Source of the DNA: Isoetes taiwanensis
Taxonomy: Eukaryota > Streptophyta > Lycopodiopsida > Isoetales > Isoetaceae
Direction of reading: 5' to 3'
DNA: 64,000 nt
NCBI GenBank assembly: GCA_021234155.1
Contig: JAJEKV010000030.1
Coordinates: 2,910,751 to 2,974,750 of the forward strand
The position numbers and the translations under genes are program-made. Shown here piece by piece: positions 1 to 64,000 of the stretch (its first letter is position 1; each line of letters begins with the position of its first letter). The notes under the pieces were generated by a model. It made no database searches and was not told where the DNA came from. It saw only the letters and a program-made list of their open reading frames with translations.

Positions 1-454
1 AGAAGCGCTTAATAGGTCTGCATCGTTAGCATAGGCTTTAAAACAAAAGTGGATTATTAGTTTCGCAAAGTGGATTACTAAGAATCCATGGAGCAGGACT
101 CAAGGGCTATATCTTCATAACCCGGTGGAATAATGCAAAAGCAAAGAAAGCAATATCAAATACTTTCTGATATATTGACTTTAAATCTTAAAAAACCAAC
201 AAGATTACGATGAACTAGTTAGGCACGATGATTAACATAAAATGACTAGTTCTTAAAGAGTCTTGGAGTTAATACGATTCCTTAAGGGGTCTGAAGTTAA
301 CATGGAAGAAAATGTACGATGTCAAACATCACGGTCTCATATACATTGTCTTTACACGAAAATGACTAGGTAGTTATGAAAATCCTAAAATGTTTCAAAA
401 ATTGTAGAATTATCACCATTTTTGCATTGAACAAACTTTCAAATTAATAAGTGA
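1..454. other. Intergenic, nothing recognised
   Basis: AT-rich sequence with no convincing reading frame, splice pattern or repeat that I can name. Confidence 0.6.
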
Positions 455-500
455 GTTGGTGAAGAGAAATGTTCGCGGCGGCCTTGGCCGCCGCGATAAA
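455..500 (+). repeat. SINE fragment with GC-rich hairpin
   Basis: A near-perfect palindrome at 473-496 (TCGCGGCGGCC, TT spacer, GGCCGCCGCGA) is flanked by GAGTTGGTGAAGAGAAATGT on one side and AAATTTCTTGTAA on the other. The same flanks and hairpin occur at 3.65 kb and 6.02 kb in the opposite orientation, so this is a dispersed repeat family. The copy at 6.0 kb also carries a tRNA-like B box, which suggests a SINE. This copy lacks the tRNA-like head. Confidence 0.7.
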
Positions 501-1069
501 TTTCTTGTAAATGTTATGATATGACATATTTAGGAGTAATTATAATGTCAATGTCTACCAAATTGAGAATATCAAAAATTCCTTTCTACTACAAATCTAA
601 CATCATCCCCTTCTTCCATTTCACTTCAAAACTTATTAAGATGTTGAATAGTTGTCTACAATTCCTTTCATAGTTCTATTTTCAGCCTTTGAAAGTTTGA
701 ATTATGTAATGACCTTTATTTTCCTAAACTACAAGACATTCCATATTTCCTAACAAAGAGTTGCTAATGAGTAATGCTAAAAACCACTGCCTCCTTCTGA
801 ACCAAAGAGGGACATACACTTCTTCAACTATAATATTGTTGCTTTCATATTGCAGCAAAGCTTTCTACAGGTTCCTAAAGCCTACCAATGCCTCATTACA
901 AGTATCATCTATACAAAGACAACACACTATAACATTTCTATAGGTCAAAGTTAAGATCAAATCTATAATTTCATATGCAAATAGTTTCTTATCTTCATCA
1001 ATGAATCTGAAAGACTCGCTCTATCTACCTTTGCCCCCTCCAAGCCACATTGTTTGTTATGAAACAACC
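501..1069. other. Intergenic, nothing recognised
   Basis: AT-rich sequence. A 60-codon frame at 761-943 has no recognisable features and is most likely chance. Confidence 0.5.
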
Positions 1070-1119
1070 ATCTTTTCAAATTGTTACCAAAGCCCGGCAA
1101 CGCCGGGCACCATAACTAG
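1070..1119 (+). mobile_element. Helitron-type 3' terminus
   Basis: A 17-nt hairpin at 1092-1108 (GCCCGGC, loop AAC, GCCGGGC) is followed after seven bases by CTAG at 1116-1119 and then T. A GC-rich hairpin shortly before a terminal CTRR, inserted before T, is the known 3' signature of Helitrons. A second copy with the same upstream bases (TTTCAAATTGT) lies inverted at 43.1 kb and a weaker one at 2911-2927. The 5' TC end was not located, so the length of the element is unknown. Confidence 0.7.
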
Positions 1120-3299
1120 TATGGATATAATAACAATGTTTAGATGCATCGAAGTAACATAAAAGTGCGAGATTAATTAAAGTGTTTGTGTTATGAAACT
1201 TTGGGAAACAAGGTACATTATGTAGAACAATAATACCTTGATGTTTTCAGCATAATTTGAAGTAAGCATGGCATATGGGAAAGTAATTGAGTGAGTGACA
1301 TGGTAGCTAATGTAGCTCCATGTAGAACATTGGTAGCAGTCATACTACTTATGAGAATTCATAGCACATTTGGCAAATACATTGCCATGCTGATTGTGGG
1401 TCATCAATCCCTAAAATGATATATGATGGAACTTAGGATGATAACCATGTAGTTGAGGTAAAAGTGGCCAAGAAGTATTTGTGATACAACAGATTACATA
1501 ACGTACCAAGGTATGAACTAAATTAGAAATGTCCATCGTGTGACTGGAATATCAAGTGTAAGTTTATGATAATGGTGGTCGAGATATAGAATGTTGATCC
1601 TATATTTTATATCTATTGCCACATGAATCAAGACATGATTCATGGGAAACTAGAAGTTTAATGGCGTAAAATGACGCGAATCCATAAACTATGGATCATA
1701 AATTATACATACTTTGGGTTTTGTAAGGAGACTCAACTTCCTAAGGTGTGCAACATAGATGCAAGTCTATGTATGAGTAAGATGAGAACGTAGCTACGTG
1801 GATATGGTTAATGGTGTTGGTCAAATACATGTCCATCATGCATGGTATAAGTTAATGGAAGAGAGTGCAGTCGGTTTCTATTGGAGCAAAAAGAGAGTCA
1901 AATAGAAAAAAGAGAAACATGATGTTAGACGACTGATCTCCTGCAAAATGGGAGTGAATTTGCATTCATGTCCATTCTAAATGACAATAGTGTGGAACGT
2001 AGTTTCAACACAAAGTCAAGAGAATTGAGGTCAAAATGAGTGAAGACGAAAATATGCATCTTATAAGAATGTTATAATGGAAAGGAACAATTGCTAGTAT
2101 ATGGTGCAATTGTGTAAAAATGGCATGTAAAGTATGCTAGAGCTTTGGTGAAGTCATGTGACTGTCGGAAGTTGACCTCCAACCAATCATGCATTAGAGA
2201 GGCAAGACAAGTATGATACAAGGGAGAGTTCGAAAATTGTTGTTTAACAACATTTCAAATATAGGAAATTTGAATGGACACTTTGAATAACTCAAAGTAT
2301 GGAGTATGAACAAGGTAGGTGCCCAATGAGCATCTCTCCAAGGAGAGTGTGGTCTGGACTTGGTACTGCGGTTTGTATCTCAAGGAGTAGCTCCTCGTTG
2401 GTCTACAAGGACCATTTAATCTAGAAGCATAAGAAAAAGAAGGGGTGTGTAATAGAACTAGTTCCGAGAGCATAAGGACTAGTCGTAGGCTCGGAGAATT
2501 GTAGTGTGGAATCCACAACATCTATGACGCAAGATCAACGATTTAAAGTTACATTTGAGGTAGCAAGAGGTTGAATTTCTGGTGAGAATATCATCCATGA
2601 CATTATGATATAGGAAGGGATTACGATTAGAAGCCAGTACAAGACTATACATGGTAAAACACATGTATTCTATAAAAAAAATTACAAAACCTAAATTCCC
2701 TGTCCATCTGTATGTCATGGAAAAATCAAATTCCAAGTATCCTCGCCAATGGAATTTTAATAAAACCTTCACACTTTCATCTCGCCTCCCCTCCCTTCAA
2801 AACCTAAAATCAAATTCAAATCACAGAATTATCTAAAGTATTATAGTATGAAAATTTAGTTAATGTTGCACCCCAATATATCGACTCTAATGCAGGACTT
2901 TATTGCCAAAGCCTGACAATACTGGGCAAAACTTAGTAATCATACATGATATCTGCTCCATGTATTCATCCAATATTTTAGAGGCAAGGACCTATAGCTC
3001 TACTTTTCTTTGCAATTTGCCTAAAGTTTGCTTTTGGCTTTCCATATCATTACATTAACTAGGTTATAAAACTTTGACACAAGTACAATTTTCATGTTGC
3101 ATATGTCCAATTCCAGAGCAAGTCAACACAAAACATTAATACCCTTTTTTTAATATCGTGTCCAATGACCCAACCAAAATAGTTCAATACAAAATGGCCC
3201 CAAAGTTAATACCTCCTCTCATATGTAATGTTAAACAATACCATCTTATTATACACCCTTATATTTATACAACTAAAATGAAGAAGACATAACTAAGTA
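1120..3299. other. Gene-poor stretch with degenerate repeat
   Basis: No coding region could be supported. Short frames on both strands (for example 2255-2772) overlap each other and lack domain signatures. A degenerate relative of the Helitron hairpin, GCCTGACAATACTGGGC at 2911-2927, is followed by CTTAGT. Confidence 0.4.
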
Positions 3300-3640
3300 T
3301 TTATATGGAACAAGAGACAACATCGTCTATATTTGCCTGCAGGGAAATGGACCAGGTAAAATGTTTGTCTATTAGTGAAAATCACATTAGCTTGCCAAAC
3401 TTCAACATGTATGCATGATGTTATGAATCTTGAGAATTACTTTTAGTGTTTTAAGGATTTATTAGGTAAGTTTAATGTAGCCTAAAATATTCTATGACAA
3501 GCGTTTTTAGCGCATAGTTAGAAAAGGCAGTCCTATATGAAAGGAGATAAAATTCCAAGAAAATCAATAGAAGAACCAAATAACAATGAAAAAATGGAAA
3601 GAACTTTTACTAAGGTTCATAAGGGCAATTACAATTACAA
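3300..3640. repeat. Block duplicated at 19.4 kb
   Basis: This stretch is closely similar, in the same orientation, to 19395-19745. Shared runs include TAGCTTGCCAAACTTCAACA and TTATGAATCTTGAGAATTAC. Two short indels separate the copies, and this copy has a hairpin SINE inserted just after GGTTCATAAGGGC. It shows that pieces of the extensin neighbourhood were copied to both flanks. Confidence 0.8.
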
Positions 3641-3700
3641 TTACAAGAAATTTATCGCGGCGGCCTTGCGGCCGCCGCGAACATTTCTCTTCTCCAGTTT
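3632..3700 (-). repeat. SINE copy with GC-rich hairpin
   Basis: The repeat has a 3' tail read here as AATTACAATTACAATTACAA, then AGAAATTTA, the palindrome at 3655-3680 (arms TCGCGGCGGCC and GGCCGCCGCGA) and the conserved arm ACATTTCTCTTC. It is inserted in the block shared with 19.4 kb, where the corresponding site has no hairpin. Confidence 0.75.
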
Positions 3701-4183
3701 TGTGCGAAGTCGAATAGATCTCAATTCTGGACATCCTTGAGATGCAACGATAGAGATGTATGTTGATTGCAGTTCACATACTGTGAGGCAAGTCAAGACA
3801 TGCCTGTTCGACCCCATATTCTTTGCAGGAATGGTCTAGAGTGCACAACATAGAATATTCCCCATAAACTACTGCAATCTAATGGCCTCGAACTCTGATA
3901 GAATTGCGTGTTGCACATGTACTCGGAACTATATCTTATAGAATTTCGTGTTATGCAATCACAATGTTATGCAATTTTAGGTGATGACACTGGTTTTGTT
4001 TATTGAGCATTGCTTGTGGACATCCATATTATTTATTGTTTGCAGATTGTGTGGAACCCAAAGCTCTTAACGCATGCATGTGCGAGATTTTGAGCATTGC
4101 ACATTATGACATTGAAAAGTAATGCAGCACATTTATACTACGGTATTTCGTATTGTGTTTCATAACTCTAGTGAGCTGCATAT
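3701..4183. other. Intergenic, nothing recognised
   Basis: No gene or named element seen. The phrase CTCTTAACGCATGCATGTGC at about 4055 recurs with one change near 4383. Confidence 0.5.
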
Positions 4184-4282
4184 GGCAATATGGCCCAAAC
4201 CATATATGGCACCAAAATCTCTCTCTTTAATTGGCAATATGGCCCCAAACCATATATGGCACCAAAATCTCTCTCTTTAATT
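4184..4282. repeat. Two-copy tandem repeat, about 49 bp
   Basis: Unit 1 (4184-4232) and unit 2 (4233-4282) both run from GGCAATATGGCC through ACCATATATGGCACC to CTCTCTCTTTAATT; they differ by one inserted C. Confidence 0.9.
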
Positions 4283-5958
4283 TTGGTCTTTTTCGACACG
4301 CTATTGTAGATGTCTCACTGAATACTTATGAATAATGTGCATGTTAAATAGTTGCTTACAATATTGCTCTTCCTTTATTGCTCTTAACGCATGCATATGC
4401 GAGATTTTAAACCTTGCGCTTTTCCTTGACCTCCATATATTAACATAAAAAGCTGTGAGATCTTTGCCACATTAACTCCTAAATGCATTCAAAAAGCTAT
4501 GATATCTGTACAAAGAAAAGCCCAGCATAATAGTTCACACACAGCGATAAACATCAGCATAATAGTTCACAAGGATAAGCATGAATATTGAATAAGCAGA
4601 TTGGTGGAGACAAAGAGATGACACTATTTGTCTTATTGAAGGCTGGGATTCCTTCAATTATCACTTAACTTATGGAACAAAAATAATACATTACTCTGAC
4701 ATGGTATTATTATTTATCAACAACAAAAAGGTGATTCTGCAACAGTGTCAGGAATCCATGATAAATACTCCAGCTTACACTCGTGATAAACGGTGTTGTT
4801 GAGTTCCTCACTATTTGCCTTTAGCCTAAATATGCCCAGAATTTTGGTGAACCTGGAAAACCCAAATTATCAGCAAATAACACTACCGGAGCTGAGCAAT
4901 TTTTCCTGTTTAAGAAGAAGATAATCTGGCAAATAGCACTCCTTATAATGATCCAAAAACACGAAATCAAAAGTGCTACTGTTATATTAGGTCAGGATGG
5001 CTTGATATCATGAAGGACAGTGCTAAGGGTGCCATCGGGACTTTGATTTTTGAGGTAGGACCTGAAATAAGAAATAAGCTGCATTGAATCTAATTATGCA
5101 TGACAAACAGAAAGAAAAGGGAAGCAAAAAACATAGGATTTAGAAGAATACCTGCATGATAATCAGGAGTGAAGTGTCTAGTTCGGCCTTTCCGTCTCGA
5201 TTGAAATTTTCTTCTAATGAACCAGAGCAAAAGCATGCAGGGACTGAGTCAGATTTGGCTATGGCCCTTCAATCTATTTACATCAAAATCACGCTTTGAA
5301 TAGGCTATGGCAGACAGAGTTCTTCTGCGACGATGAGTCACAACAGGAGAGGAACCGAAATGTAAGCTTTGATTTTGGGAATCGGTATTTTGTTCGACAT
5401 CCAAAATGCAGAGAAAATTAATAGAAGAAAAACCAATGTAGTATTTTTCTGCTTCAATCTGCTGCAACTATCTATTTCTTAAGCGCTGCGTCACATTTTA
5501 CTTTCGCATTTTTCTCTTCTAACCCATTTGCAAAGCTTTGTCTCAGAAGCTCTAAAATGCCGTTATTTGGAAACCCGAATAAGCTCAAATCCGTAGAATT
5601 TTTGTGCCTGCTAGCCCAAATCCAGAGTACAAAAAATCCGGTCAAGAAAATTAAGAAGCCTTACCTCCTTCAAAATACACGGAGGAGTTAACACACTAAG
5701 CGACCAGGATGCCATAGAAATGGCACTGAAGATCGCAAATCAATCACCGGAGTTAACAACCGATTTTTTGAGCTAGAACAACCTGCGGCAGATCCACCCG
5801 TCCACCGGAACAGGGCAGAACAGGGCCGCCCCTTTTTCTTTCGATTTCTATTTTCCTTGCCTTTTTTTTTCTATCCCTATTTTTTCCTTCCGGAAATACG
5901 TGGCAACATTAGAGGCAAGCATCAAGATCGAATATACTGAAAGAATCTTTCCCATAAG
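4283..5958. other. Intergenic, possible spliced minus-strand transcript
   Basis: Candidate minus-strand splice sites exist (donor after 5152, acceptor before 5061) around short frames, but the choice of frame is ambiguous and no conserved protein emerges. No gene is claimed. Confidence 0.3.
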
Positions 5959-6110
5959 AATTATACATGTATTGACAATTACAATTATAATCTGTAAGTA
6001 CAATTACAATTACAAGAAACTTATCGCGGCGGCCTAGCGGCCGCCGCGAACGTTTCTCTTCACCAACTCATCTATACGTGGTAGAACATATAGGATTTGA
6101 ACCTACACTT
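5959..6110 (-). mobile_element. tRNA-derived SINE with hairpin body
   Basis: Read on the minus strand, the order is a tRNA-like T arm with B box GGTTCAAATCC (complement of 6093-6103), GAGTTGGTGAAGAGAAACGT, a GC-rich palindrome (6024-6049), TAAGTTTCTTGTAATTGTAA and a tail of TTGTAA-type repeats. A tRNA-like head and a simple-repeat tail are the hallmarks of SINEs. This is the fullest copy here. No clear A box was found, so the head may be incomplete. Confidence 0.7.
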
Positions 6111-6118
6111 TTTTTTTT

Positions 6119-6200
6119 TTGGCCGCGAATGTTTCTCTTCCCCGTCTTGTCTATTTTAAGCTAGAACATGCAGGATTTGAACCTGCATTTCTTCACCGTG
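6119..6200 (-). mobile_element. SINE fragment with tRNA-like T arm
   Basis: On the minus strand, TGCAGGTTCAAATCCTGCA forms a perfect 5-bp T stem and loop with the B box (complement of 6173-6183), followed by GAAGAGAAACATTCGCGGCC, the start of the hairpin body. A T run at about 6108-6120 separates it from the neighbouring copy. The anticodon and acceptor parts do not fold as a tRNA, so this is not a tRNA gene. Confidence 0.65.
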
Positions 6201-6631
6201 CGTTCAGCGCCCTGCAGGATAGAAGGTTGCTGATCATAACGACTATAATGCAGAATATGCTATATATCAAACAACCTGCGTTTGATCCAGTCATAATCAA
6301 AGCTCAATTGTATGATTCGACCAACTAAAGAAAATGTTACCAAAATGATGGATTTGTGATCCTGGTTGAGTAAAGACTTTAAGAACAAAAGGTTAGATAC
6401 ATGTAAACACACCTGATAAGCCGATTTTTCTGAAAACAATTGCAGTGCAGAAAACAATTGCAGTGCTTTACCAATCTTATGTAAAACTAGAAGCATGTGT
6501 CCTTTATCCAGTTCACAACTTCAATCTCCTCCTGAATGCGAATAAGAATTCAAGCATTGAGTAGGATGTCTGAAATGGCTTAAGCCCAAGGTGCACCCCA
6601 GACGCCCAACTCCTCTTCCTTAGGCAGCTGC
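6201..6631. other. Downstream flank of the PPR gene
   Basis: No coding signal. Ends at the left breakpoint of the tandem duplication. Confidence 0.5.
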
Positions 6632-6797
6632 AAGGTCTACATGTATCGACTTAGAATCAAAACATAGTTAATCCCCTTATGAGACTTTTGCACAAATTAT
6701 TGTCGGAAGCAAGCAGTGTTCAAAGAGCTGGACATAACACAGCTTGAGGCCAAACCAGGAAGCTTTGCAGGGCGAAACCATATCCAGATCCATTAAG

Positions 6798-8618
6798 CTA
6801 GCACCCAAAAGCACTACATGCTTTTAGGCTGTTCACAAATGTGAACTTTGTGGGTTGCATGCCTTCCTGCTGCATTTCAGCATAACAATCGAATGCAAGA
6901 AGAGCATTCCCATGTTGTGAGCACCCTGCAATCAATGCATCCCATGCCCACACGTCTTCTTTTCCATGTTTGTGAAGAATGTCATATGATTCAGTCAAGT
7001 TTCCGCATCTGGCATACATCTCAATTAGTGAACTCCCGAGAGCATTGTCATGTTGAAGCTTTCTGCTTAAGATATGTTCATGAAGGCATCTGGCTTTTGT
7101 AGTTGCACCTATAGTCCCACATGCACTCAAAACACTTAGCAAAATGAATTTGTCTGGTTTTATGCATTTTTGTCGCATATCATTAACACAATCCAGTGCA
7201 AGCTGAGCTTCGTTGTTTTGGTTGTATCCAGCAATCATGGTGCCCCACAGCACCAGATCTTGGTTTTTTAATTTGTCAAATACCTTCCGTGCTTCCTCTA
7301 AGTTTCCACATTTTGTGTACATGTCCACGAGGCTGCTGCCCAAAACAATGTCAGATTGGAAACTGCTTTGTACTATTAAATCATGAATACGCCTCCCTTG
7401 TGTGATGCCCATGCTTATAGAAACCTTCACAACACTAGAAAATGTGAATCTATTTGGCCTTACACCATCCTCCAGCATGTTATCAAAACAGTCTACAGCA
7501 AAAGTGCTTTCTCCATGCTGAACGTATCCTGCAATCATTGCAGTCCATGAAACTACATCTCTAGATGGCAACTTATTAAAAACCTCGCTTGCCTGATCCA
7601 TGTCACCACACTTTGCATACATGTCAATGACTGTATTCCCCAAAATAAGGTCGGACTGAAGTCCATTCTGAATAATGTGCTCATGGATGCACTTACCCTG
7701 TTCTATAGCAGATATATGGCCACATGCTTTTAGGATGCTAAGGAACGTAATTTTATCTGGCTTGATCCCATCATGCTGCATTTCTTCATAACATACTAAG
7801 GCAGAAAAGCCTTCACCATGCTGGGCGTATCCTGCAACCATTGCTCCCCAAGAAATTGCATTCCGAGATGGCAGATTAAGGAACAGCTTGTAAGCCTCTT
7901 CCAATTTCCCACATTTTGCATACATGTCCACAAGGCTACTTCCCAACACAATGTCCATCTGAAATCCACTTGTAAGGATCTGATCGTGGAGAAGCCTGCC
8001 ATGTAGAGGAGTCAACGTTACAATACTTGCTTTAAGAACCGCAAGATAAACAAACTTATTGGTCTCAAGACCTGACCAAATCATTCTGTCATATAGCTGA
8101 AGAGCCCTATGACCTTCCCCTTGTTTTGCATTGGCTGCAATAACTGCACTCCAAGTATACTGAGTTGGATTTGCCACTGAGGTGAAATATTGATTTGCTT
8201 CAACTAAACTTCCACAAGTGGCAAGCAAACGTATGACTTGATCATTCAAGACATGAATTGAAGTAAGCCCACCATGAAGAATCAGCAACTGCATACGCCT
8301 AGAAAGGCTCAAGTTTTGCACCTTTATACACTTCAGAAACAGCCCATAGGCATGGTCTCTGGATATGGTAGTTCCTTTTTGCTGCAGCAATTCAGCAGCC
8401 CTGATTGCATGTTCCAACCTCTGTTCTTCAAAATGCCTGAAGTCAAAATTTATAAGTTTCACCAAACCAATTGTGAAGAGTTGCAAACAATATCTAGAAT
8501 TATATACCTGCCACTTGCCAAAGTCACCATCGACCTGCAAGAAGCACCACATGTACACAATACTATGCTTCGTCCACCAAAGCATAAAAAGCACAAACTG
8601 AGGACAAATTGAACCCAC
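6798..8618 (-). CDS. PLS-type pentatricopeptide repeat (PPR) protein
   Basis: Plant PPR proteins bind organellar RNA and guide editing, splicing or stability; the target cannot be told from sequence. The 606-codon frame shows five regularly spaced repeat blocks, marked by motifs such as WSAVIAANAKQGEG, WGAMVAGYAQHGEG, WTAMIAGYVQHGES, WGTMIAGYNQNN and WDALIAGCSQHGN, alternating with LVDMYAKCG-type and IKPDKITFLSILKACG-type repeats, the PLS arrangement. It stops in the middle of a repeat at SLKACSAFGC, with no E or DYW domain, so it is either a short PLS protein or truncated at its C-terminus. The repeat exon probably begins near 8436 after a GT-AG intron (donor GTATATAATT). The true N-terminus lies in an upstream exon, so the first residues of the open frame are likely intronic. 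Copy 2 at 11.9-13.5 kb is disrupted. Confidence 0.85.
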   Translation of the reverse strand: MGSICPQFVLFMLWWTKHSIVYMWCFLQVDGDFGKWQVYNSRYCLQLFTIGLVKLINFDFRHFEEQRLEHAIRAAELLQQKGTTISRDHAYGLFLKCIKVQNLSLSRRMQLLILHGGLTSIHVLNDQVIRLLATCGSLVEANQYFTSVANPTQYTWSAVIAANAKQGEGHRALQLYDRMIWSGLETNKFVYLAVLKASIVTLTPLHGRLLHDQILTSGFQMDIVLGSSLVDMYAKCGKLEEAYKLFLNLPSRNAISWGAMVAGYAQHGEGFSALVCYEEMQHDGIKPDKITFLSILKACGHISAIEQGKCIHEHIIQNGLQSDLILGNTVIDMYAKCGDMDQASEVFNKLPSRDVVSWTAMIAGYVQHGESTFAVDCFDNMLEDGVRPNRFTFSSVVKVSISMGITQGRRIHDLIVQSSFQSDIVLGSSLVDMYTKCGNLEEARKVFDKLKNQDLVLWGTMIAGYNQNNEAQLALDCVNDMRQKCIKPDKFILLSVLSACGTIGATTKARCLHEHILSRKLQHDNALGSSLIEMYARCGNLTESYDILHKHGKEDVWAWDALIAGCSQHGNALLAFDCYAEMQQEGMQPTKFTFVNSLKACSAFGC

Positions 8619-9925
8619 ATGTTTATAGAAGAATCATTTTTGCTTTTCGATATGTAGATGCGCTTCCCAGACATGGCTAAATCATAGGGCAGAGCCGAGC
8701 CTGTAGCTGCAGCCCTTGCTTTAGAATTGCATAACCCCAATAAAATGTCCAAAAATGATAAAGATCGGCATGCTGGTTAGAGCTTCTGGCTATGGCAGAG
8801 AAGAGCTCCTTACAATTGCCTTCACCAAGATAATAAATCTTCATGAATGTTTGCTTCGCCAGAGCAATGCGACAACAAAATCACACCATTTTCATTCCAT
8901 GTAGCAGAGAAATTAGAGAGGCCAGCTCCGGAATGCAGGAAGCACGCACCTTTCCCAGCTCCGACTCTCCATAATCCAGAGCCTAGCCAGAACCAGTCAA
9001 ATCTGAGTTTCCCTGTTTATTTGGACACCGAATCCATGGCAATTGAAATCTCTGCCCAACATTGTTGCAGCATGTTATCAGAGTTATGAACAGGTGCTGA
9101 TCAAGCCTGCCATAGACAGACGATAGTGACAATTTTGGAGCAAATTTGGAGTCTTTATATGCCAATGCCATCCCTGCTCCATGTAAGGGCATGAAGGACT
9201 AATTGTAAACTACTCTATTCTTGAGTTTATGCTCTGCAACTAGGCAAAATTTGCCTTGCTTCTGGCGCCCAAATCATAATACCAACGAAAAGAACAGAGC
9301 TCCACAATTGCAGAGTTTCCAGAATGGACCAATTACCCTTTCTAAGTTATTTTGCAGGAATAATATAATTTATCCTGTAATCTAAACCCAGCCAAGACAC
9401 ACCCAGATTAACCGCGCTGTGAATTTGCAAGAGATAGCTAAGCACCCAAGATCAGTGGATTTGGCAGTGGAGTTGTGAACTGTCTACTGCAACGATAAAC
9501 CTGCGCTCAGCCAAAGGAAATAGATTACTGTTTTCTTGCTCTCTTAGGTCGATGGGGCTTTAAACATGGCCACCCCGAATGAAGCATGGCTCTACAGCGC
9601 CAGATTTGACGACTAGAGGACGGATTTGCAAGGGTAGGAGCCCTTTACCTATTTTGGATGCGCTATAGAAGCAGAGTCGGAGAGCAGACTAAATCTTTCA
9701 GATAATCTTGCTGCGGCAAGAGACATTTGGCCGCGCATTTAGCCCGGGTCATATTCCAGCAGCCCAGGTTGCTAGAGCTTCAATGCCATAGCCAGGAGCT
9801 GCAAAATATTTGGGGCTCCAGTTCCGACATACCCCAAATCCGACTCATAGAGCAGGGGATTCGATTGCTTCCAAAGCAAGAATCCTGTCGATTTTCTTTT
9901 TAATTTTTTTCATTTTTTTTCAAGG
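8619..9925. other. 5' flank of the PPR gene
   Basis: Probably contains upstream exons or UTR of the PPR gene, given GT-AG-like signals around 8520-8610. No other gene is supported. Confidence 0.45.
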
Positions 9926-9926
9926 G

Positions 9927-9971
9927 CACGTGTCTCTCCCAGGTTCATTGGACACGTGTCTCTCCCAGGTT
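9927..9971. repeat. Two tandem G-box repeats
   Basis: CACGTGTCTCTCCCAGGTT occurs at 9927-9945 and 9953-9971. CACGTG is the G-box core bound by plant bZIP and bHLH factors. The second duplication unit keeps only one copy (near 15743) because of a deletion. Confidence 0.6.
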
Positions 9972-10377
9972 TATTTTGCATCAAAGAAAATAGAAGGGGA
10001 ACATGCTTTATATATGGTTTGATATGGTTTGATATTAGCATAAATGCATCATAAAATAAAATGTGATGATCACTACAAGACAATTGAACTTCCTCATTAG
10101 ATCTAGCATAGGCACTACATTAAGAGATATTCCATGCATGTTTTGCATCCGTGCAGCATGGAGTGAAAGCCAATGCATGTTTTTCCATCTTGTAGCATGG
10201 AATGCGGGCACAATAAATAAATGACTATGTGAAATACATCCTCAAACAATTCCAATTTGAAATTTCTATTTCGTGTCTCAAGAGAAAAGTTTGTTATCTT
10301 GCTAAAGAAGTAAAAAGATGTAAAAAGATGACAAGTAAAAAAAAAGGAATGTACAACAAGGAAGAGAAAGTGGTGCT

Positions 10378-10425
10378 AGGGAGAGGGAGGGAGGGAGGGA
10401 GGGAGAGAGAGAGAGAGAGAGAGAA
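10378..10425. repeat. GGGA and GA microsatellite
   Basis: A run of GGGA repeats passes into GA repeats. The same tract at 16018-16050 in unit 2 is shorter, consistent with slippage after duplication. Confidence 0.9.
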
Positions 10426-10575
10426 GGGGCATAAAAATTTGTATTTATTTATTAATTTCTTAAAGGAATAAACAATGTATATCAACTTACATAGAGCAAG
10501 TGCATTGGCAGGTAAAATGTTGAGGTGGGGAGTTATGGTAATAAGGGGTTGGGGAGGAGCACTCAAATGATGGCG

Positions 10576-11690
10576 GTACTAATGGTGAAGGATACGCATA
10601 AGAAGGTGGTGGAGGAGGAGGTGAGAGAGAGGGGGGAGGAGATGATTAGTATTTGTATGGAGGCAGTGGAGTAAGGGGTGATTCATATATGTAAGGAGGT
10701 GGTGGCGAGGGCGATCGAGGAGGAGACTGGTAACTATATGGAGGTGGAGTGGAAGGCGATGAAGGAGGTGGGGATTTGTAGACATAAGGAGGTGATGGAG
10801 AGGGTGATGGAGGAGGAGGCGAAGGTGATGCAGAAGGGGGGGATTTATAGACATATGGAGATGGTGGTGAAGGTGAAGGAGGAGGTGATGATTTATAGAT
10901 GTAAGGAGGTGGCGGCGAGGGCGATCGAGGAGGTGGGTAGACATATGGAGGTGGAGGGGAAGGCGATGGAGGAAGTGGGGATTTGTAGATATGTGGAGAT
11001 GGTGCCAACGGCAATGGAGGTGGAGGCAAAGGTGATACAGGAGGGGGTGATTTATAGACATATGGAGGTGGTGGCAAATATGATGGAGGAGGTGGTGATT
11101 TATAGATATAAGGAGGTGGTGGCGAGGGCAATGGATGACGAGGCGAAGGCGATGGAGGAGGTGGTGATTTATAGACGTAAGGAGGTGGTGGCAAGGGCAA
11201 TAGAAGAGGGGGAGATGGGTAAACATATGGAGGTGGAGGAGAAGGCAATAGAGGAGGTGGGGATTTGTAGATATAAGGAGGTGATGGCGAGGGAAATGGA
11301 CGAGGAGGCTAAATGTGATACTGAGAGGGGGGTGATTTATAGACATATGGTGATGGTGGCAAAGGTGATGGAGGAGGTGGTGATTTATAGATGTAAGGAG
11401 GTTGTGGTGAGGGCGTTCGAGGAGGTGGAGATTGATAAACATATGGAGAATTTGTAGACATAAGGAGGTGGTGGCGAGGGCAATGGAGGAGGTGGTAAAG
11501 GTGATGCAGGAGGGGGGGATTTATAGACATATGGAGGTGGCGACGAAGGTGATGGAGGGGGTGGCAGCGGTGAGGGCGATTGAGGAGATGGAGATTGGTA
11601 GACATATGGAGATTGGGAAGGCGATGGAGGAGGTGGAGATTTGTAGACATAAGGAGGTGGTGGCGAGGGCAATGGAGGAGGAGGCAAAGG
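10576..11690 (-). pseudogene. Extensin copy 1, 5'-truncated
   Basis: The minus strand encodes extensin blocks of the type SPPPPYVYKSPPPPSPSPPP, nearly identical to the C-terminal two thirds of the extensin at 16.3-18.1 kb. The coding sequence is cut at 11690, where duplicated PPR-flank sequence begins, so signal peptide, N-terminal domain and promoter are missing. Relative to copy 2 it also has an internal deletion near 11447 and a short frame-breaking change near 11310 (GGCTAAATGTGATACTGAG against GGCGAAGGTGATACAGG). The frame ends at PPYKY followed by TAA, as in copy 2. Without a promoter it is probably silent. Confidence 0.85.
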
Positions 11691-11852
11691 TCTACATGTA
11701 TCGGCTTAGAATCAAAACATAGTTAATCCCCTTATGAGACTTTTGCACAAATTATTGTCAGAAGCAAGCAGTGTTCAAAGAGCTGGACATAACACAGCTT
11801 GAGGCCAAACCAGGAAGCTTTGCAGGGCGAAACCATATCCAGATCCATTAAG

Positions 11853-13492
11853 CTAGCACCCAAAAGCACTACATGCTTTTAGGCTGTTCACAAATGTGAA
11901 CTTTGTGGGTTGCATGCCTTCCTGCTGCATTTCAGCATAACAATCGAATGCAAGAAGAGCATTCCCATGTTGTGAGCACCCTGCAATCAATGCATCCCAT
12001 GCCCACACGTCTTCTTTTCCATGTTTGTGAAGAATGTCATATGATTCAGTCAAGTTTCCGCACCTGGCATACATCTCAATTAGTGAACTCCCGAGAGCAT
12101 TGTCATGTTGAAGCTTTCTGCTTAAGATATGCATGAAGGCATCTGGCTTTTGTAGTTGCACCTATAGTCCCACATGCACTCAAAACACTTAGCAAAATGA
12201 ATTTGTCTGGTTTTATGCATTTTTGTCGCATATCATTAACACAATCCAAAGGTAAGCCGAGCTTCGTTGTTTTGGTTGTATCCAAAGAATCATGGTGCCC
12301 CACAGCACCAGATCTTGGTTTTTGAATTTGTCAAATACCTTCCGTGCTTCCTCTAAGTTTCCACATTTTGTGTACATGTCCACGAGGCTGCTGCCCAAAA
12401 CAATGTCAGATTGGAAACTGCTTTGTACTATTAAATCATGAATACGCCTCCCTTGTGTGATGCCCATGCTTATAGAAACCTTCACAACACTAGAAAATGT
12501 GAATCTATTTGGCCTTACACCATCCTCCTCCAAAGATGTTATCAAAACAAGTCTACAAACAAAAGTGCTTTCTCCATGTTGACGTATCCTCGCAATCATT
12601 GCGCAGTCCATGAAACTACATCTCTAGATGGCAACTTATTAAAACCTCGCTTGCACGATCCATGTCACCACACTTTGCATACATGTCAATGACCAGATTC
12701 CCCAAAATAAGGTCGGATCAAGTCCATTCTCGAATAATGTGCTCATGGATGCACTTACCCTCGCTTCTATAGCGTATATATGGCCACATGCTTTTAGGAT
12801 GCTAAGGAACGTAATTTTATCCCGCTTGATCCCATCATGCTGCATTTCTTCATAACATACTAAGGCGTAAAAGCCTTCACCATGTTTGGGCGATCCGCAA
12901 CCATTGCTCCCCAAGAAATTGCATTCCGAGATGGCGATTAAGGAACGGCTTGTAAGCCTCTTCCAATTTCCCACATTTTGCATACATGTCCACAAGGCTA
13001 CTTCCCAACACAATGTCCATCTGAAATCCACTTGTAAGGATCTGATCGTGGAGAAGCCTGCCATGTAGAGGAGTCAACGTTACAATACTTGCTTTAAGAA
13101 CCGCAAGATAAACAAACTTATTGGTCTCAAGACCTGACCAAATCATTCTCGTCATATAGCTGAAGAGCCCTATGACCTTCCCTTGTTTTGCATTGGCTGC
13201 AATAACTGCACTCCAAGTATACTGAGTTGGATTTGCCACTGAGGTGAAATATTGATTTGCTTCAACTAAACTTTCACAAGTGGCAAGCAAACGTATGACT
13301 TGATCATTCAAGACATGAATTGAAGTAAGCCCACCATGAAGAATCAGCAGAATCGCATACGCCTAGAAAGGCTCAAGTTTTGCACCTTTATACACTTCGG
13401 AAACAGCCCATAGGCATGGTCTCCTCGATATGGTAGTTCCTTTTTGCCGCGGCAATTCAAGAAATTACGATTGCATGTTCCAACCTCGTTCT
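11853..13492 (-). pseudogene. PPR copy 2, multiply frameshifted
   Basis: Every part of the PPR repeat exon is present but spread over at least five overlapping frames. The 3' end (11853-12120) is almost identical to copy 1, ending in the same SLKACSAFGC stop. From about 12.12 kb upstream, one- to four-base indels and substitutions break the frame repeatedly, and most of them sit on CAG or CTG triplets of copy 1. As it stands it cannot make a PPR protein. Because the lesions are so motif-specific, sequencing or consensus error is a real alternative to decay. Confidence 0.8.
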
Positions 13493-14963
13493 TCAAAATG
13501 CCCGAAGTCAAAATTTATAAGTTTTACCAAACCAATTGTGAAGAGTTGCAAACAATATCTAGAATTATATACCGCCACTTGCCAAAGTCACCATCGACCT
13601 GCAAAGAAGCACCACATGTACACAATACTATGCTTCATCCACCAAAGCATAAAAAGCACAAACCCGAAGACAAATTGAACCCACATGTTTATAGAAGAAT
13701 CATTTTGCTTTTCGATATGTAGATGCGCTTCCCGGACATGGCTAAATCATAGGGCGAGCCGAGCACAGTAGCTGCAGCCCTTGCTTTAGAATTGCATAAC
13801 CCCAATAAAATGTCCAAAATGATAAAGATCGGCATGTTTGGTTAGAGCTTCGGCTATGGTAGAGAAGAGCTCCTTACAATTGCCTTCACCAAGATAATAA
13901 ATCTTCATGAATGTTTGCTTCGCCAGAGCAATGCGACAACAAAATCACACCATTTTCATTCCATGTAGCGTAGAAATTAGAGAGGCCAGCTCCTAATGCG
14001 GAAGCACGCACCTTTCCCAGCTCCGACTCTCCATAATCCGAGCCTAGCGGAACCCGGTCAAATCTGAGTTTCCCTGTTTATTTGGACACCGAATCCATGG
14101 CAATTGAAATCTCGCCCAACATTGTTGCGTATGTTATCGAGTTATGAACAGTCTTGATCAAGCCCGCCATAGACAGATCGATAGTGACAATTTTGGAGCA
14201 AATTTGGAGTCTTTATATGCCAATGCCATCCCCTCGCCCCATGTAAGGGCATGAAGGACTAATTGTAAACTACTCTATTCTTGAGTTTATGCTCGCAACT
14301 AGGCAAAATTTGCCTTGCTTACGGCGCCCAAATCATAATACCAACGAAAAGAACGAGCTCCACAATTGCGAGTTTCGGAATGGACCAATTACCCTTTCTA
14401 AGTTATTTTGCAGGAATAATATAATTTATCCTGTAATCTAAACCCAGCCAAGACACACCCATTAACCGGGCTTTTGTGAATTTGCAAGAGATAGCTAAGC
14501 ACCCAAGATCGATGGATTTGGCAATTGGAGTTGTGAACTGTCTCTTGCAACGATAAACTCAAGGCCAAAAGGAAATAGATTACTGTTTTCTTGCTCTCTT
14601 AGGTCGATGGGGCTTTAAACATGGCCACCCCGAATGAAGCATAGCTCTACAGCGCCAGATTTGACGACTAGAGGACGGATTTGCAAGGGTAGGAGCCCTT
14701 TACCTATTTTGGATGCGCTATAGAAGTAGAGTCGGAGAGCAGACTAAATCTTTCAGATAATCTTGCTGCGGCAAGAGACATTTGGCCGCGCATTTAGCCC
14801 GGGTCATATTCCAGCAGCCCAGGTTGCTAGAGCTTCAATGCCATAGCCAGGAGCTGCAAAATATTTGGGGCTCCAGTTCCGACATACCCCAAATCCGACT
14901 CATAGAGCAGGGGATTCGATTGCTTCCAAAGCAAGAATCCTGTCGATTTTCTTTTTAATTTTT

Positions 14964-15714
14964 GGGAAAACTACCAAAATGCCCCTATGAGTTTATGTAA
15001 TTACTAAAATGCCCTTATGAGTTTCAAAATTACTAAAATGCCCCTGACTCAAATAAATATACAAATAAATTACCAATTTGCCCTTAGACATCAAATTTAA
15101 TTACCAAAATACCCCTACACATCAAACTTAATTACCAAAATGGCATTACATAACAATTTTGATCAATCTACACCAAATTTAATTACCAAAATGCCCTATA
15201 CTTCAAACTTAATTACAAAAATACCCCTACAGAGCCTTGTTGTGACACTTACAAGGAGACAATGTTTCTTGTGGTTTTCGCGCACGATGACATTGCTATT
15301 GGAGGCGTGTTACCATGAGCCACACACAGATTTTTTGAACGTCCGAAACCTAAACGCATGTGCATAGGAGAAGAAGATGTAGAGAAGAGGAATATCATTA
15401 TGGAAGGTGTAATGGAAAAGACACAATGCATGTTGTTGTATAGGCTCCAATTCGGTGATGATTGTGACTTCTGTAATCTCTTTGTTGAATTTAAACTTCA
15501 ATTCTTGAGGCATTTAGTATAGATTGCAGTAGAATAAGTATGTAAGGGCATTTTAGTAATTAAGTTTGGTGTGTAGGGGCAAATTGGTAATTTGTTTGTA
15601 TGTTTATTTTATACAGTATATTTATTTGAGCCAGGGGCATTTTGATAATTTTAAAACTCATAAGGGCATTTTGGTAATTACATAAACTCATAGGGGTATT
15701 TTGGTAGTTTTCCC
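14964..15714. mobile_element. Mutator-like miniature element with long TIRs
   Basis: The 751-bp insert starts GGGAAAACTACCAAAATGCC and ends with the inverse of nearly the same sequence. The inverted arms stay similar for about 100 bp and more weakly to about 180 bp, built of degenerate 'TTACCAAAATGCCC' repeats. It is bounded by a 9-bp duplication, TTAATTTTT, at 14955-14963 and 15715-15723. Long TIRs beginning with G and 9-bp target duplications are typical of Mutator-like elements. The interior has no transposase, so it is non-autonomous. The matching site in copy 1 (near 9900) is empty. Confidence 0.85.
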
Positions 15715-16272
15715 TTAATTTTTTTTATTTTTTTTCAAGGGCACGTGTCTCTCCCAGTTAAGAGATATTCCATGCATGTTTTGCATCCGTGCAGCATGGA
15801 GTGAAAGCCAATGCATGTTTTTCCATCTTGTAGCATGGAATGCGGGCACAATAAATAAATGACTATGTGAAATACATCCTCAAACAATTCCAATTTGAAA
15901 TTTCTATTTCGTGTCTCAAGAGAAAAGTTTGTTATCTTGCTAAAGAAGTAAAAAGATGTAAAAAGATGACAAGTAAAAAAAAAGGAATGTACAACAAGGA
16001 AGAGAAAGTGGTGCTAGGGAGAGGGAGGGAGGGAGGGAGGAGAGAGAGAGAAGGGGCATAAAAATTTGTATTTATTTATTAATTTCTTAAAGGAATAAAC
16101 AATGTATATCAACTTACATAGAGCAAGTGCATTGGCAGGTAAAATGTTGAGGTGGGGAGTTATGGTAATAAGGGGTTGGGGAGGAGCACTCAAATGATGG
16201 CGGTACTAATGGTGAAGGATACGCATAAGAAGGTGGTGGAGGAGGAGGTGAGGGAGAGGGGGGAGGAGATGA

Positions 16273-18082
16273 TTAGTATTTGTATGGAGGCAGTGGAGTA
16301 AGGGGTGATTCATATATGTAAGGAGGTGGTGGCGAGGGCGATCGAGGAGGAGACTGGTAACTATATGGAGGTGGAGTGGAAGGCGATGAAGGAGGTGGGG
16401 ATTTGTAGACATAAGGAGGTGATGGTGAGGGTGATGGAGGAGGAGGCGAAGGTGATGCAGAAGGGGGGGATTTATAGACATATGGAGATGGTGGTGAAGG
16501 TGAAGGAGGAGGTGATGATTTATAGACGTAAGGAGGTGGCGGCGAGGGCGATCGAGGAGGTGGGTAGACATATGGAGGTGGAGGGGAAGGCGATGGAGGA
16601 AGTGGGGATTTGTAGATATGTGGAGATGGTGCCACCGGCAATGGAGGTGGAGGCAAAGGTGATACAGGAGGGGGTGATTTATAGACATATGGAGGTGGTG
16701 GCAAATATGATGGAGGAGGTGGTGATTTATAGATATAAGGAGGTGGTGGCGAGGGCAATGGATGACGAGGCGAAGGTGATGGAGGAGGTGGTGATTTATA
16801 GACGTAAGGAGGTGGTGGCAAGGGCGATAGAAGAGGGGGAGATGGGTAAACATATGGAGGTGGAGGAGAAGGCAATAGAGGAGGTGGGGATTTGTAGATA
16901 TAAGGAGGTGATGGCGAGGGAAATGGACGAGGAGGCGAAGGTGATACAGGAGGGGGTGATTTATAGACATATGGTGATGGTGGCAAAGGTGATGGAGGAG
17001 GTGGTGATTTATAGATGTAAGGAGGTTGTGGTGAGGGCGTTCGAGGAGGTGGAGATTGATAAACATATGGAGGCGGAGGGGAAGGCGATGGAGGAGGTGA
17101 GAATTTGTAGACATAAGGAGGTGGTGGCGAGGGCAATGGAGGAGGTGGCGGCGAGGGCGATGGAGGAGGTGGTAAAGGTGATGCAGGAGGGGGGGATTTA
17201 TAGACATATGGAGGTGGCGACGAAGGTGATGGAGGGGGTGGCAGCGGTGAGGGCGATTGAGGAGATGGAGATTGGTAAACATATGGAGATTGGAAAGGCG
17301 ATGGAGGAGGTGGAGATTTGTAGACATAAGGAGGTGGTGGCGAGGGCAATGGAGGAGGAGGCAAAGGTGATACAGGAGGAGGTGATTTATAAACATATGG
17401 AGGTGGTGGCAAAGGTGATGAAGGAGGTGGTGATTTATAGGCATAAGGAGGTGGTGGCGAGGGCAATGGAGGAGGGGGAGATGTGTAAACATATGGAGGT
17501 GGAGGTGAGGGCAATGAAGGAGGGGGATTTTTTAACATAAAGAGGTGGTGGCGAGGGTGATAGAGGGGATGATTTATACATATAAGGTGGTGATGGCAAG
17601 GGCGATAGAGGAGGAGGGGTTTTATAGATATAAGGAGGAGGCGGTGAGGGAGATCGGGGAGGTGGTGATGGGTAAACATAGGGAGGTGATGGCGATGGGT
17701 AAACATAAGGAGGTTGAGGCGAGGGGGATAGGGGAGGTGGTGAAGGAGAGACATAATGTGGCAGAGGAAGAGGGGATTCATATGCTAGAGGTGGAGGTGA
17801 GGATGCATAAACTAAAGATGGAGGTGGTGGGGAGGCATATACAAGGGGTGGAGGAGGAGAAGATGAATACTCAAAATTCGGAATTGGGACAGAAGGACGA
17901 GGATATGCGGGTTGTTGAGAATGTAACCAAGGTGGCAACCACGGCAAAGGACGAAAGAAAAACTTGGAGCTTTTCCTTCTAGCCTCCGTAACTGAGTATG
18001 CAGTGCCTTGATCCAAATCATCTCCTGCAGCCCAAGCTCCAGCAATTAACACAAATAACAGTATGATGCTCAGTTGCTTCAT
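16273..18082 (-). CDS. Extensin (hydroxyproline-rich cell wall protein), one frameshift
   Basis: Extensins are secreted structural glycoproteins: prolines in SPPPP blocks are hydroxylated and arabinosylated, and tyrosines in YVY motifs are cross-linked in the wall. The start at 18080-18082 opens a signal peptide (MKQLSIILLFVLIAGAWA), then a basic stretch (TEARRKSSKFFFRPLP) and more than 25 PPPPYVYKSPPPP-type repeats. Two overlapping frames make up the protein: the N-terminal part runs from 18082 and the repeat part ends in a stop at 16273. The switch lies near 17530, at the A6 and C5 runs after LYVKK, and a single-base change would join them. The protein ends at PPYKY, then TAA. In the third extensin the same codon is CAA, so the stop may be a shared derived truncation. 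It is the only one of the three extensins with an obvious promoter. Confidence 0.85.
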
Positions 18083-18128
18083 ATTTTCTTCACTGTTCTA
18101 ACTTGTTTTCCTAAATGTGAAAGATGGA

Positions 18129-18136
18129 TTATATAG
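18129..18136 (-). promoter_or_regulatory. TATA box of the extensin gene
   Basis: TATATAAT on the minus strand lies about 50 bases before the ATG, leaving room for a 5' leader of roughly 20 bases. Confidence 0.6.
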
Positions 18137-19394
18137 GCCTCTTGATGCTATTTTTGAGGTAAAAATAGTCCTTGTAGCTTACTATCTTTTAAAATTTAGT
18201 CTGCAGAAAGAATTTCTCACTATCTTCTTTTTTTAGACATAAGCTTAAGTTCAGGCCATTCATTGTTCAGGATAAAATAATTTGATTAATAGATTTTATT
18301 AGCTGGGTGGTATTATAATTATCATATTATATTTATCTGTGTCAAAATGCTTGTGATATTTCACCAATCTACACTCTATATATTTGTGTCAAAGTGCTTG
18401 TGACATTTCATCCATCTGCACTCTGCATCCTCCGTATCTGTTACTCTTTTCATTCACCTAGCTATGTTTTTTTTCCATGCTCCCATGTTTCATTTGTATC
18501 ACGGTTTTTATGATAGTTATTTTGCAAGCAATGAATCTTACCATTTCCTTTGCATCTTTTGCTCCTTTTTTCTATGTTACGTTTTTTCCTCTCCCTCCCT
18601 CTCTGTTTTTTTCTTTTTCATTTTACGGTTGTACTGCTTTATTGTGCTTCAATTGTACAACATTTAAGGAGTTCTTACGAAGGTTATTGTCTTGAAGGTT
18701 GGTTTCCCCCAACTCCTGCTATTATTCTGTCAATGCAAGAGATTTATCTAAACGATAATGGATGATGCCAGTTGAAGGACATGCAAACAAATCAAGCCAT
18801 CTAACTTATTAATGGTTGTATGCGAACATTTGAATAATATAACTGAGATAAAATATCCATTATGAGTTTCACATACTAATTGCTGGTCTCTACTTTGTAC
18901 TTCGCTAGAAAACTTGTCATGTTTTGGTAATGGGCTGCTTCATAAGAAAGTATTGCACTTCAAGCCTTTAAAGGCAAATTGAGGCTTTTTATTTAACTGA
19001 GCATCTTCATCCTACCTTTCCATCATTGCATGCAAATAGTCTAGAAATGATCCTCTAGCTTAGTGAAAGCAAAAAACTCATAGAAATACGTAACATCATG
19101 GGAATTTATAATTAATTGTTTGGAGTATATAGATAAAAAAAGATTGTACAACCAATTTATTTCGAGTTTGCGTAAATTAAATAAGGCCTTAAACAACATA
19201 AACCATCAGTTGATGATTTTAGCGTGCATAAGGAGATTCTTTGAAAGGTTAGATAAACACCATTGCATCTCTTAGACTCTCTTCCCATTTGATTTATCAC
19301 CTACAAGCATAAATATATCCATGCATCTTTACAAAGTTTAGTTGAGCTACATATTTCACTCAAATTGTGAAAATGTTTTCATAAATTTATTTAT
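18137..19394. other. Intergenic, nothing recognised
   Basis: Upstream region of the extensin gene. 18340-18430 contains two related phrases (GTGTCAAAATGCTTGTGATATT and a second copy about 55 bases on). No gene is supported. Confidence 0.5.
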
Positions 19395-19745
19395 ACAGAA
19401 CATCGTCATTTGCTTGCAAGGAAATGGAATATTATTGTTCGATGCAGAACTTTTAGGTGAAATGTTTGTCTAAATTAGCTTGCCAAACTTCAACATCTAT
19501 GCATGATGTTATGAATCTTGAGAATTACTTTTAGTATTTTAAGGATTTATTAGGTAAGTTAAATGTGTTCCAAGACTATGTATAGCCTAAAATATGCTAT
19601 GACAAGCATTTTTAGCGAATAGTTAGAAAATGCAGTTCTATATAGAAGGAGATAAAACTCCAAGAAAATCAAAAGAAGAACAAAATACCAATGAAAAAAT
19701 GGAAAGAAACTTTGCTAAGGTTCATAAGGGCCTGAGGATTATTTA
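19395..19745. repeat. Block shared with 3300-3640
   Basis: Same orientation and closely similar to the block at 3.3 kb. It is followed at 19753-19773 by ACAATTACAATTACAT, the tail of the hairpin SINE family without its body. Confidence 0.8.
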
Positions 19746-19774
19746 TAAACTGTGAGTACAATTACAATTACATT

Positions 19775-19955
19775 AGTATAAATGCATCATAAAATAAAAT
19801 GTGATGATGACTACAGAACAATTGAACTTCCTCATTACATCTAGCATAGGCACTACATTAAGAGATACCCCATGCATATTTTGCATCCTTGCAGTATGGA
19901 GTGCCCATGCATGTTTTCCCATCTTGCAGCATGGAGTGCGGGCAAAATAAATGAA
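19775..19955. repeat. Extensin 3' flank, third copy
   Basis: Similar to 10036-10225 (shared AAATGCATCATAAAATAAAA and TCTAGCATAGGCACTACATT). It shows that the third extensin descends from the same larger duplicated segment, not from a copy of the coding part alone. Confidence 0.8.
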
Positions 19956-20289
19956 TGACACAATTCGTAATCTTTTCTAAATTCCCTAGCCATTGATGTG
20001 AAAAGATCGAGATCCAATTGTGAAGATATCTACCACATCATATTGTGATGAGGTGAAGTCGCTCTTGGATAGGCTAGAATCACGAAAGGGTCTAGGTCTA
20101 GTAGGGCGATGACAAGTTTAAAAAAAAAAAAAAAAAAGGAATCATACAACAAGGAAGAGAAAGTGATGCTAGAGAGAGAGAGAAATGAAATGGAACTGCA
20201 GATCACCAGGTCTATGAGAGAGAGAGAGGGGGGTGGGGGCATAAAAAATTTGTATTTATTTATTAATTTCTAAAAAGACTACAGAATGT

Positions 20290-21545
20290 ATTACATAGAG
20301 CACTGGCAGGTAAAATGTTGATGTGCGGAGTTAGGTAATAAGGGGTTGGGGAGGAGCACTCAAGTGATGGCGGTACTAATGATGAAGGATACAGAGAAGG
20401 AGGTGGTGGAGGAGGAGGTGAGGGATGGGGGAAGGAGGTGATTGGTATTTGTATGGAGGCAGTGGAGTAAGGGATGATTCATATATGTAAAGAGGTGGGG
20501 GCGAAGGTGATGTGGGGGGGAGGGGAGGGGGGTGGGGATTTGTAGGCATAAGGAGTGAGGGCGATCAGGGATGTGGAGATAGGTAAATATATGGAGGTCG
20601 AGTGGAAGGCAACGAAGGAGGTGGGGATTTGTAGACATAAGGAGGTGATGGCGAGCATGATGGAGGAGGAGGCAAAGGTGATGCAGGAGAGGGGGATTTA
20701 TAGACATATGGCGGTGGTGGTGAAGGTGAAGGAGGAGGTGGTGATTTATAGACGTAAGGAGGTGGCGACGAGAGTGATCGAGGAGGTGGAGATTGGTAGA
20801 CATATGGAGGTGGAGGTGGAGGGGAAGGTGATGGAGGAGGTAGGGATTTGTAGACATAAGGAGGTGGTGCCGAGGGCAATGAAGGAGGAGGCAAAGGTGA
20901 TATAGGTGGGGGTGATTTATAGATATACGAAGGTGGTGGCAAAGGTGATGGAGGAGGTGGTGATTTATAGATGTAAGAAGGTGGTGGCGAGTGCGATGGA
21001 GGATGGGAGATGGGTAAACATATTGAGGTGGAGGGAAATGAAATAGAGGAGGTGGGGATTTGTAGACATAAGGAGGTGGTGCAAAGGGCAATGGAGGAAG
21101 AGACGAAGGTGATAAAAGAGCGGGGAGCGGCGAGGGTGATCGAGGAGGTGGAGATTGGTAGACATAGAGAGGTGGAGGGGAAGGCGATGGAGGAGGTGGG
21201 GATTTGTAGACATAAGGAGGTGGTGCCGAGGACAATGGGGGAGGAGGCGAAGGTGATATGGAAGGGGGTTATTTATAGACATATGGAGGTGGTGGCAAAG
21301 GTGATGGAGGAGGTGGTGATTTATAGACGTAATGAGGTGGTGGCGAGGGCGATGGAGGGGGAGATGGGTAAACATATGGAGGTGGAGGGGATAGAGGAGG
21401 TGGGGATTTGTAGACATAAGGATGTGATGCAGAGGGCAATGGAGGAGGAGACGAAGGTGATACAAGAGGAGGTGATTATAGATATATGGAGGTGGTGGCA
21501 AAGGTGATAGAGGAGATGGTGATTTATAGACCTGAGGGGGAGGTG
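20290..21545 (-). pseudogene. Extensin copy 3, decayed and 5'-truncated
   Basis: SPPPPYVYKSPPPP-type blocks are readable on the minus strand but jump among all three frames several times, and a stretch near 20510 has become a G-rich run. No signal peptide or start is seen at the right end, where repeats stop at about 21545. It is useful for comparison: after PPYKY it has CAA (Gln) where copies 1 and 2 have TAA, so the longer C-terminus was probably ancestral. Confidence 0.75.
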
Positions 21546-21596
21546 GTAATGCAAGTTCAATCTACAACACCAAATTACTCTCAAACATTAATGACT

Positions 21597-21796
21597 CTTA
21601 CAAAGAACTTCAAGTAGATTGAAGTCAGCATACAAACTCTCTACAATAACTTCAATTAGGATTCTATCATACAACTATTAATGCCCAAATAACTGCCAAA
21701 TATTAGTGACCCTTACAAATAACTTTATGTAAATTGAAGTCAACTTTCAACTCCCAACAATTTTAATTAGGATTGAAGTATACAACTATTAATGCA
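21597..21796. repeat. Two-copy tandem repeat, about 110 bp
   Basis: 21597-21681 and 21709-21796 share CTTACAAA, AATTGAAGTCA, AATTAGGATT and ATACAACTATTAATGC in the same order. Confidence 0.7.
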
Positions 21797-21904
21797 TTAT
21801 AAAAGCAAACTTTTTAATTTTTTTGGCTTTCTATCCATAAACATGGCTCTTAGGTTGCGGGTCACTGCGGGTTGGAAAGCACTATATGCCATGCGTAACA
21901 ACAC

Positions 21905-22993
21905 CACAAAGGCGAGTTGTATGCACAGGGTCACCAAATACATTTGTTTCGGGCCTTGGTTGAGCCGGCCCTTTTGTATGGGGCAGAAGTTTGGGGTCCA
22001 GTGATATCCCTCAACACCTGGAATGACCTCGAGCAGGTGCAGAAGGCCTTCTTGGCACGGGCCCTGGGGGTGAAGTCCACAGTTCCGTACCAGATCCTAC
22101 TCCAGGAGACAGGATTTCTACCCCTTCAACGGGCTGCATTGGAACGCCATATCGTTTACTTCCAAAAGGTGGTCGCTATGGCTGATACACGCTGCCCCGC
22201 CTTGCTTTGGCCACGGGCAATGGGTCCCCAGCGCTGAAATCTGGCTGGAAAGACAAGCGGGGCTCGGTGGTTCTCACCGCGCGGGGTGTGCGAGGCAAAC
22301 GGATGTGTCCAGTCGGGACAAAGAAAGATCGCGAGGCACTTAAACTATACCTTGATGCTACTTTCCTTCGCAGGTCGTGGGATGCGAGGCTCGACACATG
22401 TTAAGGCGGCACACTATCGCAGCAAGTCAATCCTAGGCTCACAAGAGGCCCACACCATGCTTTGTACACCCGGCTACCCATGAAGAAACGCAGTTTATAG
22501 CTTCCATTCGCGACGGGGCACATCGCCTCCGCATTAAAAGCAGGCGTTGGGCTCCGTGAAGCACGGGAGCAAAGGCTTTGCCGGTGTTGCCACCGGTAGC
22601 GATTGAGGATGAATGTCATGCCCTCCGGACACGCCCGGCATTTGCCCATATCCAGAGGCGATATGTTCGATTACTAGTGCACGGCCAGCCGTTGCATCGC
22701 TTATTGGCTCTGGCGTCCGGTGGGTTTGTTGGGGTCATACCTCCGAGGAGGTTATGGATGCGGACTTCGTTTGTATCCTACGGGGCCCGGTATTGAACTG
22801 TCCTATGCAATTTATGCGGTGTGCGGCGGGCTTATTATTTGCTAAGGTTTTTCCCTCGAAAACCCTTCGGGGCGGGGGTTTTTTAATCCTGTCAGTAATA
22901 TGCTTGCTGCTCTCTTTTTTGTTTGGGTCCCATAGGCCAATTGGTCTCCGTGGACGCTAAAAACCTATTCTATTCTATTCTATTCTATTCTCT
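21905..22993 (+). mobile_element. LINE (non-LTR retrotransposon) 3' part, decayed
   Basis: The frame at 21917-22237 matches the segment after the reverse transcriptase core of plant LINEs: FRALVEPALLYGAEVWGP, then LEQVQKAFLARALGVKSTVP and ETGFLPLQRAALERH. After it the frame breaks repeatedly. The element ends with GGTCTCCGTGGACGCTAAAA followed by a run of TATTC pentamers, a simple-repeat 3' tail. Similar tails lie at 48.3 and 57.3 kb. The 5' part, including endonuclease and catalytic RT, is missing, as expected from 5' truncation during retrotransposition. Confidence 0.75.
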
Positions 22994-23383
22994 TAAATTG
23001 CTCTGCTAAATTTGACACAAAATGACATGTTCAGAATTTCAACATACATGGGCTTCAGAACATCTATGGCTAAAAACAAGCCATGAGGCATGTCCCTTTC
23101 TAGATTAACCAGATTTTGAGGCTTGAAATTTTGCTCATAAACTAAGGAATTCGAATGAAAACTCGAATTTAAGGTACAATCTCTTATTTTTTCAACAATA
23201 GAAAGTATAAGAAGAAGCCTTGAACGGTGAGCCTCTCTGATATGATTTGTAAAGCTCATGGGCCTAATTCGCAAGCCCCAAAATAGGGGTCTGATTGACT
23301 CCCAGAGCAGGGCCCTAGTTCACAGTCTCCTATGGAAAAGGTTGATATGCTATATCTCCCAAAGGGTGTATTTTCATTTGACA
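22994..23383. other. 5' flank of gene A, nothing recognised
   Basis: No gene seen. If genes A and B belong to one transposon, one of its ends should lie here or inside the LINE, but no terminal inverted repeat could be recognised. Confidence 0.35.
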
Positions 23384-24496
23384 TGTTCAAAAAACCATGT
23401 CGCGACACTGGTGCTGGTGAAGCGCTGTTCGGCCTTCTTCAACCCTTCACCAAAAACGTCACCCTTCTCGCACGTCACCCGCCATAGCTATTCCGGGGAG
23501 CGGGAGAATTCGTTGGCCTTCAAGATCAATCAAGGACCTTGATTGAAGCCAACTCAGCGATCCTGGAAGGGTAGGTTGCTTTCAAAATGGAAATTGGCGG
23601 AATTAACATTTCTTTGATGCAGAATTGTGTTTCTTGCTTGGAGCATTAAAGCTATGGTTTCCGACTGGAAAAAAGCTTTCCTAGCTTCATTAGCAAAGAA
23701 TTCAATCAAGTTTGATGCAGGGAGGCTCTATTCCGGTCTGCATGAATTTGTAGAGCAATCAAAGCACTTTTCCAATTGCTGTTCAACATTCTCAAAGAAT
23801 ATTTCTGAGAACAAATTACCACAAACCAAGGCAAATACTTCCTTACCTGCAGGTATAAACATTCCTCAAATGTAGTGAGGGAATCCGAACCCAATTCAGC
23901 ACCTGTAAAGGACTGTGCTGTTGTTGTGCTGAAAGATGAAATTTAACTTTCAATTTATTTGATGCAGAATACAGTTACTTGAAAGATCATGTCGATAATT
24001 ACAGACCTTCGTATGATTTTGGGGAGCTGCCAAATGCTTCTTGTCCAGATTTCATGCCTTCAAATGTTTTTGATGGAGATGTTGCTGAGCATACCATGGA
24101 TTCACTTTGTTTAGAACAAGAAGGTTTGTTTCCTCAAATATGCTTTGACTTTTACATATGTATTCTATCTAGATTGACTACATTTAAGAATATTTGCACT
24201 TTCAGACTTGTTTGCATCAGATCTTGGAAGACCAGATGCTTCAAACAATTCAGGTAACACCTATGCTGACTTATTTTTCTACACATAACTATGCTGACTT
24301 ATTTTTCATGCACATAACTATGCTGACTTATTTTTCTACACACTTGGTAATTAAGATTAAATTGGATGAATACTGATTCCTGCTTGAATGAAGGTTGTGA
24401 GAACATGTCCTGCCAACATTCATTTGAAGTTATGTTCAAAAAACAAGCTGCTGAGATAAGAAGGATTCAAAGGCAGAAAAAAAGGAAAAAAACAAA

Positions 24497-26683
24497 GTTT
24501 AAAATGAAACGCACTAATTTGCTCAAAACGCACTTCAAAAGGAATCTTTGAAAGATTCCCTAAAATCCCCCCAAAAAGGTCCCTTTGTGGTATATTTGTG
24601 ACAAGTGTGACAATTTGAAAATTTTAGGCATCATTTTGGAGGGGGGTGTGAACTTAGCTTCCATTCAAAATTGTTTGACATCCCTTTTTGGCCCCCCTAG
24701 TTTGGTTTGCGAAATAGTAATATTTTCAAAAACTAAACAAAATAGACATTGAAAAAAACAGCAAGCACACTAAAGTGCCAAAAAGGTATTTTATTTAAAG
24801 TTTTCCAAATCAGTACAAAACTATGAACAAAACTGTAAAAAATGCAACACATTTTGACATTGCCTCATTGAAGCAAACATTTTCACATGAAAGTATGCCT
24901 CATTGAACAAACTTACACTTTGAAGCGCAAGTTAGAGTCGAAGATGCTCGCTCTTCGTCTTATATACTTGCTCTTATTTGCTCATTCGTCTTGCTATAGA
25001 CTTATGTATACCGCGATAACAATGCGTGGACATAACGTCTTCAAAATAAATTTCTGGGTGGTATAGATTTATACCACAATAGGTAGTGCTGTGCGGATAT
25101 GACATGCCAGAGAGTTCGCATGGTATAAATTTATACCGCAAGTGGACTCGAGCGGTATAAATTTATACCGCAAGAGGACTCGAGCGGTATAAATTTATAC
25201 CGCGAGAGCTCTCTCGATTCACTGCGAGAGCTCTCACGGTATAAATTTATACCGTGAGAGCTCCCTCGTTATACCACAAGAGCTCTCTCGGTATAAATTT
25301 ATACCGCGACAGCTCTCTCGGTATAAATTTATACCACAGAAAACCTTCAGACAACCAATTTATACACATATATGTGTATATATATATAATATATACACAT
25401 AATTACATATATATATCCGACACGAAAAGAGAACTCTTGCGGTATAAATCTATACGGAGAAACGGTATAAATTTATACCGAATTGCATATATATATAAGA
25501 CTTTTATATATATATGTATATATATATGCAGTCCAGAGATAAAGTATATATCGTGTAAAATCTTTTGGGGTCTTTCTTGCTCGCCAAAGGGTTTGGCAAC
25601 TGAAAACTACTAAAGTAACACACATAAGGGATAATTTTACACACTGTTCTTAGTTTTTTAGTCTAAAAAATTCTAAAACGGTTCTAAATTTTCTGAGCTT
25701 GTAATGCAATGTTAGAGCATAAAGTAGTCGAATCATGTTATTATTTCTACTTTTTTTTCTCTACATACATGCGAACTTCACTCCAGGCAGCTAAAAAATT
25801 GCTACTAAAGGCAAAGAACTCCAAAATATTATGGTGATACAGGTGTTTGACTAGAAGGAAACCACATAGTTTATCCAGGGGAGAGCGAGGAGTAGCAACC
25901 CTTCAGAAGTTTACCTATTTATTTACAAAATATATAGGAAAGGGTAAGGCAGACGAATACTTCACTGCCAGAGAAATGTGCATGGTGCCCATTGCTACAG
26001 ATGACGTAATTGTGATGAATATGCTCAACATTGCTAAGGAGGTTGACTATCTTTTGAGCATCACCATGTTGTAGATTGGTATGTTTGTTCAGAAATACAT
26101 CTCCGAGAATAAAAAGGAGGGCATGTAATCACATGGCTTCATTACTTCAACTTTTGTATCCTCGGTATAAATTTATACTGCATCATCAACTAAAACTTCA
26201 GCTTAACTACAAGACATCGTGGATGTATTGGTATTTGTAATACTATGTGATGCAAAAACAATGGTTTGTCATTCAAGAAGTTTGTTCAACTGCCTCCCAA
26301 TATGTTTTAAGGTCCATTAGGATGTTCAGCCAAAATGGTTGTGAAATAATAAATTTCCTGTCTTCTAAAACAGCTAATATAAAAACTTTCAGGAACAAGG
26401 TACAAAAGCATCTAATTTCTTCATACGAATTTGCCCCATAGTCAATCTTTGAATTTCATTGTAGTTCTTTCCCCCTCTACAATGGGATTTTTTTTTTTTT
26501 GTGTGTTTTTCCTCAATACTAAGTCTTCTTAAAATGTCTATTTTCATGAGCAGTTTTATAAATCTTTGGACTAAAGGTAATAAAAGGGCCCTTTTTAGAG
26601 GGATTTTAGAATTTTATAAATTTTCAGAAGGAATCTTCCAAATGCACTTCTTAAGTAAGTGCGTTTCATTTTAAACCTTGTTA
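24497..26683. mobile_element. 2.2-kb inverted-repeat element inside gene A
   Basis: The left end reads TTTAAAATGAAACGCACT and the right end is its inverse (GTGCGTTTCATTTTAAA). The arms stay alignable for about 90 bases through CGCACTT, GGAATCTT, CTAAAATCCC and AAAAAGG. The insert splits the coding sequence just after QKKRKKTK. No clear target-site duplication was found, and the repeats may extend a few bases further out (AACAAAG, AACAAGG). Inside there is no transposase, only a palindrome cluster and short frames, so it is non-autonomous. Confidence 0.8.
25060..25479. repeat. Cluster of GGTATAAATTTATACC palindromes
   Basis: Exact 16-bp palindromes GGTATAAATTTATACC lie at 25122, 25154, 25186, 25238, 25290, 25320 and 25464. 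Variants are at 25060 and 25441, and an outlier at 26164. Several are extended by CG or by GAGAGCTCTCTC spacers, which are palindromic themselves. Between and after them are TATATA microsatellites (25370-25530). Confidence 0.95.
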
Positions 26684-28659
26684 AAAGAAGCTGGTGCAGA
26701 TGATGCAGCTCTGGAAAAAGGTTTACTTACCTCAAGGAAAAAAAAGAAACTGTCCAAAGAAGTAGGGAAAGTATTGAATCAAATTTTTGAAAAAGCTAAA
26801 CCTGTTGACAGAAAAGAAATCCTAAGTGGTGCTGCCAAATGGGTGCCAGAACTTGGTGTTCCATGCACAAAAGAAGTGAAAACAATGGAAATGATTGTTA
26901 AAAATCTGAGGGATTCTTTTGAAGCTCATAAGTACTCGAAAACCACTGATACTTGGAGAGCCAGAAGTGCTGCAATGTCTTTTGCAGTTAGTGCTGATAC
27001 TAACAAATGTGCTTTTGCCAAACAAATGAATATAAACAGGAAAATTGTTACAGTTGCAGTTAATAGAAGGTTAGCTGCTGAACATGTTGATGGCCCATGG
27101 TCCATGTTCAAGAAAAGCACAAGAATTGACAAACTTTCTTATGATGAAAGAAAATTAATAGTTGACTTTTGGAGGAACAACAGTAGAGTGTCTCCTTCCA
27201 AGAAACATGTTTTAAAGATCAGATTATCTAAAGGGAAGAAAATTATGCATCCACTACACTTCTTAGAAGAGACTCGCATGTCTTGCAGGTCACTTTCTAC
27301 CAACGTTTCAGAAGTGAATATCCAAAGTTTGAGGTCTCTTTTTCACTATTCCATGCATTGAAACCTCCCTATGTTAGGAAGGTTAAGGATAGAGAGACGT
27401 GCTGCTGTGTGTATCATATGAAAGCAGACTTTGTAAGAGTTGCAATTAACAAAGTCAGACATGATGAAAAAATACATGGTGTTGGTTGCAAGTGCACTTG
27501 TGAGGTCTGTGGGCCTGGACCAACATGCATGTCAAGAAAGTGCAACCTATGCTTCAATTAGTGAGCTTTGGAGGTCACTAGTATGTGCATGAGATGAATC
27601 TGATGAATGGTATGCACATGATTGTTTGACTTTAAAATGCCAAAAATGTGGGCCAAGCAAGTTACCAATATGTCCAAAAGAAAAGACATCTGTGAAAGGG
27701 TATCAAGTTGACTGGAAGATATATGACAAGGTGAGGATTGTATATTTAGGTTGTCTAGTGCTGGTTGTGATTTGCTGTTGTTTACTATTGTAGGTCTATG
27801 AGCATGTGGAAGAGCCTGATGATAAGGGAGGTTATAAGATTTCTAAAAAACCAGTAACCAAATTGGTTTACAAATCAACAAGTGTTGCTGAGATATTTGA
27901 GAATGCAAAGACAGTCTTGAATCAGTTCATTCCACACAAATATGAGGGGAGGTGGCAGGCCAAACAATTTAGGGATTGTTTGGCAACGTTTCCAAAGGAT
28001 TCAATTGTTTCAGCAATCGACTTTGCTGAGAATTATACCTTCGAGATCCAACAAGAAATCCAAAGTCTTCATTGGAGGAATGATCAGTGCACAATTTTGG
28101 TACACATTACATACAGACATGCAACAAAATTAGATGATCCTCATTTAGATGAGAATGAAAGAAGAATTATCAAAGAGACACATTTCTACATCTCAGATGA
28201 TAGGGAACATGACACCTTATTTGTGCAACGCTTGCTCAAACATGCAAATTTTTAGCGCGGAGGTATCAAATATAAGCAGCATATTATGTGGTCTGATGGA
28301 TGCTCTCATCAGTTTAAAGGTGCAAGACCATTTTATTTCCTTGGTAGGTACTACCAAAACTCCAGCATTCCAATAAATTGAAATTATTTTGCTTCATACC
28401 ATGGAAAAGGTATTCTGAAATGTTTTGTTCTTTTCTTGTTGTATTCCTATGCATGATCAGTCATTTTTCTTGAGACAAGTGAACATGATGGTCTTTGGAG
28501 CTGTCATTAAGAGGGCACTAACTCATGAAATGTTAAAGAGGAATTCAACACCATTGAGAAATGCACATGATGTAGTTGTTTTTTGTACAAGACATTTCAA
28601 AGAACATTCCACAATTGAAGGGAAGGACAGATTTAGGTATTTTCTCAAAACTTTTTTAT

Positions 28660-28815
28660 ATCAATTCATATTTTGTTTGAATGTTCTATGTTTGTGAAAC
28701 TGCAGGTTTTTTTGGGAAATAGGAATTGATGAAGTTGATCAATTCATATTTTATTTGAATGTTCTATGTTTGTGAAACTGCAGGTTTTTTTGGGAAATAG
28801 GAATTGATGAAGTTG
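28660..28815 (+). repeat. 78-bp tandem duplication across a 3' splice site
   Basis: 28660-28737 and 28738-28815 are the same apart from one G/A difference. Each copy contains intron end (GTTTGTGAAACTGCAG) and exon start (GTTTTTTTGGGAAATAGG, reading FFWEIGIDEVD). Confidence 0.95.
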
Positions 28816-29530
28816 ACAGGAGTGAGAGTTATGATTGTGCAACTCTAGTTGGATCAAGTCATTTCCATGCTATCAGGCCTATTCAAAGTACAGTCCCTAC
28901 TCAAGTAGCACACATGAATTATTCTTGTTTCTGCCACAATTGTTGGCTTGGTAAGTATGGCAAGTGTCCAAACAGGGAGAGAATAGGCACATGGATTTTT
29001 TCTCGAACTAAGACCAAAAATTGAATATAAAGATGAAGCTGGCGATGGTCCTGTTTATGAGGGAGATCCTGAATGGAAGTCGATATAATTGCAATTGGAG
29101 ATAACTGCGATCAATGCCGAGCCTAACAACAAAGAAAAAGGTAGATTTTTATATTCCAAAATGCACACAGGTGAAACATGTCATTGAGAAAGCATACAAG
29201 GATCCTTGGGGCGCAGTTTTTGGTAGGAATGAAGTTGTTGTAACAGGAAAGTACTACAAGTTCATTGGAGGCTGCAGATCTGATTCTTTGGAGCATGATC
29301 CCGAATGTAGTGTTTACAAATATTTAGTTCTTGCGATGAACTTTGTCATGCATCACATGGGAAATAACCAGTATGAGCTTGATGAAGATGTGCATGATCA
29401 CATCATGGACAACTTGCCACAAAACACTACCATCTTGGCACAAGATGCAGTTGAGTCAAAATCACAAACACAAAGCAGTGCAAAGGTTGCAAAGAAAAGA
29501 AGAAGAAAGAATGGAGACAATGAAATATAA

Positions 29531-30044
29531 ACCATTCCATGCAAAGTTGTGGAATTATAACCATTACAGGAATTTCAACCATTTCAGGTTTTTGGAATTA
29601 TAACCATTACAAAAATTACAACCATTACAGGTTTTTGGAATTATAACCAATTATCATTGAATTCTAAACATTGACATTGTAAAAATGTAACCATTATCCA
29701 ATTGCTTTCACAAAACAAACCAATTAACACAATCTCATTTACAAGTAAACACAATCCACTTTCACAAACAAACCCAATTGCTTTCTATAACACAATCTTA
29801 TTTACAATTAAACACAATCCAATTGCTTTCTAAAACAATCAAGTAAACCAAGACATTGGTTACAACTGTAGATCATATATTAATAGGTGCTGAAGGGTTT
29901 ACAAAAATACCAAAATGTACAGCTCCATTTCACAGAAATGAGCATGTCATAGAAGTACTGTTAAGTAGTTATAATTTAAAGTTTCAAGCCATAGAAAACC
30001 ACCTACATTTGAAAATTGGTGGTTTTCTTTCATAAAGTAAGAGT
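29531..30044. other. Spacer between convergent genes A and B
   Basis: AT-rich spacer with irregular repeats of TATAACCATTACA and GGTTTTTGGAATTATAACCA at 29540-29650, and of CACAATC-type repeats to about 29830. Probably holds both 3' ends; AATAAA-like signals were not assigned. Confidence 0.5.
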
Positions 30045-33000
30045 TCACTTCTTTTCCACTTGTTTATCCTGGCAATACTTTGCCAAGGTAATATCAGGGT
30101 TCACTTCTTCAGAACTGCTACTTCCTGAATCATACTGCTCAGCCAAATCTCCAAGTGCTGGAGACTTCAGCACTTCCTCAATATCTGCTTTATCCTGAGG
30201 TTCAGCAGCAAGATTATGTAGCAGAAATCAGTAAGGAATGAAACAAACAAGTTAAGCATACAAACATTTCATAAATAAATAAGTTATGTTACCTGCTGAA
30301 CCTATTTTCTTCTTTTCAGGAGTGGTAACATCACCTTTCAGCAGGTTGTCATTCAACCTTGGTGATTTCCTTGTGCTTTTGGGAGGGCTGACATGAGCAA
30401 ATTTCGCTGGACTTAACTTGTCCACATCAATAAAACCTGCATAATATTTCTACAAGCTACAGTACGTGAAAACTTTTAAAACAAATAAAAAATAGAGTCA
30501 AAGTCATTACCTTTCTCCAGTTTGAGCTTCTTTATAGATCTGGTCTTCTTCTTTGCAACTCTCTCTGGAATGAAGTCAGCAGCAGCAGGTAGCGTGTACA
30601 GAGAAGTGCTGCTGTCATCTTCTTCTTTACCTCTTTTCTTGGTCCTCAGCACCTTGTTTTTCTTGTCTTCCTTGTTACTTTCATTGTCACTATCATTCTG
30701 TGTCACTTTCAACAGGATGGTATTCTTTATATACCAATTCTTGCAATATGTTGCCTGGAACCTCTTCATGACAGATAGGTACAGTGCAATGCATACAGTC
30801 CAAAACAGCAGAAAAGCAAAAAACATGCTATTTGTGACCACATGTTAATTTGACATGCAATTCATAATCTTTGCAGAACAAAAGGTCACATGCTTCACAT
30901 GCATCCTTATTATCCAAGAAAGGCATGTCATAGGAACCCATATCTAGGTGCATCCGATTTCTGTTGGACTCAGACTGCAGAAAAGCAACATGTTTGCATT
31001 TGGCATGCCAAATCTTCATATGCTTTTCAATAGCATCAACTTCTTCTTTGAGTTCGATGATGTCAGCCTTCAAGGTCTTCAATCCATTTTTATCCACCTT
31101 CTTTATGGTGCTGGCTAACAGGTCTCGCCACATTTCTTCTTGTGCTTTAAGCCTTTGAATAGCTTCTTGTTCGTCTGGCGCAGCTGTTTCTAAAGCCTCT
31201 CTGTCCTTCATCTTTTCAGATATCTGCTCTTCTATTGCAGAGATGGTAGAGTCAGCTTGAGTGAGAGCACCCTCCTTCCTCAAATAATCTTCTTCTTTCA
31301 TCAAAAGCTCGTTTTCTTTTCCAGCTTTTATGGCAGCAAACTTCCTAAGCTGATTGAGTATAGCATTGCTGTTGTTGCTATAGCTATTACCCTCTTGCTT
31401 AACTGTCAATTGTCGCTCAGAAGTCCTAAAAGCATCAGCAGCAAAGGATGCCCAGTTGATAGCATATTCCTCAGGATTTGCAGCTGCTCGAGGGGAATTA
31501 GCCCAGGCAAAAGCTCTAGCAAAGGTCACTCTAACTTCATTCTTAGTGGGCTTGGATTTCTGGTAAATCCGTCCAAGAAGGTCGTGCAGCTGGGTTTCAT
31601 AGGCAGGCCGAATAAATTTCAGGTAAGTCGTATTTAATTAAAGTGGGACTCATTCCATTCCCAGTTTTTTTCGGAACCCGGTTAATTTACATAAAAAGTA
31701 GCACCCCGACCCGAAAACTATCCTTAATTCGAATTTTTGAATAAAACTCTGAATCCGAGCTGTGCTGCAGTTTTCCCAGGTTCGCAAGTCGAGAACAAAA
31801 ACAATGCAACTGAAACAAAGGAAATTCATTAAAGTTTGAAACCAAAGATGTAGTTGAAAAAGAATTTTTATTAATAAATTGAACAGATACAATGTATTTT
31901 ACATCGGACGCAGAGACCATGGCGGTCTTGCTGTCACTACAGTTACATCATCTTGGTAGGTGGTCCACCTTAGGGGATTAACTTGTGGCGCTTCTTCATG
32001 CCGTCTGTAAGCCTTGGGGGCAACTTTGAAGAGTGTGGAATGCCTCACGTGGAGGTGCCTCTGGAGCTACCGGCCGACACGCCCACGACTTCTCCACTTC
32101 CGCCTCCCCGCACCTTTCATCGAATATGCTCCTTCCCCAACCTCCGTGGATGTTATGCAATGCTTGCAATATGCCTTGAGCTTCCCGGACTTTCTCTTTG
32201 TTCTTCGCCTGTTCTTTATTCCTGTGGTGTAGCGAGCAACCTCTGACTCAGCGAGCAACCTTGTCCCAAAGGCCGGGCAAGAGTGTAGCGTGGACCGGGA
32301 TCTGTGCCGAGGCGGTATTTCTTCCGCCTTTGAGCGGGATCCGTGCCGCCGGAGCCGGTCTCTCGTGATGCCCGAAAGGATGCAATGGCCGTGTCGGATC
32401 ATGCCTGAACCACCCGGAGCAAGGAGAGTATGATTAACAATTACGGTGTCATTAGTCAAAACGTAGAAAAGAACGTTGAAATCAAATTACAGCGGAGAAC
32501 ATTCATTCCATACAACCGCATCCAATGGCGTGGGAGTAGTGTCTTTCTCGATTCAGCGAGTCGAAAAGGCCCATAAAAGTCAAAGTACAACCATTCTCAT
32601 TAGAATATGGTTGCATCCAATCACACACGGAAGCATACAAATGCTTTTGTCAACGAGACAACTAGCATGCCTTTCTCGACTCATGAGTCGAAAAGTCCTG
32701 AGAAACCCAATGTACAAGCATTATCATAATAGATTGTACAAGCATTTCATCAACACGACAAGCATGCCTTTCTCTCGACTCGTGAGTCGAAAGGCATCAA
32801 AACTCAATATACAAGTATATTCATTACAAAATGGTCAATACATGTGTTCACGCTCGATTACAATATTTACACAATTTGACTATCCGGCGAGGGTCACTCT
32901 TCTTGTTCACCAAAGTATTTGTCGCCCATAGCTTTCATGATCGGCTTGCTCTCTGGATCGGGTTCCGTGAGGCTCGGATAGTTAAGTAAGCACATCAGCG

Positions 33001-33074
33001 ACAAGAATGGCAAAGAGGGATTCCGCCAAGACAGGGCCAGTCCGAAGGACAACCACCTATCCGTCTCATATTCT

Positions 33075-33863
33075 TCAGTCGATATGGCTTAGCAATGATT
33101 GTATTTTTGCGGCGTTATGATAGCACTTGTAGGCGGAGTCGTCTATGATCAGCGTGTTGTGTTTGCCATAGTCCCGGAATTGCTCATAAACACCGGCCCG
33201 CCTTTTCACCATTATAGGCTTCCCTTTGTGATGGCTGGATCGAGGTCCTTCACATGCTCGACCCTTTCGTTTTCCCAAACGAACTTGAACTTCAAAACTG
33301 AAATGCCGAGAACACCAAGAACATTGACAATATTTTTCTTTGCCATACAAGACCATATGCCCACCGAATCCGTGCGGGCCGATCAATAATTTCCTTAGCT
33401 CACGGGCCTCCGGATACACTATTTTATGCTCTGTTTTCACTGGGATCTGCGAGGTGTTAATCTCGGGGATGTCTTTGTCGTGGTATACTGCAGCTAATAC
33501 TCCATTGACGTCAAATATTACAAGCTTGGTGGGACCAGATGGATCCCAGTTGGAGTTTGGCTCTGACCATATTTCCGGTTCATCGGGATCCAAATGCGGG
33601 ATCATTAACTTTTCAGGTTCTTTCTGGCTGTGAGCAGTGTCTTGCTCTGGATTTTCATTCTCATTCTCCTCGCGACGTGAACCGTTGGAATCCATTGACA
33701 ATGATCCGGACTCGTTGAGCTGGAATTCCACGAAATGATGACATCCGCCCGAAGGAACGAGTTTTCGACTTCGCGAGTCGAGAATGACAAAAAAGGTATT
33801 GAAAGGAACGAGTTTTCTCGACTCGCGAAGTCGAGAAACACCGCTAGAGCAAAGTAAACTCAC
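33075..33863 (-). pseudogene. FCP1/HAD-like phosphatase domain fragment
   Basis: The frame reads KLVIFDVNGVLAAVYH, the position of the DxDG(T/V) catalytic motif of FCP1/SCP phosphatases, followed by ARELRKLLIGPHGFGGHMVL and later NTLIIDDSAYKCYHN, matching the downstream Asp-Asp motif of the family. The first motif reads DVNG, so the second catalytic Asp is Asn. The Cys/His stretch CQCSWCSRHFSF is unusual. Typical members dephosphorylate the RNA polymerase II C-terminal domain, but this one is likely inactive. It lies inside the 10.3-kb element and looks like a host gene fragment picked up by it. Upstream it joins the frame at 33871-34800, possibly one captured gene with a frame break. Confidence 0.55.
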
Positions 33864-33870
33864 CTCAATC

Positions 33871-34800
33871 TCAGGTTTTCAATAATGTTTTCGGGCAAAG
33901 ATTCGGTCCAATCCTTCGACATCCTCGTCTCCGTCGGGTTTTGTCTCCCTCGTCCTCGCCGTCTTTATCGCTTCCATTTGTCTTCCTCCCCTTGAAATGC
34001 TCATGAAGCGTATCCGTGTATGACTGAATGGTTTCAACCATGTCCTTATTTCCAACCACGGATATAGGTTTCATTCCAAACAAATAGCCCCCCGAGAGAA
34101 ACAGGCCATTCATGTACCACTTTCGCATACAATTTGATCTTCCCACGACCAAGCCGGGTTATGAAGTACTTGATAACTCTTGGCGGATAGGAATTCTATG
34201 TATAGGACCGGGTCGCACCATCCTTGCGACCTTGTCCATCGATGGAACATCCTCCATAAACCTGCCCCCCTTCCGTGGTTCCATCCGCTCTTGAGAGATC
34301 ATGAACTTGTCGAGATAATGATGCTCGCTAGACCACCACTTATCCAGTCGACCGCCGATCTTGAAATCAAAACCAAAACTATGTTGGCAAAGCTTGGTGC
34401 CTTCGGCAAAGCCAAGTCCGCACTCATGATCAAGTTCGTATATGGAGTGCATGATCTTGTTGGTGAAGTTAATATCACCGTTGCCCATTGGGAGACAAAG
34501 AGTTGTTTGATTGCCCCAAGATGCAAAAGACAAGGAAACCGAAAGTATCCAGTCGGTCATGTCCGTTTTACACGCCTTGTACCACCGCTCTATGTCAGCT
34601 TTGTCATAAAAAGGGTGGGGTCTTCGATCATATTGATGGCAAATAGTGCCACGGGTCCAGTGCCGCCTCGCACCACCAAATCCCTTTGTGTCCCAAAGTA
34701 ACCGTAAATGGGGAGCTATCGTCGCCTTAAATGGGACCACCCTCAATCCAAGCTTCTTCTTCTTTGCCGCCGCCGGCAGAAGCATCCCCTCCCATACCAA
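33871..34800 (-). pseudogene. Uncharacterised minus-strand frame upstream of the FCP1-like fragment
   Basis: Two adjoining frames (34159-34800 and 33871-34152) look coding: WDTKGFGGARRHWTRGTICH, GNGDINFTNKIMHSIYELDH and WYMNGLFLSGGYLFGMK. They end in a Lys/Arg/Asp-rich linker. I do not recognise the family. The frame changes once near 34155, and it runs straight on to the phosphatase-like fragment on the same strand, so both may come from a single captured or element-encoded gene. Confidence 0.4.
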
Positions 34801-35235
34801 ACTTTGGACGGAGTCATTTCTATATGCCCTCTCATCCTCTTCGGACGACTCTGTAAATTAAGTTTCCTCCGCGCGTTGTGAGTTTTAGGACTGCATGTAA
34901 AAAAGATCGGGCGTGTTCTTTAATTTGAAGTTAAGGACATGCAATCATTTATGAAAAAAAGCGGGCTAAGGGTACAGCACGGTCGGCTTTAGCCCGCCCA
35001 AACACTATTTCGAAATTGAATCACATCAAGGGACTAAGTGAGTGGAGCGTAGTTTTATCTTCCCCTGCGGCATTGGGGAACTTCGAGGTCGGAGGGATCA
35101 TCGACTGTTAGCGACTTCCGAATGGCGCCCAGCGACGCAAAAGCCGCAAAAGCGCCTTGCATATGTGTGTTTTTCCTGACCGACCGGCCCCCTATTGCAA
35201 GCAGTTGAATTGATCGATGAGCACGGAGCTAAGGT
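34801..35235. other. Interior of the 10.3-kb element, nothing recognised
   Basis: No coding signal or repeat assigned. Confidence 0.4.
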
Positions 35236-35484
35236 ATGAAGCGGAGAGGAGCTGCATTTCACCGAACTCTACATCGTGGCGCCATGGAAAGGGGATACGC
35301 GAGAATCGCAGTGATACGAGTAATAGATGCGAATACACTCTTGAAGAGACCGACAGAAGAAGCAAAGACTCTGGGTGAGGCTGCGGGATCCGTGATACAA
35401 TGGCCCAAGGAATTACTGCGTGAAGAGGTGAGTTTCAGAGATGCCTATGTTATTTCGCTTGTAGAACATGCCGTATGTGTTTAA
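35236..35484 (+). pseudogene. Fragment resembling a plant CACTA/En-Spm accessory domain
   Basis: The frame contains RIAVIRVIDANTLLKRPTEE then LGEAAGSVIQWPKELL. The order of a beta-rich segment, a Pro-containing phrase and a closing G..(V/I).WP..L is one I recall from C-terminal regions of plant CACTA-type transposon proteins. It is short, isolated and without a catalytic part, so at most a relic. Confidence 0.35.
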
Positions 35485-37973
35485 ATAATGGAACTGCTGA
35501 TAAGCTCGACGGATTCAGTGTTTCCTTGTCCAGCATTTCTCAGCTTCGAGAGATGATTTACTCTCTAGGTTGATAGATGCTCGGCAAGGAAACATTGGAT
35601 CGGGGTAAAGAAACGATTCCCGTTTAGGTCCGTTTTTCCATGGACTGTTTTTACTTGGAATGTTGTACATAGATCGCCAGGACTAAGGCCCGGAGATGCG
35701 GTTCAAATGCATCCTCTTGTAGTTAGTCGGAGGGGCCTCCCACCTGTCCAGAACCACTCCTCTTCGCAATATTCGAGGAAGATGATTCAAGGAGAGTGGC
35801 TCGGGGCAGCTAGAGGCACTTGGGACTAAAAAGCGGGGAAATAGAAAGTCAAGATTTGTAGAGAATGCAAGCCTTGGCTTCCTCCTGTGGTTTCCCCTGT
35901 GGTTAGTTGTAGAGGCCTCCACCCGGTCCCGAGCCCCTCCCTTAGCACTATTCGGCGAAGATGGTTCAAGGAGAGTGACTCGACCGGTCGAGGCCACTGC
36001 TACCAGACACAGGAGAATTGGCTGGCTAAGGGATTCTCGACTTGCGAGTCGAGAATGCTTGGCTTCCTGTCTACATTCTCGACTCGCAAGTCGAGAATGC
36101 TCTTGGCCATCCGGAACTCGGTTAGTACACATGGAGTGCCTGGGTTGGGTAAGGCATTCCCAGAGCTTCGGCGGCCAGAATGCATACAGCAAGCTCTGTG
36201 GAATGCATGCATTCTGCGACCACACACAGGAGAATTGGGTTGCTAAGAGTTGGCCTGCAGACAGTAAAAAACACTTCCCTTCGCAATGTCCGAGGAAGAT
36301 AGAAGGAGAGTGTTTAAGATCATCTGCGAGCCAGCTCTAGAGTGCACTAGAGCTGCGTTTTTTTCGACTCACGCGGTGCGGAGAAAGCAGCCGAAGAACT
36401 CTGTGGTTAGTCGCCGAGGCCTCCACCCAATCGAGCCCATCCCCTTCGCAATATTCGCTAAGATGGTTGAAGGAGACGGTCTTTGATTGGGTAGAGGCCA
36501 CCATGACCACACACGGGAGAATTAAGTTGCTAAGAGTTGGCAGAGGCAGTCAAAACCACTTCCCTTCGCAATGTCAGGAAGATAGAAGGAGAGTGGTTGA
36601 GATCGTCTCTGCCCAGCTCGAAAGTGCACTAGAGCTCGCGTTTTCTCGACTCAGTCGAGAAAGCGCCAGCACCTCGTGGTTGATCGCCGAGGGCCTCCAC
36701 CCAATCGGGCCGTCCTCTTCGCAATATTCGATGAGCATGGTTCGAAGGAGAGTGGCTCAGGCGGGTGGAGGCACTGCGCGACACACAAAGAGCCATTGGC
36801 GGGGTATCACATTCTCGACTCACGAAGTGAGAAAGGCTGCAGGCGAGGTTCTAAAGAATGTGAAGACATTGGGTAGCCGTGCAATCCCGGTCAAGAAGTC
36901 GAGAATCCCTCAACCGCCAACGATCCGAGTGTACACTCCCTCTTCTGCGCCTGGTTCGAGAAGTTCTCACTCATGCGAGTCGAAGAAGAAGAAGGCTTCC
37001 TTGGCCCCTTGGCAAAGCTGAAGTATTCTCAACTTCGCCACTCCCCTCGCATGTCTCCGCGATTGGATTTCTTTGTGAGTTAGAAATGGAGATTACGTGA
37101 AGCAATTCCTATTCTGAATTCTTCTTTGGGAGAAAGACATTCCTAGTTATTTTACGTTAATGCTCGCAATATCTTACTTCCTAACACCACCCGCATGATG
37201 ATTTCTCTCTGGTTGCTTGCTACTATAACCACTATTCTCACTTGTGCATGTACAATGTATTCAATTCAACCACAAGCAAGAAAAAAGATAACAAAAAGCA
37301 GTAAAACAATACAAAGATTATTAAGATTAATGAGAAAACAGAGAAAAGTGGAGAACAAGATGAGAAAAGTGGAGAACAAAGACTGAGAAAAATGAGATTA
37401 AAAAAGGGTATGATATTACAAAAACATACCGGAAGATTTGTTTGGATGAGGAGGAGGCTTCCGACTTGATTCCATGTGGGTATAGTCGTTGACAAAGCGT
37501 GAATAAGGATTTGTCGGGTACAGAAATTGTATCGAGGATTAATAAGAGCCTCTAACAAACGTAATATAAGAAAAAATGCACTAAAAGACTTACGAGAAAA
37601 ACTAAAAAGCAAAGACTAAAAAGGGCCTCACTTTCTTCTCAGCCGGGCCTAACAATGAACTCCGCCTCGGGCGTGAAGCCGCCCCAATGAACCTAAGATG
37701 GCGCTTTGAATCGCTTCGGTTTGATCGATCGCCCCGGTAGAAAGCTGCCTAAGGAAACAGGAGCTCGAAGAGTGATCGGAGAAAGCGAGGGAGGAAGAAT
37801 GGTCGGGGAGGGAAGAGGGTGCGCTTAGTTTGCACCCTCGGGACTCGTAAAAGTGCAATAATATACTTACAATCGCGTGTGGGCCATGCCCTCCATGAAA
37901 CATGCGAGCGGGATTCGACGTAGCCCGGGTTTCAGCCTCACGAAGAAAACCACGTGGCCATGCCAAGATATGA
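35485..37973. other. Interior of the 10.3-kb element, palindrome-rich
   Basis: 35.68-37.02 kb holds repeated phrases (GAGGCCTCCACCC, TTCGCAATATTCG, GGAGAGTGG) arranged as irregular copies of a roughly 200-300 bp unit, each near a TCTCGACT palindrome. No supported coding region. Confidence 0.5.
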
Positions 37974-38310
37974 AAAGGGTTGGTTATATGTTTATATATG
38001 GGTAAAAGCATGTTAGGGTGTACCACTTTTGGAACCTGCAAAAGTACATACACTAGGTACTTCGGAACTGGGTACTTTCTCATTTTTATTTTATTAAAAC
38101 TAGTACAAAAGTCCAAAATAAAAGTCAAGGACGCATTAATATTCAAAGTTAAGATAAAGCCCTCCATGAGACCAATATATATATAAAAAAGTTCTATGAG
38201 TGTACCTTTTTTGAGATATTACCTACCCAAGTTTCACCCGATTCGGCCACGTTTTAGGTACTTTTTTGTCACTAAATAATACTTTTAAAGGGTTGGTTAT
38301 ATGTTTATAT
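37974..38310. repeat. Miniature element between 24-bp direct repeats
   Basis: The 24-bp sequence beginning AAAGGGTTGGTTATATGTTT lies at 37974-37997 and again at 38287-38310. Between them is a copy of the miniature element of 41.04 kb, starting GGTAAAAGCATGTTAGGGTG. It keeps the internal AAATAATACTTTTAA but lacks the inverted 3' terminus. 38311-38520 is a degenerate run of ATATGGTT-type repeats. Confidence 0.8.
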
Positions 38311-38818
38311 TTGTCTTATGTATTTAATAAGGTTTCAATGGTTGAATAGTATCAATGGTATATATGGTTACAATGTTCACATATGGTTTAGAATGAGTGT
38401 GGTTGTATGCTTTAATATGGTTATATGATTTTAGTTAATATGGTTGTATGATTTAATATGGTTATATTTAATATGTTTGTATGGTTTTATATGGTTCATA
38501 TGGTCATATTTGTGGTGTTTGGGGCTATATGGTTTTAATGTGAGCTTTTTCATTCGGGGGAGCATGTGAGATGAGTAAAATGGAGCCGGGAAGTCCAAAG
38601 GAGGCCATTGCCCTAGGCTCCAATGGAGGAGGATGGGTTGCCTTTTGTTGCACCCTTGCAAACTGCATTCCGTATTTGCAGAGGGCATAATAACCTGGCA
38701 GCTTGATCCATTTGATAGTGTGAATGATGAGAGGGCTGGGAGATGAACATCTTGGAGTTGGCATTGTGAAGCTTCTTATCGAAGTTGATACTATCATGTC
38801 CCGGGGAAGCTCTAGTGA

Positions 38819-41702
38819 TTGCATTGTGTGCTCGGGGGCTGCTTTGAGTCCCAAGCTCGATTGAGATGGCCAATTAGATTTATTACACACAAGAATGGTG
38901 ATACTCTAGAATGCCCTCTTGAACTACACACCCCAAGGCCCACCCAAGGCCATGTGGAAGATTTGGTGGTCGATGAGCATCCTTTGATCACAAGGAAGAG
39001 ACGCTATGTCTTTCATAAAAGGCAGCCAAAAGGTGCCCAAGAGGCCTAGAAGTGACAAATATTTAGAAAGGATGGAAAGTATGGCACCAACCAAAGAAAA
39101 CCTGGAGGCAATTAGGGGACAAGAGTGTTGCAACCTAGATTGCCAAAGGCATTACAATGTGGATGACCTCGTGCGGATAAGGTCCCAATACATTGGACAG
39201 CTTCAAAAAGATAGGATTAATTTCATTTACTCCTTGTGTAGGAATTCCAAATATGATGAAAACACAGATCCGGCTGCTATATCAATTGAGGGGAATGAAG
39301 GTATGTATGAGAGCATTGAGATGGATTCTTGGGGTGAGCAAGTCTTCATTTTACGAATCTACTAGGAGCAGGTTAGAAAAGGGCACACTTTGTTCCAACA
39401 TGGTAATGCACTCACTTTGAAACCTAGAGCAAATACTCTAAAGGCCATTCTGCAGTCTTGAGAGCTTTGTGAGATACATGTCTCAATCTATGCCCCACAA
39501 GTCGAAAGGTGAACGAGCACCTGTGTGCGAGTGGTGCAAAGAGTGTTGCCACAACACTATATCCAAAAGGAGTGCCTTAAGGAGGTCAACTCCATCCTAG
39601 AAACCACTTGGAGGTAGGCCTCTTTCTCAATCACATTTCAGCAAGTTATGGAGCACTCACTTCTGGGGCGTGAGTGTCCTACAACACATGCCATTCTCAA
39701 AGTGCAACACTTGCATTCAACTCAAGGATACACTTGCATCAACCGCAATAGAGAAAGAAAGAATGGCAATTAGGGAGCAATTTGCGATCACCAAAGGGAC
39801 CAAATATCATGTAGACAGTTGTATTGGCGTGGGGAGAACATTTTCGAGATGCAGCGGACAAATTTTTGTGTATAATTCATGATAAGATGGACCAACACAA
39901 GACTTTCTTGCCAAAGCTAGATCCTTTACCCAAAGCGTTGTCAAAACGCTTTTGGATGAAAGTAAGTCCGGCGGGTGTATTAACACATGGTCATGGAACT
40001 GGAACATATGGTCATTTTGTGCTTGATCTATGGAGAGATGATCCAAACTTCCATGTGAGCTCTATTTTCAAGTGCTTGAGAACACTAGAGAAAGGATCGA
40101 TAGAAGGGAGGAGGTATTCCCCTTCAAAGACCCATTTTGAGGCTTTGATGGATGATCAACCGCTTTGTTACCAAAGGCGGATAAAAAAGCTCACATCCAA
40201 GGTGCCTAGTGAATCAAGGAGGACTTGGGATGATTTCCCCTTACTAGAGAAATCACCGAGGAGCTATGTGTTCATTGGACAACCTGTTGGAAAGAAAAAC
40301 AAGAATAGATGGATGTTTGGGGCAATGTCATACTTGGATGCCAGTGGGAGTATTCAAAGTTGTGAAAGTGGGATTCATGATGGTTGGGCATACGCATGAT
40401 GATATTGATGGATTCTTTGAACTTTCTCCACCAAGCTCAAGAGAGAAAAACGTGACCACTCTCCCCGAACTAATGGATGTGTTTGAGAGCTGCATTGACC
40501 CCAACCCAATGGCTTTCTTGATGGATGAGGTTGCAGATTGGAAATCATTTGTAGAAGGATACTTGCTAGATGGCAAGGACCGGTTGACAGACACACAAAG
40601 CCACTTCAATTCAAGTTTTGGGTTAGGGATGGAATACCAATCATGCAATATAAGTGGAGACCAGGTGACAAGTTGTGGATGCCTGTACAAGGTATCGAAG
40701 TTGTGGCAAAGGGGTGTTTCTTTGGTGAAGTTCTCATTCCTAAAGGGCAGCCAAAACCACTACCTCCCTTCAAGACAGCCAAAGACTCTAGCCAACCGGT
40801 GAAGGGCATCAAGGATTACATAACGCGACTTTGGGATGATGTTCGAAATGGAAAGCACACCTCCACTCTTAAGAAAAATCAAATGGACTCCCTAATCAAG
40901 TCTTGGGAGAAAGTTGTAACATGCTTAGAAACCCAACAGCCCATGTGGGAGGGAGCTAAGAGACTGGTTCTTGCCCGGAGTCAAGATGGGAGGGTTCTTG
41001 CAAGCAGTCAAGAATGGGGTCCCAAGGGTTTGTGGGGGTAAAAGCATGTTAGGGTGTACCACTTTTGGAACCCCGCAAAAGTACATACACTAGGTTTTTA
41101 TTTTTCATTAAAGCTAGGTACAAAGGTCCAAAATAAAAGTCAAGGACGTTAATATTCAAAGAATAATGCTCACTTATATATAAAAGTTCCAAAATGTAAC
41201 TTTTATTGAGTGGTTTGTGGGGTAAGCTAAATAATACTTTTAAGGGACACCCTAACATGCTTTTACCACAGGAAGTAAGGCCTCAAAGCCAAGTGGTTTG
41301 ATCTTCCCCGAGTGGGATCCCTTTGAGGACATCAAGGAAGGATACTTTGTGCTAGTAAGGCCCGATGATGAGGACCTGTCCAATATGGTTAGGGGTGGCA
41401 CTCTCTGATGTGACCACCACTATGCCTCGATGGAGAGGAGTTGCGTCCCGATTCCAAATTCAATATTGGGAGCCCATTGGGAGGCACAAGAAGGGCAACT
41501 TGAAGGAGCAATACACCGATCACCGAGAAGAAGTGGAGGCCAAATTATGCTGACCCTCAAAGGAGGGAATTGGTGGAGTGTGTGGTATGGTCATATCCAA
41601 GTTCTCACATTGCAAAAGACAACACACACAAGATCCCAAGAAAGGAGATGGACAAGGCCATGAGCAACCTCCATGCTATATCATTGTATGAGGGTGCATA
41701 AT
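38819..41702 (+). pseudogene. Transposase-like gene of the 10.3-kb element (DUF7869-like)
   Basis: A gene is readable through several frames: an N-terminal part (ITRKRRYVFHKRQ), a Cys/His region (GQECCNLDCQRHYNVDDLVR and VCEWCKECCHNTIS), CNTCIQLKD, and a core with LTHGHGTGTYGHFV, NKNRWMFG and VGFMMVGHTHDDIDGFF. The C-terminal region has WRPGDKLWMPVQGIE, LIFPEWDPFEDIKEGYFVLV and FQIQYWEPIG, with a stop near 41700. The GHTHDDID and NKNR motifs recall plant and fungal proteins carrying a DUF7869-type domain, thought to be transposon-derived; this is from memory. At least five frame changes (for example near 39360, 40295, 40345 and 40600) and a 233-bp insert at 41036 make it non-functional. As the only long transposase-like gene in the element, it is the best candidate for its former transposase. 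Confidence 0.6.
41036..41268. mobile_element. 233-bp MITE inside the transposase-like gene
   Basis: It begins GGGGTAAAAGCATGTTAGGG and ends with the inverse, GGGACACCCTAACATGCTTTTACC read as ACACCCTAACATGCTTTTAC. The coding sequence before (KGLWG) and after (SKASKPSGLIFPEWDPF) it belongs to one reading context. The copy at 38.0 kb shares the left end and interior. Confidence 0.85.
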
Positions 41703-42152
41703 ATTGAGAAGTTTGAAAACTTTCTCAACTAGTGGTTTGTAAAATTTATGAGGAAAACAAGTAACCCAATTCTATGTGTGTCATGTGTAATTCTATTCAA
41801 GCAATCAATTCAGAAATTTCTTTTATGGTGTGTGAGTCCCATTTTCAGTCCGAGTCCCAAAATTCAAGATTTGTCCCACTTTAATTAAATACGACTTAGG
41901 TTAATCTTCCCTTTCCTGAGTGGCATCTTCCAAACTCGAAGAAAATCGGCCTCTGTAACATCTTTTGCTTTAATTTCTTTGGGCTTTTTCCCTTTGTGAG
42001 AAAGAGCCCGGTTAACATGGAATTCATATTCTGTTCTCGCCATCAGCATGTCCTGCAAGCACAAAAAAAAGGTCAGAACTTCATAGACCAAAGGGAAATT
42101 TGAGAGCTTCACAAACGGGAAGGACAGCAACCTCGCCGGAATTGAGCGCCAT

Positions 42153-43074
42153 CACAATTCTGTTCTTGCTTGATGAATTCGGAAAACAGAGAATAGGAGA
42201 AGCTTGATCGATTAAATAGATTAAAAGTGAGGATGGCAATAATGCATTCGAAATTATGTAAAAACAGGGGATGGCTCGAAGAAAATTCGCGCTCAAAAAT
42301 CGATGACGAATGATGAAGGGTACCCTTCACCATAATGACGGACGGCCCTGCCCTTCAGCTGACAGTCGCGATTCAAGGTGTTGATCGGGTGCTGATCGAA
42401 CCAAAATATGGGTATGTCAAGCATAAAAACACCCCAAAGTTCCTTTCTATGAGATCCAGTAGTTACTTAAATCATGTAGAATAGCCACATAGAAGGACTA
42501 AATGTTATGCACGTCCTGCTGATGAGTAAACATTAGAGTAAACATTTCCGTCGTAGATTTTAATTGGTCTCCGCCATCATCATCGAAGAAGGATGTGAGT
42601 TCAACCTGTAGAATATCTTCCTTGCTACTTTTGATAAACACTTTTCTATGCTGGTCTCTCAGCCAAACACTTTTGTGAAAGTCTATCTTGATCCTCGACA
42701 AAGCATATGTGGAAGGAAGGAAAATAGAGGCTATGCAATCATTATAAAGAATTTTCTTTTAATAATTGTACCCCGTTGTTTCACGGTAGAGATTTAAAAT
42801 CTAAACTCTTGAATTGGATTTATGTTTGAATTTGTAACAGCTAATTTATTTTCTTGCCAGTTTTACACGCATTCAAAGATTTTGTATTTTATAATTCTTT
42901 CTATATTCTTATATACTGCTATATTTTGGGAGATTTTTCGTGTAGAATCAAAATCAATCTAGAACTTATGTTTTTATTCATAAGGATGAAGCACCTCTAA
43001 GACAATGCTAGCTTTGTTTGGATGATGGGAGGTAAATGATGAGCTAGGGCATTGTAAACATTCTTCTATTCTAA
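42153..43074. other. 5' flank of gene B, nothing recognised
   Basis: No gene is supported. If A and B form one transposon its right end should be here. GC-rich TTCACC/GGTGAAGG phrases near 42320 and near 23420 were compared, and the similarity was too weak to call. Confidence 0.35.
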
Positions 43075-43130
43075 TTGTAAATAGTTATGGTGCCCAGCGT
43101 TGCCGGGCCTAGTGACAATTTGAAAGGTAG
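43075..43130 (-). mobile_element. Helitron-type 3' terminus, inverted copy
   Basis: On the minus strand TTTCAAATTGT is followed by GCCCGGCAACGCTGGGC (complement of 43093-43109) and ACCATAACTA. The order and spacing match the copy at 1.1 kb. The terminal base differs (CTAT in place of CTAG). Confidence 0.65.
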
Positions 43131-44878
43131 TTGTTTAATGCTCAAAAACGTGTTGCGGCATGTATTTTATATACAACAATTTCTGCATTTCCACTACAAC
43201 TATTGGCGTCGCGTTCTGTGTTGAGGGGTAAAGTTACAAAACATACATGGCCAACAATATCAATAATAAGAAGTTCTTATTGTCAAACGTTTTCCCTCAC
43301 GAAACTCATGCACCTAGCATGTGCCTAGCAATCACACCAGCATCTACATATTAAGGCCAACTTGTGACAACAAATCTTTAATATGCCATCGACGTGGTCA
43401 TATATTTCATATCATTTAGCCTTCAATTCGTGTATTTGTAGTTAGAGAAGTATTTACAGATCCTTTGTAGTTAGAAATGAAGTCTGCACGAATCATTAAT
43501 ATTATACATGGATACTAACCATCTCACTCATTTATGGCTCAACATCTACATATATAATTTGTTAAGAAATACTTAGAGTTAATGACTTGTAAGGAAGTTT
43601 TAGGGTTGGGGATTTTTTTTTTTTTTTTTTTTTTTGGGGAAGGGGGGATTTGGAGGTTGGGGGCATAAATACAAAAAGAAGTTAATGTGAAGCATTTGGT
43701 TGGATGGAGTAGGTGATGCTAGACAATGAAGTATGATGTTGTTCAAGTTGGAATTACCATATAAAGATGATATAAAGATTGTGCAAGGAGGTTTGGCTAT
43801 ATGTAGAGAGCTCTAACTTCAAGTCAATGCTCCATGAGATGGGATACTGTCATGTAGATGCTTTCAAAGTGCATTTTGTTGGTTAGATGGCCAAGTTACA
43901 CTATAAAGATTGTTTTGCAATGTTGTATTCGTAAGTTGGGTGATGCAATACAATTTGAGGCATCACTATATAGATTGTTTTACAATGCTATATTGCAATA
44001 TGTTAAGATGTTCACAACATCTTGAAATATATCACTACATATACACTACCAAATGAGGCATCACTATAAAGAATGTTTTGTAATGTTGTATTACATAAGT
44101 TGTGTAACAATGTTGCGTTGCAATGTAATAAGTTTATAGCCGCGACGAACATTTCTTTTGTCCAACTCTTCTTAAATAAGATTTGATATTAAGTCGAAAC
44201 GATCACAGTTATGAACCTACAAAATTGAACTAAATGGATCTAAGCTTGGAAAACTCCATTTCCATATTTTCTACCTCTAAACACCCTACATTTCATCTAA
44301 AACATGCTAGCCCACTGTGCAACCAACACTGGATGACTTCTCGCATGCAATTTAACCTGGCGCATTTTCTTGGGAGCCATATGCCATAGACCTTCACTGC
44401 AATGTATCTTACTTTTCAATAAAAAGTGTTTATAAAGTCTTTAATAACCTTTCTCAACCTTAATCACACATATTTCTGATCTTCCTATGCATTATGGACT
44501 GAAGCATTACTTTATAATAGAATATGGATCAAATAAATGATGTACATGAAGAGAGACATAATGTTATCATATCTCAAATAAGAGGATAGCGGATTTTGTG
44601 GAGAAGTGCCTTTGAATCACATTGAATGAACTTGATGTCATCTCATTCATCTGATGGTCTCAATTGGCAATAGAAACAACGTTAGATGGTGTGGTTTAAA
44701 AGCCAACAGAGGAACATATACCTCTTGTTAATTGTAATTGTATCTAGTATAAATTGTGCTGTCTAGCCACAGCCAGCATAACATTGAACTTGCCTCATGT
44801 TTGACTCAAACAGCTGTAATATTTATCCCTCAGACACGACTAATGAAATTTAAATCATGTGTATATGCAAATCCTTAC
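43131..44878. other. Repeat debris
   Basis: Contains a T run at about 43611-43635, several related phrases on the theme CACTATA(A/T)AGATTGTTTT(G/A)CAATG (43.9-44.1 kb), and a collapsed hairpin SINE remnant at 44140-44170 (AGCCGCGACGAACATTTC). No gene is supported. Confidence 0.5.
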
Positions 44879-45438
44879 GTAATTGTACTTTAGGCAGTCG
44901 TATTTTGGTACTATAACTTCCACGTTATGCCCCAATTCCTGCACTGCTCGTGAAAGGCCTGTGACCACATCCCCAAGTCCCCCAACCTGTTAGAACTTAA
45001 TAAATTCAGTCTTTAAGCTGAAAATAAAATTTATTCTTATAATATTGAAGACAGATCAAATGGAAAGAAATTGGCATGCAGAAAGAAATGCACACCTCCA
45101 TCCACTGATTCAACCAAAAATGTTTCGTAAAGAACAACATTACTCTTAATAACATCCTTTCCATATAACAAAATAAGCAGAATGGAACTAACGGAGGGTA
45201 CCTAATATGACAGAGTGAAAGCAATCTGTGACTCAAGAAAGTAAGGGATCAAATACCTTAGCAATGGGTGCCATTTCAACTGCAATATGAACAATGTTCA
45301 TGGGTGGTTCTTTCACTATGCCTCCAATCACAGGAATGTGATAATCCAGGCCACCCCTGTTGTCATACAGTCCACCATGTTCGTCCCATCTTTCAGAAAA
45401 AACAGAACCCATCATATATACATCTTTTGGCACTTTCA
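44879..45438 (-). pseudogene. SS3: Starch synthase III fragment, two exons
   Basis: Exon 45257-45438 ends with the start of the starch synthase catalytic domain, VHIAVEMAPIAK, preceded by YMMGSVFSERWDEHGGLYDN and DYHIPVIGGIVKEPP, which matches the end of the carbohydrate-binding region of SSIII. Exon 44879-44986 continues VGGLGDVVTGLSRAVQELGH to VPKYDCLKYNY, containing the KVGGLGDV ADP-glucose-binding motif formed across the junction. Both have consensus splice sites (donor GTATTT and GTAAGG, acceptor CAG). SSIII elongates amylopectin chains in plastids. No further catalytic exon was recognised at lower coordinates and no earlier exon above, so this is either a relic or part of a gene with very long introns leaving the window. 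Confidence 0.7.
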
Positions 45439-46139
45439 CTGCATAAGAAGTGCTTATAAGAACTATAGAGCTGCAAGAGTTTCATAAAAGGGGGAGTTCA
45501 AATGTATGACAAATCTTCAAATGCAAAGATGGAGACCATAGAAAGGCCCTTACATATTGTCACAAACCAACCTAAAGCTGCCTTTTTTGCAACATCTCAC
45601 CTGATTGTGAAAAGAAGTCAGGCTTGAAGAACTTAAATGGCTGCCACTGCCAGAGTCTCACCTTAAATATTGTCGCAGCATATCAACATTAGGAAGTGCC
45701 TATTCCAGAGGTAGCTTGACAGCTTTTCCCTTCTGCAATGGTTGCTTGGAGCTTATCTTATTGGCTCTGCTTCCAATATCCACAGAAATGTTAGCCACTT
45801 TCAATGCTCAATTTCCTTGCCTTGATCTGAGTACGCTGTATATTGTACACGCTAGTTGAGTTCTATATAATGCCTACTCAAAACTATAGGACCAGTAAAA
45901 AATAAGGTCATTGTCAGCCACTGTAAAGTATAAGAGCAGTAAAAAGAACTTTACTGGATTCAAGCTTACTGCATTCAAGACTACTTTGCCTGGTACGCTG
46001 CGTATACCACAAATACAAAGGGAAGTTCGTCCAACTAAATTGTGAACATATGTTTTTGAGTGCTTGCCAACCAACGCCTGATTTAACCTGTACTGAATAT
46101 CTTGATAATGATTTTATCGGCATTTTAAAATGTTGTAGC
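45439..46139. other. Unassigned, possible exon
   Basis: A minus-strand phrase WQWQPFKFFKPDFFSQS near 45600-45650 looks coding but could not be linked to the starch synthase exons. Another frame, VKSGVGWQALKNICSQFSW near 46000-46050, is similarly orphaned. Confidence 0.3.
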
Positions 46140-46662
46140 ATACCCTACAGCTGCATCTAGCTGGTTCCCAGCATGCGACCTAACACATTTAGATTGCTAA
46201 GATAATCTTTCCACGTTGGTCTTGTCAATGCATATTTAAAAATGCTGCTTCATCAAATATAAGCTCATAAAGGAAAAAAGATGCCTAACCTTCCCAAATA
46301 GGGGATAAGGCATCCAAGGATAACGACCTACAAAAACATAAGAATGATAAAGCAATCAAATAGATTGAAATTCGGGGTAGATGAGATGATCACTGCATAT
46401 TTCAGAAGCTATGAAAAAAAAAAATTAGCTTAAACCTCCCTAGGATATAATGACCTAAGGCAGCCTTCAGCATGAGCTCGATACTTATAATATTATATCC
46501 AAAACTACTATTGCATAACTTTATTAAATCATAAGTTTCAAAGCCAGATTGGCGTACCAAAAGGAGGCGGCATTCCAACAGAATAAGGAAAATTTCTGCG
46601 AACGTAAGATTGAATGCTCTCAGGCAGATCAAATAGTGCGACGCACTCCCTAACTCCATCCT
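46140..46662 (-). other. Putative exons of an unidentified gene
   Basis: A candidate exon follows an acceptor CAG (46662 leftward) and reads DGVRECVALFDLPESIQ then YVRRNFPYSVGMPPPF, ending at a GTACGC donor. A second short exon near 46305-46342 reads GRYPWMPYPLFGK between TTGTAG and GTTAGG. The residue composition and splice signals support coding, but I do not recognise the family, and neither start nor end was found. Confidence 0.35.
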
Positions 46663-47939
46663 GAAAGCAAGAAGAGAGATTCCGAATTCCACAATATCAT
46701 TTGCAAATGGATTTGCTGCTGCCGAAACTGTAGAGCCACCTGCTGAAGGTTCAATGCATACTGGCCTATTGTAATTTTAGAAGAGCAGCCATGGATGCCA
46801 CGACAATGCATGTAGGCTCTTATGTGGCATGCCCTCGGGGTGCAATTCCCAGAAGAAAAAATCATAGGGCAAAACTTCTACGATATTTGGAAATCAGTAA
46901 GTTTTTTCGGCGACCAGAATCCCCAAAATCATATGAAATTAATTAATCCAAAAACATTTTCTGCTAGGCCGGATAATCCCAAGTTAACAAAGTAGATTTC
47001 AAAATGAATCGTATCAGAAACTTTGCCAACATTGCTTCCTCAAAAGTGAAAAATATGGATCTTAAATACTACATTAGGTCTATTTGTCTCTGTTCTTACA
47101 CCTGAAACCAAGTACAATTGTCTTGCATTCTTTTTTTTTCACATATTCAATGTCTTCATTACATGAGACCTCTTCGTAGGCCCAAATTGAGAGAAATAAA
47201 AATGTAAACTTATTTTCCTTGCTTCATTTAAATCAATAAAGGATCTTTTGATGTATGAAAATAGTGGATTTCTTCTTTCTTGCCTAAACTCTCTTTTCTA
47301 TTGGTAAATATGGTTGGTTCTGATTCTAATATTCTACATTTCAAGCCATATCCATGTTAATTTTTATGTGTACAAAACAACACACAAAGGTCAAACAAGA
47401 GAGAAGCAAATATTATTTAGATGTAGAATATTGCTTATGGCAGCTATCATAATGACAAGATGGTTTCTTCCAATCTGGAAGTAAATTTCTAGACAGAATA
47501 CAAGCAGATAATGTATCACTGATGTATGTAACCCCAGACAGATGTTCAACTCTTATTGGCATGGAGTCTATGCATGGACGACATGGACTCATCAGCTTTG
47601 CCACATAAATTGTCAGTTTTTCCAATATATAGCTTATGCTTTATCATTATAGGTCAAGATTTCGTTGTTGGATATCTACTTTCAGGATGGAAACCCCTCA
47701 AGTCCCTTAGTCTTGTAGACAACAACTTTGTAAATATAAATACTTAGTTCCTTTCAACTATTTTTAATATGAGTAATGTAGTAAATTTGACTGTATATAT
47801 GCATCTAGCATTGCACTTATCACATTGCTCATTTATGCTGAAGTTCATATCCTTCATGTCCACCTCATGAAATTGAGAAAGTCCATCCAAAACGACAATT
47901 GTTCCAAAAAATGCAACAAGAAGTTGCAAATCCTAACTC
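46663..47939. other. Intergenic, nothing recognised
   Basis: AT-rich, short chance frames only. Confidence 0.5.
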
Positions 47940-48360
47940 TTATCATATTAATCTCTGCCTTTTAGAGATGCCACTTTCTAGGCGCATATTCTAAAGCATG
48001 GCAATTATGCGAAAGGACCACCTTTTCCGTTCAAGGAGATTTTACCCCAGCACAACTCTGCAGACGGAAAGAGGACTTATGTCAGGCATGTGAAGCTTGC
48101 CTGCAATGGAAGTGGGCAGTGTACAAAGGAGGTCAGGCTATCATTTGGGGTCAGTGGCCTTCTAATCCATGGATAGTTTCTATATAGCCCTTCTGTTCTT
48201 CAATTTTTGTTTGTAATTTCTATTTGTTCTTGTGCTTTTGTGATGGGGCTTATTCTCCAAGTTTCATTTTGGGTTCTCGCCCTTTGTATATACTCGTCCC
48301 ATAGCTCGATTGGGTCCCCATGGACGTAAAAAACCTATCTTATCTTATTTTATCTTATCA
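47940..48360 (+). mobile_element. LINE 3' end with TTATC tail
   Basis: The 3' terminus reads CATAGCTCGATTGGGTCCCC, ATGGACGTAAAAAACC, then TATCTTATCTTATTTTATCT. It is clearly related to the LINE end at 22.9-23.0 kb. The preceding 300 bases carry a decayed coding trace (CHFLGAYSKAWQLCERTTFS). Confidence 0.65.
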
Positions 48361-48868
48361 GCATGTATGTCTACTCAACTAGTGGATGAGGCTATTATGA
48401 ATCAACAAATGCCAACCAAACAGCATTTCTAGAAACAAACATTAGGAGCTTCTGTAATTGGTGAAAGGGACTAATCTAGTGCAGACTATAAATTATGATG
48501 CAATGAGCATATTTTGGTCCACTCACCTGATTTTTTGTCATGTAAAATCTCTAAAGCATAGATGCAATAGATTGGCAAAAAATCTATGAAATACAGAGTG
48601 ATATTGTGTATGATGCGGAACAAGAATGGTTTGCAGAAAAATGAACGTTGGTCGCAAAAAAAAGCACCTGGGAACCGTGCGAAAGCAAGTCCCGAGGGAT
48701 GAGGTTGTTCTAGAGGTTGTTCTCCATGGACTTGGCTTTTCAATCATCCCCCTGTATTTTGATGTGACAGTATAGTAGCCTTAGATAGTATAATTAGTCA
48801 GACATACAATACTAGTTCTAGAATATGATTCAATAGATTGTTTTTCTAACAGTCACCATCTATGCATT
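48361..48868. other. Intergenic, nothing recognised
   Basis: No gene or repeat assigned. Confidence 0.5.
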
Positions 48869-49790
48869 TTGTGCTTTGACAGAATCGGCTCATTAAGAGT
48901 GTCACCTCATAACAATGGTTACTTAGCCTTGGGCCGATTCTCAAGAAACTTGGTCTCAGCAAACTTTGGAGCTCAACCTCTCTGTCATTGGGCTTTCTTT
49001 TTCCGATGTTTAGGCGGGCCAGTTCAACTTCAATCTCGAGATTGTAGTTTGGAGGTTCGCTGCATCCAATTAGCCATTCTTGAAAAAATAGTAGACAATG
49101 GAAAGATAAGATGGTTCTTGCAGAGAGCCAGAGACAAAAGCTTCCTGATTCAAATCAGGCTAAGAAGGTGGAGGATATGGACAAATATCTTCTGGCTTGA
49201 AGACAGGAGAGATCACGCGTGGAAGAATCTTAAGGACTTTATACTACCTTCGAAATAATAAAGGATCGTCAAAAAGCAGTAGCATTTTGCATGAATGTTT
49301 CAGAGGAGGGGTGGCTTCGGTCTGTGCGAATCGGGATAAACTAAAAAAGCTTCAAGATGATTACATAAAAGGAAGAGCAAATGATGGGGATTGGGCATGG
49401 AATACCTTGGAGTTGCTTCAGAAGATGGACAAAAATCTTTACAAGTTCATCATGGCCAAACAAGGGCATACAGAGAAAGGTTGTTGCAGGCTGAAGAATA
49501 ACATATTTCAAAAGTCTATGGAGAAATTACTGAACAACGCGAAAAAATCTTGATCAATTTAGAAAGCCTTAAATGGAATCTAAAAGCTTCAGTGAAATTC
49601 ATAAGAAGATAGATGGGAGAAGAAGTTCATCTTATAGAAAGACATCGCAAACAATTCAAGAATCAGTTGTCGAAGGGTACGACTCAAGTTCTGGAGGATA
49701 TCACAAATTTTTTTTGAAGCCTATAGTTCACCTCAAGAAGGATACTAGGGCATCAGTGTGTTTGAATGACTTGTAAGGGGTCTTTTGGAC
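48869..49790 (+). mobile_element. Probable LINE interior fragment
   Basis: Frames such as GKIRWFLQRARDKSFLIQI, then ILRTLYYLRNNKGSSKSSS and DGDWAWNTLELLQKMDKN resemble the linker between endonuclease and reverse transcriptase of plant LINEs (a Trp-rich segment, then FF/LR.NKG). Stops and frame changes throughout. Assignment is tentative. Confidence 0.4.
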
Positions 49791-50117
49791 CCATTTTCAC
49801 ACGTACATGTATGAGTTAGGGGGTTTTTTGCCATATATGGAAGGGGTCGAAATTGCCTTTCAAAAAATCATACATAGGGCTGTTTTTGGTCATCGCATAT
49901 GGCATACCTCTCTTTGCATAAGGGCATCCCCTCGGCCTTTATGGTTCAACAAAGCATGATCAATACATTACAATTACAATACTTCTAGATAAATATGGTG
50001 ACTTTTCTAATCTTTTTGACAAAATCCAGGCTTGCAAGCTTCCAGAGCACCATCGTATGATTGTATGCCTAATCAGATCCACTTCCTCTAATCCCGAGTT
50101 ATTGGAGAGACACCAAG

Positions 50118-50345
50118 GTATTATTTCACAAAGATTGATCTCCTTGAAGCGTACATTCTTATTCGGACCCATGAGGTGATGAATGAAAGACAACTTTTTT
50201 TACTCGATATGGCCATCTCGAGTATATTGTTATGCCATTTGGGCATATCAATGCCCCAACAGTCTTCCAGCATATATGGTATGATGTATTCTGTAAGTTT
50301 CTGGACCTTTTTGTCATCCTCTATCTAAATGACATTGTCAATATC
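50118..50345 (+). mobile_element. Ty3/Gypsy reverse transcriptase fragment
   Basis: The reading YFTKIDLLEAY, then [14 protein letters not shown], with the frame-shifted equivalent [20 protein letters not shown] and [11 protein letters not shown], matches the RT core of Gypsy elements: the FxKxDLxxAYHQ, MPFGLxNAPxxFQ and YLDDILI motifs. The catalytic YLDD reads YLND, and frames shift twice. Flanking LTRs were not found. Confidence 0.7.
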
Positions 50346-50679
50346 ATGTTGATGGATTGCCCTGCAAGGTATACATAATCAACGACCTTTATATGCACTT
50401 GTGCATCCCAAGACCCAATGGTGTTAGTAGGTGGTTGGGCTTTTAATGATTGCAGCATGGTATGATTGTAGTCATCTTGTGTTATGGGAGGCTTTTCGGA
50501 CAAGATTCTTACTAGATAGGTGGGGTCGATAAATTTCAGCTTGGGTAGTCAATTTTTTGCCAGCAATTCTGTAGCAACCGTAGGCTATTATATCTATTTG
50601 GATACGTGATGCGCATGTTAAGCCAGAGCAGTTTATTTCTTCCACCTATAGGTTGCTTTTGTATTGTGACCCTTTTCCT

Positions 50680-50955
50680 CTGTCCCAACTATGGGATCTT
50701 CAAGTTCCTCGACTACAATGGGAAAGCATTTGGATGTTATGGGATAAACTGCTTCACCCTAAAGTCTCAGTATTGCGACGACAAATTCTCTATAGATGTG
50801 TTTGGGAGAATGTATTAGTCCATAAGATGGATCCGAGAATTGCATATCTTTGTTCTCTCTATGGCCAAGGAGTTGAAACACTTGAACATTGCTTCTTCTT
50901 GTGTATTGCTTGGTCATGGTTGTTCACTCTTCTTAGTGCTTCATTCACCAGCTAG
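50680..50955 (+). mobile_element. LINE C-terminal zinc-binding (zf-RVT) fragment
   Basis: The frame reads WESIWMLWDKLLHPKVSVLR, then AYLCSLYGQGVETLEHCFFL and CIAWSWLF. The LW..L..PKV, C..C/YG.G.E...H.FF.C..A..W pattern is that of the zf-RVT domain closing many plant LINE polyproteins. Confidence 0.6.
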
Positions 50956-51094
50956 AAGATCCTACTTGCGTGTTATCCCCTTGCTTGGTCTAAGTTGCAT
51001 TTGTGAGTGGCTATGTATTTTTGAAGGAGTAGAGAATTCTAATTAGTAGTTGCTTTATTGTGCTTTCAACACAAAATTATTAAAGCTTATCAGT

Positions 51095-51174
51095 GCTCGT
51101 CTGTAATTGATGAAATGAAAGTCATAATTTGGCAGCTCGTCTGTAATTTATGAAATGAAAGTCATAATTTGGCA
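51095..51174. repeat. 40-bp tandem duplication
   Basis: GCTCGTCTGTAATTGATGAA and the following 20 bases (51095-51134) are repeated at 51135-51174 with one change. Confidence 0.95.
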
Positions 51175-52729
51175 GACGTATTTATAGTGTACTTCTCATG
51201 CATAGATCTTAGTTGGATTAGCTTATCCACTAAGGTTTTATTCATGCCTAAATAGCATGAATAACTCTAAATAGCAAGCCAAGTACCTATTCCACAAAGA
51301 AAGGAGTTCTTCTGCTGTTTACAGCAACAACCATAAAAAAGACGACAAAATGAAGCAACAAAATTGCAAACCCTATTTGTGAAATACGAAGTGCATGCTT
51401 TCTAAACCATAAACAACTTATAACAAATGGTCAAAACAATAATAAAATCTAAATTTCAAACTGCACAATAAAGTTTGCATAATTAGTTTCGTATTGCGGG
51501 AGGGTATTCTCGCAATGGTTGAAAATAAGATTTAGGTATACTATTGTATAGAAAAACATATACTTTAAGCAGTTTGAGCAGTTTGTTTTGGCTTAATGGT
51601 CTTCTTTCTATATGGAGTACTTTAGATGGGTTTTGTTGCAATGGTATAAGAAGAGAAAGTGATAGAACCAATTTTGGAAGGTATTGGGATTCAATCACGA
51701 TGCCTCGGACAGTCCACTAGTGAAGCCACGAATACCCGACAGTTGCAAGCGCAGGCATACTGTTATCTTCCTTATGTATTTCACAAAATCTGGCCCCTCC
51801 GTGGGTTTGAATCCAACCCTTGTTCTTAAGAGTTTGATGAGACCTGTTTCAAGCCCACGCCACTACTTTTATGTCAGATTGTTTGTATTTGATGTTGTCC
51901 ATTCTACAGACTCTCGCTAGGCCATTGCGACCTAGCGGCTCGAATCCTCCTACCTCGCTTGCTGGCCACCAGCTTCTGACCTGTGTGGCAGGCTTGTTTC
52001 ATATACTTCTTTTTCATTGTTGCTTGCTTCGACAATGGGTCTCTAGCCAATTATTGATAGGAGGAAAAGACAATGATGTTTCTGCACCTTTGGGTTGTGC
52101 AAGAGTTTTAACATAATGCTGACCTTGGATATAAAAAATTCCATGGAATTTTCCATAAACTGAGGGGCCTGAATTAGCAGTAGAAACATTAACAATAAAA
52201 AAGGTGATACTAAGCAGACATGGACAAATAGCATTTTAAAAACACGTAAAGTACACCTACCCCACGTTCTGCTCCCATATATTGAATATGGTGCTGACAC
52301 GTGGCATAGTTTCAAACCCGGAAAGTGTTGTAAAAATGGTGGTACTTAACTTTTTTATCAGAAAGTCTAGTAACAATTTTTTAAGGTTGAGTGAAATTTT
52401 ACAGAATGCAAGGTAAAAGATACAGAATCAATAGTAACAAAATCAAAATCAATGGTAAAAACTTGCAGAATGCCAGTAAAAAGTTTTGTATTCAGCTTAA
52501 AGTTTCACAGTGACAAAACAAGTTTCTAAACGAGGTGCACCCTGGACTAGGACAGTCGACTGATTCGTCGATCCGATGACCCAGATCGTATGTTGAAGCC
52601 TCTGGGCTCCCTTCGTTTCGCTTATAGTCATTTATGATTGGAGGCGCCTATGATTTTTGAAATATGAAATACGATTTCGCCTAACGTTTTGAGGGAATAT
52701 CAAACCTCTATATGGTTTTTCTTAAGATT
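51175..52729. other. Intergenic with possible repeat fragments
   Basis: No gene is supported. T-arm-like phrases (GTGGGTTTGAATCC near 51783, CGGCTCGAATCCTCC near 51936) may be tRNA-derived repeat fragments, but do not fold as tRNAs. Confidence 0.35.
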
Positions 52730-52825
52730 TTAGAATATGAAACACGGGGGCTTGAACCTCTACCAAAATAACTCAATGTCCTAATAAGACTACTTTAACC
52801 ACTGTACCCAGTGAGCTAATGTGAT
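52730..52825 (-). mobile_element. tRNA-derived SINE head
   Basis: The minus strand has an A box TAGCTCACTGGG (complement of 52807-52818) and, about 60 bases on, a B box GGTTCAAGCCC (complement of 52748-52758): the internal RNA polymerase III promoter of tRNA genes and SINEs. Acceptor and anticodon stems do not close, so it is not a functional tRNA. It is a different family from the hairpin SINE. Confidence 0.65.
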
Positions 52826-53656
52826 TATTTTTTGTCTTGAATCTATGTTTTTTTTATAACAACCCATTCAATTGTTTTAGGCATATATAGTCTATGGTTT
52901 CAGGATTTGTTTATTTTTACATCCATATCAAATCCCCCTGGAACCCCATGTTATTTTGCTACATACTCAGCATATCCAGAGAAGTACCACGATACAGTTG
53001 TTGAACGTACCACATCCTTCTTATACTCTCCCATCTCCTCCTCCCCGGATTCTTTCCACATATCAACCTCAAAATCCTCTTCATTATCTTCGTCTTCTAG
53101 AAGAACACGAATATTCAGGACAAAAGAAGGTGCTCCACAATCACTTATATTTGAAGCAACCATACCAGCTGATACACAGTTGAAACAAAACATGTGAATA
53201 GAAATAGAAGAACACCAAAACCCTATAATATCCTGCTATTACAACCTTACTACGTGCAGAGTCCTCAAGAACCTGGAAAACAAAGCAAATGTGAGTAAAA
53301 ATAGAAAAAAACACTAAATAAGAATAAAACTAACAAATTACCTGCTGCACATTGGATATTCTCGACAAAAACTATAGAAAACACAACATCCACCCAAAGA
53401 AACTCGCTGAAACTCGCTCAGACCTACAGATCTCGAAAAATATGTTGAATCTGCTATTGAAATCAAGCATGCAAGCTATGTTCTTGTATTTCTTACCTCT
53501 GAACTGCAAAAAGAACACTTAGAGCAAGCAAGAAACTAGCAAGAAACAGAGGCGCTAGCTCCCAAACTCTGCAAAAATCTATGCTGCACTTTCCTAACAC
53601 AAGAAAAATAGCAAATCAAGGTTGTTCTTTGCCAACGCCATCACTAATCCAGCAGA
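52826..53656. other. Unassigned
   Basis: A minus-strand frame at 52951-53193 with an acidic segment (LLEDEDNEEDFEVDMW) has no recognised family and no context to support it. Confidence 0.3.
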
Positions 53657-54258
53657 CCTTCGTCATTGTAGAGAAAACCAAGGCGCTAAGTCGCCAGAAT
53701 CCACTAAAAGCATATGGCACGCCTCCCTAACAAAGTAAAACACAAAAATGTTGCTTCTACTGCGCCAACACCATCGCAAATCCGACAGAGCCTCCCGCAT
53801 TGCAAGGTGCGGAGAAAAAGAGTCTAACATATGAGCTATCAATATCTTTTATACCATAGCCACGTGGCAATGACATGGCAGAACGTGGCGTAGGTATATT
53901 CTACGTTAAGGTAAAGCCCTTTTAGTGGGCTTTCTGCATTGTCAAGTGGGCCTCCATGCTGACACGCATCGGCACCTTCGTCATTGTAGAGAAAACCAAA
54001 ATAAAACAACTAAACTGAGGCGCTAAGTAGCCAGAATCCACTAAAAGCATATGGCACGCCTCCCTAACAAAGTAAAACACAAAAATGTTGCTTCTACTGC
54101 GCCAACGCCATCGCAAATCCGACAGAGCCTCCCGCATTGCAAGGCGCGGAGAAAAAGAGTATCAATATCTTTTATACCATAGCCACGTGGCAATGACATG
54201 GCAGAACGTGGCGTAGGTATACTCTACGTTAAGGTAAAGCCCTTTTAGTGGGCTTTCT
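53657..54258. repeat. Two-copy direct repeat, about 280 bp
   Basis: 53657-53935 recurs at 53975-54258. Both start CCTTCGTCATTGTAGAGAAA and end TTTTAGTGGGCTTTCT, separated by about 40 bases. The second has an extra AAATAAAACAACTAAACTG, the first an extra TCTAACATATGAGC; otherwise they are almost identical. Confidence 0.9.
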
Positions 54259-54683
54259 CTTATACGAAGTCTTAGGTTCCAAATTTACCACATTATTTGC
54301 CTTGGCATTTTGGTTCATATGTTTTGGTGTTAGTATTTTTTACTCTCTTAATGACTTCTTGATACGTTGCCATGTAAAAATTTCTATCTCCAACAAGGAT
54401 ATGGCCCATAATCAATCTCAATATATGGACAATATCTGAATATGGCCAATCTGAATTCAACATATGCAGATAGATAATCCGCATCTGAATTAGATATTCC
54501 ATTTTATAATGGACTTTAAACACGCAATTGTCCTACTTTAGGGATCCCTTGCTGAAATGGGAAAGAGTTAACAACTATAGGTCATTTTCAAGATCTGCAA
54601 ATCTGTATATTACAACAAAAAGCATTCACAAAATTTATTGTTCTGACATAGCTCCATAACAAAAAGTCAGCAATATTTGTGTT
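54259..54683. other. Downstream flank of ARP3
   Basis: Probably includes the ARP3 3' UTR. Nothing else seen. Confidence 0.5.
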
Positions 54684-57037
54684 TTAAAACATCCCTTTAA
54701 AAACTGGATTGGTGCGACAAATGCTTGGCCCATATTCTTCATATTCTGCTTTCGTATGGCAGGCCTGTACAAAAGTCAGAATCTAAATTTATGAACTCTT
54801 CATGATTATAAACAATAAGGTAACTGACACATCATACTGTGTAAAATTCGGGTGTTGATGCTAGCACTGATCCACCAAACCAAACTGCGTATCGCTGCAT
54901 TGGATGACCTACAACATTAACGTCAACTGCCTGCAGAAGGAAAAAGTCAATACCCAGACTGTCCAGCACGTAAATAGCCTAAATCAGACCACACATATAA
55001 TAACCCTTTACCTTGATTTCCTCACCATACCGAGCTGTTGAAGCTGCAAGACGAGCATCAACAGTTTTTTTTATATCACGTTGAAGCCTCCTTTGAAAGT
55101 CCTTGAACATTGTTGAGCCACCTGAGAGGACAATATTCTGCAAGTGACCAGAAAACCGTGTAACTTCTTACTAGATAAGAAAAGCTTCAAATTTTCACTG
55201 CTACTACATCCCAGATATGGGGCTTATAAAAAAAGAACCAACCTTGTACAAAGCACGTCTTGTGTCTATTGGTGATGCTTGTATGCATTTATCTACAACG
55301 TCCGGGAGAGGGACAGTAAAGTCACTGCTATAAATCTCTGGAGAGAAGAACACCTATGAAAAGAAAAAAAAAGAAAAAAAGAGAGTGAAAATTTGACTGC
55401 CAACAATTGTTGATTCCGTTCAAAGTTTCACAGCTATGTTACAACAGAAAGCAGCCACTAAGGCAGTATGAAACGGTCTGCCTTTCATGTCAAACATAAG
55501 AAAGGTCCACACTCAAACCTCTGGTGCAAGGAAACGCTCATATCCAATCTCACAAGTATATGCTTGCCCTGTTTTGGAATTTGTGCCCGGCCACTGCTTT
55601 ATATACTTTGCAGGCTCCTTATCATGCTTGTTAAACTCCTGCATTTGTGCACATAAATTGAAATTTACTGCAGGGCGCAAAAGGGAAAATGTTGCTAAAA
55701 AATTAACACATTCATTTTGATTAAATTGAATGGACCTTGGGTAGGACTGTAAATAGCCAAATAAGGACAAAGAAATAGCCTACCTTGACAATGTCAGCAC
55801 AAGTGTAACCATACGTTTCCTTGACTTTTCGTGCCACTTCAAATGAATCCTCAGGTGGTACAGGCTCACCTCGTTCCTAAACACATCTGGCAAAGATCAA
55901 CATGCACCCCAGGTATGCCATAGTGAAAAATAAGATGAGAAAGGCTCTTCATTACTCGCATAAGCTGTTGCACAAAGGTTGTTAAGTCACGTCCTGCAAT
56001 TGGAATAGATTTGATGCTGCTCCCCATTACATAGCCATCTGCAACTGGTACGACATGTGTTACTCCATCTCCAGCATCTACAACCACCCCAGTCATTTCA
56101 CACTGCCAGAGATGGCCTACATACAATCAGAAATAAAGATTGCATCAAGGCCCTTCAGCTGTACAGTATCATAAATACAACCAGGATCCCAATGTCCGTA
56201 AGTTATCATCATCTATCATGCAGAAACAGGCAATTACCTTCGATGTTGTATATCCAGCGGCAAGTGCAAGTACTGCCTGAACAGCAATGTACAAACCAGG
56301 CACGTTAAAAGTTTCAAACATGATTTCTCCTGTATATTCTCTGCTTTCGGGTGCAGTAAGTGGACTCTCTGTTAACAGGAAGTAGTGGTCCTCTGGGTCA
56401 CATCTCAGGTAATTAAAGATACACTGTTGCCAAAATCGTTCCATTGTATCCCAATTCTCAACCTGCAATGACAACGTCCAGATCAAAAATTAACAGATAC
56501 TTCCTACTTGTATTAAAAACAAAGAGAGGACACAAAACCTGGCCATGTCTGATGGGATAACTAAGTGTATATGCACTTGCTTGCGCACGTGCCAAAGCTT
56601 CATCACCAATGTAGAAATCAAGATCAGCCATCACGCCTGCGCTATGATATGCCAACCATCCTCCCTTATTCTGTGCTGCAGACTGGCCCAGAAAAGATTC
56701 ATTGACTGCGACAACAGTTGGAATTATAAAGGATGGTTCCACATTTCCAGCAAAACCCATCTTCGTATACCTATGTTCAAGTGAAAAATACAGCCATTGA
56801 TAAATTCTCTACGGTAAACCAATATATAAGGTTTTCCTTGCAGACATGCTGGAAAAAGCAGGAATGACGCGTTTGAAATGGGAGCTTGGAGCTAACTAAA
56901 CCTTACTTGACATTGGTACTGGAATACAACCGGATCTATGCCCTATTCTCAGAAAGAAAAATGCATGGAGAGGAAAATGCGAACACATACCCAGTTCCAT
57001 TATCGATAACAACGGAAGGACGCGATGTAGCGTCCAT
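54684..57037 (-). CDS. ARP3: Actin-related protein 3, ten exons
   Basis: ARP3 is the actin-like subunit that with ARP2 forms the nucleation core of the ARP2/3 complex, which seeds branched actin filaments in the cytoplasm. Exons on the minus strand: 56991-57037, 56539-56770, 56238-56462, 55956-56102, 55784-55876, 55519-55638, 55243-55353, 55012-55137, 54838-54930 and 54684-54764. They sum to 1275 bases, 424 residues plus stop, against about 427 in Arabidopsis. All introns are GT-AG. Diagnostic stretches are [20 protein letters not shown] (nucleotide-binding loop), [68 protein letters not shown] and the C-terminal [11 protein letters not shown]. The start [14 protein letters not shown] agrees with plant ARP3. 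No lesion was seen, so it appears functional, and it is the best-supported host gene here. Confidence 0.96.
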
Positions 57038-57261
57038 AGCTGCCGTAACCAAAGCCGTGCGGCAGCGCCGGGAACTTAGAGCTTAAGGCAGATTCTGGGA
57101 CAGTTCTAAATCTCAGAATTACTTTACACCTCGCCATTACGCAGAATAAATGGGTTGGAAGAGGTGGATCGATAGAATATTATTTGGATTATGCTAGTTG
57201 AACGGTTGAGATTAGAAATCTCGTGCAGTAGACAGCTGAGGTTGAAATTTTGTGTGCATTA

Positions 57262-57300
57262 TTTCCGTGGACGTTAAAAGGTTTATCTTATCTTATTATT
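57262..57300 (+). mobile_element. LINE 3' tail remnant
   Basis: TTTCCGTGGACGTTAAAAGG followed by TTTATCTTATCTTATT matches the terminal sequence of the LINEs ending at 22.99 and 48.36 kb. Confidence 0.55.
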
Positions 57301-58002
57301 TGAAGTTTCTGGTTCATACGGTTGCCGCTGGTTGTTGCAACACGGTGTTAGAGGACCATCCGACTGTCAAGTGCGAAGATCTTAGGGGTTGGTCTCTTGC
57401 CGACATACCAATATGGAATCGCTATGACAGAATGGCGAAGCAGAGGATGGGGTCGTGGGCTGCTAATGCCAGCCTCTATGGCTGAAACCCCTGCAAGGAT
57501 CGGATGTGGGTAAGGTTTAGGTAACAGGGGTAGGATTCAGCAATGGGGTAGAGGCAAATGCATCAAGAAGGTGTGATGCTAGATAAGAAAGATTTTGATA
57601 ATCATTCTAGTGTATTTGAGTGATGTTACTAGTCTTGTTAACCAGAGTGACATTGGGATCAGAGCTCTGTCATTGCTTTTTGCCTCACATTTCTACTTCA
57701 ATTTGCGGATGAGTGTGCAATGTGTGCTCGCACAATATACTATACAAATACTGATGAAAAGGTAAGCATGATTCTAATTATATTTATTCTGAGCATGCCT
57801 CAGCAACCATACCTCTAAGTCTAATATTTGCATGTTTCACAAGTGCACGCATGACTAACAAGACAGTAAGCCCAAAATAGTGTTGGAGAGAGAGGGTAAT
57901 TCTGGCAGACCCCTATACTGATGTCGAATGGTTGGCCTATTGGCTACAACTTGCTTTAGCATGGCTCATATAGCCTGTTCAGTGCACTCTACAGATCCGC
58001 AC
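57301..58002. other. Intergenic, nothing recognised
   Basis: No supported gene. Confidence 0.5.
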
Positions 58003-58560
58003 GTCCCCCCAGCTGTCGCAACCTTGCCCACAGCTTTTCCCAAGGTACAGAGTCAAAAGCTTAGCAAAGACAATGAAGCAACAATATAGGTCTTGCCAAC
58101 GATTCCCGTTGTCTTTAACCAGAGTCTGCAACGTGAAGATATGATCAATAGTTGAGTGTCAGGGCCTGAATCCCACCTGCATAAGGGCATGTCCCTCTGG
58201 TGTCTCTGCCCAGCCCATCAACTGCTACTCAAGAAACTCGACTAGCAATTTTGCAAATACCAAACTGACTATAATTGTTAATGGTTGGGTGTGCAGGTCA
58301 TCTGCCTTGTAGATGGAAACAACTCTGCTAGTGGGCCCTTGTGTGGGGGGGAGGGGGGACCTTTCTTTAATGCAGTGTTCAACAAGACAATTAGGACCGG
58401 TACTATGAATGATCCTGCCTACTTGAGCAACTCTGCCTGTATGCCACCTAAGTCTTCTGCATTCCCATTGGCAAGACGTTGTAAGCCCTCGACAGCATTT
58501 GCCTCTGTGATTTCCAGCACTGGACCTTGCTGCGAGGGTATTGTTGCTCGTGCACCTTGA
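58003..58560 (-). mobile_element. LINE reverse transcriptase fragment
   Basis: The minus strand reads QVGFRP*HSTIDHIFTLQTL, then GNRWQDLYCCFIVFAKLLT and KSCGQGCDSWG, the QxGFRxGRSTxDHIFxL and DFxKAFDxVPRxxLW motifs of LINE reverse transcriptases with stops and a frame change. The orientation is opposite to the three plus-strand LINE tails, so it is a separate insertion. Confidence 0.7.
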
Positions 58561-58794
58561 CACAAGGAGCCCAAAAGTGAACTGCTATAATTAACCAGTA
58601 TTAAATCACCTAAAAAACATGGTATACATAGTTTTTTTACTTACGAATTTTTTTGATGGAAGAATTCAATAGTGGTTTGTTAAAACTGTAGCGGTTTTGT
58701 AACATGCTTATTAATGCTAGCTAGTATTGCTATAATGGTTTGTTAAAACTAGTTGTGGTTTATGCAATACTTTTGCACATGCCGTATACAAGAA

Positions 58795-58830
58795 TTTGTC
58801 GTGGCGGCAGTCGCCGCCACTAATTTGTTC
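58795..58830. repeat. GC-rich hairpin, SINE-family relative
   Basis: GTGGCGGCAGTCGCCGCCAC at 58801-58820, preceded by AGAATTTGTC, resembles the hairpin core of the 0.47, 3.66 and 6.03 kb repeats with several changes. Confidence 0.55.
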
Positions 58831-59372
58831 TTTTTAGTGGGTGCTTATGTAATGGGACCTGATAGCACTTCCAAAAATATATTGTTCTTAACCTTATGTG
58901 ACACTTTAAAATTGAGATATTCCTCCATACTTGATATGTGTAGCAAGAAAGATAAACTACTCTAGCTTTTCAAATGTGTAGGAAGAGAGATACTTTTGAT
59001 AAACTAATATAGCATTTGTGATATTATCTCTTTTAAGAATCTAATTCCTATATGTGTCAGTATGCAAAGTTAAACAACAAAGTAGAGCAACAAATAAATA
59101 AATTTCAAGAGCAACAACTAGAAAGACAAATTTTATACGAGAATTGTAAACGATATTTTACTAATTCCATTGCTTCCAATAGAGAAATGAATTAGAAGAG
59201 CAAACATATTAATTGTACATGATATTTCACTAATTAAATTGCAGCAAAGGATACATTTATATAATGCAGCATGGCTGATTCTAGTGAAGTTAATCACTCG
59301 ATGAGATTTGCTTAGAGAAAGACACAAACGGGAGTTCATAACGACACTGAAACATCTATTTGTGGAGTTTAT
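58831..59372. other. Intergenic, nothing recognised
   Basis: No supported gene. Probable promoter region for the exon that begins at 59373. Confidence 0.4.
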
Positions 59373-60214
59373 TTGGCGATGGCAATGGAAGCGGCTCCTT
59401 TGCTTACTGTCACCCAAAGAGCACAGAAGCAGCTAGAGGACTCCGTAGTTGAGATTTTTCGTGATTTTGCGGAATCTGGAAAGGCTGGTCGTGCTGTAAG
59501 GTGCATGCCCTGAGCTCATTTTATCTCTCTGTGCATTTCTCAATTTTACAAAGGCAACAGACATAATATCTACATCAATGCAAAGATGAAAGGAAATAGA
59601 TGCAGAATAGGTGCTTGGGACACACGAAGCACAAACTATTTAAACTCCTCAAAGAAGAAAAAATTGCATCAGCTGGTTTTTCTGCGGCTATAAATCTCAT
59701 TTTACAGTTAAGACGGTTTCTGGCATGCATCATATTTACGCGCAGTCCATTAGAGTCACAAGAAGACTATTCTGAGCAGAAAAAAGACATAATCTTACAT
59801 TATTATTCAGGAGGCAAAGTTAAATTGGTATTTGGCAAATCGCTGCCTCTTCTTGCTTTGAATTCTGGCTACGTTGACCGAAATTGGTTCCTGCGCTTTA
59901 TGCTCCTTATCTGGTGAAAGTTAGCAGAAAATTCCTACAAATTCAGAAATGGATCAACAAAGAAATAATCTAAGCTGAATCAGAATTGCCCAGTAGTGAG
60001 TGCAGTAGATACCGGAATGTGGGCTTTGGCAAGCCGATTCAACTCTTCACTTTCAACATGGCTTATTATGTGCCAGTCATGCCAGAGCTACTATGCACAA
60101 AAGGGGGCCGATATCTTATCCAAGCAAATCTGCTGCCCTGATGTGCGTCGATCAATTGCCTGTGATGATCCAAGCTGCAGAAGAGTGACCCATGCAAGCT
60201 GTTTCAGAGCTTAG
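59373..60214 (+). other. Putative gene with zinc-binding C-terminus, family unknown
   Basis: A first exon at 59373 reads MAMEAAPLLTVTQRAQKQLE and VVEIFRDFAESGKAGRA, ending at a GTAAGG donor. A second candidate exon after an acceptor at 59603 reads HTKHKLFKLLKEEKIASAGF. A third after GTGCAG near 60005 reads ALASRFNSSLSTWLIMCQSC, with Cys spaced CxxC, CC, C, C and a final CDDPSCRRVTHASC, ending in TAG at 60212. Such spacing suggests a RING- or zinc-ribbon-like fold. I considered DNA-repair proteins with similar C-termini (FANCL, SLX1, NSE1) but no match was convincing. Exon boundaries between are unresolved. Confidence 0.4.
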
Positions 60215-60365
60215 TACGTCCAACTCATCAACGCCCAATTTGCCAGAGTTGGGCTCTATTTCGCCCAATTCATCAATACACGAATTCTGTTTAATATGAA
60301 TCATTCCTTCAAGTAAGTATAACTCTCTAAATTCTTGAGATCGCAGATCATTTTTATTCCTTAAA

Positions 60366-60549
60366 ACATCATATCAAACTTATCTGATAATCGAACTCCT
60401 TAAATTAGATGACTAAATCTTCGGGAAGAACATCATACCACACTTATCTGAGAATGGAACTCCTTGATTTAGATGAGTAAATTTTCGGGAAAGGCATAAA
60501 TTCGTAACCTGCACAGCTTTTCGGGAAAGGCATAAATTCGTAACCTGCT
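60366..60549. repeat. Two successive short tandem duplications
   Basis: A unit of about 65 bases, ACATCATA...CTTATCTGA...GAACTCCTT...TTCGGGAA, occurs twice (from 60366 and from 60430). It is followed by TTTTCGGGAAAGGCATAAAT plus TCGTAACCTGC repeated from 60482 and 60519. Confidence 0.85.
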
Positions 60550-61480
60550 CGCGGTCTGTAGCAACTCGAAAAGCCCAGCAGTAGAGGACTAAAACCTGTA
60601 CGTCGTCCTCCTTTTCTTAAACCAGAATACGTTTTTAATTTCTCAATCTGATTGCTTAATCCGCACTTAGTTCTTCTTGACTCTGTTTATCCCAAAAGCT
60701 CCATGCAAATAAGCGCCCACGATCTAAACTTCTTATGTGCCCTGCCCTCCCTCTTTTATATGAGGCAAAGGAGAATCCTACAGGATTCCGGAACCTGTCT
60801 TTGAAGCTTCTAGCAGCTTCTACAGCATGCAAAGAAACATCCAGCACACACTGCATCCTTCTAAAAATTTTAAGAGCTTACACGTGTATAAATCTAACCA
60901 CTAAATTTTTTTAACCACCTAGGCCTAGCTACGTTTAAGCTGCCCCCTTATCCTCCATATTACAATTATATATTAGAGATAAAGCAACTGGAACAATGAC
61001 ATTGGAAGAAAAATATAAAACAACCCAGAGGAAAAGGCCAACATCATAGCTAAATATAGCAATGCGGTGCAGATCATTAAACTGAGCAGAGAGAATAGAA
61101 AGTGGCACCAAAGGAGCGAAAAACTAACGTGGAGCAAAAGGGGCAAAAAGTACAAAACAAATCAAAGTAAACGAAAAATGGATGGCACAAACATTAGAGC
61201 GGATTTGGGGTCTCAAAATGGCTCATATCTTGGGTTAAAGATTTCCACGTCAGATTCGCCACGACCAATCAGGTTTGCGCCTCTTTTACGAAAGTCAGTA
61301 TTAGTTGGCAGGTAGAAGGATGAGCAGGCTTACTTGGCATCCACATGGCGTATTTTCATAGGGGATGCCTGCGCTTTTGTTGCAACCATATTAATGGCCT
61401 GTATTTTTCGGGAATCACTTCGCTGCCCAAAATAATGGTGACTTTGACCGCTTGTCAGCGTCACCAACTCCCTTGTCAAA
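60550..61480. other. Intergenic, nothing recognised
   Basis: No supported gene. CGACCAATCAGG at about 61262 contains a CCAAT motif. Confidence 0.4.
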
Positions 61481-61494
61481 TTTTGGCGCCAAAC
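61481..61494. promoter_or_regulatory. Perfect E2F-type site
   Basis: TTTTGGCGCCAAAC contains the palindromic E2F consensus TTTSGCGCSAAA. E2F sites drive S-phase genes in plants. It lies about 1.5 kb before the H3-like gene and just ahead of unassigned plus-strand frames, so its target is unclear. Confidence 0.4.
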
Positions 61495-61522
61495 GTCTGT
61501 ACTGTCACTACGGCGCCTCTAT

Positions 61523-61972
61523 GTGCATCCTCTCCACCTTCACTCCTCATCTGCAATCCATGTCTCCTATAATTTCTGTATTCTTGCCACATTTACAGAA
61601 CTCCCAAGTGAAGAAGTGGGAGGTTTTGTCTCAATAGGTTCGTGGGTGAGTATGCTGCCATCAACGAGGGGCGAGCATAGAGTTAAGCGACAAAGGCGAT
61701 CAGACGTGCGGACACATTGGATAGGTAGGATAAAAGAGTTCAAGTTGAATTCTAGCGGCCGGAAAGTGGAAAGTATAACAATGCGACATGTATATACCCC
61801 TTCTGATATGGCCAAAGAGTTAATCTCCACCAAAAACAGCTTCCCAAAATTGCCCTCAAATGGTAACTACCTTAATCAGATCACACGACGCGAAGCTGTC
61901 TGTCAGCTATTTAAGTGCGTAGAAACAGTTTCATGTCGTGTGATCTCCTTATCTTTTCATTTCTTTCGTTGA
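61523..61972 (+). other. Unassigned 149-codon frame
   Basis: An open frame with plausible composition (RVKRQRRSDVRTHWIGRIKE, then HVYTPSDMAKELISTKNSFP) but no recognised domain. It could be an exon of a gene that starts after the E2F site. Low confidence. Confidence 0.25.
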
Positions 61973-62309
61973 CACGTGTTTACAAACAAATTTATTGTGC
62001 AGGTTTATGTTTATCAGACGTCGTGGATGTTGTTCCAGCCGAAAGCATTAGTGTATGGATGCCGTGACCTTGCGGGGTATAGGTATTTGGTTTTACAGAC
62101 ATGATTACAACGTAAAGTCAGGAAACCGAGCTTGAGGCCGGTTGAATTTTCCCCTTTAGGTGAACTTTGTAAGCCACAGACTAATGAGAACAATGTAATT
62201 GCAATGAAAAAATGCCTGACTGACGAGGTGCAAGCGGGAATGTCTAAAAACTGAGGCGTGAGGATGAGTTTCAAAATCTTCACATCGTTTGAGGTATTTG
62301 CTAACATAT

Positions 62310-62811
62310 TCCAAATGGCGCAGGAAGTTCGAAAAGCTCCGAAGACATATACGTGCTTTCTCCCCCCTGCTGATTTTGTGGATGGCTTATTTTTTGTTCC
62401 GACCTGGGATGTTCGATTCCACGAATCATCCGGTCAACTAACAGAGTGCCGCGCAGTTAAGTCCTCCTTTAAGTTCAGATACTTTCTTCCAAAACAATAT
62501 TTATACGTGAATTGTCAACTAGAACGAAGGAAACAGAAAAAGAGAGGCTGCACAACTTTTTAGAAGCCGTTTGAGGACCATAGCAGACACTCCGATGCGG
62601 TAGATATTCGAGTATGGCGAGGGGAGGAAGTCATTTATACAGCCACCATGGAAATCGAATGACCATTATCAGAGCTAAGAGTGCTAATGGAGACAGAGGC
62701 GATTGCTAACGACTTGCATTATTTCATTGATGGCATTAGGTTTGGCTACAGACAAGAGGGAAATGTAAAGTTTAGTGAGTTCGCGATCAACAAGAAATTG
62801 TGTATCGCCTA
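62310..62811 (+). pseudogene. Unknown coding frame with two in-frame stops
   Basis: One reading frame stays protein-like for about 165 codons: TYTCFLPPADFVDGLFFVP, KFRYFLPKQYLYVNCQLE, TAG at 62561-62563, then VDIRVWRGEEVIYTATMEIE, TGA, PLSELRVLMETEAIANDL, HYFIDGIRFGYRQEGNVKF and a final stop near 62811. The composition is even and hydrophobic patterns continue across both stops, so this looks like a single protein with two nonsense mutations. The family is not recognised. It lies directly upstream of the H3-like gene in the same orientation. Confidence 0.4.
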
Positions 62812-62848
62812 GCGCTTTGAATCTCGGTTCTTTATTTGTGTTGTTGTT

Positions 62849-62901
62849 CGATGTTTTTTTAGGGTTCCGTATTTTGTCCGATATTTTTTTAGGGTTCCGT
62901 A
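62849..62901. repeat. Short tandem repeat before the H3-like gene
   Basis: CGATGTTTTTTTAGGGTTCC is repeated 30 bases later as CGATATTTTTTTAGGGTTCC, within the probable promoter region. Confidence 0.9.
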
Positions 62902-62987
62902 CAATTATTTAAAAAAGTTACCATTATATTTTACTTTTAACTTCTATTTATCTCTTGCTAGTTGTCTATTTTTGTCAGTGTTCGTAG

Positions 62988-62993
62988 TATAAA
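62988..62993 (+). promoter_or_regulatory. TATA-like box before the H3-like gene
   Basis: TATAAA lies only 26 bases before the ATG at 63014, which would leave almost no 5' leader, so its use is uncertain. Confidence 0.3.
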
Positions 62994-63013
62994 GCGCCAT
63001 CCGCTGAGAAGCC

Positions 63014-63901
63014 ATGGCTAGAACTAAGCAAACCGCAAGGATCCATCCAGGTGGTGTAAGGCCAGATGATTACATTAGTCTGCCTCCTTCATCCACATCT
63101 GAATCTGAAGTCTCTGATATAGATTCTCCTCCTCCGACCATGCCTAACAGAAGCTGCGGAAAAGAACTCCACATGACAGACAGTGGGAGAAGCAGTTCGG
63201 CAGTAAGTAGAGAGGTGCACTCCGGTTCGGAGACGGAGGATGAAAATGTGAGAGATCGTCGAGCAGAATATGATATCAGATTAATTATTGGGCAGCCGCC
63301 TCTTCTTGCTCTTCCTGCTCCTCCTGTGGATGCGCCAGGACCTTCAAATCAAAGGAGGAGGCCCAACGTCAGAAAGGGGAAGGCGACCAGAAATGTGAGG
63401 AGACGGCCGGAAGAGTCGGCCGAGCAACATCCGGCAAATGCTGAGGTGGGTGAGGGTAGTGGCCGGAAGCGGAAGACGAAGCCTGGCATTAAAGCGCTTT
63501 GCGAGATTAAGAAGTATCAGAAGAGCACTAAGATGGTCATTCCACGGCTCCCATTTGCGCGGCTCGTGAAAGAGATTCTGCAAGAATGTGGTGCGATGCA
63601 TCATACCAGTTACAGAATTCAAGCAACTGCCTTAAATGCTCTTCAAATGGCTTCAGAAGCAGTTGGTGTCGGTCTGTTCGAGGACTCGCAGCTTGCAACA
63701 ATACATGCCAAGCGGGTGACTGTCATGCCCAAGGACATGCGCCTGATCTTACGCATAAGGGATCCTGAGTACTATTGTGACGTTCCACGTATTTATACGG
63801 TCCACGTCACGTATTTATACGGGACACGTACAAATACACGCACGTCACCCTCTATAAATGTACGCCACCATGGGGGTATTGGAATAGGGGGGTTACTCTA
63901 A
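63014..63901 (+). CDS. Divergent histone H3-like protein with long tail
   Basis: A 295-codon open frame. Residues 2-9 (ARTKQTAR) equal the start of canonical H3, including K4, but K9 and S10 are absent (next are IHPGG). Residues 10-150 are an acidic and Ser/Pro-rich tail with a basic patch ([18 protein letters not shown], about 114-131). From 154 the histone fold is clear: [16 protein letters not shown] (alpha N), [11 protein letters not shown] (alpha 1), [20 protein letters not shown] (alpha 2) and [20 protein letters not shown] (loop 2 and alpha 3). Loop 1 ([10 protein letters not shown]) is four residues longer than in canonical H3; an enlarged loop 1 is a trait of centromeric H3. After RIR about 45 extra residues follow, encoded partly by the direct repeat CACGTATTTATACGG (63786, 63808). 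It would package DNA in nucleosomes if expressed. The frame has no intron, whereas plant CENH3 genes usually have several. Candidates are a centromeric H3 relative, a retrocopy or a novel variant. The 3' end may be altered. Confidence 0.7.
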
Positions 63902-64000
63902 AAAGGATTAAATTAGCTATGCTAATTTAACACATTAAATATAATAACCTATAACTTAGGAAATTAAGACTAAATAGAATTAATTAGGCTAATTACTGTT
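63902..64000. other. AT-rich end of window
   Basis: Follows GGGGGGTTACTCTAAAAAGG; AATTAGC repeats suggest a repeat boundary. Nothing else seen. Confidence 0.4.

What the first reader, a model, noticed from the sequence alone, without database searches (positions are those of the whole stretch)
63014..63901. Histone H3-like protein with an H3 N-terminus, long inserted tail and enlarged loop 1
The first eight residues after Met match H3 exactly, keeping K4 but losing K9 and S10. The core follows after about 150 unrelated residues, with loop 1 longer by four. The combination of an H3K4 mimic and centromere-like loop 1 in one intronless frame is unusual, and I know of no such described plant variant.
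Basis: partly seen in the sequence, partly recalled or inferred. Interest (0 to 1): 0.75.

Follow-up and report, generated by a model that had tools for sequence, protein, structure and literature searches.

The report
Jumping genes carrying their own histone
This odd histone H3 gene is a broken copy of a gene carried by a mobile DNA element in a plant genome (a quillwort, judging by assembly size); it matters because the copies tested of such histone genes, in two unrelated kinds of mobile element, show signs that selection once kept them working.

Summary
In detail: window 63014-63901 is an open frame with an H3 N-terminus (ARTKQTAR; K9->I, S10->H), a long unrelated tail and an H3 core with loop 1 longer by four. 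It is not a single host H3 or CENH3 gene. It is one of at least 183 matches in the genome (Isoetes taiwanensis, by assembly size) to a gene inside a DNA transposon with 30-bp terminal inverted repeats, whose left end is at window 61192. Eight of eight complete copies show no target-site duplication of 3 bp or more. The window copy is dead: a 20.3-kb LTR element inserted at 63776, so residues 255-295 are LTR sequence. In 22 copies the gene shows purifying selection while the element spread (internal-branch dN/dS: core 0.18, residues 2-17 about 0; terminal branches 0.8-0.9). A second family (135 further H3-like loci listed; 15 of 16 read are intact from Met) is an H3-fusion gene; in both surroundings examined it lies inside a Ty3/Gypsy retrotransposon (16 copies: core dN/dS 0.04). 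Both elements carry a homologous second gene beside the histone. Fungal hAT elements with an H3 gene are the precedent; selection-maintained histones in two plant element classes I did not find in my searches.

The parts
61192..61221 (+). left terminal inverted repeat of the DNA transposon, CATTAGAGCGGATTTGGGGTCTCAAAATGG (one difference from the family TIR)
   Evidence: a right TIR (with differences) at G000:C1035 about 2998478
61192..63775 (+). left 2.6 kb of the histone-carrying DNA transposon, up to the point where the LTR element is inserted
   Evidence: blastn about 90-92% identity to other copies
61523..62811 (+). region (end approximate) with broken open frames (149 and 101 aa in the window; 181, 152, 134 aa in C1078) upstream of the histone; no Pfam match; function unknown
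63014..63775 (+). histone H3-like gene, residues 1-254 of the family protein (H3 N-terminus, long tail, H3 core with +4 loop 1)
63771..63775 (+). first copy of the 5-bp target-site duplication ACTAT of the LTR insertion (second copy at C1035:2994865-2994869, followed by GGTCAAAATTTTATGGCTGAA = GQNFMAE of the histone)
63776..64000 (+). 5' LTR of a 20,339-bp LTR element inserted in the histone gene (starts TGTGAC; second LTR from about C1035:2993216, 95.8% identical over 784 bp; ends GTCACA at 2994864). It encodes residues 255-295 of the reported frame by accident

Best explanation
SHOWN: the frame is an interrupted, decaying copy of a histone H3-like gene that belongs to a TIR DNA transposon of this plant. 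The element inserts without a target-site duplication in the copies tested. In the copies analysed its histone gene kept the H3 N-terminus and histone core under purifying selection while the element multiplied, and copies decay close to neutrally afterwards. A second family of H3-fusion genes lies, in the two surroundings examined, just inside the 5' LTR of a Ty3/Gypsy element with a chromodomain integrase, is under strong constraint, and is followed by a second gene homologous to the one after the histone in the DNA transposon. INFERRED: the elements express an H3-type histone that pairs with host H4 and enters nucleosomes or pre-nucleosomal complexes, probably with the second protein, which has acidic stretches, as partner or chaperone. 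The DNA-transposon version offers an H3K4 tail (active mark) without the K9 and K14 positions, so the most likely benefit is a locally or transiently less silenceable chromatin state that favours element expression or mobilisation. About 0.97 for the transposon-gene part, about 0.8 that it acts as a protein for the element, about 0.4 for the anti-silencing mechanism; the score below is for the whole.
For: At least 183 matches in the own genome, some copies giving two rows (133 of 8234 candidates scored). Shared flanks and perfect 30-bp TIRs; 1701 TIR ends within 2 mismatches, control 0. No TSD of 3 bp or more in 8 of 8 complete elements and gapless paralogous empty sites in 3 of 3 aligned, for the C1052 copy. 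Codon ML on 22 copies: core w_internal 0.18 against w_terminal 0.82 (2dL 25.8 against internal w=1); residues 2-17 about 0 against 0.89 (2dL 14.4); tail from residue 10 0.52 against 1.17 (2dL 6.8). Differences by codon position: residues 1-17 5, 5, 25; rest of tail 162, 144, 182. Second family: 135 loci at 71-86% identity to H3 listed after 15 canonical genes; 15 of 16 read have an intact frame from a start M-x-x-[TI]-K; LTRs, gag, protease, RT, RNase H, integrase and chromodomain in the C1064 copy; one-omega core 0.04, front 0.18 on 16 copies. Homologous second gene in both elements, tblastn 1e-8 over 299 aa. H4 control: 16 genes at 99-100%, 43 matches in all from 69 candidates.
Against: No expression data. 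Within the young DNA-transposon subfamily alone (19 copies) core constraint is only marginal (2dL 3.5) and the tail shows none (0.2), although residues 2-17 still do (7.3); with 13 stop-free copies the tail is not significant (2.8). Copies had to match loosely at both the N-terminus and the core to enter the fits, which favours preserved ones. Many copies carry stops. The second gene of the DNA transposon shows no constraint in the two comparisons made (10 and 12 synonymous against 65 and 27 nonsynonymous codons, partly frameshift noise), and that of the Gypsy element only a moderate one. Linkage of the second family to the retrotransposon was read at two loci only. Nucleosome incorporation, chaperone role and anti-silencing are untested; the single-sequence structure prediction failed (mean pLDDT 41). 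Whether the two histone lineages share one capture is not resolved by the histone tree.
Confidence: 0.6

Rival explanations
1. Passive passenger: a host H3 was captured by chance (transduplication) and copied along without function, as described for Pseudocercospora fijiensis.
For: Precedent: hundreds of H3-like copies in a hAT element, all inactivated except the original host gene (abstract and Results part 1 of PMC6710886). Many copies here carry stops, the window copy evolves neutrally, and in the young subfamily alone core constraint is marginal.
Against: Internal-branch dN/dS of 0.18 (core) and about 0 (residues 2-17), against 0.8-0.9 on terminal branches; 0.04 for the core in the second family with 15 of 16 read frames intact; the same two-gene pair in two element classes.
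Confidence: 0.12
2. Centromeric or centromere-targeting H3 (CENH3-like), either a host CENH3 or an element histone that steers insertion to centromeres.
For: Loop 1 longer by four, long unrelated tail; the tree does not reject grouping with CENH3 at 5% (p-AU 0.078).
Against: Dispersed multicopy element gene; keeps MARTKQTAR under constraint; forms its own clade (100/99) and does not group with AtCENH3 or CENP-A in the best tree, where long branches make placement unsure; the second family has no loop 1 extension.
Confidence: 0.08
3. Integration or packaging factor: the element histone joins nucleosomes or the integration complex and tethers the element's integrase, transposase or DNA to chromatin, rather than opposing silencing.
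For: The histone gene of the second family sits in an element with a chromodomain integrase and next to a protein with acidic stretches; the histone core is strongly constrained.
Against: No direct evidence for a contact; does not explain the constraint on K4-bearing residues 2-17 unless a K4 reader is the tether.
Confidence: 0.2

Closest known systems
hAT transposon with H3L in Pyrenophora tritici-repentis (PMC3538342, passages seen)
   Same: [quoted passage not shown] 26 very similar H3L genes; [quoted passage not shown]
   Different: Fungus; hAT dimerisation domain there, no such Pfam match here; tens of copies; no selection test in the passages seen; no retrotransposon counterpart or long tail described in the passages seen
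hAT transposon with captured H3 in Pseudocercospora fijiensis (PMC6710886, abstract and Results part 1 seen)
   Same: [quoted passage not shown]
   Different: 8-bp TSD and hAT domain; most copies truncated and all inactivated by RIP; exon-exon junctions point to capture of a host H3 transcript; amplified copies reported as inactivated, not constrained
Bracovirus CvBV-H4 (review PMC9145170, one passage seen; its tail and chromatin effects recalled)
   Same: A mobile or viral genome carrying a core histone that acts in a host
   Different: H4, virus of wasps; not a transposable element
Spy transposons, PHIS superfamily (PMC4482050, passages seen)
   Same: DNA transposon that inserts without target-site duplication
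   Different: Spy inserts within AAATTT; here no common target motif by eye in eight sites; no DDE match above cut-off for the putative transposase pieces
Ty3/Gypsy chromodomain retrotransposons (for the second family)
   Same: gag, protease, RT, RNase H, integrase with chromodomain, LTRs
   Different: Two extra genes, an H3 fusion and a partner gene, between 5' LTR and gag

Membership tests
CENH3/CENP-A | host gene at a conserved locus, one or few copies | tested here: not met
   at least 183 dispersed matches, in a TIR element where flanks were read
CENH3/CENP-A | longer loop 1 than H3 | tested here: met
   four extra residues
CENH3/CENP-A | groups with CENH3 in a tree | tested here: inconclusive
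   own clade 100/99; union with AtCENH3 and CENP-A p-AU 0.078
CENH3/CENP-A | centromere localisation | not testable with these tools
   needs imaging or ChIP
Histone H3 superfamily | histone fold with H3 sequence signature | tested here: met
   Pfam Histone 2.9e-30; PDB H3 chains E about 1e-27; by sequence, not by structure
Histone H3 superfamily | assembles with H4 into nucleosomes | not testable with these tools
   single-sequence fold had mean pLDDT 41
hAT transposon with captured H3 (fungal type) | H3-like gene between TIRs of a multicopy DNA element | tested here: met
hAT transposon with captured H3 (fungal type) | 8-bp TSD | tested here: not met
   no exact TSD of 3 bp or more in 8 of 8 complete copies; gapless empty sites 3 of 3 for one copy
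hAT transposon with captured H3 (fungal type) | hAT transposase/dimerisation domain | tested here: not met
   no such Pfam match among seven element frames, two of them pieces of the putative transposase
Spy (PHIS) | no TSD | tested here: met
Spy (PHIS) | insertion within AAATTT | tested here: not met
   flanks show no AAA|TTT
Spy (PHIS) | PHIS DDE transposase | tested here: inconclusive
   no Pfam match of the putative transposase pieces above cut-off; no structure made
Ty3/Gypsy (second histone family) | LTRs, gag, PR, RT, RNase H, integrase in Ty3 order | tested here: met
   C1064 copy; 98.9% identical direct repeats over 738 bp

The most novel reading that the evidence does not exclude
Mobile elements of two unrelated classes in one plant lineage run on a shared, selection-maintained two-gene module: their own H3-type histone plus an acidic partner protein (chaperone). 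The module builds element-owned nucleosomes that keep the H3K4 end but lack the silencing lysines, so element chromatin can be told apart from, or escapes, host silencing. To my knowledge this would be the first retrotransposon-encoded histone and the first transposon histone with evidence of selection; the DNA transposon that carries it may also belong to an undescribed superfamily that inserts without target-site duplication.
Probability: 0.35. Interest if true: 0.95.

Novelty: new variant of a known kind. Interest (0 to 1): 0.82.

Why it matters
Elements that encode a core histone could act directly on the chromatin that silences them. The fungal cases were read as inactivated capture or left open. 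Here constraint on the histone core and, in the DNA transposon, on the K4-bearing end makes the question 'do transposons use histones as tools?' testable in one plant genome. It also warns that H3 or CENH3 counts from this genome are inflated by many mobile copies.

Tried and rejected
Considered and rejected: (1) host H3 variant or CENH3 at this locus: rejected by copy number, TIRs and the LTR break. (2) Assembly artefact: rejected, many loci. (3) Viral origin: one scan of viral contigs with P0001 found no relative; a single close-relative scan, so weak. (4) Pure passenger: disfavoured by dN/dS, not excluded for the young subfamily core.

Led nowhere: structure prediction of P0001 alone (mean pLDDT 41); no fold search was made. 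Search for a conventional CENH3: the AtCENH3 query was swamped by other H3-like loci. A DNA pattern for HARRVT-x-M gave 10 sites (1 in the control); 9 were read at least in part (the tenth, C1028, has the same letters as C963): relics of the second family type, a decayed MARTKQTSRK frame (L116) and a further divergent lineage (L117, L118). CENH3 is therefore not located, which does not show absence. Identity of the putative transposase: no Pfam match above cut-off.

Rows dropped before counts: of 43 pieces fetched as histone copies of the DNA-transposon family (L001-L008, L027-L060, L066) I named 24 by eye as readable in frame; 22 passed (L041 and L066 did not match the N-terminal pattern). 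Frameshifted copies were not used, so the set leans to better-preserved copies. For TSDs ten elements were approached; two (C954, C948:710k) were dropped because no right TIR lay in the fetched piece, and a C1036 pair was left out because pairing was uncertain. In the eight tested the longest exact match of flanks is 2 bp (C948); with one mismatch allowed C908 has 4 bp. The second-family copies read were the four best CENH3-query hits and twelve chosen for long open frames, so '15 of 16 intact' is not a genome-wide rate. Candidates scored: 133 of 8234, 150 of 9022, 150 of 7073 and 144 of 2343; 40 of 995, 40 of 1341 and 40 of 757.

Full report
Observation. Pfam gives Histone at 2.9e-30 over residues 129-249; PDB H3 chains match the core at E about 1e-27 with a four-residue insertion in loop 1 and align MARTKQTAR at the start. 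By eye the likeness to the H3 tail runs to residue 16 (IHPGGVRP against KSTGGKAP), with K9, S10 and K14 replaced.

It is a repeat gene. In the window's own genome (1,658,258,908 bases, 1110 contigs) P0001 has at least 183 matches (133 of 8234 candidates scored; some copies give two rows), a good part of them in open frames. The paper on Isoetes taiwanensis gives 1658.30 Mb, 204 scaffolds plus 909 contigs and many PPR genes (PMC8566536, passages seen). Eight copies share about 90-94% identical DNA beyond the histone.

The element. Complete copies end in a 30-bp inverted repeat CATTAGGGCGGATTTGGGGTCTCAAAATGG, perfect in C948 (11.76 kb) and C1052 (4,602 bp). In C1078 and C948 the order is TIR, a region of unknown frames, the H3-like gene, a second gene with an acidic stretch, further frames without a Pfam match above cut-off, and, on the other strand towards the right TIR, a long broken frame that is the putative transposase. 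A 267-aa piece of it has 148 matches (144 of 2343 candidates scored). There are 1701 TIR ends within two mismatches and none in the control. Eight of eight complete elements lack an exact target-site duplication of 3 bp or more, and three of three paralogous empty sites aligned for the C1052 copy run without a gap across the junction.

The window copy. Its left TIR is at 61192-61221. At 63776 an LTR begins (TGTGAC...); the insertion ends at C1035:2994864 (...GTCACA), 20,339 bp later, flanked by ACTAT on both sides, and the histone then resumes in frame with YGQNFMAEY. A right TIR lies near C1035:2998478. So the reported C-terminus is LTR sequence. This copy differs from the majority of the other copies by 20 nonsynonymous and 13 synonymous codons, as expected of a dead copy.

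Selection. On 22 copies readable in frame, a codon model with separate dN/dS for internal and terminal branches gives 0.18 and 0.82 for the core, 0.52 and 1.17 for the tail from residue 10, and about 0 and 0.89 for residues 2-17. With only the 13 stop-free copies the core gives 0.04 and 0.64 (2dL 18.3), residues 2-17 2dL 7.0, the tail is not significant (2.8). Without the divergent subfamily (19 copies) core constraint is marginal (3.5) and the tail shows none (0.2), while residues 2-17 stay significant (7.3) (3.84 is the usual 5% mark). By codon position, residues 1-17 have 5, 5 and 25 differences, the rest of the tail 162, 144 and 182, the core 77, 47 and 137. This is the pattern of an element gene that worked while the element spread and decays after insertion. 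Entry to the set required a loose match at the N-terminus and in the core, a bias towards preserved copies; terminal values are nevertheless near 1.

A second family. A canonical H3 query listed 15 H3 genes at 96-98% identity and then 135 loci at 71-86% over residues about 25-135, about 94 of them, counted by eye, in frames over 200 aa (150 of 9022 candidates scored). Sixteen copies were read: 15 are 404-425-aa frames from a start M-x-x-[TI]-K with an H3 core at the C-terminus; one (L096) has a divergent front that runs out of the fetched piece. Around the C1064 copy lie direct repeats (98.9% over the 738 bp compared), a second gene, gag, protease, reverse transcriptase, RNase H, integrase and a chromodomain; the C985 copy aligns along most of the same stretch. 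Linkage to the retrotransposon was read in these two only. Codon fits on 16 copies give 0.04 for the core and 0.18 for the fused front. H4 as control gives 16 genes at 99-100% and 43 matches in all from 69 candidates.

A shared module. The second gene of the retrotransposon matches the gene behind the histone in the DNA transposon (tblastn 1e-8, 23% over 299 aa in C1056; 4e-5 in C948, 2e-4 in C1078). Gene order is the same. Between copies, the second gene shows a moderate excess of third-position changes in the retrotransposon and no sign of constraint in the DNA transposon. The histone tree holds each family together (100/99 and 94/87) but does not place the DNA-transposon clade; joining it with CENH3, with the second family or with L117 is not rejected (p-AU 0.078, 0.163, 0.153). 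One common capture followed by transfer between elements is the simplest reading, not a proven one.

Mechanism. Shown: mobile gene, retained histone signature, constraint in the copies analysed. Inferred: pairing with H4, entry into chromatin, the second protein as partner, and benefit by an H3K4-bearing, K9- and K14-less tail.

Known work. Fungal hAT elements with an H3 gene are described in Pyrenophora tritici-repentis (H3L plus a central ORF, ESTs; PMC3538342, passages) and Pseudocercospora fijiensis (784 copies, inactivated; PMC6710886, abstract and Results part 1). Spy elements lack target-site duplications but insert in AAATTT (PMC4482050, passages). Searches for a transposon- or retrotransposon-encoded histone (listings seen) showed none for plants; a 2026 review of gene capture in plants has no occurrence of 'histone' in its main text (PMC13317346, find), and the Isoetes genome paper none either. 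The library lacks most subscription papers.

Verdict.

Noticed in passing
G000:C1064:508543 onward and C985 about 6559000-6573979 (L085-L088): Ty3/Gypsy retrotransposon with an H3-fusion gene and a second gene before gag; 15 of 16 copies of the fusion gene that were read are intact from Met.
   Followed up: partly
L117 (C963), L118 (C1046), C1028:7245280: A further H3-like lineage ([32 protein letters not shown]...), 48-55% identical to H3 in the two read; the third site only shares the pattern letters; carrier not examined.
   Followed up: no
L116 (C1100:12191000-12195500): Decayed-looking frame with MARTKQTSRK start and, about 0.9 kb on, a frameshifted H3 core with HARRVTLMPKD; could be a broken relative or a poorly read host CENH3.
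   Followed up: partly
G000:C93:12495-13064, C556:578128-578719, C907:48984726-48985323; also pairs about 3.9-4.1 kb apart (C79, C204, C335, C357, C557): TIR pairs about 0.57-0.6 kb and about 4 kb apart, among the first 100 of 1701 ends listed, suggest MITE-like and mid-size non-autonomous classes of the same transposon.
   Followed up: no
window 10579-21507: Repeated long proline-rich frames (PPPPYVYKSPPP units, extensin-like by recall) in at least three blocks; no Pfam match for the one tested.
   Followed up: no
window 6798-8618 (-) and 12213-13311 (-): PPR protein gene (Pfam PPR_2 5.8e-60) and, by eye, a broken near-copy a few kb away.
   Followed up: partly
window 39824-40399 (+): Weak DUF7869 likeness (E 0.0053, below cut-off), possibly a fragment of another mobile element.
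   Followed up: no
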